Source of the DNA: Thermosynechococcus sichuanensis E542
GTDB taxonomy: Bacteria > Cyanobacteriota > Cyanobacteriia > Thermosynechococcales > Thermosynechococcaceae
DNA: 64,000 nt
Direction: 5' to 3'
Assembly (NCBI RefSeq): GCF_003555505.1
Contig: NZ_CP032152.1
Location: 1,240,001 to 1,304,000 of the forward strand
This document shows positions 1-64,000 of this stretch, piece by piece. The translations under genes were made by a program, and so were the position numbers. How positions within the stretch are numbered: the stretch's first letter is position 1; every line of letters begins with the position of its first letter. A model generated the notes under the pieces. That model saw nothing but the letters and a program-made list of their open reading frames with translations. It did no database searches and had not been told where the DNA came from.

Positions 1-1232
<1,232 letters not shown>

Positions 1233-1414
1233 CGCTGCTTCCTAAAAACCGTTATGCTGGCTAAACAGAGTCTCCCCATCGCCAATTGGTTAGGCTAGGG
1301 TGATCAATAAAGGAAGTGCTTCTCCTTGCTCCCCATGATACGGTGGGAGAACACAATTCTATGATCGATCGCTAAACTTGAGAGTGCCGAGAAACCCATC
1401 CCGCAGCATCTGCT

Positions 1415-4078
1415 ATGTCCACCCTTGTCATTGTTGAGTCCCCGACAAAAGCCCGTACCATTCGTAAATTTCTGCCCCCAGACTATCGCGTTGAAGCCTC
1501 GATGGGTCATGTCCGTGATCTGCCCCGCAGCGCCGCTGATGTACCCCCCGAACTCAAGGGGGAAGAGTGGGCGACCCTAGGGGTAAATGTCGCTGCTGGC
1601 TTTGAACCCCTCTATATTGTCCCCAAAGACAAGCAAAAAGTTGTCAAAGACCTGAAAACGGCACTGAAAACCGCTGATGAACTCCTGCTCGCGACCGATG
1701 AAGACCGCGAAGGAGAAAGTATTAGTTGGCACTTACTGCAACTGTTGGAGCCAAAGGTGCCGGTGCGGCGCATGGTCTTCCATGAAATTACGGAAGAGGC
1801 CATCCAAGAAGCGCTGCGCAATTGCCGCGATGTCAATCAACAACTGGTGCGTGCCCAAGAAACGCGGCGTATCCTTGATCGCTTGGTGGGCTATACCCTG
1901 TCGCCCCTGCTGTGGCGGAAAATCGCTCCCCATCTCTCAGCGGGGCGGGTGCAGTCAGTCGCAGTGCGCCTATTGGTGCAACGGGAACGGGAACGGCTGG
2001 CCTTCCGCAAGGGGCAATTTTGGGATCTCAAGGCCACCTTAGATCAGCGGGGAACCCTCTTTCCAGCCCGTTTGGTGAGTGTCGGCGGTCAACGTTTGGC
2101 CACGGGCAATGATTTTGATCCGGCCACAGGACAGGTGCGCAACCCTGAGGCGGTCTTGCTCTTGGATGAGGCGGCGGCCAATGCCCTGCGCGATCGCCTG
2201 CTAACGGAAACGTGGACGGTCACCGAACAAGAGGAGCGCCAACAAACCCGTAAACCGGCTCCCCCCTTTACCACCTCGACGCTGCAACAGGAGGCCAACC
2301 GCAAACTGCACCTCTCGGCGCAAGATACGATGCGCATTGCCCAGAAGCTCTATGAAGAGGGCTATATCACCTATATGCGCACGGACTCAGTGCATCTGTC
2401 GGAGCAGGCGATCGCTGCTGCCCGCAGTTGTGTGGAAGCCATGTATGGCAAAGCCTTTTTGTCGCCGCAGCCACGCCAATACACCACCAAAACCAAGGGC
2501 GCCCAAGAAGCCCACGAAGCCATCCGTCCGGCCGGTAGTCAGTTTCGCACCCCCCAAGAGACTGGCCTGAAGGATCGGGAACTGGAACTCTATGAACTGA
2601 TCTGGAAGCGCACGGTGGCCTCACAAATGGCCGATGCCCGTGTGACCCTGCTAACGGTCTCGATTACGGCGGGGGATGCCCTCTTCCGTGCCCACGGTAA
2701 ACGCATTGATTTTCCGGGTTTTTTCCGTGCCTATGTGGAAGGGTCGGATGATCCCGATGCCGCCCTTGAAAGCCAAGAGGTGATGCTGCCCCTGATGCAG
2801 GTGGGGGATATTCTCCGCTGCCAAGCCCTTGAAAGTGTGGGTCACGAAACCCAACCACCGCCGCGCTACACCGAAGCCAGCCTTGTTAAAGCCCTCGAGC
2901 AAGCCGGTATTGGGCGTCCCAGCACCTACGCCACCATCATCAGCACCATCCAAGACCGCGAGTATGCCATTCGGCGGGGCAATGCCCTTGAACCCACCTT
3001 TACTGCCTTTGCGGTGACGGCACTGCTGGAGAAATACTTTCCCGACTTAGTGGACATTAACTTCACAGCGCGGATGGAGCAAACCCTTGATGATATTTCC
3101 ACGGGGGAGGTGCAGTGGCGACCCTACCTTGAATCTTTCTACCTAGGTGAAAACGGCCTTGAGCAGCAAGTTAAAGAGCGGGAGCGCACGATTGAGGCCA
3201 CAGAAGCACGGGCGATCGCCTTGCCGGAACTAAATGCCGAAGTCGTCGTGGGTCGCTTTGGTCCTTTTGTCGTCTATCAAAATGGCAATGGCAGCGAACC
3301 AATTAAAGCCTCCTTGCCCCAAGATGCCACCCCCGGTAGCCTCACCCGCGAACAGGTGGAGCAACTCATTCGCCAAAAACTAGAGGGCCCCGACAAGCTG
3401 GGTGTGCATCCTGAGACTGGGGAACCGATCTTCTTGCTAACGGGGCGCTTTGGTCCCTACGTGCAGTTAGGAGAAGCCACAGAGGCCAATCCAAAACCCA
3501 AACGAGCTTCCCTACCCAAGGGGGTCAGTCCCGATGAAGTCACCCTAGACTTGGCGATTACGCTGTTGTCGCTGCCCCGCACATTGGGGGTTCATCCCGA
3601 AACCGGCAAGCTGATTCAGGCCAATCAAGGTCGCTTTGGCCCCTACATTGTTCATGACCCTGAGGGTGAAAAGGACTATCGCTCCCTCAAAGGGGAGGAT
3701 GATGTCTATACAATCACGCTGGAGCGTGCCCTAGAGCTACTGGCAACCCCCAAATCCAGTCGTGGCCGTGCTAAGAAACAGGTGCTAGCGGTATTGGGGA
3801 ATCACCCAGAGGATGGCGAGCCGGTGCAAGTCTTTGATGGTCCCTATGGCCCCTATGTCAACCACGGTAAGGTCAATGCCTCACTGCCAGAGGGGATAAC
3901 GCCAGAGACCATGACCCTTGAGCAAGCTCTGCCCCTGTTGGCGGAAAAAGCCCCGAAGAAAAGCCGCCGCAGCGCAACGGCCACTGCCCCGAAACCAAAA
4001 TCAACCCCAAAAAAAGCCACCGCCAAGACGGCCACAAAGACGACAAGAACCACTCGCCGTAAGTCAACGGAAACCTAG
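1415..4078 (+). CDS. topA: DNA topoisomerase I
   Basis: Type IA topoisomerase (887 aa) that relaxes negative supercoils. The N-terminal Toprim domain carries VESPTKA and the metal-binding DEDREGE (about residues 95-101). The active-site tyrosine is Y320 in YITYMRTDS. Instead of Cys4 zinc fingers, the C-terminal third has several copies of a repeat of the form GVHPETG...GRFGPYV (roughly residues 600-830), the zinc-free topo C-terminal repeat common in cyanobacteria. It ends in a Lys/Thr/Ala-rich basic tail of about 45 residues, probably for DNA binding. The next gene starts on the base after the stop, so the two are probably co-transcribed. Confidence 0.97.
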
Positions 4079-5677
4079 GTGAATTCTCCTTTTGCCGCTG
4101 AAACCCTCCTCTTTGAGCGATCGCGCCCCCGGCCAGAGGCACTGCGCGTCATCTATGGCTTTCCCAATACCTACAGCGTTGGCATTACCAGCTTGGGGTA
4201 TCAACTGGTGTGGGCACAACTGGCCAGCCGTACCGATGTGGCAGTGAGTCGCCTCTTTACCGATGTGCAGGAGCCACTGCCTCGGGATCCGGAGTTGGTG
4301 GGCTTTTCCTTCTCGTGGGAGTTGGACTACGGCAATTTATTGGCGCTCCTAGAGCAGTTGGGCATTCCGATTTGGCAGCGCGATCGCCACGATTGCCATC
4401 CCTTAGTCTTTGGCGGTGGTTCGGTGCTAACGGCCAATCCCGAACCCTTTGCCGACTTTTTTGATGTGATTTTGTTAGGGGACGCCGAACCTCTCCTCGA
4501 GCCGTTTCTAACAACAATGGTGCAGGTGCGTACCGCCCCGCGATCGCAACAGTTGGAAGCCCTTGCCCAAGTGCCCGGTCTCTATGTCCCCAGTCTTTAT
4601 GGCATTAGCTATACCAGTACCACGGGGGCAATTCAGGCCATTGAACCCCTCAAGCCCACAGTACCCGCCACAGTGGCCAAACAAGTCCATCGCGGCAATA
4701 CCCTTGCTGCCTCAACGGTGGTCACCCCCCTCGCCGCTTGGGAGCAGATCTACATGGTGGAGGTGGTGCGCAGTTGTCCAGAGCTATGTCGCTTTTGTTT
4801 GGCCAGCTATTTGACGTTGCCCTTTCGCACACCAAGCCTCGAAACCCTGATTCCTGCTATTGAGCGGGGGCTAGCGGTCACCGATCGCCTAGGGCTTTTG
4901 GGCGCCTCGATTACCCAACATCCTGAATTTCCCGCCTTGATTGAGCATCTAGGCCAACCCCAATTTGATCATGTGCGGCTGAGTTTAGCGTCTGTGCGCA
5001 CAAATACAGTCACTGAATCCCTTGCCCAACTCTTGAGTCAACGGGGCAGTCAATCCCTGACGATCGCCATTGAAACGGGGTCTGAGCGCCTGCGCCAAGT
5101 AATCAATAAAAAGCTTGAAACTGAGGAGATTCTTGCTGCTGCCAGCCATGCCCAAGCCGGGGGTCTCAAGGGTCTGAAGTTTTATGGCATGGTGGGACTG
5201 CCCACAGAAACCGATGCTGATGTCGAAGCAACGATAGCGCTCTTTCGCCAATTGAAAAAAACAGCGCCGCGACTGCGACTCACCCTTGGCTGTAGTACCT
5301 TTGTGCCCAAAGCCCATACCCCTTTTCAGTGGTGGGGGGTGCAACCCGTGGCCGAAAAACGCCTTAAGTTCCTGAAAAAAGAATTGGCCAAGTTGGGGAT
5401 TGAGTTTCGCCCTGAATCCTACAATGACTCGCTGATTCAAGCTTTAATTTCGCGGGGCGATCGCCGGCTGGCTCCCCTTTTAGAGCAGGTGCGCCACTAT
5501 GGCACTTCCTTGGGCAGTTATCGCCGGGCGTTTAAGGAACTGCGGGGACAGTTGCCTGACTTTGAAGCCTATGTCACTGCCAATTGGCCAGAGGAGACGA
5601 TCTTACCGTGGCAGCATCTCCAGAGTGGCCTGCCCACTAAAACCTTGCAAAATCATCTGCAGCGAGCGATCGCCTAG
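4079..5677 (+). CDS. B12-binding-type radical SAM protein
   Basis: Radical SAM enzyme (532 aa). The cluster motif is C233-x3-C237-x2-C240 (CPELCRFC). The N-terminal 200 residues look like the B12-binding-like domain of this subfamily (GFSFSWELDYGNLLALLEQLGI, then FGGGSVLTANPEP and LGDAEP). The start is a GTG immediately after the topA stop, with no intergenic base, which suggests translational coupling. The substrate is unknown; related proteins are widespread in cyanobacteria and some bacteria, sometimes next to ribosome or RNA-modification genes. The fold and cluster are visible in the sequence; the reaction is not. Confidence 0.85.
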   Translation: MNSPFAAETLLFERSRPRPEALRVIYGFPNTYSVGITSLGYQLVWAQLASRTDVAVSRLFTDVQEPLPRDPELVGFSFSWELDYGNLLALLEQLGIPIWQRDRHDCHPLVFGGGSVLTANPEPFADFFDVILLGDAEPLLEPFLTTMVQVRTAPRSQQLEALAQVPGLYVPSLYGISYTSTTGAIQAIEPLKPTVPATVAKQVHRGNTLAASTVVTPLAAWEQIYMVEVVRSCPELCRFCLASYLTLPFRTPSLETLIPAIERGLAVTDRLGLLGASITQHPEFPALIEHLGQPQFDHVRLSLASVRTNTVTESLAQLLSQRGSQSLTIAIETGSERLRQVINKKLETEEILAAASHAQAGGLKGLKFYGMVGLPTETDADVEATIALFRQLKKTAPRLRLTLGCSTFVPKAHTPFQWWGVQPVAEKRLKFLKKELAKLGIEFRPESYNDSLIQALISRGDRRLAPLLEQVRHYGTSLGSYRRAFKELRGQLPDFEAYVTANWPEETILPWQHLQSGLPTKTLQNHLQRAIA

Positions 5678-5693
5678 GCTGGTCTGCGCTGGA

Positions 5694-5725
5694 TAAAAAA
5701 GAGGCTGACCCCTAGGGAGCCAGCC
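5694..5725 (-). terminator. Rho-independent terminator after ycf35
   Basis: Read leftward, GGCTG (5725-5721) pairs with CAGCC (5707-5703), with an inner CCC/GGG pairing, followed by a run of six T (5700-5695). It lies about 50 nt past the ycf35 stop and ends the ycf46-ycf35 unit. The oppositely oriented radical SAM gene stops just before it. Confidence 0.75.
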
Positions 5726-5778
5726 AGCGGATTACTTGGGAACGCGCGCTAGACAGTACAAAGCAATTGGCAACAGGA

Positions 5779-6132
5779 TTAGCTATGCACCACAAGCTTG
5801 ACGTTGGCGTTCTGAAGGCCAGGACGCTTCACCTCAGCCAAGGTTTTGTTGATGGCATATTTTTGGTTGATCGCGTTGATCAGCTCGGTTTGGTTGTGTT
5901 TTTTGGCCACACCCCAGAGGTCAGCGATCAAATCAAAGGTGCCATCAGCATTGCGAGACCAGCCCAGATCATACTCGCCATCGAGGACAGCGACGATGTC
6001 AGAGCGAACACGTTGGCCATTGTAGCCACGCACATCGGCATTGGTTTTCACCGTAATGCCCAGATCCCGCAGGGACGCTTTCAAGATTTCAGCATCGGTA
6101 ATTTTCGTACGCAGGGTGCTGAAGTGAGACAT
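5779..6132 (-). CDS. ycf35: Ycf35 family protein (DUF1257)
   Basis: Conserved protein of cyanobacteria and red-algal plastids (117 aa) with no established biochemical function. I recognise it from the N-terminus MSHFSTLRTKITD and from the Y-D-L-G-W motif in the middle. The frame stays open upstream to 6180, but ATG 6132 fits the family start and has a strong ribosome site (GGAGG about 8 nt upstream), so it is chosen. It sits 120 nt downstream of ycf46 on the same strand, so the two plastid-type ycf genes form one unit closed by a terminator. Confidence 0.88.
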   Translation of the reverse strand: MSHFSTLRTKITDAEILKASLRDLGITVKTNADVRGYNGQRVRSDIVAVLDGEYDLGWSRNADGTFDLIADLWGVAKKHNQTELINAINQKYAINKTLAEVKRPGLQNANVKLVVHS

Positions 6133-6252
6133 GTGGATTTCCTCCAGATTGAGACAGAAACATTGGACTGAATGAACCACAATTTATGGCGAACCAAACC
6201 CCTGTGGTCGGGTCTTTCTCCCATCTGCTCGGAGCAGACAGAAGGAAGCTTG

Positions 6253-7782
6253 TCAGAACTCCAGTCGCTGGTATTCAGCCACTGAAGCAGCCGCCGGACG
6301 CGCCCGTTGGCGTGCCCAATCGCGCAGTGCCGTGACCTGCTCTTGCATCGTCTTGGAAAGGGGTTGAGTGGCACGGCTAGCGGCAATAATGTCTAACTGG
6401 GTAAACTCCCGCCCTTGAGCAAAGGCTTCGTACATGGCAGCAATGATGGCCTGCTCAATCTCGGCACCTGAAAAGCCATCACAGACATTGGCCAGTTGCT
6501 CTAGGTCAAAGCGATCAATCTCGCGACGGCGCTTGGTGAGGTGAATGCGAAAGATTTCCTTGCGCTCCTCGGCATTGGGCAAATCCACAAAGAAAATTTC
6601 ATCAAAGCGACCTTTACGCAAAAATTCACCGGGGAGCCGTTCAACGCGGTTGGCCGTCGCTAAGACAAAGACGGGAGACTTTTTCTCCTGCATCCAAGTG
6701 AGGAAGGAGCCAAAGATGCGGCTCGAGGTACCACCATCGGAATCCGAGGAACCGGCGCCGCCTGCAAAGGCTTTGTCCATTTCATCAATAAAGAGAATGG
6801 CCGGGGAAATGGACTCAGCAGTTTTCAGGGCATTGCGCAGATTGGCTTCAGAGCGCCCCACCATTGAACCGTCATAGACCCGCCCCATATCAAGGCGCAG
6901 CAGCGGTAAGCCCCAAAGGCGGGAGGTGGTTTTGGCAATTAGGGACTTCCCACAGCCGGGCACCCCCAGAATCAGCATTCCCTTGGGCTGTGGTAGGCCA
7001 TATTCCCGAGCCTTTTCACTGAAGGCGTTGGCGCGTTGGCGTAACCAAATTTTCAGTTCCTCTAGACCGCCCACCGAATCAATGGTTTCATCCACTTCCA
7101 TGTATTCGAGGATGCCGTTGCGGCGGATGAGTTGCTTTTTCTCGGAGAGGATAATGTCCACCTCGGCTTCGGTGAGGCGGCCAGCGGTGACTTTGGCTTT
7201 GCGAAAGACCTTTTCGGCTTCGTCCCGCGTCAGGCCAAGGGTGGCTTTGACGAGTTTTTCTCGTGCTTCGGGGCTGAGGCGGCGATTGCGGGGATCCAGT
7301 TGCTCGCTGAGAACTTCATCTAGTTCGTTGATACTGGGTAGGGGGTAGTCAACGACAACGATTTCTTTTTCCAGTTCGACGGGAATTCGCTGTGCCGCTT
7401 CCGGTGACATGAGAATAATGGTTTTGTGGCTGCTCTTGAAGCTGGCGATCGCGTCCCGTAAAGAACGAGTCACAGGGGGCGAATCAATGAAGGGGTGCAA
7501 ATCTTTGAAGACGTAGATGCCCGGTTCCCGTTGGTGAACAACCCATTGAATAGCAGCTTCCGGTGAGACAGTGTTGTGGTGACTATTGTTGCGGGGATGG
7601 CCATACTCGACCATGCCGTGGGTCACTGTCCAGATGTAGAGCTTGCGGGGAGACCGCCCTTGAGGCCCGACTTGACTTTGGGCAATGGTGGCGATCGCCT
7701 GCTCAGCCCGCTCTTCTTCAGAGGTCAGGAGGTAGATCAAGGGATATTGCGCTTGGATTAGGATACTCAATTCTTCTTGCAC
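6253..7782 (-). CDS. ycf46: Ycf46-like AAA+ ATPase
   Basis: AAA+ ATPase of the Ycf46 family (509 aa), kept in cyanobacteria and red-algal plastids; from memory it has been linked to control of photosynthesis and inorganic carbon use in Synechocystis. The N-terminal 200 residues are family specific. Walker A is GVPGCGKS, Walker B is ILFIDEMD, and an arginine finger region follows (RKGRFDEIF). The longest frame begins at GTG 7791, but the Shine-Dalgarno AAGGAGG abuts that codon. The in-frame GTG at 7782 is 8 nt past it and yields the family start MQEELSILIQ, so I use 7782. Confidence 0.9.
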   Translation of the reverse strand: MQEELSILIQAQYPLIYLLTSEEERAEQAIATIAQSQVGPQGRSPRKLYIWTVTHGMVEYGHPRNNSHHNTVSPEAAIQWVVHQREPGIYVFKDLHPFIDSPPVTRSLRDAIASFKSSHKTIILMSPEAAQRIPVELEKEIVVVDYPLPSINELDEVLSEQLDPRNRRLSPEAREKLVKATLGLTRDEAEKVFRKAKVTAGRLTEAEVDIILSEKKQLIRRNGILEYMEVDETIDSVGGLEELKIWLRQRANAFSEKAREYGLPQPKGMLILGVPGCGKSLIAKTTSRLWGLPLLRLDMGRVYDGSMVGRSEANLRNALKTAESISPAILFIDEMDKAFAGGAGSSDSDGGTSSRIFGSFLTWMQEKKSPVFVLATANRVERLPGEFLRKGRFDEIFFVDLPNAEERKEIFRIHLTKRRREIDRFDLEQLANVCDGFSGAEIEQAIIAAMYEAFAQGREFTQLDIIAASRATQPLSKTMQEQVTALRDWARQRARPAAASVAEYQRLEF

Positions 7783-7831
7783 AGCAATCACCTCCTTCTT
7801 TCAAGGCTGACCCAACACCCCCGCCACTGGT

Positions 7832-8155
7832 CTAGCGGGCAGACACCAACTCGACGGAGAGCGAAGGAACACTGAGGCTGTCGTCATCAATCACCGTGGG
7901 CTGATTGACCAAGGCCGTTAGCTCATCCCCCCTTAGGACAAGGGCACTAGCGCACTCTGGGCAGTGATAGACCCGATGCACATTGCCATGTTTTTGCTCG
8001 GCATATTCCGCCAGTACTTCTGGGTGAGCCAGTAGAAACTCAATGGCACGTTCAGCAAGGGTGGACATCGTTTCCTGCTCGACCACAGCGGCAATTTTTA
8101 GCTGGCGGTGCACATCGGGGGACAGATACAACGTAACCTTTTGCTTATCTTCCAT
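7832..8155 (-). CDS. Ribbon-helix-helix protein with C-terminal CxxC
   Basis: Small protein (107 aa). The N-terminus reads like a ribbon-helix-helix DNA-binding domain: the strand KVTLYLSPD, then two helices covering about residues 12-45. After a linker there is a short element HCPEC (one CxxC) that could bind zinc across a dimer. A promoter at 8188-8217 places the start of transcription inside the longer frame (open to 8233), so ATG 8155 is chosen. A near-perfect palindrome lies between the promoter and this ATG. The gene is just upstream of ycf46 on the same strand with a 49-nt gap. Targets are unknown; autoregulation is inferred. Confidence 0.7.
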   Translation of the reverse strand: MEDKQKVTLYLSPDVHRQLKIAAVVEQETMSTLAERAIEFLLAHPEVLAEYAEQKHGNVHRVYHCPECASALVLRGDELTALVNQPTVIDDDSLSVPSLSVELVSAR

Positions 8156-8166
8156 AGGGGTTAGAG

Positions 8167-8182
8167 ACGTACCTAGGTATGT
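8167..8182. promoter_or_regulatory. Palindrome, candidate operator of the ribbon-helix-helix gene
   Basis: ACGTACCTAGGTATGT is a 16-bp inverted repeat with a single mismatched pair and the perfect core TACCTAGGTA. It lies just downstream of the predicted -10 box and upstream of ATG 8155, where a bound repressor would block transcription. Its role as an operator is inferred. Confidence 0.4.
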
Positions 8183-8187
8183 GTGCC

Positions 8188-8217
8188 AGTGTAGTGAGCC
8201 GATCCGAGGGGTGTCAA
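8188..8217 (-). promoter_or_regulatory. Sigma70-type promoter for the ribbon-helix-helix gene
   Basis: Read leftward: TTGACA (8217-8212), an 18-nt spacer, then TACACT (8193-8188). Transcription would start near 8181 and give a leader of about 25 nt before ATG 8155. Confidence 0.6.
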
Positions 8218-8287
8218 GGTGAAATGCTGTCAAAACAGCAAAATCGTAACATTTAGTTACATTAGGCTCCTTGTCCTTAAAACTCAG

Positions 8288-9283
8288 TTACAAGAGTGAT
8301 GGTGCCGTCCCCAACTGAGTGGCGATCGCCAGCCGCACGCCATTGACAAAATCCCATCCCGATTGGGCTTTGCGACCACTCAACTGCACTTGACTCAGCA
8401 GCAGGCGACCCTTGCCCGTCTCTACCACCGGCCCCCACCCCTTAATTAGCTCCACCACCGTACCCGGAGCGGACGATGCCTCAGGCTCGCAGACAAAAGA
8501 CTGTAGAGGTTCGGGTAATTCGGTGGCGACTTCGGACACCAATGGCCAAGTTTGCAGCAGTTTCAAGGGGGTGTTTTGCCACTGGGTGTAGGCATGGGGA
8601 TAAAAGGCGCGCACTTGGTTGTGGAGAGCGAGGGCTGATCGCCCCCAATCAATGGCATAGTCGCTTTTTTGAATGAGCGGTGCATAGGTAGCCTCAGCGT
8701 CGTTTTGGGGTTCGGGTTGAAGCTGTGGCAGTTGCTGCAAGGTTTCTAGCAGTAGGTCGGCACCCATGTCACTGAGCTTGGCACTGAGGGTAGCAGCGTT
8801 ATCCCCTAAATGAATCACAACTTTTCGCTTCAAGAGCATTGGGCCAGTGTCCATACCAGCATCCATGCGCATCGTTGTCACGCCGGTTTCCCCTTCGCCG
8901 TGGTAGAGTGCCCACTGAATGGGAGCAGCACCGCGATACTTGGGCAGCAGTGAGCCGTGGATATTGATGCAGCCGTAACGGGGAATCTCAAGGATCGACT
9001 GGGGAAGAATTTGACCGTAGGCCACCACCACAAAGACATCCGCGCCTAGCGATCGCAAGACCTCAGGCAACGCGGTATCCCGACGCAGACGTTCCGGCTG
9101 CCAGACCGGTAACCCGTGGTGAAGAGCTAAGGCCTTGACAGGCGAAGGGGATAATTGGTTGCCTCGTCCCCGTCGGCGATCGGGCTGGGTGACTACCCCC
9201 AACACTTGATGGGTCTCTGTCTCCAAAAGCCGCTGTAGGGGCGCAAGGGCAAACTCTGGTGTGCCAAAATAAACAACTTTCAA
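8288..9283 (-). CDS. fmt: Methionyl-tRNA formyltransferase
   Basis: Transfers a formyl group from 10-formyl-tetrahydrofolate to Met-tRNA for translation initiation (331 aa, usual length). The catalytic Asn/His motif NIHGSLLPKYRGAAPIQWAL is intact, as is the MDAGMDTG segment with the catalytic aspartate. The start is a TTG at 9283 giving MKVVYFGTPEFA, the normal family N-terminus, with GGGAGGG about 9 nt upstream. It lies 23 nt downstream of the RNB-family gene on the same strand. Confidence 0.96.
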   Translation of the reverse strand: MKVVYFGTPEFALAPLQRLLETETHQVLGVVTQPDRRRGRGNQLSPSPVKALALHHGLPVWQPERLRRDTALPEVLRSLGADVFVVVAYGQILPQSILEIPRYGCINIHGSLLPKYRGAAPIQWALYHGEGETGVTTMRMDAGMDTGPMLLKRKVVIHLGDNAATLSAKLSDMGADLLLETLQQLPQLQPEPQNDAEATYAPLIQKSDYAIDWGRSALALHNQVRAFYPHAYTQWQNTPLKLLQTWPLVSEVATELPEPLQSFVCEPEASSAPGTVVELIKGWGPVVETGKGRLLLSQVQLSGRKAQSGWDFVNGVRLAIATQLGTAPSLL

Positions 9284-9306
9284 CCGCTGCGCCCTCCCTT
9301 GCTGAT

Positions 9307-11571
9307 TTAGAGATTCTCAGGGGCGTCGTCCTCAGAAGGAGGGAGGGCTTCCCCATTGTCACTGGCGCCGTTGAGATCCTCTTCTGTTGCTTGGGAACCA
9401 CCACTCATCACCGCCAAGTCCACCTGCTGGCGGTAGGAATCCACATTTTTAATCAGGACTTCAACGCGATCGCCCAAGCGGTAGCGCAAGCGGTTACGCC
9501 GCCCCGTCAAGGTTTGGGCATGGGCACGGTATTCATACCAGTCATCCTTGAGGGAACTGACGTGGACTAAGCCCTCAACATTAAAGTCAATCAGTTCCAC
9601 AAAGAAGCCATAGGATTGCACGCCGGTAATAATGCCCGAACGCACTTCGCCGATGCAAGCTTGGACTTGGCGCACCCGTTGCAGCCCCACCAAATCCTTC
9701 CAAGCTGTGTAGGTTTGCCGCTCCCGCTCTTGGAGGTGGGGGACTAATTCATTAAGGAGAGTGTCCACTTCCCGTTGGGTATCGGTGGTGAAGACAGTCC
9801 AATTCACCTGCTCCAAGCAACTGGACTCGCCAAGATTGACGCGCTCTTTTGCCCGGGGCCCTCGGCGATCGCGCCCTTCCGTCAGCAGAATGTGCAAAAT
9901 GCGCTGATTGACAATGTCAGTGTAGCGTTGCAGCGGCGAGCAGAAATGGCCATAGCCCTCGCCAGTGGCTAAGCTAAAGTGGGGCAGCGCAGCAGCAGCA
10001 TCGCTGGCGGGTTTGAGTTTATCGAGCAACAGTTCTTGCAACACGGCTGCCAGATCCGAGGTAGCCAATTGCGCCATAAAGCGCTGATAGTCGTGGGGTG
10101 TGACCTGCGAGGGATTGTCTAGGCTCAAGGGCAAGTTGAGATTTTGGCAGAGCTTGAGAAAATCCTGCACTGCATAGAGTTCGGGCACAGGCTGCGTGCG
10201 GTAGAGAGCCGGTACCCCTAACTTCGCCAAATGACGGGCAAGGAGTTCATTGGCAAGGATCACTAAGCTTGTCCAAGGGGTGACCCTCGGTAGGGGGATG
10301 GCGGGGGCGAGCCCCTCATCGGCATAGGCAAGGCTCAGGGCATCCGCTGGTGTGACTTCAATGCTCCCCCGTGCCTGTCGCTGCTCGCTCACGGCATTGG
10401 CAAGGTGAATCAGGGCACGCAACCAATCACCGGAACTATCCCCTAGGGCAAGGGTGGCCGCCACCTGCTCGCTGGTGACACAGGCATCGATGCGGATACA
10501 ACTGCGGTAAATCCTGTAGGACTGAACTTCACCGGCCGTGTTAATTACAATCAGCAGCGAAATAGCAGCGCGATCGCCCCCCGGCAGCAAGCGCAGCCTC
10601 TCCAATTCCTGCGGCAAGAGGGGCAAACTCAGTTCAGGGGTGGCAAGGGTCATACCCAACCGCCGTGCCGTACGATCCAGCAGTTCATCGCGCGGGAGTA
10701 AGCCCCCCACATCGCTAATGTGAATCCCCAAATGCCAGCGATGGGCATCAATTGGATCGAGGGAAAAGGCCACTTGGGGTTCTTGGCCGGGAGCCACTAA
10801 GGTAATGGTGACCAGTTCCCGCAGGTCTTGGCGATCGCTCAAGTCCAAGGTTGCCAACTGGGCATTCAAAGTCGCTGCCGCTGTGCGCACCGCTGGGCTA
10901 AATTGCCGCATGAGGTTATGCTTGCAGCAAATCAAGTCCAAGGCAGGCGCCGATTGGGCATCACTCCCTAGGATCTGGCCAATTTCCCCGATGGGTAGGT
11001 AGCCCCCCAAGGGATAGCGGCGAATGTTCACATGAACCAGTTGATCCACCACCGTGGAGAGATCGGGCACAAGGTCATTGGGTTCAAGGGCAATTTCAAA
11101 GAGCAGGCGATCGTCGAGGGGTATGGCACGAAAACCATCTTCGGTTTGCTTGACCCGAGCAATCACTGAGGGATTCCCCCGCTCGAGGATCAGTTTTACT
11201 TCCCCCTCTGGGGACTTTTTGCGGCGGCCTTCACGGGTGACCCGCACCAGCACGCGATCGCCATTCCAAGCGGTACTGAGTTGATGCTCGCGCACAAAAA
11301 TATCTTCGGCACCCTCGGTATCTTGAATGGCAAAGCAAAAGCCCTTGCTGGAGCAGCGCAGCCGCCCTTCAATCAACCCATCATCACTAGTGCGGCGATA
11401 CTTGCCCCGTTCTTTGATGAGCAAGCCAATCCGTTCTAGGGCATCAAGGGCAATTTCCAGTTCTCGCTGGCTCTCAGGATCGTCACAGCCGAGTTTTTTT
11501 TCGAGAACTTTGGGGGCAACAAATTTATCTTCGCTAAAGTTGGCAAGCAGACTGGCAATCGTAAAATGCAT
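9307..11571 (-). CDS. RNB-domain (RNase II/R family) protein, acidic active-site motif apparently missing; Zam-like
   Basis: Protein of 754 aa with RNase R layout: an N-terminal winged-helix-like segment, a cold-shock-like RNA-binding segment (about 65-140), a central RNB domain (about 245-600) and a C-terminal S1 domain (about 640-725). The late RNB motif YGHFCSPLQRYTD is conserved. The early motif, which in active enzymes holds four metal-binding aspartates (DxxDAxDxDDA type), is not visible: the region near residues 249-290 goes from VTITLVAPG straight to FSLDP and HLGIHISDVGG. It may therefore bind RNA without degrading it. Cyanobacteria carry a second RNB paralogue called Zam (acetazolamide resistance), which this may be. 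Start: ATG 11571 preferred over TTG 11577; neither has a strong ribosome site. Confidence 0.85.
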   Translation of the reverse strand: MHFTIASLLANFSEDKFVAPKVLEKKLGCDDPESQRELEIALDALERIGLLIKERGKYRRTSDDGLIEGRLRCSSKGFCFAIQDTEGAEDIFVREHQLSTAWNGDRVLVRVTREGRRKKSPEGEVKLILERGNPSVIARVKQTEDGFRAIPLDDRLLFEIALEPNDLVPDLSTVVDQLVHVNIRRYPLGGYLPIGEIGQILGSDAQSAPALDLICCKHNLMRQFSPAVRTAAATLNAQLATLDLSDRQDLRELVTITLVAPGQEPQVAFSLDPIDAHRWHLGIHISDVGGLLPRDELLDRTARRLGMTLATPELSLPLLPQELERLRLLPGGDRAAISLLIVINTAGEVQSYRIYRSCIRIDACVTSEQVAATLALGDSSGDWLRALIHLANAVSEQRQARGSIEVTPADALSLAYADEGLAPAIPLPRVTPWTSLVILANELLARHLAKLGVPALYRTQPVPELYAVQDFLKLCQNLNLPLSLDNPSQVTPHDYQRFMAQLATSDLAAVLQELLLDKLKPASDAAAALPHFSLATGEGYGHFCSPLQRYTDIVNQRILHILLTEGRDRRGPRAKERVNLGESSCLEQVNWTVFTTDTQREVDTLLNELVPHLQERERQTYTAWKDLVGLQRVRQVQACIGEVRSGIITGVQSYGFFVELIDFNVEGLVHVSSLKDDWYEYRAHAQTLTGRRNRLRYRLGDRVEVLIKNVDSYRQQVDLAVMSGGSQATEEDLNGASDNGEALPPSEDDAPENL

Positions 11572-11683
11572 CGGCAACTCGGTGAAGGGAGGGCAACAGT
11601 GGATGTAGCGTTGTTGGCGTCAAGTATCCAAACTGTAGCTTATCACAGTTGCAGGAGTCTCTTAGGGGATCCCCAATCTGTCC

Positions 11684-11689
11684 TATAAT
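11684..11689 (+). promoter_or_regulatory. -10 box of the acpP promoter
   Basis: A perfect TATAAT about 100 nt upstream of acpP. No good -35 hexamer stands 17 nt before it. It would drive acpP-fabF and perhaps tkt, divergently from the RNB gene. Confidence 0.5.
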
Positions 11690-11792
11690 TAGGGCGCGTT
11701 GATTCTGGGCACGAAACATCCTAGATTTGAGGAATGGCGATCGCCCGCATCAATTACTCTTCTCAATCGTTGTCCATCCAGTTAAGGCATCT

Positions 11793-12038
11793 ATGAATCA
11801 AACTGAAATTCTCGAAAAAGTAAAAGCCATTGTTGCCGATCAACTCAGTGTTGATGCAGAAAAAGTTGTGCCCGAAGCGAGTTTTGCTGAGGATCTCAAC
11901 GCTGACTCCCTTGACTCCGTGGAGTTGATCATGGCCCTTGAGGAAGCGTTTGGTGTGGATATTCCCGATGAAGAGGCCGAGAAACTGAAGACCGTCCAAG
12001 ATGTCCTTGACTTTATCAACAAGAAGGTAGCTGCATAG
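11793..12038 (+). CDS. acpP: Acyl carrier protein
   Basis: Carries growing acyl chains on a phosphopantetheine arm during fatty-acid synthesis (81 aa, very acidic). The attachment serine is in the DSL motif of [19 protein letters not shown] 11793 gives the usual N-terminus [18 protein letters not shown]; the frame stays open further upstream without a family match. fabF starts 4 nt after the stop, the widespread acpP-fabF pair. Confidence 0.97.
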
Positions 12039-12042
12039 ATCC

Positions 12043-13305
12043 ATGGCAAAGGCGCACCAAAAACGGGTCGTTGTCACAGGGATGGGGGCGATTACCCCCC
12101 TCGGCAACACCCTTGCGGAGTATTGGGAAGGGTTAATGGCCGGTCGCAACGGCATTGATTACATCACGGCTTTTGATGCCAGTCATCATGACTGCCGCAT
12201 TGCGGGTGAGGTGCGTGGCTTTGATCCCACCCTCTACATGGATCGCAAAGATGCCAAGCGCATGGATCGCTTTGCTCAATTTGCCGTGGCTGCCAGTAAG
12301 CAAGCCCTTGCGGATGCCCAATTGACGATTGACGAGGGCAATGCCACTGACATTGGCATCATTATTGGTACAGGTGTGGGCGGCATCAAGGTGATGGAGG
12401 ATCAGCAGGAGGTCTATCTCACCAAGGGGCCCGCTCGCTGTAGTCCCTTTATGATCCCAATGATGATTGCCAACATGGCCGCTGGACTCACCGCCATTCA
12501 CACCGGTGCCAAAGGTCCCAATTCCTGTGCGGTGACCGCCTGTGCAGCGGGTTCCAATGCCATTGGCGATGCCTTCCGCATGGTGCAGCACGGTTATGCC
12601 AAGGCGATGATCTGTGGCGGCACTGAGGCGGCGATTACTCCCCTATCGGTGGCGGGTTTTGCGGCAGCCCGTGCCCTCTCCACCCGCAATGATGATCCCC
12701 ACCATGCCAGCCGTCCCTTTGACCTCAACCGCGATGGCTTTGTCCTTGGGGAAGGGGCCGGCATCTTGATCCTTGAAGAATTGGAATTTGCCCTTGCGCG
12801 GGGAGCACGCATCTATGCAGAAATGGTCGGCTATGGCTTGACCTGTGATGCCTACCACATGACGGCTCCCTCACCGGGGGGAGAAGGGGCTGCCCGTGCC
12901 ATTGAAGCCTGCCTCAAGGATGGGGAGATTGCTCCCGATCAGGTGAGCTATATCAATGCTCACGGTACGAGTACCCCCGCCAACGACAGTACGGAAACCG
13001 CTGCCATTAAACGTGCCCTTGGCGAGGAAAATGCCCGTCGCGTTCCCGTGAGTTCGACAAAATCCATGACGGGGCACCTGTTGGGGGGGTCAGGGGGTAT
13101 TGAGGCGATCGCGACGGTGATGGCGGTTGCCCACGATCGCATCCCCCCTACAATTAACTTGGAGCAACCGGATCCTGCCTGCGATCTGGACTATGTTCCC
13201 CATCAGAGCCGGGCTTGTCCGGTGACGGTGGCTCTGTCCAATTCCTTTGGCTTTGGTGGGCACAACGTGACGTTGGCCTTCCGCAAATTTACTCCCGAGC
13301 GTTAA
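12043..13305 (+). CDS. fabF: 3-oxoacyl-[acyl-carrier-protein] synthase II
   Basis: Condensing enzyme that elongates acyl-ACP with malonyl-ACP (420 aa). The Cys-His-His triad is visible: the nucleophilic cysteine in VTACAAGSNAIGDA, one histidine in NAHGTSTPAND and the other in STKSMTGHLLGGSGG. It directly follows acpP, its substrate carrier, and is 35 nt upstream of tkt. Confidence 0.97.
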   Translation: MAKAHQKRVVVTGMGAITPLGNTLAEYWEGLMAGRNGIDYITAFDASHHDCRIAGEVRGFDPTLYMDRKDAKRMDRFAQFAVAASKQALADAQLTIDEGNATDIGIIIGTGVGGIKVMEDQQEVYLTKGPARCSPFMIPMMIANMAAGLTAIHTGAKGPNSCAVTACAAGSNAIGDAFRMVQHGYAKAMICGGTEAAITPLSVAGFAAARALSTRNDDPHHASRPFDLNRDGFVLGEGAGILILEELEFALARGARIYAEMVGYGLTCDAYHMTAPSPGGEGAARAIEACLKDGEIAPDQVSYINAHGTSTPANDSTETAAIKRALGEENARRVPVSSTKSMTGHLLGGSGGIEAIATVMAVAHDRIPPTINLEQPDPACDLDYVPHQSRACPVTVALSNSFGFGGHNVTLAFRKFTPER

Positions 13306-13340
13306 CTGTCTGCTGCAAACCCAACTAGAGAGAGAAAGCA

Positions 13341-15335
13341 ATGCCTGCGGTTACTCAGTCCCTTGATGAACTCTGTATTAATGCGATTCGTTTCCTAGCG
13401 ATCGATGCGGTGCAAAAGGCCAACTCCGGCCACCCCGGCCTACCAATGGGGGCAGCACCCATGGCCTATGTGCTGTGGAACCAGTTCATGCGGTTTAACC
13501 CCAAAAATCCGCAGTGGTTCAATCGCGATCGCTTTGTCCTCTCAGCCGGTCATGGCTGTATGTTGCAGTATGCCCTGCTCTACCTCACGGGCTACGACAG
13601 CGTCACCATCGAGGACATCAAACAGTTTCGTCAATGGGGATCGCGCACACCCGGTCACCCCGAAAACTTTGAAACTCCCGGTGTGGAAGTGACCACAGGC
13701 CCTCTCGGCCAAGGGATTTGTAACGCCGTCGGCTTAGCAGTTGCCGAAGCCCATCTAGCGGCTCGCTTCAATAAGCCCGATGTCAAACTAGTGGATCACT
13801 ACACCTATGTCATCCTTGGTGATGGCTGCAATATGGAGGGCATCTCTGGGGAAGCCTGCTCCCTCGCCGGTCACTGGGGTTTGGGGAAACTCATTGCCCT
13901 CTACGACGATAATCACATTTCCATTGACGGTTCCACCGATATTGCCTTTACCGAGGATGTCTGTAAGCGTTTTGAGGCCTATGGTTGGCACGTGCAGCAC
14001 GTGGCCGATGGCAATACGGATCTTGCGGGCATTGCCAAAGCGATTGAAGCGGCCAAAGCCGTAACCGATAAACCTTCGCTGATTAAAGTCACCACCACGA
14101 TTGGCTACGGCTCCCCTAATAAAGCCAATACCGCTGGCGTGCACGGTGCTGCTCTTGGCCTGGAGGAAGTCAAGCTCACCCGCGAAAACCTTGGCTGGAA
14201 CTATGAGCCTTTTGTTGTGCCGGAGGATGTCCTTAACCACTTCCGCAAAGCGGTGGAGCGCGGTGCTCGCTATGAAGCGGAGTGGAATCAGACCCTAGCC
14301 ACCTATCGCCAAAAGTATCCTGAGGAGGCTGCCGAATTTGAACGGCTGCTGCGGGGTGAGTTGCCCGCCAACTGGGATGCCAATCTGCCGAGCTACACTC
14401 CCGAAGACAAGGCCGTGGCCACCCGCAAGCATTCAGAGATTTGCCTGAACGCGATCGCCCCCAACCTGCCGGAACTCATTGGCGGTTCTGCCGACTTGAC
14501 CCACTCCAACCTCACCGAACTCAAGTGCTCCGGCGACTTCCAAAAAGGCCAGTACCAAAATCGCAACATTCGCTTTGGCGTGCGCGAACACGGCATGGCC
14601 GCTATCTGCAATGGCATTGCTCTCCACAATTCCGGCTTGATTCCCTACTGCGCTACCTTCTTGGTCTTTGCCGATTACCTGCGGCCTGCCCTGCGCCTCT
14701 CAGCACTCTCCCAAGCGGGGGTGATCTATGTGATGACCCACGACTCCATTGCCCTTGGCGAAGATGGCCCCACGCACCAACCCGTGGAAACCTTGGCCTC
14801 ACTACGCGCCATTCCCAACCTACTGGTGATCCGTCCTGCCGATGGCAATGAAACTTCGGGTGCCTACCAAGTGGCCGTCCAACGGCGCAAACAGCCCACC
14901 CTACTGGCTCTGACCCGCCAAAATGTGCCCAACTTAGCCGGTAGTTCTGCGGCCAATGTCGCCAAAGGTGCCTATACCCTGGTGGATTGCGAAGGTACCC
15001 CCGACTTGATTCTGATTGGCACCGGTTCAGAAGTCTCCCTCTGTGTTAAGGCCGCTGAAGTCCTGACTGCCAATGGCAAGAAGGTGCGCGTCGTGTCCAT
15101 GCCCTCTTGGGAACTCTTTGAGGAGCAGTCCCCTGAGTACAAAGCCAGTGTGCTGCCGGCGGGGGTAAAACGCCTTGCGGTGGAGGCAGCGACGAGTTTT
15201 GGTTGGTGCCGCTATGCTGATGCCACGGTGTCGATCGAGCGCTTTGGTGCCTCGGCGCCGGGAAATGTCTGCATGGAGAAATTTGGCTTCACGGTGGACA
15301 ATGTGGTGGCCAAGGCCAATGCCCTTCTTGGCTAG
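13341..15335 (+). CDS. tkt: Transketolase
   Basis: Thiamine-diphosphate enzyme of the Calvin cycle and pentose phosphate pathway that moves two-carbon ketol units (664 aa, usual length). The ThDP-binding motif runs from GDGCNMEG to ALYDDN, the N-terminal [14 protein letters not shown] is canonical, and the pyrimidine-domain motif RFGVREHGM is intact. AGAGAGA precedes ATG 13341. The acpP-fabF-tkt order makes co-transcription likely. Confidence 0.97.
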
Positions 15336-15432
15336 GTTGCCGGTGGTACGCTTTTAGACCGAAAATATCAATGGATGCTCAGGGTGGGGGGTATAACTCT
15401 CTGCCCTGTTTTGCTTCTTTTGAGAACGCCCT

Positions 15433-15855
15433 ATGCCACGTCGTCGGAAACAATTTCCCTGCGGTCACCAAGGCTATGGTCAGGTTTGCCACTACTGTGC
15501 TCAGTTGGCTCAAGCAAAAGTTTTAGAGGCAGCAGAACGGGAACAGGCACGACTGGCACAGGAACAAGCCCGCTTGGCACGGCAGGAATGGGAGGCCACC
15601 TTTGCCAGCGATGTGGTCGATCTACAGGGATTGCCGAGGTGGATTGTCCTCAAAGCCCGCCAAGTGATTGCGGAGATTCTTGCTGGTGCCGACTATCGCC
15701 GGTTCAAGGGCAAGCGCTTGCATCACGATCGCCGAGTGATTAGTATTCCTCTGAGTTATGACTATCGCCTCATTTGCTACGACACGGGCGATCGCATCGA
15801 ACCCCGCAGCGTGCTCTCCCACGAAGACTACAATGTCAAAAAACCCCTTGCCTAA
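15433..15855 (+). CDS. Zinc-knuckle protein with RelE/ParE-like C-terminus
   Basis: Conserved cyanobacterial protein of 140 aa, function unknown. It opens with a Cys/His cluster (CGHQGYGQVCHYC, residues 10-22) that should bind zinc. A charged helix rich in Gln, Ala, Arg and Glu follows (about 27-55). The last 75 residues have the look of a RelE/ParE toxin fold: helix-forming IVLKARQVIAEIL, then FKGKRL and the strand series VISIPLSYDYRLICYDTG ending in VLSHEDYN. No antitoxin-like gene is adjacent, so a toxin role is doubtful; an RNA- or ribosome-binding role is an equally good guess. The next gene begins about 4 nt after the stop. Confidence 0.65.
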   Translation: MPRRRKQFPCGHQGYGQVCHYCAQLAQAKVLEAAEREQARLAQEQARLARQEWEATFASDVVDLQGLPRWIVLKARQVIAEILAGADYRRFKGKRLHHDRRVISIPLSYDYRLICYDTGDRIEPRSVLSHEDYNVKKPLA

Positions 15856-15859
15856 TCCC

Positions 15860-16276
15860 ATGACGGTAAACACTGATCACCCGTGGTATGCAGCGGCACA
15901 ACTCATGCAACCGGCGCTGATTCGCCTCCTCGATCATCTGCGGCGATCGCTAGAAACCTCCCCGTGGCAGGGCAGCTATGAAACCGTTGAGATTTCCTGG
16001 GGTGAAGCCGAACCACAAATTCTGTACTGGCTGCATTTACGTCAGGGCGATCGCCAAGAGCGGGTGAACCTATGGGAGCTGTGCTACCAAATTTGTTTTC
16101 AACAGTACACCCCAGAATTAGACTACAGCGGCATCCATGACTTTCAGGTGGGGGAAGTGCAAGCTGACCTCAGTCTCTTTGATCCTGCTGGGGAGGTGGA
16201 CTGGCACAAGCTCGATCAGAAGGCAGCACAGGTGGTGGCAGCGCTATTTGCTGGCTTAGATTCCCCTCAATTTTAG
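15860..16276 (+). CDS. Conserved cyanobacterial hypothetical protein
   Basis: Protein of 138 aa that I do not recognise. It is soluble and acidic, with many aromatic residues (HPWYAAAQLMQP at the N-terminus; NLWELCYQICFQQY in the middle), and has no signal or membrane segment. The frame is open from 15758, inside the previous gene; ATG 15860 avoids the overlap, but ATG 15833 is possible. It is probably co-transcribed with the zinc-knuckle gene. Confidence 0.6.
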   Translation: MTVNTDHPWYAAAQLMQPALIRLLDHLRRSLETSPWQGSYETVEISWGEAEPQILYWLHLRQGDRQERVNLWELCYQICFQQYTPELDYSGIHDFQVGEVQADLSLFDPAGEVDWHKLDQKAAQVVAALFAGLDSPQF

Positions 16277-16378
16277 GTTTTTAGAGAAAAATTGACCAAG
16301 GCTGTCACAGAGTTTGACCCACGACGACCCGCTGCATGGTATGCTCCAATGCCATAGGGAATCTTTTACCGAAGCAGC

Positions 16379-16996
16379 ATGGGTTCAAATTATCAAAACC
16401 AGCAAAACAGTAATGAGCAGCCTTGGGAGGAGGAAGACTGCGAGGAGGAGATGGAGCAGCTCCGCCTTTACGATGATGAGGGTCGCTTCCTCGACTGCTA
16501 CATCGAGTTTCGTTTGAATGTGCAAGGGGAAACCTATGCGCTGCTGCGGCCAGTGGACTACCCCGTAGAAATTTTTGCGGTCGTGGCCGAAAACGACGAG
16601 GAAGAAACCCTAGTACCCCTAGAGGAGCAGGAAATTGATGCGGTCTTTGATACAGCCCGTGCCATCCTTGCAGAACAAAACCTCACCCTCAAGCGCACAG
16701 CATTGACCCTCACCGTAGCGGGTGAACTGCCGGATCTCGATGAAGATGACATTCTCACGGTGGAGGTGGAAGCTGATGATGACATTGAGGAGTATCAACC
16801 CCTCGGCAGTAGCTTCTTTTGCGGTACACGGGAATACAGCGTTTATACGCCCCTGAGTCCCACCCTTTATGTGGCTCGCCTTGTGCCCGGTCAAGAACCT
16901 GAACTCCTCTCTCCCCAAGACTTTCAGCACCTGCAACCCCTCTTGGAGCAGCATTTGGTGAGCCATCTCATTGAAGAGGAGGACTGGGAAGACTAG
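16379..16996 (+). CDS. DUF3727/DUF1292-type protein
   Basis: Very acidic protein of 205 aa found across cyanobacteria and plastid-bearing eukaryotes; function unknown. The N-terminal 90 residues fit the small DUF1292-like beta domain (LRLYDDEGRFLDCYIEF...YALLRPVDYPVEIF), and the rest matches DUF3727. Acidic clusters mark both ends (EEEDCEEEMEQ; EEEDWED). No signal peptide or membrane segment is seen. Its stop overlaps the stop of the convergent decarboxylase by 4 nt. Confidence 0.75.
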   Translation: MGSNYQNQQNSNEQPWEEEDCEEEMEQLRLYDDEGRFLDCYIEFRLNVQGETYALLRPVDYPVEIFAVVAENDEEETLVPLEEQEIDAVFDTARAILAEQNLTLKRTALTLTVAGELPDLDEDDILTVEVEADDDIEEYQPLGSSFFCGTREYSVYTPLSPTLYVARLVPGQEPELLSPQDFQHLQPLLEQHLVSHLIEEEDWED

Positions 16997-18390
16997 ACCC
17001 TACAGATTCTTAGGGTTTGCAGCGTAGGATCGACAGCCCCCACGATTTCTGCCCCCAGCTCTTGGAGGGTTTGCAAGGTTTCAATCACTGATTCAGTAAT
17101 CCGTTCGCCAGCAATCACTGTGGGAATTCCCGGTGGGTAGGGGGAGATGGTCTCAGCGCTGATCTCATTTAAGGCCGCCTTTAGGGGAACCGATGCCTGT
17201 GGGCAAAAGTAGGCATCCCGTGGTGAGAGGGCGGGTTCTTGGAGGGCAGGGATGGGCGAGATGGCCAGTGGCGGCAGCGGGGCGTTGTGAGAGTATTCAG
17301 TGTAAACACTTTTCAGGCGATCGCCCAAAATTGCGAGCATGGTCTGGCTGGTACCGAGGCCAAGGCAAAAGGTGAGCGATCGCCCGCTGGGAAATTCAGC
17401 AATGATCTGCGGTTGCAACAACTCATCTAGGGCAAACCCCGTCAGACCGATCGGCCAAGTCCCTAGGGTCAATCGCAGCGGATCCTGAGGGATGCCTGTG
17501 GCCTGCCATTGTGGCAAAGGCCATTCAGAGGTCTTGATCCACTGGAGAAGTCGCGCGTAGATTTGCTCCCCCTGCTCAGCCATCTGAACCCCTGCCCGCT
17601 CAAGGGCGGCGAGAAACCAATAGCTGGGACTGGTGGTTTGTACCAAGTTCAGGGCTTGACTCAGGCGCTCAGGGGACACCCGCTCCCCCTTCAGATGCAG
17701 CACTGCCGTTTGGGTTAACGTTCCGAGGGTTTTGTGCCAGGACTGCACCACCACATCCGCACCGGCGGCCAAAGCAGCCACGGGAAAGGCGGGATGATAG
17801 GCAAAATGACTGCCGTGGGCTTCATCAACAATGAGGGGCAAACCGTGGTCATGGACGCATTGGGCAATCTCTACCAAAGGTGAGCAGAGGCCTTCATAGG
17901 TGGGACTGACAACTACAACCGCCTTGGCATCGGGGTAGGCGGCCAAGCCGGCGGCAACCGCATCACGGGTAACGGGCAACGGCAGCCCCCACTGCGAATC
18001 AACAGTCACCCCCAAATAGACGGGCTTCGCCCCCGTTAACACCAGTCCCGCAATCACGGAGCGGTGAACATTGCGACCCACGAGAACGCGATCGCCCGAA
18101 CCGACGGTGGCTAAAAGTGCCGCTAAAAGACCACTGGTGGCACCATTCACCAGAAACCAAGCGCGATCGCTCCCTGCCGTCGCCGCTACCGTCACCTGTG
18201 CCTCTGCCAGCACCCCTGTCGGCTGAGCCAAATGATCAAGGCCGGGCAACTCACTCAAATCTTGAGCCAAGGCGGTTCCCCAGAGGGCACGCAACAGCGG
18301 CTCCATGCCTCGACCCCGTTGATGGCCGGGCGTGTGTAAGGGAATCGTGTGGTTTTGGGCTAAAAGAGCAGCAAGGAGGGAAGTCGTCAA
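16993..18390 (-). CDS. Orn/Lys/Arg decarboxylase family PLP enzyme
   Basis: Fold-type I PLP decarboxylase (465 aa) of the short Bacillus-like group, which lacks the N-terminal response-regulator-like domain of the enterobacterial enzymes. The PLP lysine is in SWHKTLG; DEAHGSHF and the early HTPGHQRGRG are family motifs. In cyanobacteria such enzymes usually make agmatine from arginine or cadaverine from lysine; the substrate cannot be read here. The start is TTG at 18390, giving MTTSLLAALL, with no clear ribosome site. It is divergent from the PedR-like gene across only 44 nt, so the promoters overlap. Confidence 0.88.
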   Translation of the reverse strand: MTTSLLAALLAQNHTIPLHTPGHQRGRGMEPLLRALWGTALAQDLSELPGLDHLAQPTGVLAEAQVTVAATAGSDRAWFLVNGATSGLLAALLATVGSGDRVLVGRNVHRSVIAGLVLTGAKPVYLGVTVDSQWGLPLPVTRDAVAAGLAAYPDAKAVVVVSPTYEGLCSPLVEIAQCVHDHGLPLIVDEAHGSHFAYHPAFPVAALAAGADVVVQSWHKTLGTLTQTAVLHLKGERVSPERLSQALNLVQTTSPSYWFLAALERAGVQMAEQGEQIYARLLQWIKTSEWPLPQWQATGIPQDPLRLTLGTWPIGLTGFALDELLQPQIIAEFPSGRSLTFCLGLGTSQTMLAILGDRLKSVYTEYSHNAPLPPLAISPIPALQEPALSPRDAYFCPQASVPLKAALNEISAETISPYPPGIPTVIAGERITESVIETLQTLQELGAEIVGAVDPTLQTLRICRV

Positions 18391-18434
18391 CTACAATTTA
18401 GTATAAAGCTCTAAGTAATTATACGGGTCTAGGG

Positions 18435-18716
18435 ATGTCTATACCGCAAGACGATCGGTTGGAGTATTCACTGCTGTCGGAGCGTGAGCTACAGGTGTTG
18501 GAGCTTGTGGCGGCGGGGTTAACCAACCAAGACATTGCCGCCAAACTAGACATCAGCAAGCGCACGGTAGATAACCACATTAGTAATATTCTCATGAAAA
18601 CAAAATCAGAAAATCGAGTGGCACTGGTGCGCTGGGCTTTAGCGTGGGGTAAAGTTTGCTTGAATGATGTCAATTGTTGTGCACTGCCCACCCCCCCTAC
18701 CCAATCTAATGAGTGA
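18435..18716 (+). CDS. pedR: Small LuxR-type regulator, PedR-like
   Basis: Protein of 93 aa that is almost entirely a LuxR/GerE helix-turn-helix domain (LSERELQVLELVAAGLTNQDIAAKL, then KRTVDNHISNIL). It lacks a receiver or ligand domain. The tail carries three cysteines (C75, C81, C82). This matches PedR of Synechocystis, a small LuxR protein whose activity depends on photosynthetic electron transport through thioredoxin and a C-terminal cysteine. I infer the same role: redox-dependent control of photosynthesis genes. The downstream gene overlaps its end by 8 nt. Confidence 0.72.
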   Translation: MSIPQDDRLEYSLLSERELQVLELVAAGLTNQDIAAKLDISKRTVDNHISNILMKTKSENRVALVRWALAWGKVCLNDVNCCALPTPPTQSNE

Positions 18717-18960
18717 ACGTGTGTACTACAACCCCCGAATGCCACTGGCCGTCTATCGTGAGCTGGCTGCTCACTTGCAGTTACTCGATGGGGTTTCTGT
18801 GCGGCTGTTGCCCCAAACCTGTTCCCACTTTGACTACGGATTGAGTCAAATCGCAGGCATTGCCGTGGCTGTGCCCCCCACCCTTGACCGAGATGCCCAA
18901 GCACGATGTGAAGAGATTCTGGAACACTACGGCCTTCAGCACGGTGGCTGGCAATGTTAA
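18709..18960 (+). CDS. Conserved hypothetical protein overlapping pedR
   Basis: Protein of 83 aa, not recognised beyond being a small soluble cyanobacterial protein. It begins MSERVYYNPRMPLAVYREL and ends in a cysteine (GGWQC). ATG 18709 is chosen because it sits in the end of pedR, giving an 8-nt overlap and likely translational coupling. The coupling suggests a joint role with the regulator, but nothing in the sequence says what. Confidence 0.6.
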   Translation: MSERVYYNPRMPLAVYRELAAHLQLLDGVSVRLLPQTCSHFDYGLSQIAGIAVAVPPTLDRDAQARCEEILEHYGLQHGGWQC

Positions 18961-19002
18961 GGACAGACATCCCTAGAGCGTTGCTCCTGAATTTAGATTG
19001 CC

Positions 19003-19995
19003 ATGGATGCTGAAGAGCTTCTCGCTCGCTATGCCAAGGGCGAAACCAATTTTCAAAGCGTGAATTTGGCGGGCGTCAGTCTTGTGGGTGCTGATTTGAT
19101 TGGCATTGATCTGCGCGGTGCCAGTTTACAGGGGGTACATTTCCAATTTTGTCACTTTGGTCGTGCTGACTTTAGCTATGCCCTGCTGACCGGCGCACGG
19201 TTAGAGGGATGCAACTTTACCCAAGCAGTTTTTAACGATAGTCATTTTCGCGATGCCCAATGTCATGGTTGCGTGTTCGATCGCGCCAATTTACAGGGAG
19301 CTGATCTCACGTTAGCGGTTTTTCGCGACTGTAACTTCCTCAGTAGTGACTTGCGCCAGGTGAATTTAAGCCATACGGTTTTGGCTGGCTCTTGTCTGCG
19401 CAGTGCCAACTTTCGCAAAGAGAACTATCAGGAGGGAGCCAGTTTGGTGGGTGCGGATCTGCGCCAAGTGGATCTTCAGGGAACGAATCTAGCAGGGGCA
19501 GATTTATCACGGGTGAACCTCAAGGGAGCCAATCTCAAGGAGGCGAACCTCAACGGTGTCAACCTCGCCCAAGCCAATTTGGAAAATACCAATCTTCAGG
19601 GGGCGATTCTCACCCGCGCCATTCTCTACGAGGCCAATCTGGTGGGCAGCAACTTACGGCAGTCACGGCTGGCCCAAGCAGACCTGCGGGGAGCGATTCT
19701 CAATCAAGCCGATTTCAGTCAAGCGATTCTCTCGGAGGCGCGGCTCGATGCTGCCCAAGCTCAAGGGGTGAACTTGCGGGAAGCGGTTTTGAATAAGGCG
19801 GATTTGCGGCGCACAGATTTAACAGGGGCTGATTTGCAGGAAGCTCGCCTGATTGATGCCTACCTCGCCCGCACGAATCTCAAGGGCGCCAATTTGCGTC
19901 AAGCTAACCTGATGCGCGCCGATCTCAGTAGTGCCCTGTTGCTGGAGGCTTGCTTGGAGGAGGCACTGATGCCCGATGGCAGTGTTTTTATCTAG
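19003..19995 (+). CDS. Pentapeptide-repeat protein
   Basis: Protein of 330 aa made almost wholly of A(D/N)LxX pentapeptides, which fold as a right-handed quadrilateral beta helix. The first 100 residues are less regular, with several FxxCxF units; residues 140-325 are very regular. It has no signal peptide or membrane segment. It resembles the second pentapeptide protein at 28.2-29.1 kb: both open with an LL-x-RY-x-x-G motif and end with a PDG motif, so they look like paralogues. Function is unknown for nearly all cyanobacterial members. Confidence 0.9.
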   Translation: MDAEELLARYAKGETNFQSVNLAGVSLVGADLIGIDLRGASLQGVHFQFCHFGRADFSYALLTGARLEGCNFTQAVFNDSHFRDAQCHGCVFDRANLQGADLTLAVFRDCNFLSSDLRQVNLSHTVLAGSCLRSANFRKENYQEGASLVGADLRQVDLQGTNLAGADLSRVNLKGANLKEANLNGVNLAQANLENTNLQGAILTRAILYEANLVGSNLRQSRLAQADLRGAILNQADFSQAILSEARLDAAQAQGVNLREAVLNKADLRRTDLTGADLQEARLIDAYLARTNLKGANLRQANLMRADLSSALLLEACLEEALMPDGSVFI

Positions 19996-20039
19996 GGCAC
20001 TTGCTATAGTACAACAGAGGCACAGTTTCCCTGAAGAAC

Positions 20040-21233
20040 ATGGCAGAGTTTGCAGCGGCACTGGCACCAGAGCTAACCATTCAGTGGGTGAATGCGATCG
20101 CCAGCGTTCCCCAAGATCAGTGGGATGCCCTTGCTCTGCCCCTAGAGACGCCTTTTTTTGAATGGGAGTGGCTGCATCAAATTGAAGCCTCCGGCAGTGC
20201 AACGCCGCAAACTGGTTGGCTGCCCCATCATTTGCTGGTTTGGCGCGATCGCCAAGGTCAGCGGGAACTGGTCGCGGCCGCTCCCCTCTATGTCAAAGGC
20301 CACAGTCAAGGGGAATTTGTCTTTGATCACCAGTGGGTAGATTTGGCGGTGCGGTTGGGTATTCGCTACTATCCGAAGCTGCTGGGGATGGCGCCCTTTA
20401 CGCCGGCGGTGGGCTATCGCTTTCTTATGGCCGAGGGGGTGGATGTGGCCATGATGACGAAGGTGATGCTCCACGAAATTGATCGCCTCTGTCAGCGTCA
20501 CCGTTTTTCCAGTTGCCACTTTCTCTACGTGGATCCCCAATGGCAACCTGCTGCTGAAGCCTACGGTTATCGGGCATGGCTCCACCATAGTTATATTTGG
20601 CACAATCGCAACTATCAGACCTTCGACGACTATCTTGCGGACTTCAACGCCAATCAACGCCGCAATATCAAGCGAGAACGCAAAGCCGTGGCTCAAGCGG
20701 ATCTCACGTTTCGGGTTCATCAGGGGGATGAGGTCAGCCGCAGCCTGTTGCGACAGATGTACGATTTCTATGCCGATACCTGCGACAAATTTGGCTGGTG
20801 GGGCAGCAAGTATCTGACACGGCAATTTTTTGAAGCCCTTAGCGATCGCTACCGCCACCGCGTGGTGCTGTTTGCCGCCTATCCGAGTGGTGCGCAGCGT
20901 CCCATTGCCATGTCCTTTTGCATTACTAAGGGATCAAACCTCTACGGTCGCTATTGGGGCAGTGCCCGCGAAATTGATTGCCTGCACTTTAGTGCCTGCT
21001 ACTACGAACCCATTGAGTGGGCGATCGCCAACGGCATTCAGCGCTTCGACCCGGGTGCCGGCGGACGCCATAAAAAGCGACGGGGCTTCCCAGCCACTCC
21101 CAACTACAGTCTGCACCGCTTCTATGAACCGCGTTTGGCACAAATTTTTGAGCACTACATTGACCAGATCAATGACGAGGAGCAACGCCTCATTGACACG
21201 ATTAATGCGGATTTGCCAATGAAGTCCCTCTAG
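20040..21233 (+). CDS. FemAB/GNAT-like protein (DUF482)
   Basis: Protein of 397 aa of the peptidoglycan-biosynthesis/recognition family (FemAB-like, GNAT fold). Typical features are the N-terminal WDAL...[12 protein letters not shown], the block HHLLVWRD...[13 protein letters not shown], and the C-terminal [15 protein letters not shown]. It is likely an aminoacyl- or acyltransferase acting on cell-wall precursors or small molecules; the substrate is unknown. It starts 44 nt after the pentapeptide gene and may share its transcript. Its stop overlaps that of nrdR by 4 nt. Confidence 0.8.
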
Positions 21234-21718
21234 GAGTGGGAGGCCGTCACCAACTCTGGGGAAACAGGGGTCTCTTGCAAATGGGCTAATTCGGCAACAA
21301 AATCACTAATCCCTTGAAACTGACGATAAACCGAAGCAAAACGCACATAGGCCACTTCGCTCAGATGGCGCAGCCGTTGCAGTGCTGCTTCCCCAATTTC
21401 TGCGCTAGTGACTTCGCGGCGCGATCGCAACTGCAAATCCGCCTCAATATCATCGACAAGGGCTTCAATTTTTTGTTGGGGAATGTTGGTCTTACCACAG
21501 GCCGTCATGATCCCCCGCAACAATTTTGAACGATCAAAAGACTCGCGATCGCCATTGCGCTTAATCACTGTAATCGGAACGTACTCAATCCGCTCATAGG
21601 TGGTGAAGCGACGGTTACACTGAAGACATTCCCGACGCCGCCGAATACTTTGCCCCCCCTCTGCCGATCGAGACTCCAGAACGCGACTATCCGTGTGGTG
21701 GCAATAGGGACACTGCAT
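21230..21718 (-). CDS. nrdR: Transcriptional repressor NrdR
   Basis: ATP/dATP-sensing repressor of ribonucleotide reductase genes (162 aa). The N-terminal zinc ribbon has C3, C6, C31 and C34 (CPYC and CLQC), followed by an ATP-cone domain from about residue 48 ([20 protein letters not shown]). Its length is normal. It is divergent from the small membrane-protein gene at 21838. No nrd gene is in the window. Confidence 0.96.
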
Positions 21719-21837
21719 AGGGATCCCCGCTCATTTAGGCACCTGAGAGTATCATAGCGGATTCTTTCGACTCATTAACATTCGCAAGGGCTGCGACAGC
21801 GTTTGTTAGGCTAGGGGTATCCCTTGGGTATCCTGCC

Positions 21838-21969
21838 ATGACTGATCCAAACCCCCAAAAGAAACGCCATCAACCCACGATCATTAACGTCGAGCCAGAA
21901 AATTTACTGCTCATTGTTGCCCTGAGTCTCTTTATTCCCCTACTGATGGTGGGCTTTTTTGTACACTAA
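21838..21969 (+). CDS. Small single-span membrane protein
   Basis: A 43-residue frame, MTDPNPQKKRHQ... then one hydrophobic segment (LLLIVALSLFIPLLMVGFFV) ending in VH. The basic N-terminus before the hydrophobic stretch predicts an N-in single-span protein. The layout resembles the many small subunits of thylakoid complexes, but I do not match it to a named Psb, Psa, Pet or Ndh subunit. It is preceded by a 119-nt region divergent from nrdR. The coding call rests on the clean frame and sensible composition. Confidence 0.5.
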   Translation: MTDPNPQKKRHQPTIINVEPENLLLIVALSLFIPLLMVGFFVH

Positions 21970-22532
21970 AATGCAACATTAATTGCGATAGATACAACAT
22001 AAAAAGCTAAAAATAAATTTTTCCTTTGTATCATAAATTGCAAGCCAAAATTAAGATAAACGGCTCAGTGCCCTTTGCTGTCGAGGATTTGCTGCATGAC
22101 AGTCTCCCTGTAGAGGAGTGATTTTGTCAGGATAGGAACTATTAAGAAATTCTGAAAATCTTAAATAAGCCTTAACTATTTAACCCTTTAGTTATTAAAA
22201 AGCAAAAAAGGATTACGAACCTTTGAAGAAGTGGTGATCTAAGTTTTAGGATCATTTATAGACAATCTCTAAAGCGAAAACGCGCTTCTAGTCTGATGTG
22301 GCTCCTTTGATAGATTGTCGAAAATCAAGCTCTTTTTGGGGGGAAACAGATGAATAATTGTCAATTTGAGCATGAGACTCAATGTCTCAAAATTGATCAA
22401 TTAATGAATTATTTTGGGATCAAAAAGATGACTAACCAATATCAATCAAACTATCTAAAAAAGAATTAATTAAAACTTAAATTCGGCAAAAACACGGTAA
22501 CCAGTATTCGGCAATACCAAAACCTAATTGAC
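21970..22532. other. AT-rich intergenic region left of the TnpB element
   Basis: About 560 nt, clearly more AT-rich than the surrounding genes and without HIP1 sites. The only coding candidate is a 39-codon frame at 22350-22469. I see no RNA gene or repeat array. It ends at TTGAC (22528-22532), the presumed insertion site of the element. Confidence 0.6.
22350..22469 (+). CDS. Possible 39-residue ORF
   Basis: A short frame beginning MNNCQFEHETQC and ending KKN, with a purine-rich GGGGGGAAACAG just upstream of ATG 22350 that would serve as a ribosome site. Composition is AT-rich and unlike the host genes. No homologue is known to me. It could be chance or a remnant of a gene. Confidence 0.25.
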   Translation: MNNCQFEHETQCLKIDQLMNYFGIKKMTNQYQSNYLKKN

Positions 22533-22547
22533 CCGATGCGCGGCAAG

Positions 22548-22567
22548 CCCCGCCGTTCAGGGCGGGG
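22548..22567 (+). repeat. Left-end hairpin of the TnpB element
   Basis: A 7-bp GC stem with a loop of about six bases, at the expected subterminal place for recognition by a TnpA transposase. Confidence 0.65.
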
Positions 22568-22717
22568 AAGGATAGCGCGGACTTTGTTGCCGTTCTTGTC
22601 TTTGGGTTTCAGTGTGGAGTCTGCTGCTGCTCGATGTACTGCCACAGCTTGAAGCAAAGTAGGACGGCAACCACAGCACGCCTTTCCAGTAACGCTTCTG
22701 GATGTCGAGCCGATCCT

Positions 22718-22723
22718 TATAAT
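22718..22723 (+). promoter_or_regulatory. -10 box immediately upstream of tnpB
   Basis: TATAAT stands 7 nt before ATG 22730, so transcription from it would begin at or next to the start codon and give a leaderless tnpB mRNA. No strong -35 box is seen. Weak evidence. Confidence 0.3.
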
Positions 22724-22729
22724 TAAGCT

Positions 22730-24010
22730 ATGCGACGACTTCAAGCCTACAGATACGAACTCATGCCGACTGGTGAACAGCAGCGCAAAATGCGCCGCTT
22801 CGCTGGCTCGTGCCGGTTCGTCTACAACAAGGCGCTGGCGTTGCAGAAAGCGCGTTACGAGCAAGGCGAGAAAAAGCTGGGTTATGCCGGGCTGTGCAAG
22901 CTACTCACCGAGTGGCGCAATAGCTCTGACACTGCTTGGCTGGCCGATGTGCCTGTGCATCCGCTGCAACAGGCGCTCAAAGACCTGGAGCGGGCTTACA
23001 ACAACTTCTTCGCCAAGCGAGCCAGCTTCCCGCGTTTCAAGCGCAAGGGGCAGAGCGACAGCTTCCGTTACCCCGACCCGAAGCAGATAAAGCTGGACCA
23101 GGCCAACAGTCGCCTGTTTCTACCAAAGCTCGGATGGCTGCGTTACCGTAACAGCCGCGAAGTGTTAGGCGCGGTGAAGAACATCACTGTGAGCCAGTCG
23201 TGCGGCAAGTGGTTTGTGAGCATCCAGACCGAACGCGAGGTTGAGCCGCCTATCCCGCAAGGCGGCGTGGTCGGCATCGATATGGGCATTGCTCGGTTCG
23301 CCACGCTATCGGATGGTACGTTCTACGCGCCACTCAACAGCTTCAAGAGGCATGAGTCGCGCTTGCGCAAGGCACAGCAAGCACTCTCACGCAAAGTGAA
23401 ATTTAGCAACAACTGGAAGAAGGCGAAAGCCCGTGTCCAGCGCATTCACGCCCGCATCAGCCATGCCCGCCGAGACTTCCTGCACAAGATTTCGACCGCG
23501 ATCAGCAAAAACCACGCTGTGGTGTGTGTCGAGGACTTGCAAATACGGAACATGTCCAAGTCAGCGGCAGGCACGACCGAACAACCGGGCAGAAACGTTA
23601 GGGCCAAGGCTGGCCTAAACAAGTCCATCCTCGATCAAGGCTGGTTCGAGTTCTGCCGCCAACTGAACTACAAGCTGGCATGGCGGGGCGGCTGGTTGGT
23701 GGTAGTTCCGCCGCAGAACACGAGCCGCACCTGTCCGTGCTGTGGCCATGTGTCGGCGGACAACCGCCAGACCCAGGACCGGTTCGCGTGTGTGGAATGT
23801 GGCTTCGAGGCCAACGCCGATCTAGTTGGCGCGATCAACATCCTTTCTCGCGGGATGCAAAAACTGCGAGACGAAGGGCGGGACACGCTGGACGCTTTCA
23901 GCGGGACGGCGCAAGCCGTCAGCCCGGATGGCCTGTGGATCGAACCGCACTGGCGGTCGGAAGCAGGAACCCACCGAAGCGAATCAGGGGCGGCTCAATG
24001 CCGTGCCTGA
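22730..24010 (+). CDS. tnpB: RNA-guided endonuclease TnpB (IS605 OrfB family)
   Basis: TnpB of 426 aa, compact RuvC nuclease and ancestor of Cas12. The three catalytic acidic residues are intact: D184 (GIDMGIARF), E268 (VCVEDL) and D364 (EANADLVGAIN). The zinc finger between them is also intact (C335/C338 and C354/C357). The N-terminal helix-turn-helix/wedge region (MRRLQAYRYEL...GSCRFVYNKAL) is normal. The gene therefore looks functional. Its 3' end and the right end of the element probably encode the guide (omega) RNA. GC content and codon use differ from the flanking genes, pointing to recent transfer. Confidence 0.93.
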   Translation: MRRLQAYRYELMPTGEQQRKMRRFAGSCRFVYNKALALQKARYEQGEKKLGYAGLCKLLTEWRNSSDTAWLADVPVHPLQQALKDLERAYNNFFAKRASFPRFKRKGQSDSFRYPDPKQIKLDQANSRLFLPKLGWLRYRNSREVLGAVKNITVSQSCGKWFVSIQTEREVEPPIPQGGVVGIDMGIARFATLSDGTFYAPLNSFKRHESRLRKAQQALSRKVKFSNNWKKAKARVQRIHARISHARRDFLHKISTAISKNHAVVCVEDLQIRNMSKSAAGTTEQPGRNVRAKAGLNKSILDQGWFEFCRQLNYKLAWRGGWLVVVPPQNTSRTCPCCGHVSADNRQTQDRFACVECGFEANADLVGAINILSRGMQKLRDEGRDTLDAFSGTAQAVSPDGLWIEPHWRSEAGTHRSESGAAQCRA

Positions 24011-24053
24011 GCGCCGTAGGAATCCCTGTCCTTTAGGACAGGGAGGATGTCAA
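23900..24053 (+). ncRNA. Predicted omega (reRNA) guide region of TnpB
   Basis: In characterised TnpB systems the guide scaffold overlaps the end of tnpB and runs to the right end of the element, with the guide taken from the flanking DNA. By analogy this segment, including the end hairpin at 24024-24043, is the scaffold, and the guide would start at about 24054. Position is inferred; the 5' limit is unknown. Confidence 0.4.
24024..24043 (+). repeat. Right-end hairpin of the TnpB element
   Basis: An 8-bp perfect stem with a TTTA loop, followed by GGAGGATGTCAA. A similar but eroded sequence occurs alone at 48912-48950. Confidence 0.7.
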
Positions 24054-24278
24054 AGAAACGATGGAGTCTGCCTAGACTGTGAGTGTTGACAAATTATCAA
24101 AATGAATCCAGAAAATTGCTTTCCTAAGCTCAATCTTGGGACGTGAAAAGGTCGAAATGACTTGGTCGGATCGTAGTCTAGACAACAACTGCGACCCTGT
24201 TTTCATGATTGAATGCCCAATGGCTCAATGACCAATACGTAATTTTGCCTTTCTCTATTAGATGTAAGGAGGTCGCTT

Positions 24279-24605
24279 ATGATCCCCTCTTTGTCCATTT
24301 CCATGATTTATTACTTGCGGCGGTTGTTGCGGCAGTATGAGCCATTTCTCAAGCCTGTCATCTATGAGGGGGCAGGGCTAGTGGCCAATGCAGAAGCAGA
24401 TTTTTATGCTGTACTGGAGAGTCTTTATCCAGACGTAGAGGAATTGGCGACAGCAACTGAACAGTTGAGCAGACTGATTCTTTTGCACCAGAAAAAAGAG
24501 CTGCTGTCTATTGAGCAGTATGAGGCAATTACTCAGCAGATTTTCTGGATTTTGGGATTAAAATACACCCCATCGGGTGTGGGCAAAGAATCAGTAACTG
24601 CCTAG
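24279..24605 (+). CDS. Hypothetical protein
   Basis: Protein of 108 aa, mostly predicted helix, no membrane segment or known motif (MIYYLRRLLRQYEPF early; LSRLILLHQKKELLSIEQYEAIT later). A strong ribosome site (TAAGGAGG, 6 nt before ATG 24279) supports both the gene and its start. It lies between the TnpB element and the GGDEF-EAL gene and reads in the same direction as both. Codon use is closer to the host than to the element. Confidence 0.6.
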   Translation: MIPSLSISMIYYLRRLLRQYEPFLKPVIYEGAGLVANAEADFYAVLESLYPDVEELATATEQLSRLILLHQKKELLSIEQYEAITQQIFWILGLKYTPSGVGKESVTA

Positions 24606-24740
24606 GCACAAAAATTTGATGAGATACTCATATCTTTGTCACCTCGCAATTCTCGGAGAGGCTCCAATGGATCTAGCACCTTTATGAGTCTAGGCCAAAG
24701 CAGTCTGTTATTCCCTGAACACTCAAGCTAGGATAGCATC

Positions 24741-26879
24741 ATGGAGCACGATGCCTCGTTTTTGTTTCCTCAATTCGGTCGGCCAATCATGGGTGGTCAA
24801 GCGGGCTATGGGTTTGATTTTCCGGCAAGCATCGATCCCTATGAGCTGTTGCGCAGTGTTTGTGCCCGTTTACCCTTAGTAATTATCTTCTATGACAATG
24901 AGGGGCAAATTCATTCCATTAACCAAGAGGTGACGACGCAGTTGGGCTGGGATACAGGGGACTTGCTCTCGCGGGATTTTTTGAGCCAGTGTTTTCCTGA
25001 TCCAGAGACACAGCGACAGATTCGCTATTGGATGATTCATCCCCCCACGGGTTGGCAGGAGGTGCCAGTTCATGGTGCCGATGGTCAAGTTCTAGAGATG
25101 GTTTGGGCTTTTGTGCGCTTTCCCAATGGGGCGGGTTTAATCTGTGGCTACAACATTACGGATATGAAGTTAACGCAGGCGGCTTTGCTGGAAACCAGCG
25201 ATCGCTATGCGCTGCTCACCCGCGGTATTAATGATGGCATCTGGGACTGGAACCTGACGACCAATGAGACCTTTTATTCCTCTCGCTGGAAAGCGATTCT
25301 CGGCTATCAGGATCACGAAATTGGCAACCACATTGACGATTGGCTGAAGCGGATACACCCCCAAGATGTCGAGCGGGTCAAGTTGAATTTAATGCTCCAT
25401 GTGCGCGGCCAAACGCCCCATTTCCACCAAGAGTTTCGCATTCAGCACCGCAATGGTTCCTATCGTTGGGTGTTGGCACGGGGGCTGGTACTGCGGGATG
25501 CTCAGGGCAATGCCACGCGGGTGGCGGGTTCCCTCACGGATTTAACGGAACATCGCCTTGCGGAAGCCCAGTTGCTCCATGATGCCCTCCATGACTCGCT
25601 GACAGGGCTAGCCAATCGCACGCTCCTTTTTGATCGCATTGAACAGGCGGCTCGCCATGGTCGTCGTCGTCCTGACTATAAGTTTGCAATTTTGTTTATT
25701 GACATTGATCGTTTCAAGGTCATTAACGACAGCCTTGGCCATAGTTGTGGGGATTTGATTTTGATTGAATTGGCCAATCGCTTGACACGGATTGTTCGCC
25801 CTGATGATACGGTGGCTCGCATTGGTGGCGATGAGTTTGTGATTTTGCTGGATGATATTAGGAACAACAATGATGCCTTGGGGGTTTGCGATCGCATTCG
25901 CTCTGCCCTTGATCAACCCTTTATGGTCAAAGATCAACCGATTACACTGCGGGTGAGCATCGGTGTGGCGACGCGATCGCCCCACATTGAAAAAGCAGAA
26001 AACTATTTGCGCAATGCGGATATTGCCATGTATCGCGCTAAGCTGGCAGGGGGCAATCGCTATCAAGTCTTTAGTGAAGAAATGCATTTAATGGCGTGCG
26101 ATCGCCTCTCCCTTGAAGTCGGGTTGCGCCAAGCCATTGAGCGAGATGAATTTACCCTCTTTTATCAGCCTATCTATCGCCTTAGTGATAACCGTCTCTA
26201 CGGTTTTGAGGCCCTGATTCGCTGGCAACATCCTACCCAAGGTTTATTACTGCCCGATCGCTTCATTCCCTTGGCTGAGGAAACGGGACTGATTTTGCCC
26301 ATTGGCGATTGGGTGATCTGGCGTGCGTGCCGCGATCTCCAGCACTGGCAGGAGCAATTTCCCCAGTGTCAGTTGTCTGTAAATGTGAATTTATCGAATC
26401 GGCAACTAATGCACCCTGCCCTCGCCGAACAAGTGTTAGCGGCGTTGGAGCAAACTCAGATTCCCGCCCACTGCCTGCACCTTGAAATAACGGAAAGTGT
26501 GAGCATTGATCAGCCCGAGCAAGTGCGCGACGTGTTACTCAGACTCAAGGCGCAAGGGATTAAGCTCAGCCTCGATGACTTTGGTACCGGCTATTCTTCC
26601 CTGTGCTACTTGACCCATCTTCCCATTGACATCCTGAAAGTTGATCGCCGCTTTGTGAAGCTGATCACTGAAACCGAGCAAAAACACCTCGTAATTGATG
26701 CCATTGTCAGCCTTGCCAAGGGGTTGGAATTAGAAGTGGTGGCTGAAGGGGTAGAGCATCCTTATCAGGTGACGCGACTGCGGGAACTGGGTTGTGACTA
26801 TGCCCAAGGCTATTATTTCTCGCAACCCCTCAGTATTGAGCAGGTGGACGTTTTACTGGCAGAGATGCATGCTACTTAG
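24741..26879 (+). CDS. PAS-PAS-GGDEF-EAL cyclic-di-GMP protein
   Basis: Protein of 712 aa without membrane segments. Two PAS domains (about 30-130 and 150-275, the second with a PAC tail) precede a diguanylate cyclase domain whose GGDEF motif (362-366) is intact. An EAL phosphodiesterase domain follows, with its EAL at 490-492 and the DDFGTGYSS loop preserved. Both catalytic domains therefore look competent, and the protein could make or degrade cyclic di-GMP depending on the PAS signal. The signal is unknown. The GGDEF domain lacks a clear RxxD inhibitory site just before the motif. Confidence 0.94.
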   Translation: MEHDASFLFPQFGRPIMGGQAGYGFDFPASIDPYELLRSVCARLPLVIIFYDNEGQIHSINQEVTTQLGWDTGDLLSRDFLSQCFPDPETQRQIRYWMIHPPTGWQEVPVHGADGQVLEMVWAFVRFPNGAGLICGYNITDMKLTQAALLETSDRYALLTRGINDGIWDWNLTTNETFYSSRWKAILGYQDHEIGNHIDDWLKRIHPQDVERVKLNLMLHVRGQTPHFHQEFRIQHRNGSYRWVLARGLVLRDAQGNATRVAGSLTDLTEHRLAEAQLLHDALHDSLTGLANRTLLFDRIEQAARHGRRRPDYKFAILFIDIDRFKVINDSLGHSCGDLILIELANRLTRIVRPDDTVARIGGDEFVILLDDIRNNNDALGVCDRIRSALDQPFMVKDQPITLRVSIGVATRSPHIEKAENYLRNADIAMYRAKLAGGNRYQVFSEEMHLMACDRLSLEVGLRQAIERDEFTLFYQPIYRLSDNRLYGFEALIRWQHPTQGLLLPDRFIPLAEETGLILPIGDWVIWRACRDLQHWQEQFPQCQLSVNVNLSNRQLMHPALAEQVLAALEQTQIPAHCLHLEITESVSIDQPEQVRDVLLRLKAQGIKLSLDDFGTGYSSLCYLTHLPIDILKVDRRFVKLITETEQKHLVIDAIVSLAKGLELEVVAEGVEHPYQVTRLRELGCDYAQGYYFSQPLSIEQVDVLLAEMHAT

Positions 26880-26905
26880 AAACAGCATTTCTTGCCAACC
26901 CTAAG

Positions 26906-27052
26906 CATCTAGTGATGGGATTCTGAACTGGCGCGGTACATCAAGCAAGTATGTACTGATGGCAATAATTAGAATTGCGGTGGCCAGATAGAGTCAATCA
27001 AGGGCAGTGGCGCGATCGCGAGACTGTAGCGGCTAATTTCAAACTGGATCAC
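26906..27052 (-). pseudogene. Possible frameshifted small membrane-protein gene after leuB
   Basis: Nine nt after the leuB stop, a GTG frame opens (MIQFEISRYSLAIAPLPLID). It is overtaken near 26990 by another frame that encodes a hydrophobic run (LYLATAILIIAISTYLL) and a tail ending DA. Joined by a one-base shift, they would make a small protein of about 50 residues with one membrane span. The second frame has no start of its own. This could be a broken gene, a sequencing slip or chance. Confidence 0.25.
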
Positions 27053-27059
27053 AACCAGT

Positions 27060-28145
27060 CTATTGGGATAATTCCTTGATCAAGAGATTGCCCATTTCCC
27101 GACAGCCGACAAGGGTACAGCCTTCGGACATTAAATCGCCAGTGCGGTAGCCTTGATCTAAAACGGCAGTAATCGCCTCTTCGATCGCTTGCGCTGCTGC
27201 TGGTTGGTTGAGGCCATAACGCAGCATCATGGCTGCACTGAGCACCATGGCGAGGGGGTTGGCTTTGTTTTGGCCGGCAATATCGGGGGCAGAGCCATGA
27301 ACCGGTTCAAATAGACCCGGCCCTGATTCTCCGAGGCTGGCGGAGGGAAGCATGCCAATACTGCCCGTGAGCATGGCGGCAATATCGGAGAGAATATCGC
27401 CAAACAAGTTGCTGGTGACAATCGTGTCAAACTGTTGCGGGGCGCGCACCAGTTGCATTGCCGCATTGTCCACGTAGAGGTGGCTGAGTTCCACATCGGG
27501 ATATTCAGCGCTGAGGGCAGTTAGGCGATCGCGCCACAATTGGCAAACTTCAAGAACATTGGCTTTATCCACAGAACAGAGTTTGCCCTGCCGTTTGCGC
27601 GCGGTTTCAAAGGCAACACGACCAATGCGATCAATTTCTGTGGCGGTATAGGCCATCGTATTCACCCCCCGCTGCTCACCCGTTTCCGTGGTGAAAATGC
27701 CGCGCGGTTGACCAAAGTAAATGCCACCAGTGAGTTCGCGCACAACCATGAGATCGACCCCGGCAATCACCTGCGGTTTGAGGGAAGAGGCATGGATCAG
27801 TTGCGGAAAGACTTTAGCGGGGCGTAAGTTGGCAAATAAACCCAGACCCGATCGGAGGGCAAGGAGGCCGGTTTCCGGGCGTAGATGGCGGGGTAAGGTA
27901 TCCCACTGTGTGCCACCAATGGCGGCTAAAAGCACGGCGTCACTTTGGCGACAGGTTTCTAGGGTTGCTGCTGGCAGGGGTTCGCCGACGGCATCAATGG
28001 CGCAACCGCCCACAAGGGCAGGCACAAAGTCAAATTCTAAGTCAAAGCGCGGGGCGATCGCCCGCAATACATCGAGGGCAACAGCCGTAATCTCTGGACC
28101 AATGCCATCACCGGCCAAAACCGCAATGCGATACGTGGTTGCCAT
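27060..28145 (-). CDS. leuB: 3-isopropylmalate dehydrogenase
   Basis: Oxidatively decarboxylates 3-isopropylmalate in leucine synthesis, using NAD (361 aa, normal length). Family motifs are intact: GDGIGPEI at the N-terminus, the substrate-binding arginine/tyrosine block ([12 protein letters not shown]), and the metal/NAD loop ([27 protein letters not shown], then [14 protein letters not shown]). It stands alone, without leuA, leuC or leuD next to it, as is common in cyanobacteria. Confidence 0.97.
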
Positions 28146-28202
28146 GCCTATCTCAAAGTCACCGATCTTTTACTCTACACCAGCAGCGGTGTTTCCTTGA
28201 GA

Positions 28203-29132
28203 CTATTCCGAGAGATAGCCATCCGGTAAAATCGCCTCGCTCATATCCACAGCACTGAGATCAACCCCATTGAGACTGGCACCGGTAAGAATCGCTTCAA
28301 TGAGATTGGCGCCCCGCAGATCGGCACCGCTGAGATTAGCCCCCATTAAGTTGGCACCAATGAGAATGGCGGAACTCAGATTTGCTCCCCGCAAGAGGGC
28401 TTGGGCAAGGCTCACTCCCCGCAAATCGGCACCCACAAGGTTGGCTTTGTCCAAACAGGCATGGCGTAAATTGGCTTCTTTGAAAGCCACTTCGCGGAGA
28501 TTGGTTTCCTCAAGGCGAGCACGGCGCAGATTCGCCCCGATGAGAATTGCTCGCTCTAGGTTGGCCTGCTGCAAATTGGTGCCACTGAGATTGGCACCGC
28601 GTAAATTGGCCTGCACGAGCTGACTTTCCCGCAAAACAGCATCTGCGAGATCGGCACCCCGCAGGTAGGCTTCGGTTAAGTTGGCACGGGTGAGGTTGGC
28701 ACGCTCAAGTTCAGCAAGGGTGAGATCCGTAAGCGTCAAGTTGGCATCCCGCAAGATGGCTGCACTCAGTTGGGCACCGGTCAGGTTGGCTTCACTGAGA
28801 TCGGCATTGGCAAGGTTGGCACGGCTGAGATCGGCTCCCGTCAGGTTGGCCTTACGCAGAGACACCCAGCGTAGATCGGCACTGATTAAAATCACGCCCC
28901 GCAGGTCAGCCCCCCGCAGATCCGCTTGACTGAGATTGACACCCGTCAGAATTGCCCCCCGCAAATCGGCTCCTTGCAGGTTGGTGCTTTGTAAGGCAGC
29001 ATCGGTGAGGTCAGCACGGGAAAGGTCAATACCTGTCAAAATACACCGACTCAGGTTAGCGCGGCGTAAACGCACCCCTGCAAAATTGCGATCGCCAATG
29101 CTATATCGTTTCAGTAAAACATCAGGTTCCAC
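28203..29132 (-). CDS. Pentapeptide-repeat protein
   Basis: Protein of 309 aa, built from about 55 consecutive A(N/D)LxX pentapeptides after a short head (MEPDVLLKRYSIGDRNF). It is more regular than the 19.0-kb protein and similar to it in head and in the PDG-containing end. A quadrilateral beta helix is expected. It has no signal peptide. Function is unknown. On DNA level the gene appears as an array of roughly 15-base imperfect repeats. Confidence 0.9.
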   Translation of the reverse strand: MEPDVLLKRYSIGDRNFAGVRLRRANLSRCILTGIDLSRADLTDAALQSTNLQGADLRGAILTGVNLSQADLRGADLRGVILISADLRWVSLRKANLTGADLSRANLANADLSEANLTGAQLSAAILRDANLTLTDLTLAELERANLTRANLTEAYLRGADLADAVLRESQLVQANLRGANLSGTNLQQANLERAILIGANLRRARLEETNLREVAFKEANLRHACLDKANLVGADLRGVSLAQALLRGANLSSAILIGANLMGANLSGADLRGANLIEAILTGASLNGVDLSAVDMSEAILPDGYLSE

Positions 29133-29192
29133 AATAATTTAAGTCACTTCCTTCAGTAGCAAATCCGAGTCTTCCCCCAATTTTGTCTGAAC

Positions 29193-30818
29193 CTACGGTG
29201 ATGAAGTGGATTTTAGGCGAATTCGAGCGATGTAATGGGTAAATTGATTATCCCGCACATGACTGGTAATGCCTAGGGCAGTAAAGGGTTGGAGCGATCG
29301 CGCCACTTCAGGTGCCAGTTGGGGTAAAAGCAAGTTATTTTGCAATAAACCTAGGTTACTCAAATTCAGGTAAAACTGTGTGCCCTTAGGATCAGGGAGC
29401 ACCGCGCGGTAAAGGGGAGAGTCGGCAAGGGAGCGCTCAGGGGGGCGACTCATATCGGTTAAAGGACCGAGTCCCAAATAAAGAGTCTGGTCATTGAGCC
29501 AGCCATGCTGTCCCACAGGGAGGCCGGGGGGAATCCGCCAAGTGGTGATGGGTTGGGGTTCTGTTGTCGTTTGCTGCACTTGCCACCGCAGGCGATCGCG
29601 AATTTGGGTATCGAGTTGGCTCAGGGTTTGACTAGCTTGGGGGCGATCGCTCGTCTGACTGAGAAAGAGCAAACTAGGGGCATTTCCTAAGGCGGGAACG
29701 GGCACCAAGGCGGCGGCAAATTCGCCATCCATCCAGGGCACAAAAGCCTGTTGCCAATCAAGGCCAGTGAGATCTTTAACCGTCCTGGCAATGGTTTCTT
29801 GAACAGAACTGGGAGTGTTCTGCCATAAATTCCGAAAGGAGCCAGTGCTGTAAAAAGCAAGGGTGGTTTCAGGCACCAGACGAGCCAGTTCACGGCTTTG
29901 ACCTTCACTGACCAAGGCTTGATTCTGCTCAGAGCGCCATGTCACCGCCTCCAACTCAATTTGCTCAGGGGTCATGTCTGCGGTGAGCACCATTCCTTGC
30001 AGTTCTCGGGGGGGTTCGGGAAGACGTCCCTCAGGAGCAGCCATCTGACTGGCTAAAAAGGCGGGCAAGTTCAAATACAGTTCCACCAAAGGGCGATGAT
30101 CCGATAACCCTTTTACTGCCTGTTGATAGGTGGGCTGGCTAGCGATGCCATTGTTGCTTTGGGCGGTGGCAATGACTTGTTGCAGGGCGCTCTGGTGCTG
30201 ACTCCAGATGATGTAGGCCTGATTCTCATGCTGAACAAGGGCGATCGCATCCTGTGCAGCGGCGGTGTTCGCACCGCTATTAGCGTCAGGGAGAATCCCC
30301 TTCGCCCTAAAAATTTTCACGCCATTCATCTCGGTGATGGGTTCGCCAATCACCCTTTGCAGGAGTTGCTCCCCCATCGGGACATTGAGGGTCGGCACAA
30401 TCCACACATGGGGTGGCAGCGGCGATTCTCTAACAGACTCTGGGGTAATGGGCAAGAGCACCAGCGTGGCTTGGTCACCAATAAAGGGGCGCACATCCTT
30501 GAGGTAATCCAGTTGGGCAAGATTCACCCCCTCTGGCGAAAGCGGATCATAGGTGGGGTTCAACCAGGGTTGGGCTTGCAACAGGCCACTTTTGGCAAGG
30601 GCTTCCCAAGGCTTGGGATCCGTGGGTAAGGTGAGGGTCAATAGGGCGCTATTGGGGGCGATCGCCATGCCGGGCGCGATCGGGCGTTGACTCAAGCGTT
30701 GCCATAGGAAGACCCCCGCAGCAGCGGCTGCCCCGACAATGACCACAGCAACACCCCCCACCAGCCAAGGGCGGAACCGACGGGGCGACTGAACTGACGG
30801 TTGAGACTCAATAGTCAT
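29193..30818 (-). CDS. DUF3352 protein, membrane anchored
   Basis: Protein of 541 aa. A short cytoplasmic head is followed by one transmembrane segment (about residues 19-39, [19 protein letters not shown]), then a large periplasmic or lumenal region. This matches the cyanobacterial DUF3352 family, which has no known function. Its ATG overlaps the cofH stop (30815-30818), so it follows cofH in one operon. No enzymatic motif is seen. Confidence 0.75.
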
Positions 30819-32020
30819 TGCAACTCTCCAACAGGATCGTAAAGGGTAGTGCGCTGACGCGGATTTCGCCCCAAGGAGCGAATGGCTGCCACGAGATCGG
30901 CTGGGCTAATTCCTGTTCCTCCCTTTGCCCCTGCGACCGAGGTAATGTGTTCTTCCATCAGCGTTCCCCCCAAATCATTACAGCCCCAAGCCAGTGCCAT
31001 TGTCGCACCCCTCAGGCCAAGTTTGACCCAACTGGGTTGATGATTGACAATCCACTGCCCCAAAAAGAGCCGCGCCACTGCCGTCAGCACCAATGTCGGT
31101 AATAACTGCGGTTGGTGGTGTCCTACCCATTGTCGCATTGCCCTGGGAGCAAGTTCCCCCACGTAGGGCAGCAGAATAAACTCGGTAATTCGCGCGGGAT
31201 AGTCGTGTTCTAAGGCCTTTTGCTGAAGTTGCTGTAGATGCTGCAGGTGAGCCACCTGATCCGCCGGCGTTTCAATGTGGCCGCAAAGCATTGTACTGGT
31301 TGTCCAGACTCCCAAACGATGGGCCGTCTCAACAATCTCCAGCCAAGTGGCAGTGTTAATTTTCTCAGGACAGATTTTTGCTCGCACCCGATCCACCAAC
31401 ACCTCGGCAGCGGTACCAGGCATGGAGTCCACCCCCGTCTGATGCAGGACGGCAATCACTTGGGCATAGGAGAGGCCATCCTCGCGGGCAATAAATTGAA
31501 TTTCTTGGGGTGAAAAGGCATGGAGATGGATTGCAGGAAAGGCGCTTTTAATTTCCCGCACAAGGGATTGGTAATAGCGCAATGTGGAGCCGCCTTCTTT
31601 AGCCCCTGGGTTGAGTCCCCCCTGCATACAGATTTCCGTCGCCCCTTGATCAACTGCATCAGCCACTTTACTCAGGATGGTGTCAATGTCGAGCCAGTAG
31701 GCATCAGCAGCGGTGGCATCGCGACGAAAGGCACAAAAGCCACAGTGTTGCTCACAGATATTCGTGAAGTTGATGTTGCGGTTGATCACATAGGTGACGG
31801 TATCCCCCACCTGTTGTTGGCGCAGGCGATCGCTAGCCGTTTGTAGTGCCCTGAGTAGAGGGGGCAACGGTTCTTGAGGATCATTATTTGCGGCTAAGGG
31901 AAGAGCGGTTGTCAAAAGGGTGAGGGCTTGTTGGGCAGAAATGCCATTGTGGGTCAGAACTTCCTCTAGCTCGGTGAATGCCTGAACGGCAGGCTGCGCG
32001 ATCGCCGCTATGGTCTCCAT
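30815..32020 (-). CDS. cofH: FO synthase subunit 2 (CofH)
   Basis: Radical SAM enzyme joining tyrosine to the ribityl-uracil precursor on the way to FO (8-hydroxy-5-deazaflavin), which cyanobacteria use as the antenna chromophore of DNA photolyase. The cluster motif is CEQHCGFC, in the context [12 protein letters not shown]. The frame is open to 32044, but ATG 32020 (METIAAIAQ) is preferred, giving 401 aa. The partner CofG is not in the window. It is divergent from the BMC shell gene across 96 nt. Confidence 0.93.
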
Positions 32021-32116
32021 GGGATGGACTCCACGTTTGAGCAACTAGGACATCGTTTCTCCAGCTTAACCCCAGTCCTTTTCTAAAATATGAAAGACGT
32101 AAAAGGGGGAGTGGCA

Positions 32117-32416
32117 ATGGCAGCAGCGGTGGGCATGGTGCAGGTTTTAGGGTACCCAGCCGCCCTTGCGGTGGCCGATACATTGGTGAAAGCGGCTCAG
32201 GTCACCCTTGTCAGTTGTGAGGGGATTGGTGCGGGCTATTGGACAGTGGTGATTCGAGGAGAAGTGGCGGACGTGAATGCGGCGGTTCGAGCAGCGCGAT
32301 CGCTCAGTGGCCACACGGTCATTTCCCATCAGATTATTGCCCGTCCCGATGGCAATCTCGAACACGTCCTACCAATTGTTACCCCTCACCAGCCACCCGA
32401 GGATTTTCTCCTTTAA
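32117..32416 (+). CDS. Orphan CcmK-type carboxysome shell protein (BMC-H)
   Basis: Single BMC domain of 99 aa. AVGMVQVLGYPAALAVADTLVKAAQVTLV and IIARPDGNLEHVLPI clearly place it with CcmK hexamer proteins. Compared with CcmK2 from memory, the segment after RGEVADV is about four residues shorter, and the pore-side loop reads CEGIGAGY. It stands alone, away from any ccmKLMN operon. Such satellite shell genes (CcmK3-CcmK6) tune shell permeability; I cannot say which it is. ATG 32117 is chosen over 32090 because GGGGGAG lies 6-12 nt upstream. Confidence 0.85.
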   Translation: MAAAVGMVQVLGYPAALAVADTLVKAAQVTLVSCEGIGAGYWTVVIRGEVADVNAAVRAARSLSGHTVISHQIIARPDGNLEHVLPIVTPHQPPEDFLL

Positions 32417-32457
32417 GCCAAGCCTACACTTCGGCTCATTGCTGAAAGCTGCTCCGC

Positions 32458-32862
32458 TCAGCGCGATCCTTGCAGTTGCTTCACCTGCTCGGGGGTGAGA
32501 ATCGTCAGCATTTCGACACGGGTATCCTGCATTACCTTCGAGAGCTGGGTTTTCTGATCGGGGCGCAGAGCAACCATATCCATAGCTTCACCCGTGGATT
32601 TCCCCTGCTTGATGGCATTGCGAAAGATACGCTGTTGGTCGCGATCGAGGATCTTGAGGATGCGATCGTTGGTGCGCAAGGTTAGCCGCAGTACAGCCTG
32701 TTTTTGCTCAACACTGAGATTGAGTTTTTTCATTTGCTCAGCGGTCAGTAGGCCGCCACTGGTTTGCGCCATGACTTGGGGTGGAATCGTTGCGCCACTA
32801 ATCCCCACAATAAGGGCGATCGCCACCATCAATCGCTGAATATTTTTCCTCATCCCTGCCAC
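32458..32862 (-). CDS. Secreted Spy/CpxP-like LTxxQ protein
   Basis: Protein of 134 aa with a signal peptide (basic MRKN, hydrophobic LMVAIALIVGISGA, cleavage near VMAQ) and a helical mature part. That part contains LTAEQMKKL, LSVEQKQAV and LTPEQVKQL, the LTxxQ-type repeats of periplasmic Spy/CpxP proteins, which act as chaperones or metal/stress sensors. GTG 32862 has AGGAG 7 nt upstream and is preferred to ATG 32853. Convergent with the shell-protein gene. The family placement is tentative. Confidence 0.6.
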   Translation of the reverse strand: MAGMRKNIQRLMVAIALIVGISGATIPPQVMAQTSGGLLTAEQMKKLNLSVEQKQAVLRLTLRTNDRILKILDRDQQRIFRNAIKQGKSTGEAMDMVALRPDQKTQLSKVMQDTRVEMLTILTPEQVKQLQGSR

Positions 32863-32895
32863 CTCACCACTCCTGCTACAATTGCTACCCCTATT

Positions 32896-34107
<1,212 letters not shown>

Positions 34108-34124
<17 letters not shown>

Positions 34125-34977
34125 GAAATAGCCCTTGGGGGCGCACCAAAAGCACCACCATCATGATTGCTAGGGCAACCGCCAGCTTGTATTCAGAAGG
34201 AATGATCAGTGTACTCATCTCCTGCGCCACACCAATCATCAAGGCGCCAGCGATCGCCCCGTAGGGATTGCCAATACCACCGAGAATCACACTGGCAAAG
34301 AGGGGCAAGATCAAAAACCAACCCATTGTTGGCCGCACAGCCGTAATTAAACCATAGAGACCGCCGGCCACTCCCGTCAGCACCCCTGCTAGGAGCCAAG
34401 TGCACAGCACTACCCACTCGACATCAATCCCCGAAACCCGCGCCAAGTCAAGATCATCGGCTACGGCTCGCATGGCTTTGCCGACTTTTGTGCGCTGGAG
34501 CAGCAAGTGTACACTGGCGATCGCCACCACCGCCAGAATCATTACAATCACCTTCGAGTAAATAATTTTCACGCCCCAAAAATCAAGGGCAGGCATCACG
34601 GGTAGCCGATAGGTTTGGTTTTCGCTTCCCCAGAGGAGAATCACAGCATTGCGCAACAGAAATGAAAGACCAATGGAAATAATAATCAGCGTCGTTGAGG
34701 TCGCCCGGCGATCGCGCATCGGCTGCCATAGGAGCTTCTCACTCAGGAGCATTAACCCTGCCGTTCCTAGGCCCCCGATCGCCATTGAGAGCCAAATATC
34801 TAGTCCCGTTGCATTGGCCACTAAGGTCAGGTAGGCTCCTGCCGTCATAAAGTCGCCATGGGCAAAGTTGGGCAGGCGCAAAATCCCAAACGTGAGCGTC
34901 AAACCGACGGCTGCAAGGGCAATAATACTCCCTACCGCCAAACCATTAACAAAAAGTTGAATCAGTTGAATATCCAT
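34108..34977 (-). CDS. Branched-chain amino-acid ABC transporter permease (LivH type)
   Basis: Inner-membrane permease of 289 aa with about eight hydrophobic segments. Family motifs: the N-terminal NGLAVGSIIALAAVGLTLTFGILRLPNFAHGD and the EAA-like loop near GLYGLITAVRPTMGW. In cyanobacteria this kind of protein is NatD of the N-I neutral amino-acid system. The other subunits (LivM, LivF/G, binding protein) are absent from the window. First gene of the livH-rfaE2-gun4 unit, with overlaps at both joints. Confidence 0.88.
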
Positions 34978-35320
34978 GAACCATTGCGACTAAAATTTTA
35001 GAAAGTGCGAAATGGGCAACACCTGTTCATAGAATAACGATCAGAGGAACGTTTGCACGATACTTTTTTCTCTGATTACGAAAATAACTTTTCTTCAAGA
35101 AAATTCAAGGTTAAGCGGTAAATTCTATCACGCCTTAAACTGACAAAATGTAGCGACAATAACAAATAATAGTACGGATTCCCGAAGTTTCAGGTAGGGA
35201 TTTACCCCCTTGGTCTTTTTCACTGAGATTGCGTACCGTTGAGGCAGCCATGCTGCTGAGTCAATCGCGCGATTAGCATCAAGGCATCGGTGACCAACCG
35301 TATTGTTCGAGGAGGCTTGT
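34978..35320. other. Intergenic region between livH and a glycosyltransferase gene
   Basis: About 340 nt between two divergent genes, AT-rich, and it must hold promoters for both. Visible structure: a 15-bp inverted repeat TTTTCTTCAAGAAAA (35089-35103) and a TCAGAG/CTCTGA pair (35041-35046, 35070-35075). No clear sigma70 hexamers, coding frame or RNA gene found. Confidence 0.5.
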
Positions 35321-36397
35321 ATGCGCATTGCTCAAATCGCCCCCCTGTGGGAACGGGTACCGCCGCCAGCCTACGGGGGTGTGGAGTTGGTGGTGAGTCT
35401 GCTCACGGAAGAATTAGTCAAGCGAGGGCACGAGGTCACGCTGTTTGCCAGTGGCGATTCCATTACCCAAGCCAAATTGGTTTCTACCTATCCCCACGCC
35501 ATTCGTCTCGATCCCAATGTGCAGGAATATGCCGTTTATGAAGCCCTGCAATTGGGAGAGGTCTTTAGTCGCGCCAATGAGTTTGATGTCATCCATTCCC
35601 ATGTGGGCTATACGGCTTTACCCTACGTCAGTCTGGTGAAAACACCAGTTGTGCACACGCTCCATGGTCGCTTTACGACGGATAATGAGCGCATTTTCAG
35701 CCAATATCGCAACCAAAACTACGTCAGTATTTCCCATTCCCAGCGGCAACTCCGGGATTTGAACTACATTGCCACGGTCTATAACGCCATTGCCGTGGAA
35801 ACCCATCACTTCTATCCCCAGCCCAGCGATCCGCCCTATTTGGCCTTCTTGGGACGGCTTTCCCCGGAAAAAGGTCCTCACCATGCCATTGAAATTGCTA
35901 AGCGAGTAGGCATCCCCCTGCGAATGGCAGGCAAAGTGGATCGCGTCGATCGCGATTACTTCAAGGAATTAATTGAACCCCACATTGATGGTGAATTTAT
36001 CCAGTTCATCGGCGAAGCAGATCATCCAACCAAGAATGCTCTCCTTGGGGGCGCGATCGCCATGCTCTTCCCGATTACATGGCAGGAACCCTTTGGCTTG
36101 GTGATGATTGAATCCATGGCCGCAGGCACACCGGTGGTGGCGATCGCCAAGGGCGCAGCCCCCGAAGTCATTGAGCACGGTAAAACTGGTTTCCTCTGTC
36201 ACTCCGTCGAAGAATGCGTCGCTGCTGTTGGCCAAGTACCGCAACTGGATCGTATGGCCTGCCGAGACTACGTTTGGCAGCGTTTTAGCGTCGAGCGGAT
36301 GGTGAGCGAGTATGAGGCAGTCTATGATACCGTTCTCGCCGACACCTTTGTCCATAATGGACATCGTAGGGGAACGTTTGACTTGATTGCCAGCTAG
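35321..36397 (+). CDS. GT4-family glycosyltransferase
   Basis: GT-B glycosyltransferase of 358 aa. The N-terminal half starts MRIAQIAPLWERVPP and has the glycine-rich GGVELVVSLLTEEL. The C-terminal nucleotide-sugar domain starts near LAFLGRLSPEKGP and holds the E-x7-E-like motif WQEPFGLVMIESMAAGTPVVA. Start chosen at ATG 35321, 8 nt after GAGGAGG. The acceptor is unknown. A second GT4 gene follows 53 nt downstream, so the pair may act in one pathway, perhaps surface glycan or sucrose-type sugars. Confidence 0.85.
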   Translation: MRIAQIAPLWERVPPPAYGGVELVVSLLTEELVKRGHEVTLFASGDSITQAKLVSTYPHAIRLDPNVQEYAVYEALQLGEVFSRANEFDVIHSHVGYTALPYVSLVKTPVVHTLHGRFTTDNERIFSQYRNQNYVSISHSQRQLRDLNYIATVYNAIAVETHHFYPQPSDPPYLAFLGRLSPEKGPHHAIEIAKRVGIPLRMAGKVDRVDRDYFKELIEPHIDGEFIQFIGEADHPTKNALLGGAIAMLFPITWQEPFGLVMIESMAAGTPVVAIAKGAAPEVIEHGKTGFLCHSVEECVAAVGQVPQLDRMACRDYVWQRFSVERMVSEYEAVYDTVLADTFVHNGHRRGTFDLIAS

Positions 36398-36450
36398 CTG
36401 TCTCCCTTTTTCAAATACTTTTCTTGGGTTGTTATTCAAAAGGTGTATTT

Positions 36451-37809
36451 ATGCAAGCATTATCAACTCGTACAGCAAAAAATACACTTCCTCGGGCGTT
36501 TGCCATGCCCCAACCGCAGGTGCCTGCGCGTCAACCTATTGCCTTGATTTCTGTGCATGGAGATCCTGCTGCTGATGTCGGCCATGAATCCGCCGGTGGT
36601 CAAAATATCTATGTACGGCAATTAGGAGAAGCCCTAGCAGCAGCCGGGTGGCACGTGGATATGTTTACCCGCAAAATCCACCCCGACGACCCCGATGTGA
36701 TTGAGCACAGCCCCCACTGTCGCACCATTCGCCTCGAAGCAGGCCCTCTGACCTATATTCCGCGGGAAAAGCTCTTTGAGACATTGCCGAAGTTTGTCGA
36801 AGCCTTCAAGGCTTACCATGCCAAATATGGCTATCCCCTCATCCACACCAATTACTGGCTCTCCGGCTGGGTGGGTTGGCAGTTGCGTCAGGAGTTGAAT
36901 TTCCAATGGCTGCACACCTACCATTCCTTAGGGGTTGTGAAATATCAAGTGGCTTCTGAGCAAGCCCAACGGGATGAAACCCGCCTCATGGTGGAAAAAG
37001 CCATCCTTGAAAATGCCGACTGTGTGATTGTCACTAGCCCCCAAGAGGAGGCCTACCTACGGCGTTGGGTCTCTAAAGCAGGGCAAACACGTCTGATTCC
37101 CTGCGGGACGAATTTGAATCTCTTTTACCCCGTGGCGGATGCCCGTGATCAACTGAATTTGCCTGCCGATGAGCCAATTATTCTCTATGTGGGTCGTTTT
37201 GATCGCCGCAAAGGGATTGAAACGCTGGTGGCAGCAATGGCTCAAGTGCCCCAAGGGCGGTTACTGCTTGTGGGGGGGAGTGATCCGCAGCGCAGTGATG
37301 GTGCCGAACGGCGGCGCATTGAAGGATTGGTGCAGGAGTATAACTTGGGCGATCGCGTCACCTTTGTGGGGCAAATTGACCATGAGCGCTTGGCGGTTTA
37401 CTACAGTGCGGCCAATGTCTGTGTGGTGCCCAGCTACTATGAACCCTTTGGCTTGGTGGCCATTGAAGCCATGGCCTGTGGCACGCCAGTGATTGCCTCC
37501 GCTGTGGGGGGGCTGCAGTTCACCGTCATTCCCGAGGAAACAGGGTTGCTGGTGCCGCCTCAAGATGCCACCGCCTTAGCCAAGGCCATTCAACGTATCT
37601 TGGCTGATCCCGCCTGGGCGCATACCCTTGGGGAAAATGGCCGTGAGCGGGTGCAAGCTCTCTTTAACTGGGAGGCGATCGCCCTCCAGATGGGGCAACT
37701 CTACCGTCAACTCTTTGCCGCCTCCCTCATGGGGAATTCCCCTCGTTTAGAGACGGTGAAAAACACAGCCTCACTGACGACTGTGACCAAAGCGGCCTTG
37801 GCCTCCTAA
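36451..37809 (+). CDS. GT4-family glycosyltransferase, sucrose-phosphate-synthase-like
   Basis: GT-B enzyme of up to 452 aa. The N-terminal domain has ISVHGDPAADVG...ESAGGQNIYVRQLGEAL, the GGQ-N-YV motif seen in sucrose synthase, sucrose-phosphate synthase and MshA-type enzymes. The C-terminal domain has YVGRFDRRKGIETLV and the E-x7-E motif in EPFGLVAIEAMACGTPVIAS. It could make sucrose 6-phosphate, a known compatible solute in this genus, but donor and acceptor are not proven. ATG 36451 preferred (AAAGGTG upstream); ATG 36505 is an alternative. The last 40 residues are low-complexity Thr/Ala/Ser. Confidence 0.8.
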   Translation: MQALSTRTAKNTLPRAFAMPQPQVPARQPIALISVHGDPAADVGHESAGGQNIYVRQLGEALAAAGWHVDMFTRKIHPDDPDVIEHSPHCRTIRLEAGPLTYIPREKLFETLPKFVEAFKAYHAKYGYPLIHTNYWLSGWVGWQLRQELNFQWLHTYHSLGVVKYQVASEQAQRDETRLMVEKAILENADCVIVTSPQEEAYLRRWVSKAGQTRLIPCGTNLNLFYPVADARDQLNLPADEPIILYVGRFDRRKGIETLVAAMAQVPQGRLLLVGGSDPQRSDGAERRRIEGLVQEYNLGDRVTFVGQIDHERLAVYYSAANVCVVPSYYEPFGLVAIEAMACGTPVIASAVGGLQFTVIPEETGLLVPPQDATALAKAIQRILADPAWAHTLGENGRERVQALFNWEAIALQMGQLYRQLFAASLMGNSPRLETVKNTASLTTVTKAALAS

Positions 37810-37824
37810 GCATCTTAATGACGT

Positions 37825-37894
37825 GGCAGAGTGGCTGAAGACAAGATCAAGTAGCATTCCCGCGGGGGCGGCTCACGTCTGTCTCCGCTCTGCC
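37825..37894 (+). ncRNA. Possible structured RNA or stem-loop
   Basis: GGCAGAGT (37825-37832) pairs with GCTCTGCC (37887-37894). Inside it AGAC (37839-37842) can pair with GTCT (37877-37880), and CCGC (37860-37863) with GCGG (37868-37871). The result is a closed, three-stem structure of 70 nt between two genes, without a T-run. It is not a tRNA and has no SRP motif. Could be a small RNA or an mRNA 3' stabiliser; transcription is unproven. Confidence 0.3.
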
Positions 37895-37975
37895 CAACCC
37901 CTGATTGCCCTTGCTGTGAACAATTTGTTAGATTCTAGGGGGCTATTTATCGTTTTGGATCATTTCTGAAATCCA

Positions 37976-38473
37976 ATGCTGCACTGGCGATCGCTTTCTC
38001 CCCTATGGCCGGATGTCATTCTCGGGGCACTGATTCTAGGTCCTTTGTTTGCGCCTTTTTTGGCCGCGAGTCATTTTCTTTTTTTGCCTCAAATTGCCCA
38101 CATTATCTACACGATGGGCCATCATGTATGTCCGCAGCCAGAAATGGGCTTGATGCTCGCTCCTCCTTGGAAAATGGCGGTGTGCATGCGCTGCTATGGC
38201 ACCCTGCTGGGGGTTCTTTTGACCCGGTGGTGGATTCAGCGTTCCACAACTGGCCGCGAATGGTATTGGCTGCCGCAGTATGGTCTGGGGGGCTTTTTAG
38301 TGGCGGTGCTGTTGATGCTGTTTTATCCCCTTGAGTGGGCACTGCAACACTATGGCGTCTGGGGCTATTCCAATTGGATTGTCTTTCCCTTTGGGGCGAT
38401 CGCTGGATTAGGGTTGGGATTACTGATCATGCCTCTGTTGTATCCCAAACAGCCCCTTGCCACCTTCCGCTAG
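37976..38473 (+). CDS. DUF2085 membrane protein
   Basis: Integral membrane protein of 165 aa with four hydrophobic segments. The family signature is visible: H-H-V-C-P-Q after the first span, and CMRCYG after KMAV. Cysteine and histidine spacing hints at metal or redox chemistry, but the family has no known function. It is 109 nt upstream of glnA; the NtcA-type promoter between them shows glnA has its own transcript. Confidence 0.75.
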   Translation: MLHWRSLSPLWPDVILGALILGPLFAPFLAASHFLFLPQIAHIIYTMGHHVCPQPEMGLMLAPPWKMAVCMRCYGTLLGVLLTRWWIQRSTTGREWYWLPQYGLGGFLVAVLLMLFYPLEWALQHYGVWGYSNWIVFPFGAIAGLGLGLLIMPLLYPKQPLATFR

Positions 38474-38494
38474 GGCGCAAACAACGGAGTTTTG

Positions 38495-38537
38495 GTAGCC
38501 TCCGATACAAAAATTAATTAGGGCAACTTTCTACCAT
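38495..38537 (+). promoter_or_regulatory. NtcA-activated promoter of glnA
   Basis: A perfect NtcA site GTA-N8-TAC (38495-38508) is followed after 23 nt by the -10 box TACCAT (38532-38537). This is the canonical class II NtcA arrangement, with the site in place of a -35 box. It predicts activation under nitrogen limitation, as known for cyanobacterial glnA. Confidence 0.88.
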
Positions 38538-38582
38538 AGATTGTCGCTGCGGTGCGCCCAATACAGAAGGAGTAACCTATAC

Positions 38583-39998
38583 ATGGCAACGCCCCAAGAA
38601 ATCTTGAATTTGATCAACAGCAAGTACGAGCTAATCGACTTGAAATTTATTGACATGCCCGGTACGTGGCAACACCTGACGGTTCACAAAAGCCAAATCA
38701 GTGAAAGTTCGTTTACTGAGGGTGTGCCCTTCGACGGCTCCAGTATTCGCGGCTGGAAAGCAATCAACGAATCCGACATGATGATGGTGCCGGATCCAAA
38801 TACGGCGTGGGAAGACCCCTTCATGAAAGAACCCACCCTGAGCATGATTTGCACGATTAAGGAGCCACGCACAGGGGAACTCTACGATCGCTGTCCTCGC
38901 GCCATTGCTACCCGTGCTGTTGAGTACCTAAAAGCGACGGGAATTGGTGACACAGCCTATTTTGGCCCTGAAGCCGAGTTCTTTGTCTTCGATGACGTTC
39001 GCTACGACCAAAATCAAAAATCGGGCTACTACTACATTGATAGCATTGAAGGTCTTTGGAACACGGGTCGCGAAGAGGAAGGCGGTAACCTCGGCTACAA
39101 AATCCGTGGCAAAGAGGGGTATTTCCCCGTTGCTCCCACTGACACGCTCCAAGACCTGCGCACAGAAATGCTGTTGACAATGGCCAAGTGCGGTGTGCCT
39201 ATTGAAAAGCATCACCACGAAGTGGCAACTGGGGGTCAGTGCGAGTTGGGTTTCCGCTTTGGCACCCTCATTCAAGCGGCTGACTGGCTAATGACCTATA
39301 AGTACTGCGTCAAAAACGTAGCACGCAAGCACGGCAAAGTGGCCACCTTTATGCCCAAGCCCGTCTTCAACGACAACGGTTCGGGGATGCACACCCACCA
39401 GTCGATTTGGAAAGATGGTCAGCCCCTCTTCTGGGGAGACGGATACGCGAATTTGAGTCAAACTGCCCTTTGGTACATTGGTGGTATCCTCAAGCACGCC
39501 CCAGCCCTATTGGCTTTTACCAACCCGACAACGAACTCCTACAAGCGACTGGTTCCCGGCTTTGAAGCTCCCGTGAACCTTGCCTATTCCCAAGGTAACC
39601 GCTCTGCTTCCGTGCGGATTCCCCTCACCGGCTCGAATCCCAAAGCGAAGCGTCTAGAGTTCCGTTGCCCCGATGCCACGAGTAACCCCTACCTTGCCTT
39701 TGCAGCGATGCTGTGTGCGGGGATTGATGGCATCAAGAATCAAATTGATCCGGGTAGCCCCTTGGATGTTGATATCTACGACCTCAGCCCCGAAGAACTG
39801 GCCAAAATTCCCTCGACCCCCGGTTCACTGATGGCGGCTCTGGAAAACCTGCAAAAGGATCACAGCTTCCTGACAGCAGGGGGGGTCTTTAGCGAAGACT
39901 TTATCCTCAACTGGATTCAGTACAAGCTGGATACGGAAGTGATTCCCATGTCGCTGCGTCCTCACCCCTACGAGTTCGCCCTTTACTTTGATGCCTAG
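38583..39998 (+). CDS. glnA: Glutamine synthetase type I
   Basis: Ammonium-assimilating enzyme that makes glutamine from glutamate (471 aa, dodecamer in the family). Signature motifs are intact: [10 protein letters not shown], the ATP-binding block containing MHTHQS, and [12 protein letters not shown] 38583 is chosen because AAGGAG lies about 9 nt upstream and it gives the family start MATPQEILN; the frame opens earlier at 38541. In cyanobacteria the enzyme is controlled by small inactivating factors, not by adenylylation, although a Tyr stands in the YDL region. A terminator follows. Confidence 0.98.
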
Positions 39999-40041
39999 GG
40001 CAGTGAATCGCTAGAGCCTTGCATTTAGGGACATAGCAATC

Positions 40042-40076
40042 AGAGGCACTCATCAAGGGTTGCCTCTTTTATTTTT
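40042..40076 (+). terminator. Rho-independent terminator of glnA
   Basis: AGAGGCA (40042-40048) pairs with TGCCTCT (40061-40067), followed by TTTATTTTT. About 45 nt past the glnA stop. Confidence 0.8.
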
Positions 40077-40241
40077 CTGTGGATTCCTCCCTGAGAGCGG
40101 CTGTGACACTTTTGAGCGCGCTTGGAGTTGCCTAGGGCTAGAATTTCTGATAAGTTGGGGTGTTATTGAAAATTAACACTCCCATTGTTGAATATCATTT
40201 TTAGGGAATGTTTGCTCTTCTTGATCAGATTGTAGGGTTCC

Positions 40242-41333
40242 ATGTTACGCGCGGGAATTGTCGGCCTACCGAATGTGGGCAAATCAACGTTGTTTAATGC
40301 CCTTGTGGCCAATGCCAAGGCCGAGGCAGCGAATTTTCCGTTTTGTACGATTGAACCCAATGTGGGTGTGGTGGCCGTCCCCGATGAACGGCTGGAGGTA
40401 CTGGCAAAAATTTCCCAATCAGCCCAGATTGTGCCGACACGGGTGGAGTTTGTGGATATTGCGGGTTTGGTGAAGGGGGCTAGCAAAGGGGAAGGATTGG
40501 GCAACCAGTTCTTGGCAAACATTCGCGAGGTGGATGCCATTGTTCATGTGGTGCGCTGCTTTGAAGATGAGGATATTGTCCACGTGGCAGGTCGCGTCAA
40601 TCCTGTCGAGGATATTGCGGTCATTAACTTAGAGTTGGCACTGGCGGATTTAGCACAAATAGAAAAGCGCATTGAACGCACCCGTAAGGCAGCGCGATCG
40701 CAAAAAGAGGCACAGATTGAACTCACGGCTCTTGAAAAGCTCCTTGGCGTACTCAATGAGGGACAGCCTGCTCGTCTATGTCAACTGACGGAGGACGAAG
40801 AAGCAGCCATTCGCTTTCTGGGATTGCTCACCCGTAAGCCCGTGATCTATGCCGCTAACGTTGCTGAGCAGGATTTGGCCACTGGCAATAAATGGACAGC
40901 GGCGGTTCAGGAGATTGCCCAGCAGGAGGGAGCGGAGGTGGTGATTGTCTCTGCTCAGGTGGAGGCGGAACTTGTGGAGCTGCCCGAGGGCGATCGCGCG
41001 GAGTATCTCGCCAGTCTGGGGGTCAGTGAAGGGGGCTTGCGATCGCTGATTCGCTCAACCTATAAGCTTCTTGGTCTGCAAACCTTCTTTACCACAGGGC
41101 CGAAAGAAACTCGAGCGTGGACGATTCCAGCAGGTGCCAAAGCGCCCCAAGCAGCGGGCGTCATTCACAGTGACTTTGAGCGGGGCTTTATTCGCGCTGA
41201 AACAGTGAGCTACGAAGACCTAGTGGCCTGTCAGTCCATGACAGTAGCTAAGGAAAAAGGCCTAGTCCGCAGTGAAGGCAAAGACTACGTTGTGCAGGAG
41301 GGGGATGTGATACTCTTCCGCTTTAATGTTTAG
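40242..41333 (+). CDS. ychF: Redox-regulated ATPase/GTPase YchF (Obg family)
   Basis: P-loop NTPase of 363 aa associated with ribosomes; family members prefer ATP. G1 is GLPNVGKS, the G3-like motif is VDIAGL, and the usual NxxE-type G4 sits near YAANVAEQD. A TGS domain closes the protein (VISHSDFERGFIRAETV-like segment, EGKDYVVQEGDVILFRFNV). Length and motifs are normal. Convergent with dgkA, 28 nt apart. Confidence 0.96.
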   Translation: MLRAGIVGLPNVGKSTLFNALVANAKAEAANFPFCTIEPNVGVVAVPDERLEVLAKISQSAQIVPTRVEFVDIAGLVKGASKGEGLGNQFLANIREVDAIVHVVRCFEDEDIVHVAGRVNPVEDIAVINLELALADLAQIEKRIERTRKAARSQKEAQIELTALEKLLGVLNEGQPARLCQLTEDEEAAIRFLGLLTRKPVIYAANVAEQDLATGNKWTAAVQEIAQQEGAEVVIVSAQVEAELVELPEGDRAEYLASLGVSEGGLRSLIRSTYKLLGLQTFFTTGPKETRAWTIPAGAKAPQAAGVIHSDFERGFIRAETVSYEDLVACQSMTVAKEKGLVRSEGKDYVVQEGDVILFRFNV

Positions 41334-41361
41334 CGGCTCCCCCTGACAATTTATAACCAAT

Positions 41362-41838
41362 TTATAACAACGTCCCAACAATGGGGTAAACCAAGGGCGG
41401 CACAATTAAGGCCATCGCCACCCCCACCGCTGCGATCGCGCTGAGGAGAACCGCACCCGCAGCACAATCTTTGGCAATGCGGGCAAGATCATGATACTCC
41501 TTGCCAACGGTGAGATCCACCACTGCTTCCAGAGCCGTATTCAGCAGCTCTAGCCCCATGACAAGACCAATCGTGAGGACAATCACTGCTACCTCAACGG
41601 GGGGCAGTTTAAGCAAACCACTGAGGGAGATCGCGCTCAGGCCGACTGCGGTGTGAATCCGAAAATTACGCTGCGTTTGAAAGGTATAGACCACCCCCGC
41701 CCACGCATAACGGAAACTATTGAGCAAGGAGGACGCCACACGGTAGGAGCGCTGTCGCAGCACGGTTGTCCCCGCTGCTTTCTCAGCATAGGTGGCAAGA
41801 ACTTTTTGTGTCATAACGTTACCCATCACACCAAACAT
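41362..41838 (-). CDS. dgkA: Diacylglycerol kinase (DgkA type)
   Basis: Small integral-membrane lipid or undecaprenol kinase (up to 158 aa) with three hydrophobic segments. Family motifs: RNFRIH in the first part, then GLELLNTALEAVVDL with the catalytic glutamate, and HDLARIAKDCAAGAVLL. Three in-frame ATGs (41838, 41826, 41814) are candidates; none has a clear ribosome site, so the extreme N-terminus is uncertain. ybeY lies upstream on the same strand, the usual cyanobacterial pairing. Confidence 0.92.
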   Translation of the reverse strand: MFGVMGNVMTQKVLATYAEKAAGTTVLRQRSYRVASSLLNSFRYAWAGVVYTFQTQRNFRIHTAVGLSAISLSGLLKLPPVEVAVIVLTIGLVMGLELLNTALEAVVDLTVGKEYHDLARIAKDCAAGAVLLSAIAAVGVAMALIVPPLVYPIVGTLL

Positions 41839-41956
41839 CTGTTTTTAAGCGTTGACGCCGGCTTTCATACACCTCAAAGAAAAAATTTCAAAAAATTTGG
41901 TTGCTAACGCCTCCTATTTAAGCACAGGTTTTCCAATTTCGTTCGTAGCCAATGGA

Positions 41957-42439
41957 TCATTTAGGTGAAATCGGGGGTGTCAGACCCACTACCTCGAGGC
42001 ACTTAGCCTGCTGAGCCAGCATCTGTGCCAGTTGAGTCTCGTCGGGATGATCCCAGCCTAAAAGGTGGAGGAGGCCATGGCAGGCGAGCCAAGTGATCTC
42101 TGTGGAGAGGGAATGCCCCCCTTCGGTGGCTTGCCGACGGGCTGTGTCCCCAGAAATAATGATGTCGCCAAGGTATTCAGGTTCCTCTAGGGGCAGCGGC
42201 AGGGCGCCATCGCGGGTGGCAAAGGCAAGTACATCTGTGGGGGTGTCGCGATCGCGATACTGACGATTAAGAATTTGAATTTCAGCATCCGTCGTTAAAC
42301 GCAGCGTCACTTCATAGGCTTTATCTTGGTTTGGTTCAACCATGGCAATCCACGTGCGAAACCACACTTGCCAAGGAAGTGCTGCCACCTCAGCGCTCAG
42401 GGAGGGATCGTGAAGTTCGAGATAGACGGTAACCGTCAT
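41957..42439 (-). CDS. ybeY: Endoribonuclease YbeY
   Basis: Zinc-dependent endoribonuclease in 16S rRNA maturation and ribosome quality control (160 aa). The metal-binding signature [11 protein letters not shown] is intact, and [17 protein letters not shown] is the second conserved block. It sits between the DUF3285 gene and dgkA on the same strand, with short spacers, suggesting an operon. Confidence 0.96.
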
Positions 42440-42463
42440 TGTCTGAAAGTTTTTCCATGCTCA

Positions 42464-42631
42464 CTAACGGGTGAGGTAGGACAGACCCACCAACAATGCC
42501 AACAGACCAATACTCGTGAGGGCAAAATGGGTCAAGGACTTGCCCCCCTTGCGCACCATATTCCGCATGGCTAATTTGACATAACTGGGCTGCTCGGCAG
42601 GGGAAGACGTGGGTTCTGGGGACTCACTCAT
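42464..42631 (-). CDS. Small DUF3285-type membrane protein
   Basis: A 55-residue protein starting MSESPEPTSSPAEQ, then YVKLAMRNMVRKGGKSL and one membrane span (ALTSIGLLALLVGLSYL). This matches a small cyanobacterial family (DUF3285) of unknown function commonly found beside ybeY and dgkA. The Y-V-K-L-A-M-R-N-M-V-R-K-G motif is the family hallmark. Confidence 0.75.
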   Translation of the reverse strand: MSESPEPTSSPAEQPSYVKLAMRNMVRKGGKSLTHFALTSIGLLALLVGLSYLTR

Positions 42632-42685
42632 GGGATTTCACTGCTATGGGCAATCTTCATGAATTTTAACAAAGGGTGCTTGACT

Positions 42686-43960
42686 TCAGTAGCGCGATCG
42701 CGGGCGATGATTGGCCACTGATTGTACTAGCCCCAAACCAATATAGGTTGCCAAGAGGGCAGAACGGCCATAGCTAAGGAAGGGCAGGGGAATGCCTGTC
42801 ACAGGAAATAGGTTCATGGTCATGCCGATATTGACCACCGTTTGGAACATCAACATGGCAAAAAGACCGATCGCCAGCAGCGAGCCAAAATCATCGCGGG
42901 CACTATTGGCAATTTGCAGGAGTCGTAGGCCAATCAACCAAAACAGCCCTAAAACCAGCAAGCCACCCAAAAAGCCTAATTCCTCACCGATGGCCGAAAA
43001 AATAAAGTCCGTGTGCTGCTCAGGGATAAACCCCAATTGCGTCTGCGTGCCGTGAAACAGCCCTCGTCCCCACAGTCCACCGGCACCAATGGCAATGCGG
43101 GATTGGATCAGGTGATAGCCGGCTCCTAAGGGATCCTTATCGGGATCCAAAAACATGAGGAGGCGATCTTTTTGGTAGTCCTTGAGAACGCTCCACAACA
43201 ACTGCCCCAAACCCGCCCCGGAAAGGTTGAGAACAATGCCGCCGATCGCCCCAATCCAACCCAAGGGAAGGCTTTGCCAAGCCACAATCCCCATCCCTAA
43301 TGTCCACAGGAACCACAGCACCAAATTGAGTTCATAGGGCAGCGGTAGGGCAAAGAGAATCGCTGCCACCAAAGGGGAGAGCATGAGCACAATCCAGCCC
43401 AAACGCGCATTCGCCCAGTAGAGCATTCCCAAGGTGATGGCACCAAAGACCAAAGAGGTGCCTAAATCGGGTTCCGATAAAATCAACCCTAGGGGCAAGA
43501 CTGTTGCCGCAAACACCCGTAGAATACCCCTGAGGCCATTGGCAGGCACCCGCTGGAGTAGCGCAGCTTGGGTGAGGATAATCGAGATTTTGGCAAATTC
43601 TGAAGGCTGGAGGTTAAAGCCAGCAATGGGTAGCCAACTCTGGGCACCGTTAGCTTCAACACCAAATAAGCTCACAGCCAGTAGCAGGGCACAACTGATG
43701 CCATAGACCCACCAATGGACTGAGATAAAGACCGATGTCGGCACCCGTGCCAGTAGGAAAAGCAAAATCGTACCCACGCTCGCGATCGCCAGGTGTTGGA
43801 AGCCATCCTTTTCGCCAATGTGCAGCTCGGCACTGTGAATCGCCACTGCCCCCAACAGCGTAATCAGCCACACTGCCATTAAAAGGAGCCAATCCATCCC
43901 CCGCCAAGGGTGAAGCCAAGCAGACCAGCGGCGTTGCCACAGCCGAGTTGTCCAAAACAT
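42686..43960 (-). CDS. rodA: Rod-shape determining glycosyltransferase RodA
   Basis: SEDS-family peptidoglycan polymerase (424 aa) with about ten hydrophobic segments. Motifs: LQPSEFAKISIIL, SEPDLGTSLVF with the conserved aspartate, and the C-terminal TGIPLPFLSYGRSAL. RodA is preferred over FtsW because of the short N-terminus and GMTMNLFPVTGIPLPF. ATG 43960 chosen (AAAGGA about 10 nt upstream) over an open frame to 44020. Confidence 0.93.
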   Translation of the reverse strand: MFWTTRLWQRRWSAWLHPWRGMDWLLLMAVWLITLLGAVAIHSAELHIGEKDGFQHLAIASVGTILLFLLARVPTSVFISVHWWVYGISCALLLAVSLFGVEANGAQSWLPIAGFNLQPSEFAKISIILTQAALLQRVPANGLRGILRVFAATVLPLGLILSEPDLGTSLVFGAITLGMLYWANARLGWIVLMLSPLVAAILFALPLPYELNLVLWFLWTLGMGIVAWQSLPLGWIGAIGGIVLNLSGAGLGQLLWSVLKDYQKDRLLMFLDPDKDPLGAGYHLIQSRIAIGAGGLWGRGLFHGTQTQLGFIPEQHTDFIFSAIGEELGFLGGLLVLGLFWLIGLRLLQIANSARDDFGSLLAIGLFAMLMFQTVVNIGMTMNLFPVTGIPLPFLSYGRSALLATYIGLGLVQSVANHRPRSRY

Positions 43961-44038
43961 CGTCAAATATCCTTTGTTCGCATTAGGCTGGAACAGTGGT
44001 GGTTTGATCAAGATTCCCATTCTATCCTGAGTGGATCC

Positions 44039-44843
44039 ATGCTTCGGTGGCGAGAGCGTTGGTCAAGGTTTTTGTGGTCAATTTCGGGGCGGCTACTGCT
44101 GGTGATGCTGCTAATTTCCCTATTACCGATGGGGATGGTGGTGCTCTACAACCAAGCTGAAAGTGCTGAGATGATGAAGCGCTTAGAAATTGATGCCCTA
44201 CAACTGCTGGCGATCGGCAAAGCTCGTTCCCTAGATCGGCTTTTCCAAGATGCCCTCAATGATGCTCTTTATAGTGGCCAATCACAGTAACGTACGGTAT
44301 TTCCTCTATGCCTATGCGCCGCTGATCCGTCATCAGGGCGTTGTCGTGGTCAGTGTACAGTTGCGGGAGTTTCTAGCGCCCTTAGATCGCTTGGCGCCCC
44401 AAGGTTTCCTCAATCTTCTCTTTGTGGGTATTGGGGTCATTCTCATTTCCCTCATCGTAGCCCGTTCGATTACTAAACCGATTCGTGCCCTTGTCAGTGC
44501 TGCCCACGCCCTCAAGCATGACCAGTTTGACCAGTTTGATCCCAGAGTTCTCAGGCACTATGCCCAAGGGAGTGATGACATGGCAGAACTGGCTCAAGTC
44601 TTTTGGGAGATGGCACAGGCGGTAGAGCAGCGCCAAGATCAACTGGCGGAGAAACTGAGTGAACTAAAAATCCAAATTGACCAAGAGAAACGCCAAAAAT
44701 CCGTTGCTGAAATTACCAGTACTGACTACTTTCAAGAACTGCGCCAACGGACCCACACCAACTCCCCCGCTCCTGCCACCGAGCCACAGATAGGGCATAC
44801 TGAGGGTGAAGCACGCGAAAACGAGCCACCACTGCCGCCATGA
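44039..44843 (+). pseudogene. Broken HAMP-domain membrane receptor gene
   Basis: Two pieces in different frames. Piece one (44039-44290) has a start, one membrane span (LLLVMLLISLLPMGMVVLY) and the beginning of an extracytoplasmic sensor, then stops. Piece two (frame open from 44250 to 44843) carries the end of the sensor, a second span (LLFVGIGVILISLIVA), a HAMP domain (SITKPIRALVSAAHAL) and a coiled coil. Most of the Cache-like sensor expected between the spans is missing, so a deletion with frameshift is likely. No kinase or methyl-accepting domain follows. The end overlaps the GIY-YIG gene by 4 nt. Confidence 0.7.
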
Positions 44844-45373
44844 GCCTTCCTGCACCGACTTTAGCTGAATTGCCCTTCCATTCCTATATTGATGGTTCAG
44901 GTCGGGTGGCACCTGATCTCAAGGGGGCGATCGGCCTCTATGCCATTTTTGATGCCACTGACAGCGTGCAGTACATTGGTTATTCGCGGGATATGCGACT
45001 GAGTTTGCTGCAACACCTTGTGCGCTGTCCCCAGCGGTGTCGTGGCTATAAGGCGATCGCCATTGAACGTCCCGATCGCCCGTGGCTAGAAGCCGTAAAA
45101 CAACAGTGGCTAGCGGAATTGGGAACTGTGCCCCTCGGCAACGATTGCGATCGCGCCCGGTGGGAAAATGCCATTGATGTCAGGGAGCAAATGACTGAGG
45201 CCGAACGCACCGCATGGGCAAGTGCCGATCCATTCACCCAACCAAAACTGCTAAAACAGGTGGCGCGGCGGGTTGAAGCAGCAATTCTCGAAGAGTTACA
45301 GCAGCGATCGCTACAGGAGCCGCTGGTCTTTAACGCCAAACTAAAGGAAAGTGGACGGCTGGACCTCAAATGA
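44840..45373 (+). CDS. GIY-YIG domain protein
   Basis: Protein of 177 aa. Residues 28-110 form a GIY-YIG nuclease-like domain: GLYAIF and QYIGYS supply the two signature strands. The catalytic arginine (SRDMRLSL) and a glutamate further on (ARWENAI) may be kept. Conserved among cyanobacteria, function unknown; DNA repair or RNA processing are possible. ATG overlaps the end of the HAMP pseudogene, and the IMPase gene overlaps its own end by 4 nt. Confidence 0.72.
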   Translation: MSLPAPTLAELPFHSYIDGSGRVAPDLKGAIGLYAIFDATDSVQYIGYSRDMRLSLLQHLVRCPQRCRGYKAIAIERPDRPWLEAVKQQWLAELGTVPLGNDCDRARWENAIDVREQMTEAERTAWASADPFTQPKLLKQVARRVEAAILEELQQRSLQEPLVFNAKLKESGRLDLK

Positions 45374-46251
45374 CGACTTCTCCCCCCCTGACCTCTAGCC
45401 AAATCTGGCAGATCAATCAACTCCTGCGCCAAGCGGGGCAGCGGGCACGGCAACTGGCACAGCAACCCTTTGAAGTCATTGAAAAGGGACGCCAAGATTT
45501 TGCCACCAGTATTGATCGCTTCTTGGATCGGCTACTGAGTCAAAAGTTTCGCGCTTGGTTTCCTGAGGATGGCATCATCAGCGAGGAAAATGCTGACTCC
45601 CAAGCGGTCTTTCAAGAACTGAAAAATCGTTACTGGCTGATTGATCCCCTCGATGGTACCGATGATCTGATTCACCATCGCCAAGGCTACGCCCTGATGG
45701 TAGGTTTGCTGGAGCACTACAGTCCAGTGGCGGGTTGGATCTATGCCCCCAATTTGGATCACCTCTACTATGGCGGTAAAGATTGGGGACTCTTTCAGAT
45801 GAGCAGTGGTGGTCCCCCTGTCCCCCTCTTACCCGTTTGCCCGCCCTCTCCTAGTGAAGACCATTGCCCGATCATGATTGGCTATCGCGACTACCGCACC
45901 TACGGTGATGCAATTCATCGGCTGTTGCCCCAAGTGGAATTTCGCTTTCTAGGCAGTTTTGGCCTCAAGGTGATTGAAGTGATTTTGGGACGGGCGGGAC
46001 TCTACCTCTACTTAAATCAGCGGGTGAAGCTCTGGGACACCACAGCCCCCTTGGCTTTAGCAACAGCAGCAGGTTTGGTGTGCACCGATTTGCAGGGAAA
46101 TCCCTTACGCTTTGATGCCACAGGTTTACAGGGACAGACCCTTACCCATCAGCAACCAATCCTCATTGGCTGGCCAGAGTATATTGCTGCTTTGCGATCG
46201 CCCTTAGTGGAGGCGATTACCGCAGTTCAACTGTCCCTTGGCTCTGCCTAG
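45370..46251 (+). CDS. Inositol monophosphatase-family phosphatase
   Basis: Mg-dependent phosphatase of 293 aa. The metal motif DPLDGTDD (after YWLI) and an upstream acidic cluster (FPEDGIISEE) are intact, and LWDTTAPLALATAAG gives the C-terminal motif. It could hydrolyse 3'-phosphoadenosine 5'-phosphate (CysQ-like), fructose bisphosphate or inositol phosphate; substrate unassigned. Overlaps the GIY-YIG gene by ATGA, so they are translationally coupled. Confidence 0.85.
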   Translation: MTTSPPLTSSQIWQINQLLRQAGQRARQLAQQPFEVIEKGRQDFATSIDRFLDRLLSQKFRAWFPEDGIISEENADSQAVFQELKNRYWLIDPLDGTDDLIHHRQGYALMVGLLEHYSPVAGWIYAPNLDHLYYGGKDWGLFQMSSGGPPVPLLPVCPPSPSEDHCPIMIGYRDYRTYGDAIHRLLPQVEFRFLGSFGLKVIEVILGRAGLYLYLNQRVKLWDTTAPLALATAAGLVCTDLQGNPLRFDATGLQGQTLTHQQPILIGWPEYIAALRSPLVEAITAVQLSLGSA

Positions 46252-46304
46252 ACTTCCCTAGAAATAGGCTATCGTGGGGCTAGAGTCTGCTTGGAGACAT
46301 CCCG

Positions 46305-46713
46305 ATGGGGCGCTGGCACAGTTGGTCATTGGTAGGAATGGCGATCGCCACCGTCCACATTGCTCAGCCTTTTCCGGTTCAAGGGGTGAGCGTTACAGAA
46401 GTGGCTCGCATCGCCAAAAATATCACCGTGCTCATTGAAGGTGCTAACAGCCACGGCTCAGGTATCCTATTGCAGCGCCAGGGCAGTACCTAGGTTATCC
46501 TTCACTGCCGGGAATGAGTGGGGGCCTGTCCTCGATGAAAATGGCCGTTTGATCGGGGTTCATGGCAGTGCCGATATTGCCTCTACCCTTGTCCAGGAGG
46601 GCAGTGGTTCCAGTACCGTCTTTGTGAAACGTGGGTTTAATCTTGGCATTCCCATCAATACCTACCTGAGTTTGGCAATGATGGATGTGATTCGTCAGAG
46701 AGAAAACCGCTAG
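46305..46713 (+). pseudogene. Remnant of a trypsin-like serine protease
   Basis: Piece one (46305-46493) has a signal peptide and the beginning of a protease domain (VARIAKNITVLIEG, then SHGSGILLQRQG). Piece two, in another frame (to 46713), picks up at the serine motif, but GNSGGP has become GNEWGP, followed by VLDENGRLIGVHGSAD. The catalytic His and Asp regions are gone and the serine is lost. It is an internally deleted, frameshifted, dead gene. Its stop overlaps the convergent gene by 4 nt. Confidence 0.8.
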
Positions 46714-48023
46714 TGCTGCCACTGCTGCAAGAGCCAACGCCCCAAACGAATCAGGTGTTCTTCAATCCAGAGAAACAGGCGATCGCACCACAGCAGTAGC
46801 CGTTCAAACCAGTGGAGTTCATAGCCAATCAGGGCGGCATCCACATCAAGAATTAACTGCTCTGGATTCGGATCACCACTGGTGGCCGCAGTTTCTGAGG
46901 GTGGTGAATGGGCTAGGGAATCAGCGCGACTGCCTAGGCTAAGCAGGGTCTCCACGGGGGAAAAGACTGGCAAAGGATCCGCGGCTGCCAAGAGCGGCGA
47001 GTTCACGGCTGCCACCCCTGGGGGTTGGAATCCCCCTAGCCAATAGGAAAGTTGACTCAGCCAGTCTGGGAAGGGCAGCTTGCAGGGATTGAGATGGCGT
47101 TCAATCCAAGCCAGAACTTGCGCCTGTTGGGCGGGGCTGAGGGTGTACAGGATAGTGTTGTCAGTGCCAATGAGCACCATCTGCTGGGTTTCTAGGAGAG
47201 TCGCAATCCCCTGTACCTGCACTTGGGAGAGGGTGTTCTTACGCCCAAAGGGGAGGCGCGATCGCAACCAGCGGAGGACAGTGGCTAGGGGAGACACCGT
47301 AGGTAGAACTAAATCCCCTTCACTAGTACCTGTTAACTGAAGTTGCCCTAGAAAATTTCCCACCAAACAGGACGATGGTTTAGAGCCTGCCTTTAGCGAT
47401 CGCTCCTGCCAGCTCCAGAGCCAGTGATGCCGCCGCCGATACCACTGCCGAACGTGCTGATAGTACACTGCCAAGGCATAGGCAATATGTTGTTCAATTT
47501 GCTGCTGTTCTGCGGCAGTGAAGATTTTCAAAGGATGGGCAGCCTCATCCACAAGCAATAGGGATTTTGCGGCGCGATCGCAGGCAAGGTAAAAGGGTTG
47601 CCGCTGTGCCAAAGGCGCGTTCCGTGGCGGTAACGTCTTGGACTGGGGTTGAAACCAGCGTTGCCAAGGCGCGATCCAGCGCTGCCACCAAGGGAGCGGT
47701 CGGGCAATGGGGGCGATCGCCACCCCCCAAGATTCATCCTCCCCTTTCGTCAGGGAGAGGGCGGACATAACGCTTAACAACGCTTCATCGGCAGGGGGTG
47801 CTGTTGGAGGTTTCAGTAGTAAGCGTTGACCCATTTGGGAGACGCTGCCCATGAGTTGGGGGAGTCCCCGCTGCCAAAACTGTGCCAGAATCGCGCCAAT
47901 GACCTGCAGTGTGCCACTAAGGGTGCTTTCAAGCTGCCATTTTTGGCGTTGCCACTGTTGCTGCCAACGTTGCCATTGCTGTCGCCAAAAGCTCAAGAAG
48001 CGACTCTGATAGGAAACTGCCAT
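46710..48023 (-). CDS. Hypothetical protein, Trp/Gln-rich
   Basis: Protein of 437 aa that I do not recognise. It opens with a striking Trp/Gln-rich helix (RQQWQRWQQQWQRQKWQ), and tryptophan is frequent throughout (WWQRWIAPWQRWF; LWCDRLFLWIEE). Near residue 140 comes [22 protein letters not shown]; the C-terminal 40 residues form an amphipathic helix rich in Leu and Trp. No signal peptide or definite membrane span is seen; peripheral membrane attachment is plausible from the aromatic helices. Not operonic with its neighbours. Confidence 0.6.
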   Translation of the reverse strand: MAVSYQSRFLSFWRQQWQRWQQQWQRQKWQLESTLSGTLQVIGAILAQFWQRGLPQLMGSVSQMGQRLLLKPPTAPPADEALLSVMSALSLTKGEDESWGVAIAPIARPLPWWQRWIAPWQRWFQPQSKTLPPRNAPLAQRQPFYLACDRAAKSLLLVDEAAHPLKIFTAAEQQQIEQHIAYALAVYYQHVRQWYRRRHHWLWSWQERSLKAGSKPSSCLVGNFLGQLQLTGTSEGDLVLPTVSPLATVLRWLRSRLPFGRKNTLSQVQVQGIATLLETQQMVLIGTDNTILYTLSPAQQAQVLAWIERHLNPCKLPFPDWLSQLSYWLGGFQPPGVAAVNSPLLAAADPLPVFSPVETLLSLGSRADSLAHSPPSETAATSGDPNPEQLILDVDAALIGYELHWFERLLLWCDRLFLWIEEHLIRLGRWLLQQWQH

Positions 48024-48087
48024 AGTGGCTTTCTGGGTAGGGGAGTATAAAACTAGATTACCGCTCTGATGTGCTCACTGAATATCT

Positions 48088-48846
48088 TTAGTATTGATCC
48101 CGTTTACCCCGCAACCGGGTAAAGGTCTGGAGGGGCGTGGTCGCCCCCACTGCTGCCTGAATGGTGCTGACCTGACAGCGCAAAAAAGGATTCGTTGCCC
48201 TTTCAAGGCCAATCGTACTCGGTATCGTGCTTTTCCCTTGGGCGCGATCGCGACAAACTTGGGCATAGCGCGCTTGCAGGGCAGGATTATCGGCATCTAC
48301 GGTCAGCGCAAAGCTGAGGTTCTTTTGAGTATATTCGTGGGCGCACCAGACCCGCGTTTGCTCCGGCAGTTGCCGCAGTTGATTCAAAGAGTCGAGCATC
48401 TGCGCTGGTGTCCCCTCAAAAAGACGACCACAACCACCGCCAAAGAGTGTATCACCGCAAAAGAGATCGCCCGTTGCCGGCGCATAGTAGGCAATGTGAC
48501 CGCGTGTATGACCGGGGACAAACAGCACCTCAAAAGAATGTTCGCCAAAGGGAACGCGATCGCCCGCACTGAGAAAGACTGTTTGCTCTGGAATGCGGCC
48601 TTGATCTTCGCGGCTGCCATAAACTTCGATATCAGGGAAGCGCGATCGCAGGGCACGATTGGCTCCCACATGATCCCAGTGGTGGTGGGTATTGAAAATT
48701 GCCGTCAGTGTTGCTCCCAGTTCCGCTAATTTGGCCAGAACGGGTTCTGGCTCTGCCGGATCCACCACTGCCGCTGTCTGCGCTTGCGGATCATGGAGTA
48801 AAAAAATGTAGTTGTCCGTAAGGGCATTGAGGCGATAAATCATCAT
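48088..48846 (-). CDS. gloB: Hydroxyacylglutathione hydrolase (glyoxalase II)
   Basis: Metallo-beta-lactamase-fold thioesterase (252 aa) that hydrolyses S-D-lactoylglutathione in methylglyoxal detoxification. The metal motif THHHWDH is intact, with further ligands in [22 protein letters not shown] and HEYTQKNL. The frame is open to 48876, but the family starts around MxIYRLxALxDNY, so ATG 48846 or 48843 is used. Confidence 0.94.
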
Positions 48847-48911
48847 GGCCGTTGTTCCTGTACCCAGCGTCGCCAATTTTTCTCTGCCTCTACTTCATCA
48901 AAAACCTCCGA

Positions 48912-48950
48912 GAAATCCTGCACCTTAGGGCAGGGAGGGATAGCTGCCAA
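48912..48950 (+). repeat. Solo IS200/IS605-like right-end relic
   Basis: The sequence contains AATCC, a hairpin CCTGC (48917-48921)/GCAGG (48930-48934) with CCTTAGG in its loop region, then GGGAGGGAT. This follows the pattern of the TnpB element's right end at 24021-24053. No left end or transposase gene is nearby. Probably a relic; similarity judged by eye. Confidence 0.4.
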
Positions 48951-49112
48951 TCGAAGTCTTCCCTATTCTCTACAATAACGGAGTTGCGGAGAGCGCAAAA
49001 TCTATCTCACTTAGAAACACCGAATACAGATGCTGTTGATTGCCCTTGAACCTCAAAACATATTTTCTTTCTTATATAGTATGCGTTTGCCCTGATTGAT
49101 TTTCTGAGAGGC

Positions 49113-49142
49113 TTGTCATCGCACCTAGACGCCTGCTAGAAT
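49113..49142 (+). promoter_or_regulatory. Promoter of tRNA-Phe
   Basis: TTGTCA (49113-49118), an 18-nt spacer, TAGAAT (49137-49142). The transcript would begin near 49149, ten bases before the mature tRNA. Confidence 0.65.
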
Positions 49143-49158
49143 CATAAAGCACTTTCAA

Positions 49159-49231
<73 letters not shown>

Positions 49232-49242
49232 TTACAGGCGAA

Positions 49243-50163
49243 ATGCGACTGGTTTCACTCTTGCCGAGTGCGACGGAAATTATTGCCGCCTTAGGGCTAG
49301 CGCCGCTTCTTGTGGGACGCAGTCATGAGTGTGACTATCCACCAGAGGTTAAGGCGTTGCCGGTTTGTACGCGGGCACGCTTGGACGCCAAGCAGTCCAG
49401 TTTGGCGATTGAACAGGCGGTTCAAGACCTGCTGCGATCGGCCTTGGGAATTTATGACTTAGATCTTGAGACTCTGCAAGCCCTACAGCCTACCCACGTT
49501 ATTACTCAAGATCAATGTGATGTCTGTGCGGTTACCCTAGCGGATGTCCAGCGGGCGATCGCCGAACTTTTTGACCCACCCCCTCAGTTAATTTCGCTCC
49601 AACCCCATTCCCTTGAGGATGTTTGGCAGGATATTCGGCGAGTAGCGATCGCTCTGGGGGTGTCTCCTGACCCCCTACTGGATTCGTTGCACACCAGAAT
49701 TGGCGCTTGTCAAGCATGGGTGAGCGATCGCCCGCGGCGGTCAGTAGTTACGATTGAGTGGATTGACCCGCTCATGAGCAGTGGCAATTGGGTACCAGAA
49801 TTGATTGCCCTTGCTGGCGGTGAAAATATGCTGGGTACAGCGGGAAAACATTCTCCCTATATTGATTGGCCAACACTGCTGGCGATCAATCCAGAAGTGA
49901 TCATTGTCATGCCCTGTGGCTTTGATCTGGAACGCACCCGTCAAGAACTCCAGCAAGCAGTGCAAACCTATCCCCAGTGGCAACAACTGCGTGCCCTCCA
50001 AACCAATCAACTCTACATCGTGGATGGCAATGCCTACTTTAATCGCCCCGGTCCGCGCTTAGTGGATTCCCTCGAAATCCTCGTGGAAATTCTCCACCCA
50101 CCTCAGGAACCCCAGTTTGAGGGCATTGGCTGGCAGCGATACACCTTAGCTGTGGCCGGATAA
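49243..50163 (+). CDS. BtuF-like cobalamin/metal-chelate-binding protein
   Basis: Type III periplasmic-binding-protein fold of 306 aa. It begins at once with the domain (MRLVSLLPSATEIIAALG) and has no signal peptide, so it is probably cytoplasmic. LVGRSHECDYP and QDQCDVCAV are motifs of the cobalamin-binding-protein subgroup. ATG 49243 lies 11 nt after tRNA-Phe, so the message is probably released from the tRNA transcript by processing. There is no permease or ATPase nearby and no B12 riboswitch, so the substrate is uncertain. Confidence 0.8.
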   Translation: MRLVSLLPSATEIIAALGLAPLLVGRSHECDYPPEVKALPVCTRARLDAKQSSLAIEQAVQDLLRSALGIYDLDLETLQALQPTHVITQDQCDVCAVTLADVQRAIAELFDPPPQLISLQPHSLEDVWQDIRRVAIALGVSPDPLLDSLHTRIGACQAWVSDRPRRSVVTIEWIDPLMSSGNWVPELIALAGGENMLGTAGKHSPYIDWPTLLAINPEVIIVMPCGFDLERTRQELQQAVQTYPQWQQLRALQTNQLYIVDGNAYFNRPGPRLVDSLEILVEILHPPQEPQFEGIGWQRYTLAVAG

Positions 50164-50301
50164 GTGATCAAAGGATAAATCTGAAGAAAAGATAAAAATT
50201 TAGCGTTGCAGATTTGGCTATTTCGCCTAAGATGGGGGAAACTCAACTGATCTCGTTGATCCCCCGCCGTTGTCCCAAATACATCAATAGGCAAACTTCC
50301 T

Positions 50302-51891
50302 ATGGCAATTGGTTATTTAGCGCTGGTTTTGCATGCTCACCTCCCCTTTGTCCGCCACCCCGAGAGTGACTACGTTTTAGAAGAAGAGTGGCTCTTTGAG
50401 GCGATTACCGAAACCTATGTGCCCCTGATCTGGATGTTTGAGGGGCTAAAGCGTGACGGCGTGGACTTCAAAATCACCATGAGTATGACGCCGCCATTAA
50501 TTTCAATGCTACGGGATCCACTACTTCAGGAACGCTACGACCAGCACTTAGCGAAACTAGAGGAACTTGCGGAACTAGAGGTAGAGCGCAATACCTACAA
50601 TGGCCACATCCGCTACCTTGCCGAGCACTATGCCCAAGAATTCAACCGCGTACGGCAGACATGGGAAAACTACGATCGCGACCTCGTCAAGGCCTTTAAG
50701 CAGTTTCAAGACACCAATAACCTTGAAATCATTACCTGTGGTGCCACCCATGGCTACCTGCCCCTAATGAAAATGTATCCCCAAGCGGTGTGGGCACAAC
50801 TACAAGTGGCCTGTGAGCACTATGAGCAAACCTTTGGTCGTCCCCCCAAGGGGATTTGGCTACCGGAATGCGCTTACTACGAAGGCTTAGAGCGAATGCT
50901 TGCCGATGCCGGTTTGCGCTATTTCATTACCGATGGCCACGGTATTCTCTATGCCCGCCCCCGGCCTCGCTTTGGCACCTATGCGCCTATTTTCACCGAA
51001 ACGGGGGTGGCTGCCTTTGGCCGCGATCACGAATCCTCCCAGCAGGTGTGGTCATCGGAAGTTGGCTACCCAGGGGATCCCGTCTATCGCGAGTTTTACA
51101 AGGACTTGGGTTGGGAAGCGGAGTACGAATACATCAAGCCCTACATCATGCCCAACGGCCAACGCAAAAATACGGGGATTAAATACCACAAAATTACCGG
51201 GCGCGGTCTTGGTTTAGGGGACAAGCAACTCTACGACCCCTATTGGGCACGGGAAAAGGCGGCTGAGCACGCTGCCAATTTCATGTTTAACCGCGAAAAT
51301 CAAATTCGCTACCTGTACCACCTGATGCAGCGTCCGCCGATTGTGGTTGCTCCCTACGATGCTGAACTCTATGGCCACTGGTGGTATGAAGGGCCTTGGT
51401 TCCTTGACTTTCTCTTCCGCAAGGTCTGGTTTGACCAAGACACCTTTGCCATGACCCACTTGGCAGACTATCTGCGCGCCCATCCCACCCAGCAGGTGTG
51501 CCGTCCTTCCCAGTCCAGTTGGGGTTACAAGGGCTTTCATGAATACTGGCTGAATGACACCAATGCTTGGATTTACCCCCACCTCCATAAGGCTGCCGAG
51601 CGGATGATTGAACTGGCCAAAGGAGAGCCATGGGATGAACTGAGTTGGCGTGCCCTCAATCAAGCGGCACGGGAATTGCTCCTTGCTCAATCCTCAGACT
51701 GGGCCTTTATTATGCGGACGGGAACAATGGTGCCCTATGCGGTTCGCCGCACCCGTAGCCACCTGCTGCGCTTCCACAAGCTCTACGATGACATCAAAGC
51801 ACAAAAAATTGATGCGGGCTGGCTGGAAAAGGTGGAAGCCATTGACAACATCTTCCCCCACATTAACTATCGGGTCTATCGCCCCTTGTAG
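50302..51891 (+). CDS. GH57 1,4-alpha-glucan branching enzyme
   Basis: Glycoside hydrolase family 57 protein of 529 aa with a DUF1957 C-terminal domain, the archaeal/thermophile-type branching enzyme. Motif 1 is HAHLPFVRHP; the nucleophile glutamate is in GIWLPECAYY, and the second catalytic aspartate is in PYDAELYGHWWYEGP. It would introduce alpha-1,6 branches in glycogen. Cyanobacteria often have it beside a GH13 GlgB. Single gene, own promoter region of about 140 nt. Confidence 0.9.
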   Translation: MAIGYLALVLHAHLPFVRHPESDYVLEEEWLFEAITETYVPLIWMFEGLKRDGVDFKITMSMTPPLISMLRDPLLQERYDQHLAKLEELAELEVERNTYNGHIRYLAEHYAQEFNRVRQTWENYDRDLVKAFKQFQDTNNLEIITCGATHGYLPLMKMYPQAVWAQLQVACEHYEQTFGRPPKGIWLPECAYYEGLERMLADAGLRYFITDGHGILYARPRPRFGTYAPIFTETGVAAFGRDHESSQQVWSSEVGYPGDPVYREFYKDLGWEAEYEYIKPYIMPNGQRKNTGIKYHKITGRGLGLGDKQLYDPYWAREKAAEHAANFMFNRENQIRYLYHLMQRPPIVVAPYDAELYGHWWYEGPWFLDFLFRKVWFDQDTFAMTHLADYLRAHPTQQVCRPSQSSWGYKGFHEYWLNDTNAWIYPHLHKAAERMIELAKGEPWDELSWRALNQAARELLLAQSSDWAFIMRTGTMVPYAVRRTRSHLLRFHKLYDDIKAQKIDAGWLEKVEAIDNIFPHINYRVYRPL

Positions 51892-51903
51892 CCAAGGCAG
51901 TGC

Positions 51904-53313
51904 TTAAAGAACGCCAAACCCTTTGCGTTTCTTTTGCTTCTTGGGCTTTTTGGGAGCCTGAGCACGTCCCCCTCGAGCCATTGGGTTCATACCCGGCATA
52001 CCCATTCCCGGAAAGCCCCCTTGACCCATCTGCTGCATCAGCGATCGCATGCGTTGGAAATCGCTGACCAACTTTGTAACATCGGCCACTTGATAGCCGG
52101 AACCTTTAGCAACCCGTTCACGGCGACTGGGGGAGCTAGCGAGAAGTTCAGGATTGCGGCGCTCTTCGCGGGTCATGGAGTTAATCATGGCTTCCGCCCG
52201 TTTGAGTTGCACTTCCCCCTGCTGGAGTTGCTCCGTTGAAATTTTATTCATGCCGGGGATGAGCTTCATAATTCCGGCAAGGGAACCCATGTTTTTGAGG
52301 AGGCGCAGTTGCTTGAGGAAGTCATCAAAGTCAAATTGGGCTTCGAGGATTTTGCGGGACATTTTTTCGGCATCGGCCAAGTCCACTTCCTCTTGGGCTT
52401 TTTCCACAAGGGTGAGGACATCCCCCATCCCTAAAATTCGTGACGCCAAGCGATCGGGATAAAAGGGTTGGAGAGCCTCGACTTTTTCACCGACACCAAT
52501 AAACTTAATTGGCTGTCCGGAGACTTGACGCACCGAGAGAGCCGCACCGCCGCGTGTATCCCCATCTAGCTTCGTAAGAATGGCGCCGGTAATCCCCACC
52601 TGCTCATGGAAGGCACGGGTCAGATTGGCCGCCTCCTGCCCAGTCATGGCATCCACTACTAGGAGGGTTTCGTGGGGTTGTACCGCTTCTTTAATGGCCG
52701 CCAGTTCCGCCATCATGTCGGCATCAATTTGGAGGCGCCCGGCCGTGTCAATAATCACCGTATCCACACCGAGTTCCTTGGCTTTGGCCACCCCTTGACG
52801 AGCAATTTCCACGGGGCTAGCCTCTGTGCCCATCTCAAACACGGGCACGTCAATTTGTTTGCCGAGGGTGATCAACTGATCAATCGCAGCGGGACGATAG
52901 ACATCGGTGGCCACCAAGAGGGTACTGCGGCGTTCTTTGCGCAGGTGCAGGGCAAGCTTTGCTGTGGCGGTGGTTTTTCCCGTTCCCTGTAAACCTGCCA
53001 TGAGAATAATCGTCGGCGGTGGCTCCGCGTGAGCAAGGGGACTGTGGGATTCCCCCATTACCTCAACGAGGGCATCGTAAACAATTTTGATAAATTGCTG
53101 ATCCGGACGAACCCCGGCAATCACCTCGGCACCGATCGCCCGCTGACGCACATTTTCAATAAAGTCTTTGGCAACTTGGAGGTTAACATCGGCCTCTAGT
53201 AGGGCACGGCGCACTTCCCTAAGAGCCTCTTGGATATTGTTTTCCGTAATTTTGTCTTGACCGCGTAGGGTTTTCCAAGCAGATTCAAGGCGTTCGGCAA
53301 GGGCGTCAAACAT
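51904..53313 (-). CDS. ffh: Signal recognition particle protein Ffh
   Basis: SRP54 GTPase that targets membrane proteins to SecYEG (469 aa). The N domain is followed by the G domain with GLQGTGKTTATAKLA, DTAGR and TKLDGD motifs. The M domain follows (SRRERVAKGSGY), with a Met/Gly-rich tail (MGQGGFPGMGMPGMNPMARGG) and a Lys-rich end. Convergent with the branching enzyme gene, 12 nt apart. Confidence 0.97.
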   Translation of the reverse strand: MFDALAERLESAWKTLRGQDKITENNIQEALREVRRALLEADVNLQVAKDFIENVRQRAIGAEVIAGVRPDQQFIKIVYDALVEVMGESHSPLAHAEPPPTIILMAGLQGTGKTTATAKLALHLRKERRSTLLVATDVYRPAAIDQLITLGKQIDVPVFEMGTEASPVEIARQGVAKAKELGVDTVIIDTAGRLQIDADMMAELAAIKEAVQPHETLLVVDAMTGQEAANLTRAFHEQVGITGAILTKLDGDTRGGAALSVRQVSGQPIKFIGVGEKVEALQPFYPDRLASRILGMGDVLTLVEKAQEEVDLADAEKMSRKILEAQFDFDDFLKQLRLLKNMGSLAGIMKLIPGMNKISTEQLQQGEVQLKRAEAMINSMTREERRNPELLASSPSRRERVAKGSGYQVADVTKLVSDFQRMRSLMQQMGQGGFPGMGMPGMNPMARGGRAQAPKKPKKQKKRKGFGVL

Positions 53314-53572
53314 GGATTACAGCTCAAGGGGCGACAAGAATTTCATGCGTCTTAGAGTATCTATCGTAGCAAACCCTCTTCCCCATACAGTCTTGGCCTC
53401 TGAGTTAAACAAAGGACAGCAAGCTGCAATTTGTAGCAAAGTTAGCAGTGGCAGTCAACCGTATGCGCTAGGCTTTCACGGTAAGATAAAAACATTAGGG
53501 TTAGAGTCTTTGATTTTTGTAAGGTTTTACAGAGACTGCCTATTAAAGGCTCTGATCGGCGGGAGGTGTCCA

Positions 53573-53800
53573 ATGCTTGTGATCCTCACCCAAAATCAGA
53601 TTTTACCATCACAGTCTGTGTGTCAATCCTGCTTGTTTGCCGATCGCCAAGGCCAACCCCGCTGGCAAGAGGGTCAGCTCCGTTGTGGGGCACCTCTAGG
53701 GAGTACTACTGAAGCGGGATGCCAACACTTTCGCTGTCAAATGGGGTTTCATTTAGTGGCGGTGTCGGATTTGCCCACTCCTCTGGAGCAAGACCATTGA
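53573..53800 (+). CDS. Small cysteine-rich protein
   Basis: Protein of 75 aa with five cysteines in a CxxC...C...CxxxxC pattern (VCQSCLF, RCGAPLG, GCQHFRC) that suggests a bound metal. GGGAGG lies about 7 nt before ATG 53573. The frame is open for 260 nt upstream without a likely start. Not recognised by name. It ends 25 nt before the ATP-grasp gene and reads in the same direction, so the two are probably co-transcribed. Confidence 0.6.
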
Positions 53801-53825
53801 GGGAAATCGCCACAAAGGAATATCA

Positions 53826-55262
53826 ATGCTTGAACTTGACAACTACGATCCAGGAGAGTTTTACGACGAGTGGTTTTTGGCTCAAGGACAGCCACGGCCG
53901 TTTATTCAACCGCTGTTACAACGGGTGCGATCGCTGCCAGCGGGGGAACTGCAACAGCGGCAAAAAATGGCGCAACAGGTGATGTTTAACATTGGCGCCA
54001 CATTCACCGTCTATGGTGCGGCTGAGGGTACCGAGCGGATCATGCCCTTTGACATTCTGCCACGGGTCATTCCTGCCCAAGAGTGGCAGGCTCTTGAACG
54101 GGGTCTCAAGCAACGGATTGCGGCGCTCAATACATTTATTGCCGATGTCTATGGCGATCAAAAAATTATTAAAGATGGTGTTATTCCCCGGGAACTGATT
54201 GAGTCGGCCAAAGGCTATCTGCGTCCCTGCCATGACCTGAAGCCGCCGGAGGGCATTTGGTGCCATATTACGGGTACCGACTTAGTCCGCGATCGCGATG
54301 GCACCTTCTATGTCTTAGAGGATAACCTGCGCTGTCCTTCGGGGGTCTCCTATGTGCTGGAAAACCGCCGGGTGATGAAAAGCACGTTTCCCCTTGTCTT
54401 CCAAGAACTGCACATTCAACCGGTGGATGAGTACCCCAGCCATCTCCTAGAAACTCTGTTGAACCTTGCGCCCTTGGGCCTGCCGGATGCGACGGTGGTG
54501 GTGCTGACGCCGGGGATGTACAACTCCGCCTATTTTGAGCATTCCTTCCTTGCGCAGCAAATGGGGGTGACGCTCGTGGAAGGGCGGGATCTGGTGGTGG
54601 CCGATGGTTACTTACAAATGCGCACAACCAAGGGTCTGAAGCGCGTGGATGTGGTCTATCGCCGCATTGATGATGACTTCATTGATCCAGCGGTATTTCG
54701 TGCTGATTCGATGCTAGGGGTCAGGGGTCTGATGGAGGTCTATCGCCAAGGGCGGGTGGCGATCGCCAATGCCCTCGGAACTGGCGTGGCCGACGACAAG
54801 GTAATTTATGCCTATGTGCCGCAAATGATTCGCTACTATCTGGGTGAGGAACCACTCCTGCCCAATGTGCCCACGTACCTGTGTTGGGAACCCCAACAGT
54901 TGGATCATGTGCTCAAGAACCTCGATTCCCTCGTGGTGAAATCCGCCAACGAGTCCGGCGGCTATGGCATGCTCATTGGTTGCCAAGCCACTGCTGAGCA
55001 GCGGGCAGAATTTGCAGAGCGCATCAAAGCCAATCCCCGCAACTACATTGCCCAGCCCACCCTTTCGCTGTCGCGCGTGCCCACCCTGCTGGGGGATGAA
55101 ATTGTCGGCTGCCATGTGGATTTGCGCCCCTATATCCTGTATGGCAAGGAAATTTATGTGCATCCGGGGGGCTTGACGCGAGTAGCCATGAAACGCGGCT
55201 CATTAGTGGTGAATTCCTCCCAAGGGGGCGGCAGCAAAGACACTTGGGTTCTCAGTGAATAG
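53826..55262 (+). CDS. Circularly permuted ATP-grasp type 2 protein (DUF404/DUF407)
   Basis: Protein of 478 aa. The opening FYDEWF, the block [21 protein letters not shown], then [18 protein letters not shown] and [13 protein letters not shown] are hallmarks of this family, predicted to form peptide bonds with ATP. In many bacteria the gene is followed by an alpha-E (DUF403) gene and a transglutaminase gene. Here curT follows instead, so the partners are elsewhere. Product unknown. Confidence 0.9.
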
Positions 55263-55466
55263 AGCAACCACTGGCGATCGCTTTGGCAATTAGGCCTAAG
55301 GCTTTTTACAGAGCGATTTTGAAGTGTTGTTCAGCACACTCAGGGGTGATGAAAAAGACGGACGTGACGCTAGCGGTAAAGCACCACCTATGTTAAACAA
55401 TTATTAGCCAACGCTGATCGGTGAACCTAGCCTACACTTGCTGAGGTACTGAAGGAACTTAAGCGC

Positions 55467-55934
55467 ATGAATGAATTTGAGACATCCCCAACCACAGAAA
55501 CCACCCATACAGAAAAGCCTATTTTTGAACCAACGCCGGCACCAGCACCCCTAGCGGAACGGGAGCAATCCACAGCCCCTAAAGTGGGTGGTCTCACGGA
55601 TGAACAGTGGCAACAGGCTCGCGAAAAACTCTATTGGCTCCTCACGGTCTTCCCCGATCAGGTTAGTACCTTTCTGGGCGAATACAAGCAGCCCCTGCGC
55701 ACCCTTCTCATTATCCTTGCCACTGTGCCCTTTGTGGCACTAGCAGTTGCCGTTTTAGAAGTGGTGAATGCCATTCCCCTCCTAGGACCGACCTGCGAAC
55801 TGGTGGGCTTTGGCTACACCTGCTGGTTTCTCTATCGCTATGTCCTCTTTGAATCCGGCCGCCGCGAATTAGGCCAAAAGGTGAACGAGTATAAAGCTCG
55901 CATTCTTGGGAATGAAGGCGGCAGTTCTTCCTAA
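55467..55934 (+). CDS. curT: CURT1-type thylakoid curvature protein (CAAD domain)
   Basis: Protein of 155 aa. A Pro/Thr-rich, probably disordered N-terminus (1-40) precedes an amphipathic helix, two closely spaced membrane spans (LLIILATVPFVALAVAVLEVV and LLGPTCELVGFGYTCWFLYRYVLF) and a final helix. This is the CAAD/CURT1 layout; the cyanobacterial homologue CurT shapes thylakoid edges and biogenesis centres. Assignment rests on topology and characteristic sequence. Confidence 0.85.
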   Translation: MNEFETSPTTETTHTEKPIFEPTPAPAPLAEREQSTAPKVGGLTDEQWQQAREKLYWLLTVFPDQVSTFLGEYKQPLRTLLIILATVPFVALAVAVLEVVNAIPLLGPTCELVGFGYTCWFLYRYVLFESGRRELGQKVNEYKARILGNEGGSSS

Positions 55935-55942
55935 GGGCATTC

Positions 55943-56635
55943 ATGCGGCTGCACTACCTCCAGCACGTGCCCTTTGAGACCCCTGCCCACATTGCGCAGT
56001 GGGCGATCGCCCGTGGTTTTGATTGGCAGGGGAGTCATCTCTATGCAGGCGAACCGCTACCCGCGTTGACGGAGGTGGATGCGCTGATTGTGATGGGCGG
56101 CCCCATGGGGGTACACGATGAGGGTGTTTATCCGTGGTTAGGGGCTGAAAAAGCTTTTTTGCGCGAGGCGATCGCCAAAGGGTTGCCCATTTTCGGGATT
56201 TGCCTTGGTGCTCAGCTCTTGGCAGAAGTCCTAGGGGCAGAGGTCACCGCAGCACCCAAAAAGGAAATCGGCTGGTTTCCCATTGAACTGACCGCAGCCG
56301 CCCAAGCGCATCCTTGGTTTCAGGATTGGCCGCCCCAACTGACGGTGCTGCATTGGCATGGGGAGATGTTTAGCCTCCCGCCGGACGCGATTCCCCTCGC
56401 CAAAAGTGCTGTCTGTCCACAGCAGGGATTCCTGTGGGGCGATCGCGTTGTTGGTCTTCAGTTTCACCTAGAAGTGACGCCCGCTAGCCTTGGGGAGTTA
56501 ATTCAACACTGCCAGCACGAACTCGTACCCGATTCTTACATTCAATCGGCCAGCGAAATTCAAGCCCAAGCGGCGCAAACAGAACATTTGACCCCCTATC
56601 TGGAACGTTTACTGGATCGCTGGATCAATCCGTGA
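55943..56635 (+). CDS. Class I glutamine amidotransferase
   Basis: Protein of 230 aa with a Cys-His-Glu triad: the cysteine in FGICLGAQLLAE, and His-Glu in GLQFHLEVTP. The MGGPMGVHDE oxyanion-type motif is also present. Stand-alone GATases of this kind are related to GuaA and to glutamine hydrolases such as PuuD; the substrate cannot be told. Its stop overlaps the GTG of the methyltransferase gene by 4 nt. Confidence 0.85.
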   Translation: MRLHYLQHVPFETPAHIAQWAIARGFDWQGSHLYAGEPLPALTEVDALIVMGGPMGVHDEGVYPWLGAEKAFLREAIAKGLPIFGICLGAQLLAEVLGAEVTAAPKKEIGWFPIELTAAAQAHPWFQDWPPQLTVLHWHGEMFSLPPDAIPLAKSAVCPQQGFLWGDRVVGLQFHLEVTPASLGELIQHCQHELVPDSYIQSASEIQAQAAQTEHLTPYLERLLDRWINP

Positions 56636-57411
56636 TCATTACCAGTCGGCAAAATTCCCTTGTACGCGCGATCCGCAAGCTGCACCAGCGCAAATATCGC
56701 CAAGGACAATTACTGCTAGAGGGCACTCACCTGTTACAGGAAGCCCTAGCAGCCGGCTATCGCTTTGGAGTTGTTTGTTATACGGCGTCTTGGCAAGCGA
56801 AGCAATCGCCAGCCTTTTGGCAGCAGGTTGTCCACAGGAGCGATCGCGCCGTTGAAGTTAGTGAAGAAATACTGACTGCCCTCTGTACGACAACCACTCC
56901 CGATGGCGTCGTCGCTGTTGCTGACTATACACCCCTTCCTACCTTGCCACTCCAGCGTTTAGGTCTGTGCTTAGTCACGCTTCAAGATCCGGGCAATTTG
57001 GGAACGATTATTCGTACCGCTGCCGCTGTGGGCGTTGAGGGACTGTTGCTGACCTCCGATTGTGTGGACATGACCCACCCAAAGGTGTTGCGTGCCAGTG
57101 CGGGTCAGTGGTTTCGCCTACCGATGCAAACCGTTACCGATGGTTTGGCCACCCTCAAAACTTACCAAGCCCAAGGATGGCAAATTGTGGTGACATCCCC
57201 AACGGCACCACTGATTTATTGGCAAGCGGATTTTCGTCAACCCACGTTGCTTGTCATGGGAAATGAAGGCCAAGGCTTACCCCCGGCCTACCAAGATCTC
57301 ACCTTTACGGCACTGAGGATTCCTCAGGAGCCAAATGTCGAATCCTTGAATGTGGCGATCGCCACCGCAGTGCTTTTGTACGAAGTCTATCGCCAACGCT
57401 GGCTAGACTAA
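56632..57411 (+). CDS. TrmH/SpoU-family RNA methyltransferase
   Basis: SPOUT-fold 2'-O-ribose methyltransferase of 259 aa. The three SpoU motifs are visible: [25 protein letters not shown] and [16 protein letters not shown]. An N-terminal substrate-binding domain begins [15 protein letters not shown]. It is probably a 23S rRNA or tRNA methyltransferase. Start is GTG 56632 in a GTGA overlap with the preceding gene. Its stop overlaps the psbZ stop. Confidence 0.92.
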
Positions 57412-57596
57412 ACCACAAAAAAGTTGAGAACGCCCACCACCAGCACTAGGGCAATCCATAGTCCAGAGCCAAGGAAAATTAACTGCTTTGAGCGATCCCA
57501 ATCTTGGGGAGAGGCGTAGGCCACTGGCACACCCACCACCATCACAAAGGACAGGATGACAAGGGCAGCAAGAGCCAGTTGAAAGAGAATCGTCAT
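57408..57596 (-). CDS. psbZ: Photosystem II protein PsbZ (Ycf9)
   Basis: PSII core subunit of 62 aa with two membrane spans ([21 protein letters not shown] and [22 protein letters not shown]) around a short loop ([11 protein letters not shown]). Length and sequence are the normal PsbZ form. It stabilises the PSII periphery near CP43. Convergent with the methyltransferase gene, 4-nt overlap at the stops. Confidence 0.97.
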
Positions 57597-57712
57597 TGTT
57601 GCTAACTCCCAATCTACTCAGCGGCAATGGTAGCGAAGCGGCTACCTCTGAAGTAGCATTATCTCCCATTTCTTGACCCTAAACTAGGCTCAGAAGGGAG
57701 TTCACATCACAA

Positions 57713-58567
57713 TTATTGCCAACCCTGAGCGAGCCACGATCGCGGGTCAACGCACTCGCCATTGACGTACAGTCCCCAGTGCAAATGGGGGCCGGTGGAA
57801 GCGCCTGTATTGCCAACGGTACCAATCACTTGTCCCGCTTCAAACATTTGTCCTTCTTGGACGCGAATTTGATCAAGGTGCAGGTAAATCGTCAGCACCC
57901 CCTGCCCATGATCAATGCCGACGGTGTTGCCATGGATCAGAAACCCTTGGGATTCTCGCCCCACTAAGGCCACACGTCCTCGTTGAGCCGCCACGACCGG
58001 TGATCCTTTGGCGCCTGCATAGTCCAAACCGCGATGGAAGTAGTCCTTAGCAAAAACCCCATCGTAATACCGTCGCACGCCGTAGGGGGTGGTCACAGGG
58101 CCACTGTTGGGGCGGCGAAAGGCACCTTGCCAGAGTTTTTCGGGCGTGACCAGTGCCTTAAAGGCAGCCACGCGATCGAATTCAAAATCGGTTCCTGAGG
58201 TGTCTTTGCCCGCTGGCAGCCAAATGCGTTGCACAGGAAAGGCGCGATCGCCCACCCACAGCAACATATTGCGGGTTTCATTGCCTGCCCGAACGACCAA
58301 CGAACGGCGGCCGGGTGTCTGTAGCGGCGTTGTGGCCACAAAAGCCCGCCATTGCTGTGGACCAATGGAGAAGACCGGCAGGGCTTTGCCCGCCACCTCA
58401 ACAGTCGGCTGTTCTGAAGCGTTGACCACAATGGCCAAGGTATCTCCCAAAACAGCGCGATCGGGACTGACAGTGACCGTCAGTGGCATCGTAACTTGAC
58501 TACTAGCGGGCAGCACGGTGACAGTGATGATGGCAGGTATTAGCCACGGGAGAAGGCGATCGCTCAT
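57713..58567 (-). CDS. Secreted M23 (LytM-type) metallopeptidase
   Basis: Protein of 284 aa: signal peptide (LLPWLIPAIITVTVLPASS), a beta-rich domain (about 30-150), and a C-terminal M23 peptidase domain. The zinc ligands are in YFHRGLDYAG (H...D) and TGPHLHWG (HxH). It probably cleaves peptidoglycan cross-links or acts as an amidase activator. It lies between the cpc operon terminator and psbZ on the same strand. Confidence 0.93.
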   Translation of the reverse strand: MSDRLLPWLIPAIITVTVLPASSQVTMPLTVTVSPDRAVLGDTLAIVVNASEQPTVEVAGKALPVFSIGPQQWRAFVATTPLQTPGRRSLVVRAGNETRNMLLWVGDRAFPVQRIWLPAGKDTSGTDFEFDRVAAFKALVTPEKLWQGAFRRPNSGPVTTPYGVRRYYDGVFAKDYFHRGLDYAGAKGSPVVAAQRGRVALVGRESQGFLIHGNTVGIDHGQGVLTIYLHLDQIRVQEGQMFEAGQVIGTVGNTGASTGPHLHWGLYVNGECVDPRSWLAQGWQ

Positions 58568-58640
58568 AGCTTCAGGAAAAAATTAAATCTAACATTAGAC
58601 CTTTAAAGACGTGTTGACGTTCCCACAAATTCATTAAATG

Positions 58641-58672
58641 AAAAAAAGCCGCCAGTCAATTCACCGACGGCT
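58641..58672 (-). terminator. Terminator of the cpc operon
   Basis: Leftward, AGCCGTCGGT (58672-58663) pairs over 10 bp (two G-T pairs) with ACTGGCGGCT (58656-58647), followed by seven T. It lies 30 nt after the last cpcG gene and is the strongest terminator in the window. Confidence 0.9.
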
Positions 58673-58702
58673 GCACACGATTAGTGCATTCTTGAGAGCA
58701 AC

Positions 58703-59491
<789 letters not shown>

Positions 59492-60232
59492 CTAGCGCAG
59501 CGGAAAGGTCGCCGTCGGGTTGATCGACGCCGGTACAGTCGGGCGATCGCGCCGCGTGGTATCGGGGATTTGCACATTGGCTGTGGAGACCGGCTTGAAT
59601 TGCACAGGTGTCACCTTGACCGAACGTGCCATCTCCAAGAAATTGCGAATGTCGCCCCACTTGTAGCGACTGTTCTCTAACTTATCGCGCCAGTAGTCAC
59701 CATAGCGAGGGGTCACCAGATTAAAGGGGCGATCCTTATAGCGACGACGCTGGTAGGGCACGGTGTTATCGCCAAAGTTTTGCGTATATTCGTCACTGTC
59801 CACAAGGGTATCGACAAACTTTTGCCAACCGTCGGTGGCAATGCGAATTGACCAGGCCAGTTCTTCTTCTTTGTTGTAGGGGGCACGCCCAAGCAGCCGC
59901 TTCAGGGCAATTTCCACCAAGCGATAGTTGGAGTTGGTCTCCACCACCAAGCGGCGGAACGTCTCTGACTTGGCCAAGCCGCGAATAAAATCTCGCACCG
60001 AAATAGCTCGATTGGCCAGTTGCGACTCCAGATGGGGCTGGCGGGTACTCTTGAGGACAACGTGCTCGCTAAACACTTGGCGGTAGGCTGCCCAAATCAG
60101 TTCATCAATATCCGACTGATCCACTGCATCCTCAAGGGAATAGCGCCAAGGGGTTTCTTCATTGGGCACTTCGTAGCCCGGCACCCGCTGATTTTGGGAA
60201 CTGGGGGCATAACTCAGCAAGGGAATCGTCAT
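59492..60232 (-). CDS. cpcG2: Phycobilisome rod-core linker CpcG (second copy)
   Basis: Linker of 246 aa with the same N-terminal domain ([51 protein letters not shown]) and a short C-terminal tail ending FPLR. It lacks the hydrophobic C-terminal segment of CpcL-type linkers, so attachment to the core is expected. Separated by only 3 nt from cpcG1 upstream. Confidence 0.94.
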   Translation of the reverse strand: MTIPLLSYAPSSQNQRVPGYEVPNEETPWRYSLEDAVDQSDIDELIWAAYRQVFSEHVVLKSTRQPHLESQLANRAISVRDFIRGLAKSETFRRLVVETNSNYRLVEIALKRLLGRAPYNKEEELAWSIRIATDGWQKFVDTLVDSDEYTQNFGDNTVPYQRRRYKDRPFNLVTPRYGDYWRDKLENSRYKWGDIRNFLEMARSVKVTPVQFKPVSTANVQIPDTTRRDRPTVPASINPTATFPLR

Positions 60233-60235
60233 GGC

Positions 60236-61069
60236 TTACACCTTTGGTTGAGAGGGCAAATAACGGTAGGGCAACGCAACGGGCACAGGTTTGACGGGGG
60301 TGGGGGGCAGATCCCGCTCTTGGGCGGTGTTGGGAACTGTCACTAAACTTGAGGTAGCCCGTGCCACATGGCGTTGAGTATCGAGGGTGGGCACCACAAT
60401 TGAACGCGCCATAGAGAGGAAGTTGGCTGGAATCGCCCCCCGGATAATTTGCTTGTCCAGTGGCCCTGCGGTGTAGTAGCGCACCTGATAGTAAGAACGG
60501 CCACTAAGGGACATTTCTTTATTGCGCCAGTAGTCGCTGTAGCGGGGATTAACGAGGTTAAAAGGACGCGCCATGCGCCGCCGCCGTTGGTAGGGGACAA
60601 TATCAGCACCAAAGTTTTGCTGGTACTCGTCGCTGTCCACCAAGGCATCAATAAATCCTTCTAGGCCACGGGTGGCTAGAATAATCGACCAAGCAATCTG
60701 CTCCTGCTGGCCATAGGTGGGGCGGCCAAGGAAGCGCTTGAAGGAGACATCCACGAGGCGGTAATTGGAATTGACGGCTGCCACTTGCTCGCGATAGACC
60801 TCGGACTTACCCAAGCCACGGATGAAATCCTGCACGGAAATGGCACGATTGCGCAGTTGGGATTCTAGGAAGGGCTGGCGGTAGGAGGCCAAAATCAGGT
60901 GCTCACTGAAGATCTGGCGATAGGCTGCCCAAATCAGGGCATCCACGTCTGCGGCATCGGTGGCATCGGTGAGGCGGTAGATAACGGGATCATCCTCGGC
61001 GGGGACTTCATAACTGACCACCCGCTGGTCAAGGGTTCTGGGCTTCACAGCCAGCAAGGGTAACGACAT
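60236..61069 (-). CDS. cpcG1: Phycobilisome rod-core linker CpcG (first copy)
   Basis: Linker of 277 aa, longest of the three. N-terminal linker domain (DVDALIWAAYRQIFSEHLIL, VQDFIRGLGKSEVYR, FIDALVDSDEYQQNFG), then a Pro/Val-rich tail ending PSQPKV. It follows cpcF by 15 nt. Three copies with different tails allow rods to dock at different core sites. Confidence 0.94.
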   Translation of the reverse strand: MSLPLLAVKPRTLDQRVVSYEVPAEDDPVIYRLTDATDAADVDALIWAAYRQIFSEHLILASYRQPFLESQLRNRAISVQDFIRGLGKSEVYREQVAAVNSNYRLVDVSFKRFLGRPTYGQQEQIAWSIILATRGLEGFIDALVDSDEYQQNFGADIVPYQRRRRMARPFNLVNPRYSDYWRNKEMSLSGRSYYQVRYYTAGPLDKQIIRGAIPANFLSMARSIVVPTLDTQRHVARATSSLVTVPNTAQERDLPPTPVKPVPVALPYRYLPSQPKV

Positions 61070-61084
61070 AACTTTCCAATCCTT

Positions 61085-61726
61085 TTAGGTGTGCATGGAC
61101 AGAGAGTCCCTCTGGAGGGCAAGTTGACAACGGGAACGCACAACAATGTCGGGGTCGCGATCGCTCAAGTGATTGAGGAGTGAACGCACAGCCTCCCGAA
61201 GGGCATGGGCAGCCGCTTGCTGATACAGGTGATCGAGGGCAACGCCCACAGCATAGCGAACCGCCCAATCCACGGCTTCACTGTTGCGCTGAAGAACTGT
61301 GAGTGCTTCCCTTAATTGAGCCTCTCGTGCCGTCTCCTCAGGAATGAGCTGCCAGCGGAGCGTACCTAAGGCCTTTGTGGCGGCACGGCGAACACTGGGG
61401 GCAAAATCCGACTGCGCGGCAGCCAATAGGACCGGCAGGGCGGCGGGATGACCAATGCTCCCTAAAACTCGCACCCCATAGGCACGGGCACCGTAGTTGT
61501 AACCATCCAACTGTGCCAACAGCGGCTCGACCACGGCATCCCCAAGGGCAATGAGGCCGGCCACAGCAGCTTGAGCAGCAGCGGGATTGTTGTACCCCAA
61601 AACCGCAATCAGCGTGGGAATAGCAGCGGTATCTTTTTGCTGGGCAAGCTGAGTTACGGCCGCTTGTAACGCCGCAGCAGAGGTGGCGGTCTCAACGGCA
61701 TGGATATAGGCAAGGAGATCACTCAC
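61085..61726 (-). CDS. cpcF: Phycocyanobilin lyase subunit CpcF
   Basis: HEAT-repeat protein of 213 aa that, with CpcE, attaches phycocyanobilin to Cys84 of CpcA. Helical repeats such as TLIAVLGYNNPAAAQAAVAGL and GSIGHPAALPVLLAA run through it. Its ATG overlaps the cpcE stop by 4 nt (ATGA), as expected for subunits made in equal amounts. Confidence 0.95.
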   Translation of the reverse strand: MSDLLAYIHAVETATSAAALQAAVTQLAQQKDTAAIPTLIAVLGYNNPAAAQAAVAGLIALGDAVVEPLLAQLDGYNYGARAYGVRVLGSIGHPAALPVLLAAAQSDFAPSVRRAATKALGTLRWQLIPEETAREAQLREALTVLQRNSEAVDWAVRYAVGVALDHLYQQAAAHALREAVRSLLNHLSDRDPDIVVRSRCQLALQRDSLSMHT

Positions 61727-62538
61727 AGCAGTTGATCCAATCCTTGAAAGAGGGAGAGGGTCTGTTCGGCTGGGGCTGCCTGCCGCAGTTGCTTGCTGAG
61801 GATGCCGTGGAGGGCAATGAGCTTGAAGCTGACCTCAACACCCGCCTGCAAAATGGCCTCTGCTGCTGGCAAATACCCCATTGCTCCCAAATCCAGAAGC
61901 GCTGTCCGCCGCAGTTGCACATCCTCACTGTTGAGAGCCGCTAGCAGGCGATCGCCATATTCGGCTGCTCCCGTAAGCTGAAACAGTGCCCGTGCGGCAG
62001 CAAATTGGACTCGCGGCATTTCATGGGTCAAAAATGGCTCAATCAGGGAAATCGCCTCGGTGGCACCAAGGTGACCCAAGCTTTCAATCACGGCCTCTAC
62101 GGGCTGCACCAGATGCGGCCGACCGGGCACCAGCCGCGCCATCGCCACACCCCCTTCTAGAAGGGCTGCCAAGGGGGCGATCGCCCGGGAATCCCCCAAC
62201 TGACCAAGGGCAATGGCCGCCGCCTCACGGACATAAAAATCCTCACAGCGCAAGCACTCAATTAACGCCGGTACGGCTTGGCGATCGCCCAACTTGCCCA
62301 AGGCACGCGCTGCATTGCGCCGCAGGGGATAGCCCCCCAATTCTGTGCGATCGGCCTCATCAGCCAAAGCCGCAATTAAGGCGCTAACAATGGCTTGCCG
62401 CTCCGCTGCCGTGGCCGTTTCTAGGCCAAACTTCCCCAACCACCACGCCGCATAATAGCGGAGACTGGTATCCGTCCCCTGAAGCTGCGCCAGCATTTGG
62501 GGAACCGTCAGTTGTACCGGTTCAGAGACCGCTGTCAT
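61723..62538 (-). CDS. cpcE: Phycocyanobilin lyase subunit CpcE
   Basis: HEAT-repeat subunit of the CpcA lyase (271 aa). Repeats include YYAAWWLGKFG, RRNAARALGKLGDRQAVPALIECL and REAAAIALGQLGDSRAIAPL. The frame is open to 62631; ATG 62538 is chosen because AGGAGAGG lies just upstream, while the ATG at 62553 has only a weak site. Works as a dimer with CpcF. Confidence 0.95.
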   Translation of the reverse strand: MTAVSEPVQLTVPQMLAQLQGTDTSLRYYAAWWLGKFGLETATAAERQAIVSALIAALADEADRTELGGYPLRRNAARALGKLGDRQAVPALIECLRCEDFYVREAAAIALGQLGDSRAIAPLAALLEGGVAMARLVPGRPHLVQPVEAVIESLGHLGATEAISLIEPFLTHEMPRVQFAAARALFQLTGAAEYGDRLLAALNSEDVQLRRTALLDLGAMGYLPAAEAILQAGVEVSFKLIALHGILSKQLRQAAPAEQTLSLFQGLDQLL

Positions 62539-62560
62539 TCCCTCTCCTGACATCAACCAC

Positions 62561-62797
62561 TTAGGAGGCGACCACGGGGGTAATGGAAACGATTTTGCCC
62601 CCCATGCGGGTAATGCGCTGCATCTCTTCATTCATGCGGTTGTAGGGCACCGTAATAAAGGTGCTACCGCTGCGCCGAATCGGAAACCCCATTTTGTCAG
62701 TTTCTTCGTTTTGACGCAGACCCACAACCTCATAGCGGAAAACGCGAGCGCCGGAGGGGCTAAGGGCAGCACTTCCAGACGCAGTTTGACCAAACAT
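62561..62797 (-). CDS. cpcD: Phycocyanin rod-capping linker CpcD
   Basis: CpcD-domain linker of 78 aa that ends the phycocyanin rod (MFGQTASGSAAL, FRYEVVGLRQ, FITVPYNRMNEEMQRI, GGKIVSI). Normal length. It lies 43 nt after cpcC and shares its fold with the C-terminal domain of CpcC. Confidence 0.97.
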   Translation of the reverse strand: MFGQTASGSAALSPSGARVFRYEVVGLRQNEETDKMGFPIRRSGSTFITVPYNRMNEEMQRITRMGGKIVSITPVVAS

Positions 62798-62840
62798 GAC
62801 ACCTGACTCCCAATCTCAAAAGGACGCTAAACAAACATTC

Positions 62841-63704
62841 CTAGGCAGGATTGACACTGACAATGCGAGCACCGCTGCGCTGAAGCTGCTGCATTTTGCT
62901 TGACAGTTGCTCGTAGGGCACCAAGAAAGCGGTACTGCTGCGGCGCACCCCCGGATAGCCCGGTTGGCGAATGCCCGCCACTTCAATGCGATAGACACGG
63001 CCACTTTCACCAAAGGAGCCGCCCAAGCAAGCCCGTGGGGGGACATCGGCGCTGGGGGTGTAGTAGGCAAAGGCCGTATCGCTACTCGAAGGGGGCACCA
63101 CTGTGTTGGGACGGTTGGTGGCCAAATCCCGTGCTAAGCGGGACATGCTGCCTTCCGCTTGGGCGCGATCGCTATTGGCATAGCCGCGATACAGACGGAA
63201 CATACGGTTAAAGCCCACGGTTTTTTGACCTGGTTGGGTATTAAAGCCGCGATAGTAGGGCACCACCCAATCCCCAAAGCTGTTGGTGTATTCAGGGGAA
63301 TCAATGTAGGAGTCAATATCGGCATCAAAGCCCTCATTTTCGTAGAGATCTAAGTGGAAGATCACTTCTGACTCATCGTAGGGTGCCCGCCCCAGCAAAT
63401 GCTTATAGTTCAGTTCAATGACACGGGTTTGAAAATTGCCGTAGAGAAACTTCTCTTTGTATAGTTCCGACTTGGCCACTGCGCGCACAAACTCCCGCAC
63501 GGTAATTTTGCCATTGCGCAACAGTGACTCCGCACTCACCAAACGCTCCGATGCCATGACGTAGTCATTACCCAGAACTTGGCGGTAAACGGCACGGATG
63601 ACAGTCTCCAGATCTTCCTCGCTCCAGTTGGCACGCAGCTCCACCCGAGGAGCGTCGCTGAAGGCGGAGGTACCCAAGCGCGAAGCAGCAGCAGTAATAG
63701 CCAC
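62841..63704 (-). CDS. cpcC: Phycocyanin rod linker CpcC
   Basis: Rod linker of 287 aa: an N-terminal linker domain ([55 protein letters not shown]), and a C-terminal CpcD-like domain ([25 protein letters not shown]-type segment). The start is a GTG at 63704 giving M-A-I-T-A-A-A-S-R, the genus N-terminus, with TAGGAG 8 nt upstream; the open frame to 63734 is not used. Confidence 0.96.
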
Positions 63705-63738
63705 GGTACAAACTCCTAAATATCGAGGGTACAAACAA

Positions 63739-63799
63739 GCCCGGTGTTGTAAACAAAGGGTCAGCCCAACGCCGACAACATCTGCTTACCTCACCGGGC
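63739..63799 (-). promoter_or_regulatory. Intercistronic hairpin between cpcA and cpcC
   Basis: Leftward, GCCCGG (63799-63794) and TGTTGT (63780-63775) pair with ACAACA-CCGGGC (63750-63739), a 12-bp stem with a 13-nt bulge on one side and a 24-nt loop. No T-run follows, so it is more likely an RNA processing or stability element or a partial block that lowers linker expression relative to cpcBA. Confidence 0.65.
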
Positions 63800-63817
63800 A
63801 ACGAAGGGAAACGCCTA

Positions 63818-64000
63818 TTAGCTGAGGGCGTTAATGGCGTAGTCGATGTAGGCGTTGGCTTCCACCGCAGCTTGGCCAGTCAAGCCATGATTGGCTTTGA
63901 TGTATTTCAGAGCTTCCACATACCAGCTTGGGGAGAGATCAAACGTGCTGTTGATTTCAGACAAGCCAGCAATGAGGTACTCATCCATAGGACCAGTGCC
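63818..64000 (-). CDS. cpcA: Phycocyanin alpha subunit, C-terminal part (runs off the window)
   Basis: The last 60 residues of CpcA ([15 protein letters not shown], then [19 protein letters not shown] and [10 protein letters not shown] at the end) before the TAA at 63818-63820. The chromophore cysteine lies upstream, outside the window. cpcB and the operon promoter should follow to the right. Confidence 0.97.

Follow-up and report, generated by a model that had tools for sequence, protein, structure and literature searches.

The window analysed here is a stretch of 64,000 nucleotides from the genome of Thermosynechococcus sichuanensis E542. Its minus strand carries, at 9307..11571, a gene encoding a protein of 754 amino acids from an ATG codon. 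Pfam models for RNB, OB_RNB, CSD2 and S1 match this protein, and its sequence points to a zam ortholog encoding an RNB-family pseudonuclease. The open reading frame also runs from a TTG located two codons upstream of the ATG (9307-11577, 756 amino acids). The methionine of the ATG falls among the columns that are conserved at 95% or more in 107 aligned Zam rows, so that the start at 11571, used in an earlier note on this DNA, is likely the true one. The residue numbers V261, Q268, V269, Q550, A312, S369 and W626 and the Pfam ranges given below follow the TTG frame, and the cysteines C73 and C79 are counted from the ATG.

Pfam places OB_RNB at residues 71-129, followed by CSD2, RNB at residues 249-566 (PF00773, 214.1 bits) and S1 at residues 642-722. 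On the minus strand of the window, CSD1 (OB_RNB) corresponds to 11191..11367, the RNB domain to 9880..10833 and the S1 RNA-binding domain to 9412..9654. The N-terminal segment (11368..11571, minus strand) probably forms a winged-helix-like region as in RNase R: the phmmer alignment to the RNase R structure 8cdu begins at residue 20 and helices are seen in the structure model, while the Pfam search matched no model for an N-terminal winged helix in this protein. RNase II is not known to have such a region. The protein resembles RNase R in domain order and fold and matches its profile better than that of RNase II. Its best NCBIfam match is TIGR02063 (RNase R, 338.6 bits), and RNase R 8cdu is also the nearest sequence with a solved structure (E = 3e-66, phmmer). 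It differs from RNase R in that this score lies under the NCBIfam cut-off (597.85) and in that the residues equivalent to D201, D209, D210 and R500 of RNase II are replaced.

Directly downstream of zam, at 8288..9283 on the same minus strand, lies a gene that the earlier note had named fmt and that we also take, from its sequence, to encode methionyl-tRNA formyltransferase. The adjacency, described there as zam being kept next to fmt, is true for this locus. Among 187 zam loci, in which some organisms are counted twice and some flanks are short, fmt was found downstream of zam on the same strand in 6 loci, all from Thermosynechococcus; one further locus (L099) has it on the opposite strand. 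By comparison, a gene that we take from its sequence to be ubiX-like lies downstream of zam in 131 of the 187 loci, and none of six neighbour markers was found in 47. A conserved zam-fmt operon is ruled out by these counts. The fmt neighbour, which distinguishes the window from the ubiX arrangement of other Zams, is therefore a local rearrangement. In the six Thermosynechococcus loci, the divergent genes upstream of zam are presumably acpP and fabF, as named from their sequences.

In the alignment with E. coli RNase II and RNase R, the RNase II aspartates D201, D209 and D210 correspond to V261, Q268 and V269 of the window protein. D207 has no aligned residue, the loop being 8 residues long instead of 9, and a Glu occurs at the D207 spacing when counted back from the conserved Ala. 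The degenerate catalytic loop reads VTITLVAPGQEPQVAFSLDP (residues 256-275; 10753..10812, minus strand). The stretch VTITLVAPGQEPQVAFSLD is the same in all 6 Thermosynechococcus sequences compared, and only the next residue (the final P) varies. Beyond the metal ligands, R500, Y253, Y313 and E542 of RNase II align with Q550, A312, S369 and W626, respectively. The late motif YGHFCSPLQRYTD, which the earlier note had presented as conserved, has also decayed: a Gln (codon at 9928..9930, minus strand, in SPLQRYTD) stands where RNase II has R500.

The active-site alignment is credible, since the columns concerned hold D, D/E, D, D in all 30 rows from Rnb paralogues, other RNB proteins and the two E. 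coli enzymes. At these columns, the window protein reads V, -, Q, V. The earlier description of an RNase R layout with a missing acidic site is thus confirmed, and a search for acids at all four catalytic positions, run with E. coli RNase II and RNase R, Rnb and Zam rows, leaves it standing. From the sequence, we infer a loss of nuclease activity: having lost its metal ligands and its catalytic Arg, the window protein is most likely unable to hydrolyse RNA. As RNA-channel residues are also replaced in Thermosynechococcus, it is possible that no RNA enters the RNB pore at all. For this genus, a ribonuclease annotation of zam would be misleading. Our search for literature on the tolerance of RNase II to changes at D207 found nothing usable.

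Zam proteins have been described by Thomas et al. (2022; PMC9145284) as a cyanobacterial RNB clade with degenerate active sites. In PCC 7002, Zam has two redox-active cysteines in CSD1 (C73 and C79), plays a role in phycocyanin synthesis and in the photosystem ratio, and shows a redox mobility shift and a cysteine requirement (PMC9145284). According to the available text of the same paper, algae and plants were queried and Zam was found in none. The Zam of Synechocystis 6803 (acetazolamide-resistance protein) is sll1910 (PMC10989914). The window protein has the same full-length organization (CSD1, CSD2, RNB, S1) and a degenerate acidic site. It shares 43-51% identity with full-length Zam in most families sampled and about 26-39% in families f19 and f18, and, in a tree built from 73 Zam rows plus one RNase R, it groups with L007 (SH-aLRT 99). 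Moreover, both cysteines of the L12 loop are present in its CSD1 (loop C-S-S-K-G-F-C; 11335..11355, minus strand), with the same numbers, 73 and 79, as in PCC 7002. As judged by sequence, the window protein is the Thermosynechococcus ortholog of Zam and is distinct from Rnb. The dead protein and the Zam-type regulator, between which the earlier note had hesitated, would then be one and the same, a predicted Zam-type pseudonuclease. It is a further, unusually decayed member of a family already described, and is more decayed than most Zam rows, with the catalytic Arg and the channel Tyr and Glu replaced and a loop shorter by one residue.

We found zam matches in 145 of the 291 genomes of a phylum sample. 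Among these, 141 belong to the class of the window and the other 4 matches are weak; the 126 genomes outside the listing may include some of this class. Matches were also found in 145 out of 145 genomes of one family. For residue counts, 184 distinct Zam rows were scored (107 from the genome sample, 76 from named contigs, and L233), including one fragment without the site (L122). The two CSD1 positions are occupied by Cys in 182 and 181 of these rows, respectively. Strict invariance of the pair is not upheld in the 184 rows: two f18 genomes are without both cysteines, and a Gly replaces the second one in L027. These two f18 copies of zam are otherwise unusual, L122 being split over two frames (281 and 475 aa) and L106 having an open frame of only 699 aa. 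In L112, a second copy of the C-terminal part of Zam (about 7558-8088) lies beside a run of N and is probably an assembly artefact.

The sequence shows 93% identity to a contig named as Thermosynechococcus, in agreement with the genus. The E542 genome (2.65 Mb, one contig) contains one other RNB gene, an Rnb of the sll1290 type. Its product has acids at all four sites, where it reads TIDDESTQEIDDG, and an intact SPIRRY motif. The window protein is related to it as an RNB-family protein (25.7% identity across residues 160-581). Cyanobacterial Rnb differs in keeping D, E, D, D and R500 and in being without the Zam CSD1 loop (Cys at column 75). The same genome has one RNase E/G gene above the cut-off (G000:C1:1060701); this gene and the Rnb with its four acids are potential partners of Zam. 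In at least three cyanobacterial genomes, a further RNB type with all four aspartates (L139, L140 and L141) occurs beside Zam and Rnb. In six genomes of family f19, the RNB-domain frames of Rnb are 398-446 aa long vs. mostly 670-715 aa elsewhere, which suggests that Rnb is shortened in part of this family. A Zam-like active outgroup was also sought outside the class with four queries: among the genomes of 14 relatives, 4 had RNB proteins, which best matched Rnb, not Zam.

None of the 184 Zam rows has all four acids, in agreement with PMC9145284, which reports that these acids are absent from most Zams and that the canonical site is found in none. D201, D209 and D210 are present together in 15 rows and the D209-D210 pair in 30, the D207 position being non-acidic in all 30. 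An acid at the 207 spacing was found in 12 rows, all without the pair. The rows with the pair keep R500 (29 out of 30), Y313 (30) and E542 (28). The corresponding numbers are 61, 25 and 81 for the 83 rows with E-N instead of the pair, and 5, 23 and 34 for the 70 remaining rows.

We also considered an extra set of 90 Zam loci, drawn from three orders by taking the 30 highest-scoring ones in each (matches in 51 of 57, 33 of 36 and 42 of 42 genomes). At least 5 of these loci come from genomes already scored, and this selection by score favours sequences similar to the query, a pair-bearing Zam. Within this set, D209-D210, R500, Y313 and E542 are kept in 90 loci out of 90, as are both CSD1 cysteines. 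Y253 is kept in 81 loci (7 Phe and 2 His in the others) and D201 in 60, and none has an acid at 207. In the 72 rows left after removal of near-copies, 97 of the 346 RNB columns (28%) show one residue at 97% or more. With such a proportion of invariant columns, chance is an improbable explanation for the invariance of all five named columns (about 0.002 under independence). RNB-profile scores reach 342 bits in pair-type Zams vs. 273 bits in Rnb paralogues.

In a tree of 74 rows, the 11 rows with the D209-D210 pair cluster in a single clade (SH-aLRT 89). Repeated independent loss of the pair is not supported, as the grouping of the 62 pair-less rows in one clade was not rejected (p-AU = 0.837); the log-likelihood of this constrained tree was 14.45 above that of the free search. 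The root is unsafe, with long branches, because E. coli RNase R is the sole outgroup. Not every Zam may be a pseudonuclease. In a large clade, sampled in three orders, selection apparently maintains D209-D210 (the most critical acid pair), the catalytic Arg, Y313, E542, mostly Y253 and, in two thirds of the loci, D201, with D207 always replaced. Its members may be slow or specialised exonucleases; a nuclease-independent function would therefore be ancestral, catalysis having been lost later to different depths, with Thermosynechococcus at the fully dead extreme. We consider this scenario possible though doubtful. The available text of the literature searched on Zam contains no mention of a graded decay of the active site.

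The structure modelling proposed in the earlier note gives an RNase R fold. The AlphaFold2 model has a mean pLDDT of 85.9 and a pTM of 0.81 (37 aligned sequences), and RNase R structures top both structure searches (8cdu with E = 1.4e-47 in one; Z of 39-40 in the other, with 8cdv at Z = 40.0 over 421 residues and 11.5 A, and 7did at Z = 39.4 over 609 residues and 4.0 A). Such a predicted fold is silent on activity. The RNB domain is the least conserved in Zam: across 107 rows, one of them a fragment, the mean column entropy is 2.17 in RNB, 0.97 in S1 and 0.69 in CSD1, and these last two domains are the most conserved ones in the window protein as in the family. Compared with three congeners, zam displays dN/dS values of 0.096, 0.110 and 0.089, i.e. 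purifying selection, with 0.00-0.05 in CSD1. Higher values (0.40, 0.64 and 1.14) were observed in residues 255-285 (31 codons), around and behind the former active site, which is the sole segment for which a higher dN/dS was tested and seen.

For the window protein itself, the observations are thus its orthology, the loss of catalytic and channel residues, the kept cysteines, CSD1 and S1, and the RNase R fold of the model. In our opinion, with a probability of roughly 0.6, Thermosynechococcus Zam is an RNase R-like protein that most likely does not hydrolyse RNA and is kept by purifying selection for its RNA- and protein-binding domains. Its likely role would be to act, under redox control and without cutting, as a partner of RNA and of RNase E. 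The redox and RNase E effects come from PCC 7002 and Anabaena 7120, respectively, and Thermosynechococcus Zam would behave in the same way by analogy. Several observations argue against parts of this role. RNA binding was not seen with the purified Zam of PCC 7002, with the caveat that the protein aggregated (PMC9145284). The binding of Alr1240 (Anabaena 7120) to RNase E and the stimulation of its activity come from one Anabaena study, summarised in a review that describes Alr1240 as RNase II-like in activity (PMC10989914). In addition, two genomes of one family are without the cysteine pair, and another genome keeps only the first cysteine.

Zam might instead act in the manner of the fungal pseudonuclease Ssd1 rather than as a degradosome partner. 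Ssd1 (7am1) matches our model in both structure searches (Z = 34.7, 611 residues, 5.8 A). It descends from an active nuclease and has lost the active site with conservation of its cold-shock domains (PMC8097288), the same conservation pattern as in Zam; like other fungal pseudonucleases derived from Dis3L2, it has kept the nuclease fold. These proteins are eukaryotic, and a cysteine pair is not mentioned in the available text of PMC8097288. The RNase E complex and stimulation reported for the Anabaena ortholog (PMC10989914) point to the degradosome. An Ssd1-type function of Zam is, in our view, unlikely.

At locus L233, zam is followed by genes that we take from their sequences to be ubiX-like and lapA-like, by a small minus-strand frame, and by what are presumably shikimate kinase and argB-like genes. 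The Rnb gene of the same genome (L232) follows genes presumably encoding L33- and S18-like proteins. The Zam encoded at L233 shares 96% identity with the one of Anabaena subtropica (FACHB-260), from the same genus group. In Anabaena 7120, alr1240-alr1241-alr1242 form one transcription unit (PMC10287535) and alr1244 encodes shikimate kinase (PMC4005646). As both fit the L233 order, Alr1240 is Zam by gene order, and PMC9145284 also calls it Zam. A search for literature on the locus tags beside all4450 or argB found nothing usable.

Alr1240 is reported to degrade unstructured RNA (PMC10989914), and an active, RNase II-like Zam conflicts with the view of a dead site. In the Nostoc-type named Zam rows (32 out of 32), position 207 has no acid, 209 is E, 210 is N and R500 is kept. 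Alr1240 would then be active in spite of missing the usual acids, unless the activity measured had another origin. The activity reported for Alr1240, together with the Glu near the D207 spacing, would be in favour of a window protein that is still a nuclease through a rearranged or alternative site. However, D201, D209, D210, R500, Y253, Y313 and E542 are all replaced in Thermosynechococcus, D209N alone abolishes RNase II activity (PMC3293843), and no activity was seen for PCC 7002 Zam, the aggregation of the protein being a caveat (PMC9145284). We hold such a residual nuclease to be very improbable. Finally, a decaying pseudogene kept by chance, despite the high dN/dS values of residues 255-285, is hardly conceivable and is ruled out by the overall dN/dS of about 0.1, the gene also having a full open frame, an intact copy in all 6 Thermosynechococcus loci and its matches in the 141 genomes of the class and in every genome of one family.

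A published RNase E partner described as RNase II-like in activity is, by gene order, a Zam. If the graded reading of the site is true, a residual weak site, or else some other source, would be needed to explain the activity of Alr1240. The family spans a natural series, with three-Asp sites at one end and fully dead sites at the other, and the view of the family matters more than that of a single protein. With this series and with Alr1240 as a Zam, the role of Zam in RNA decay, whether that of a scaffold or that of a nuclease, is therefore directly testable, as is whether the light-driven redox state acts through Zam.
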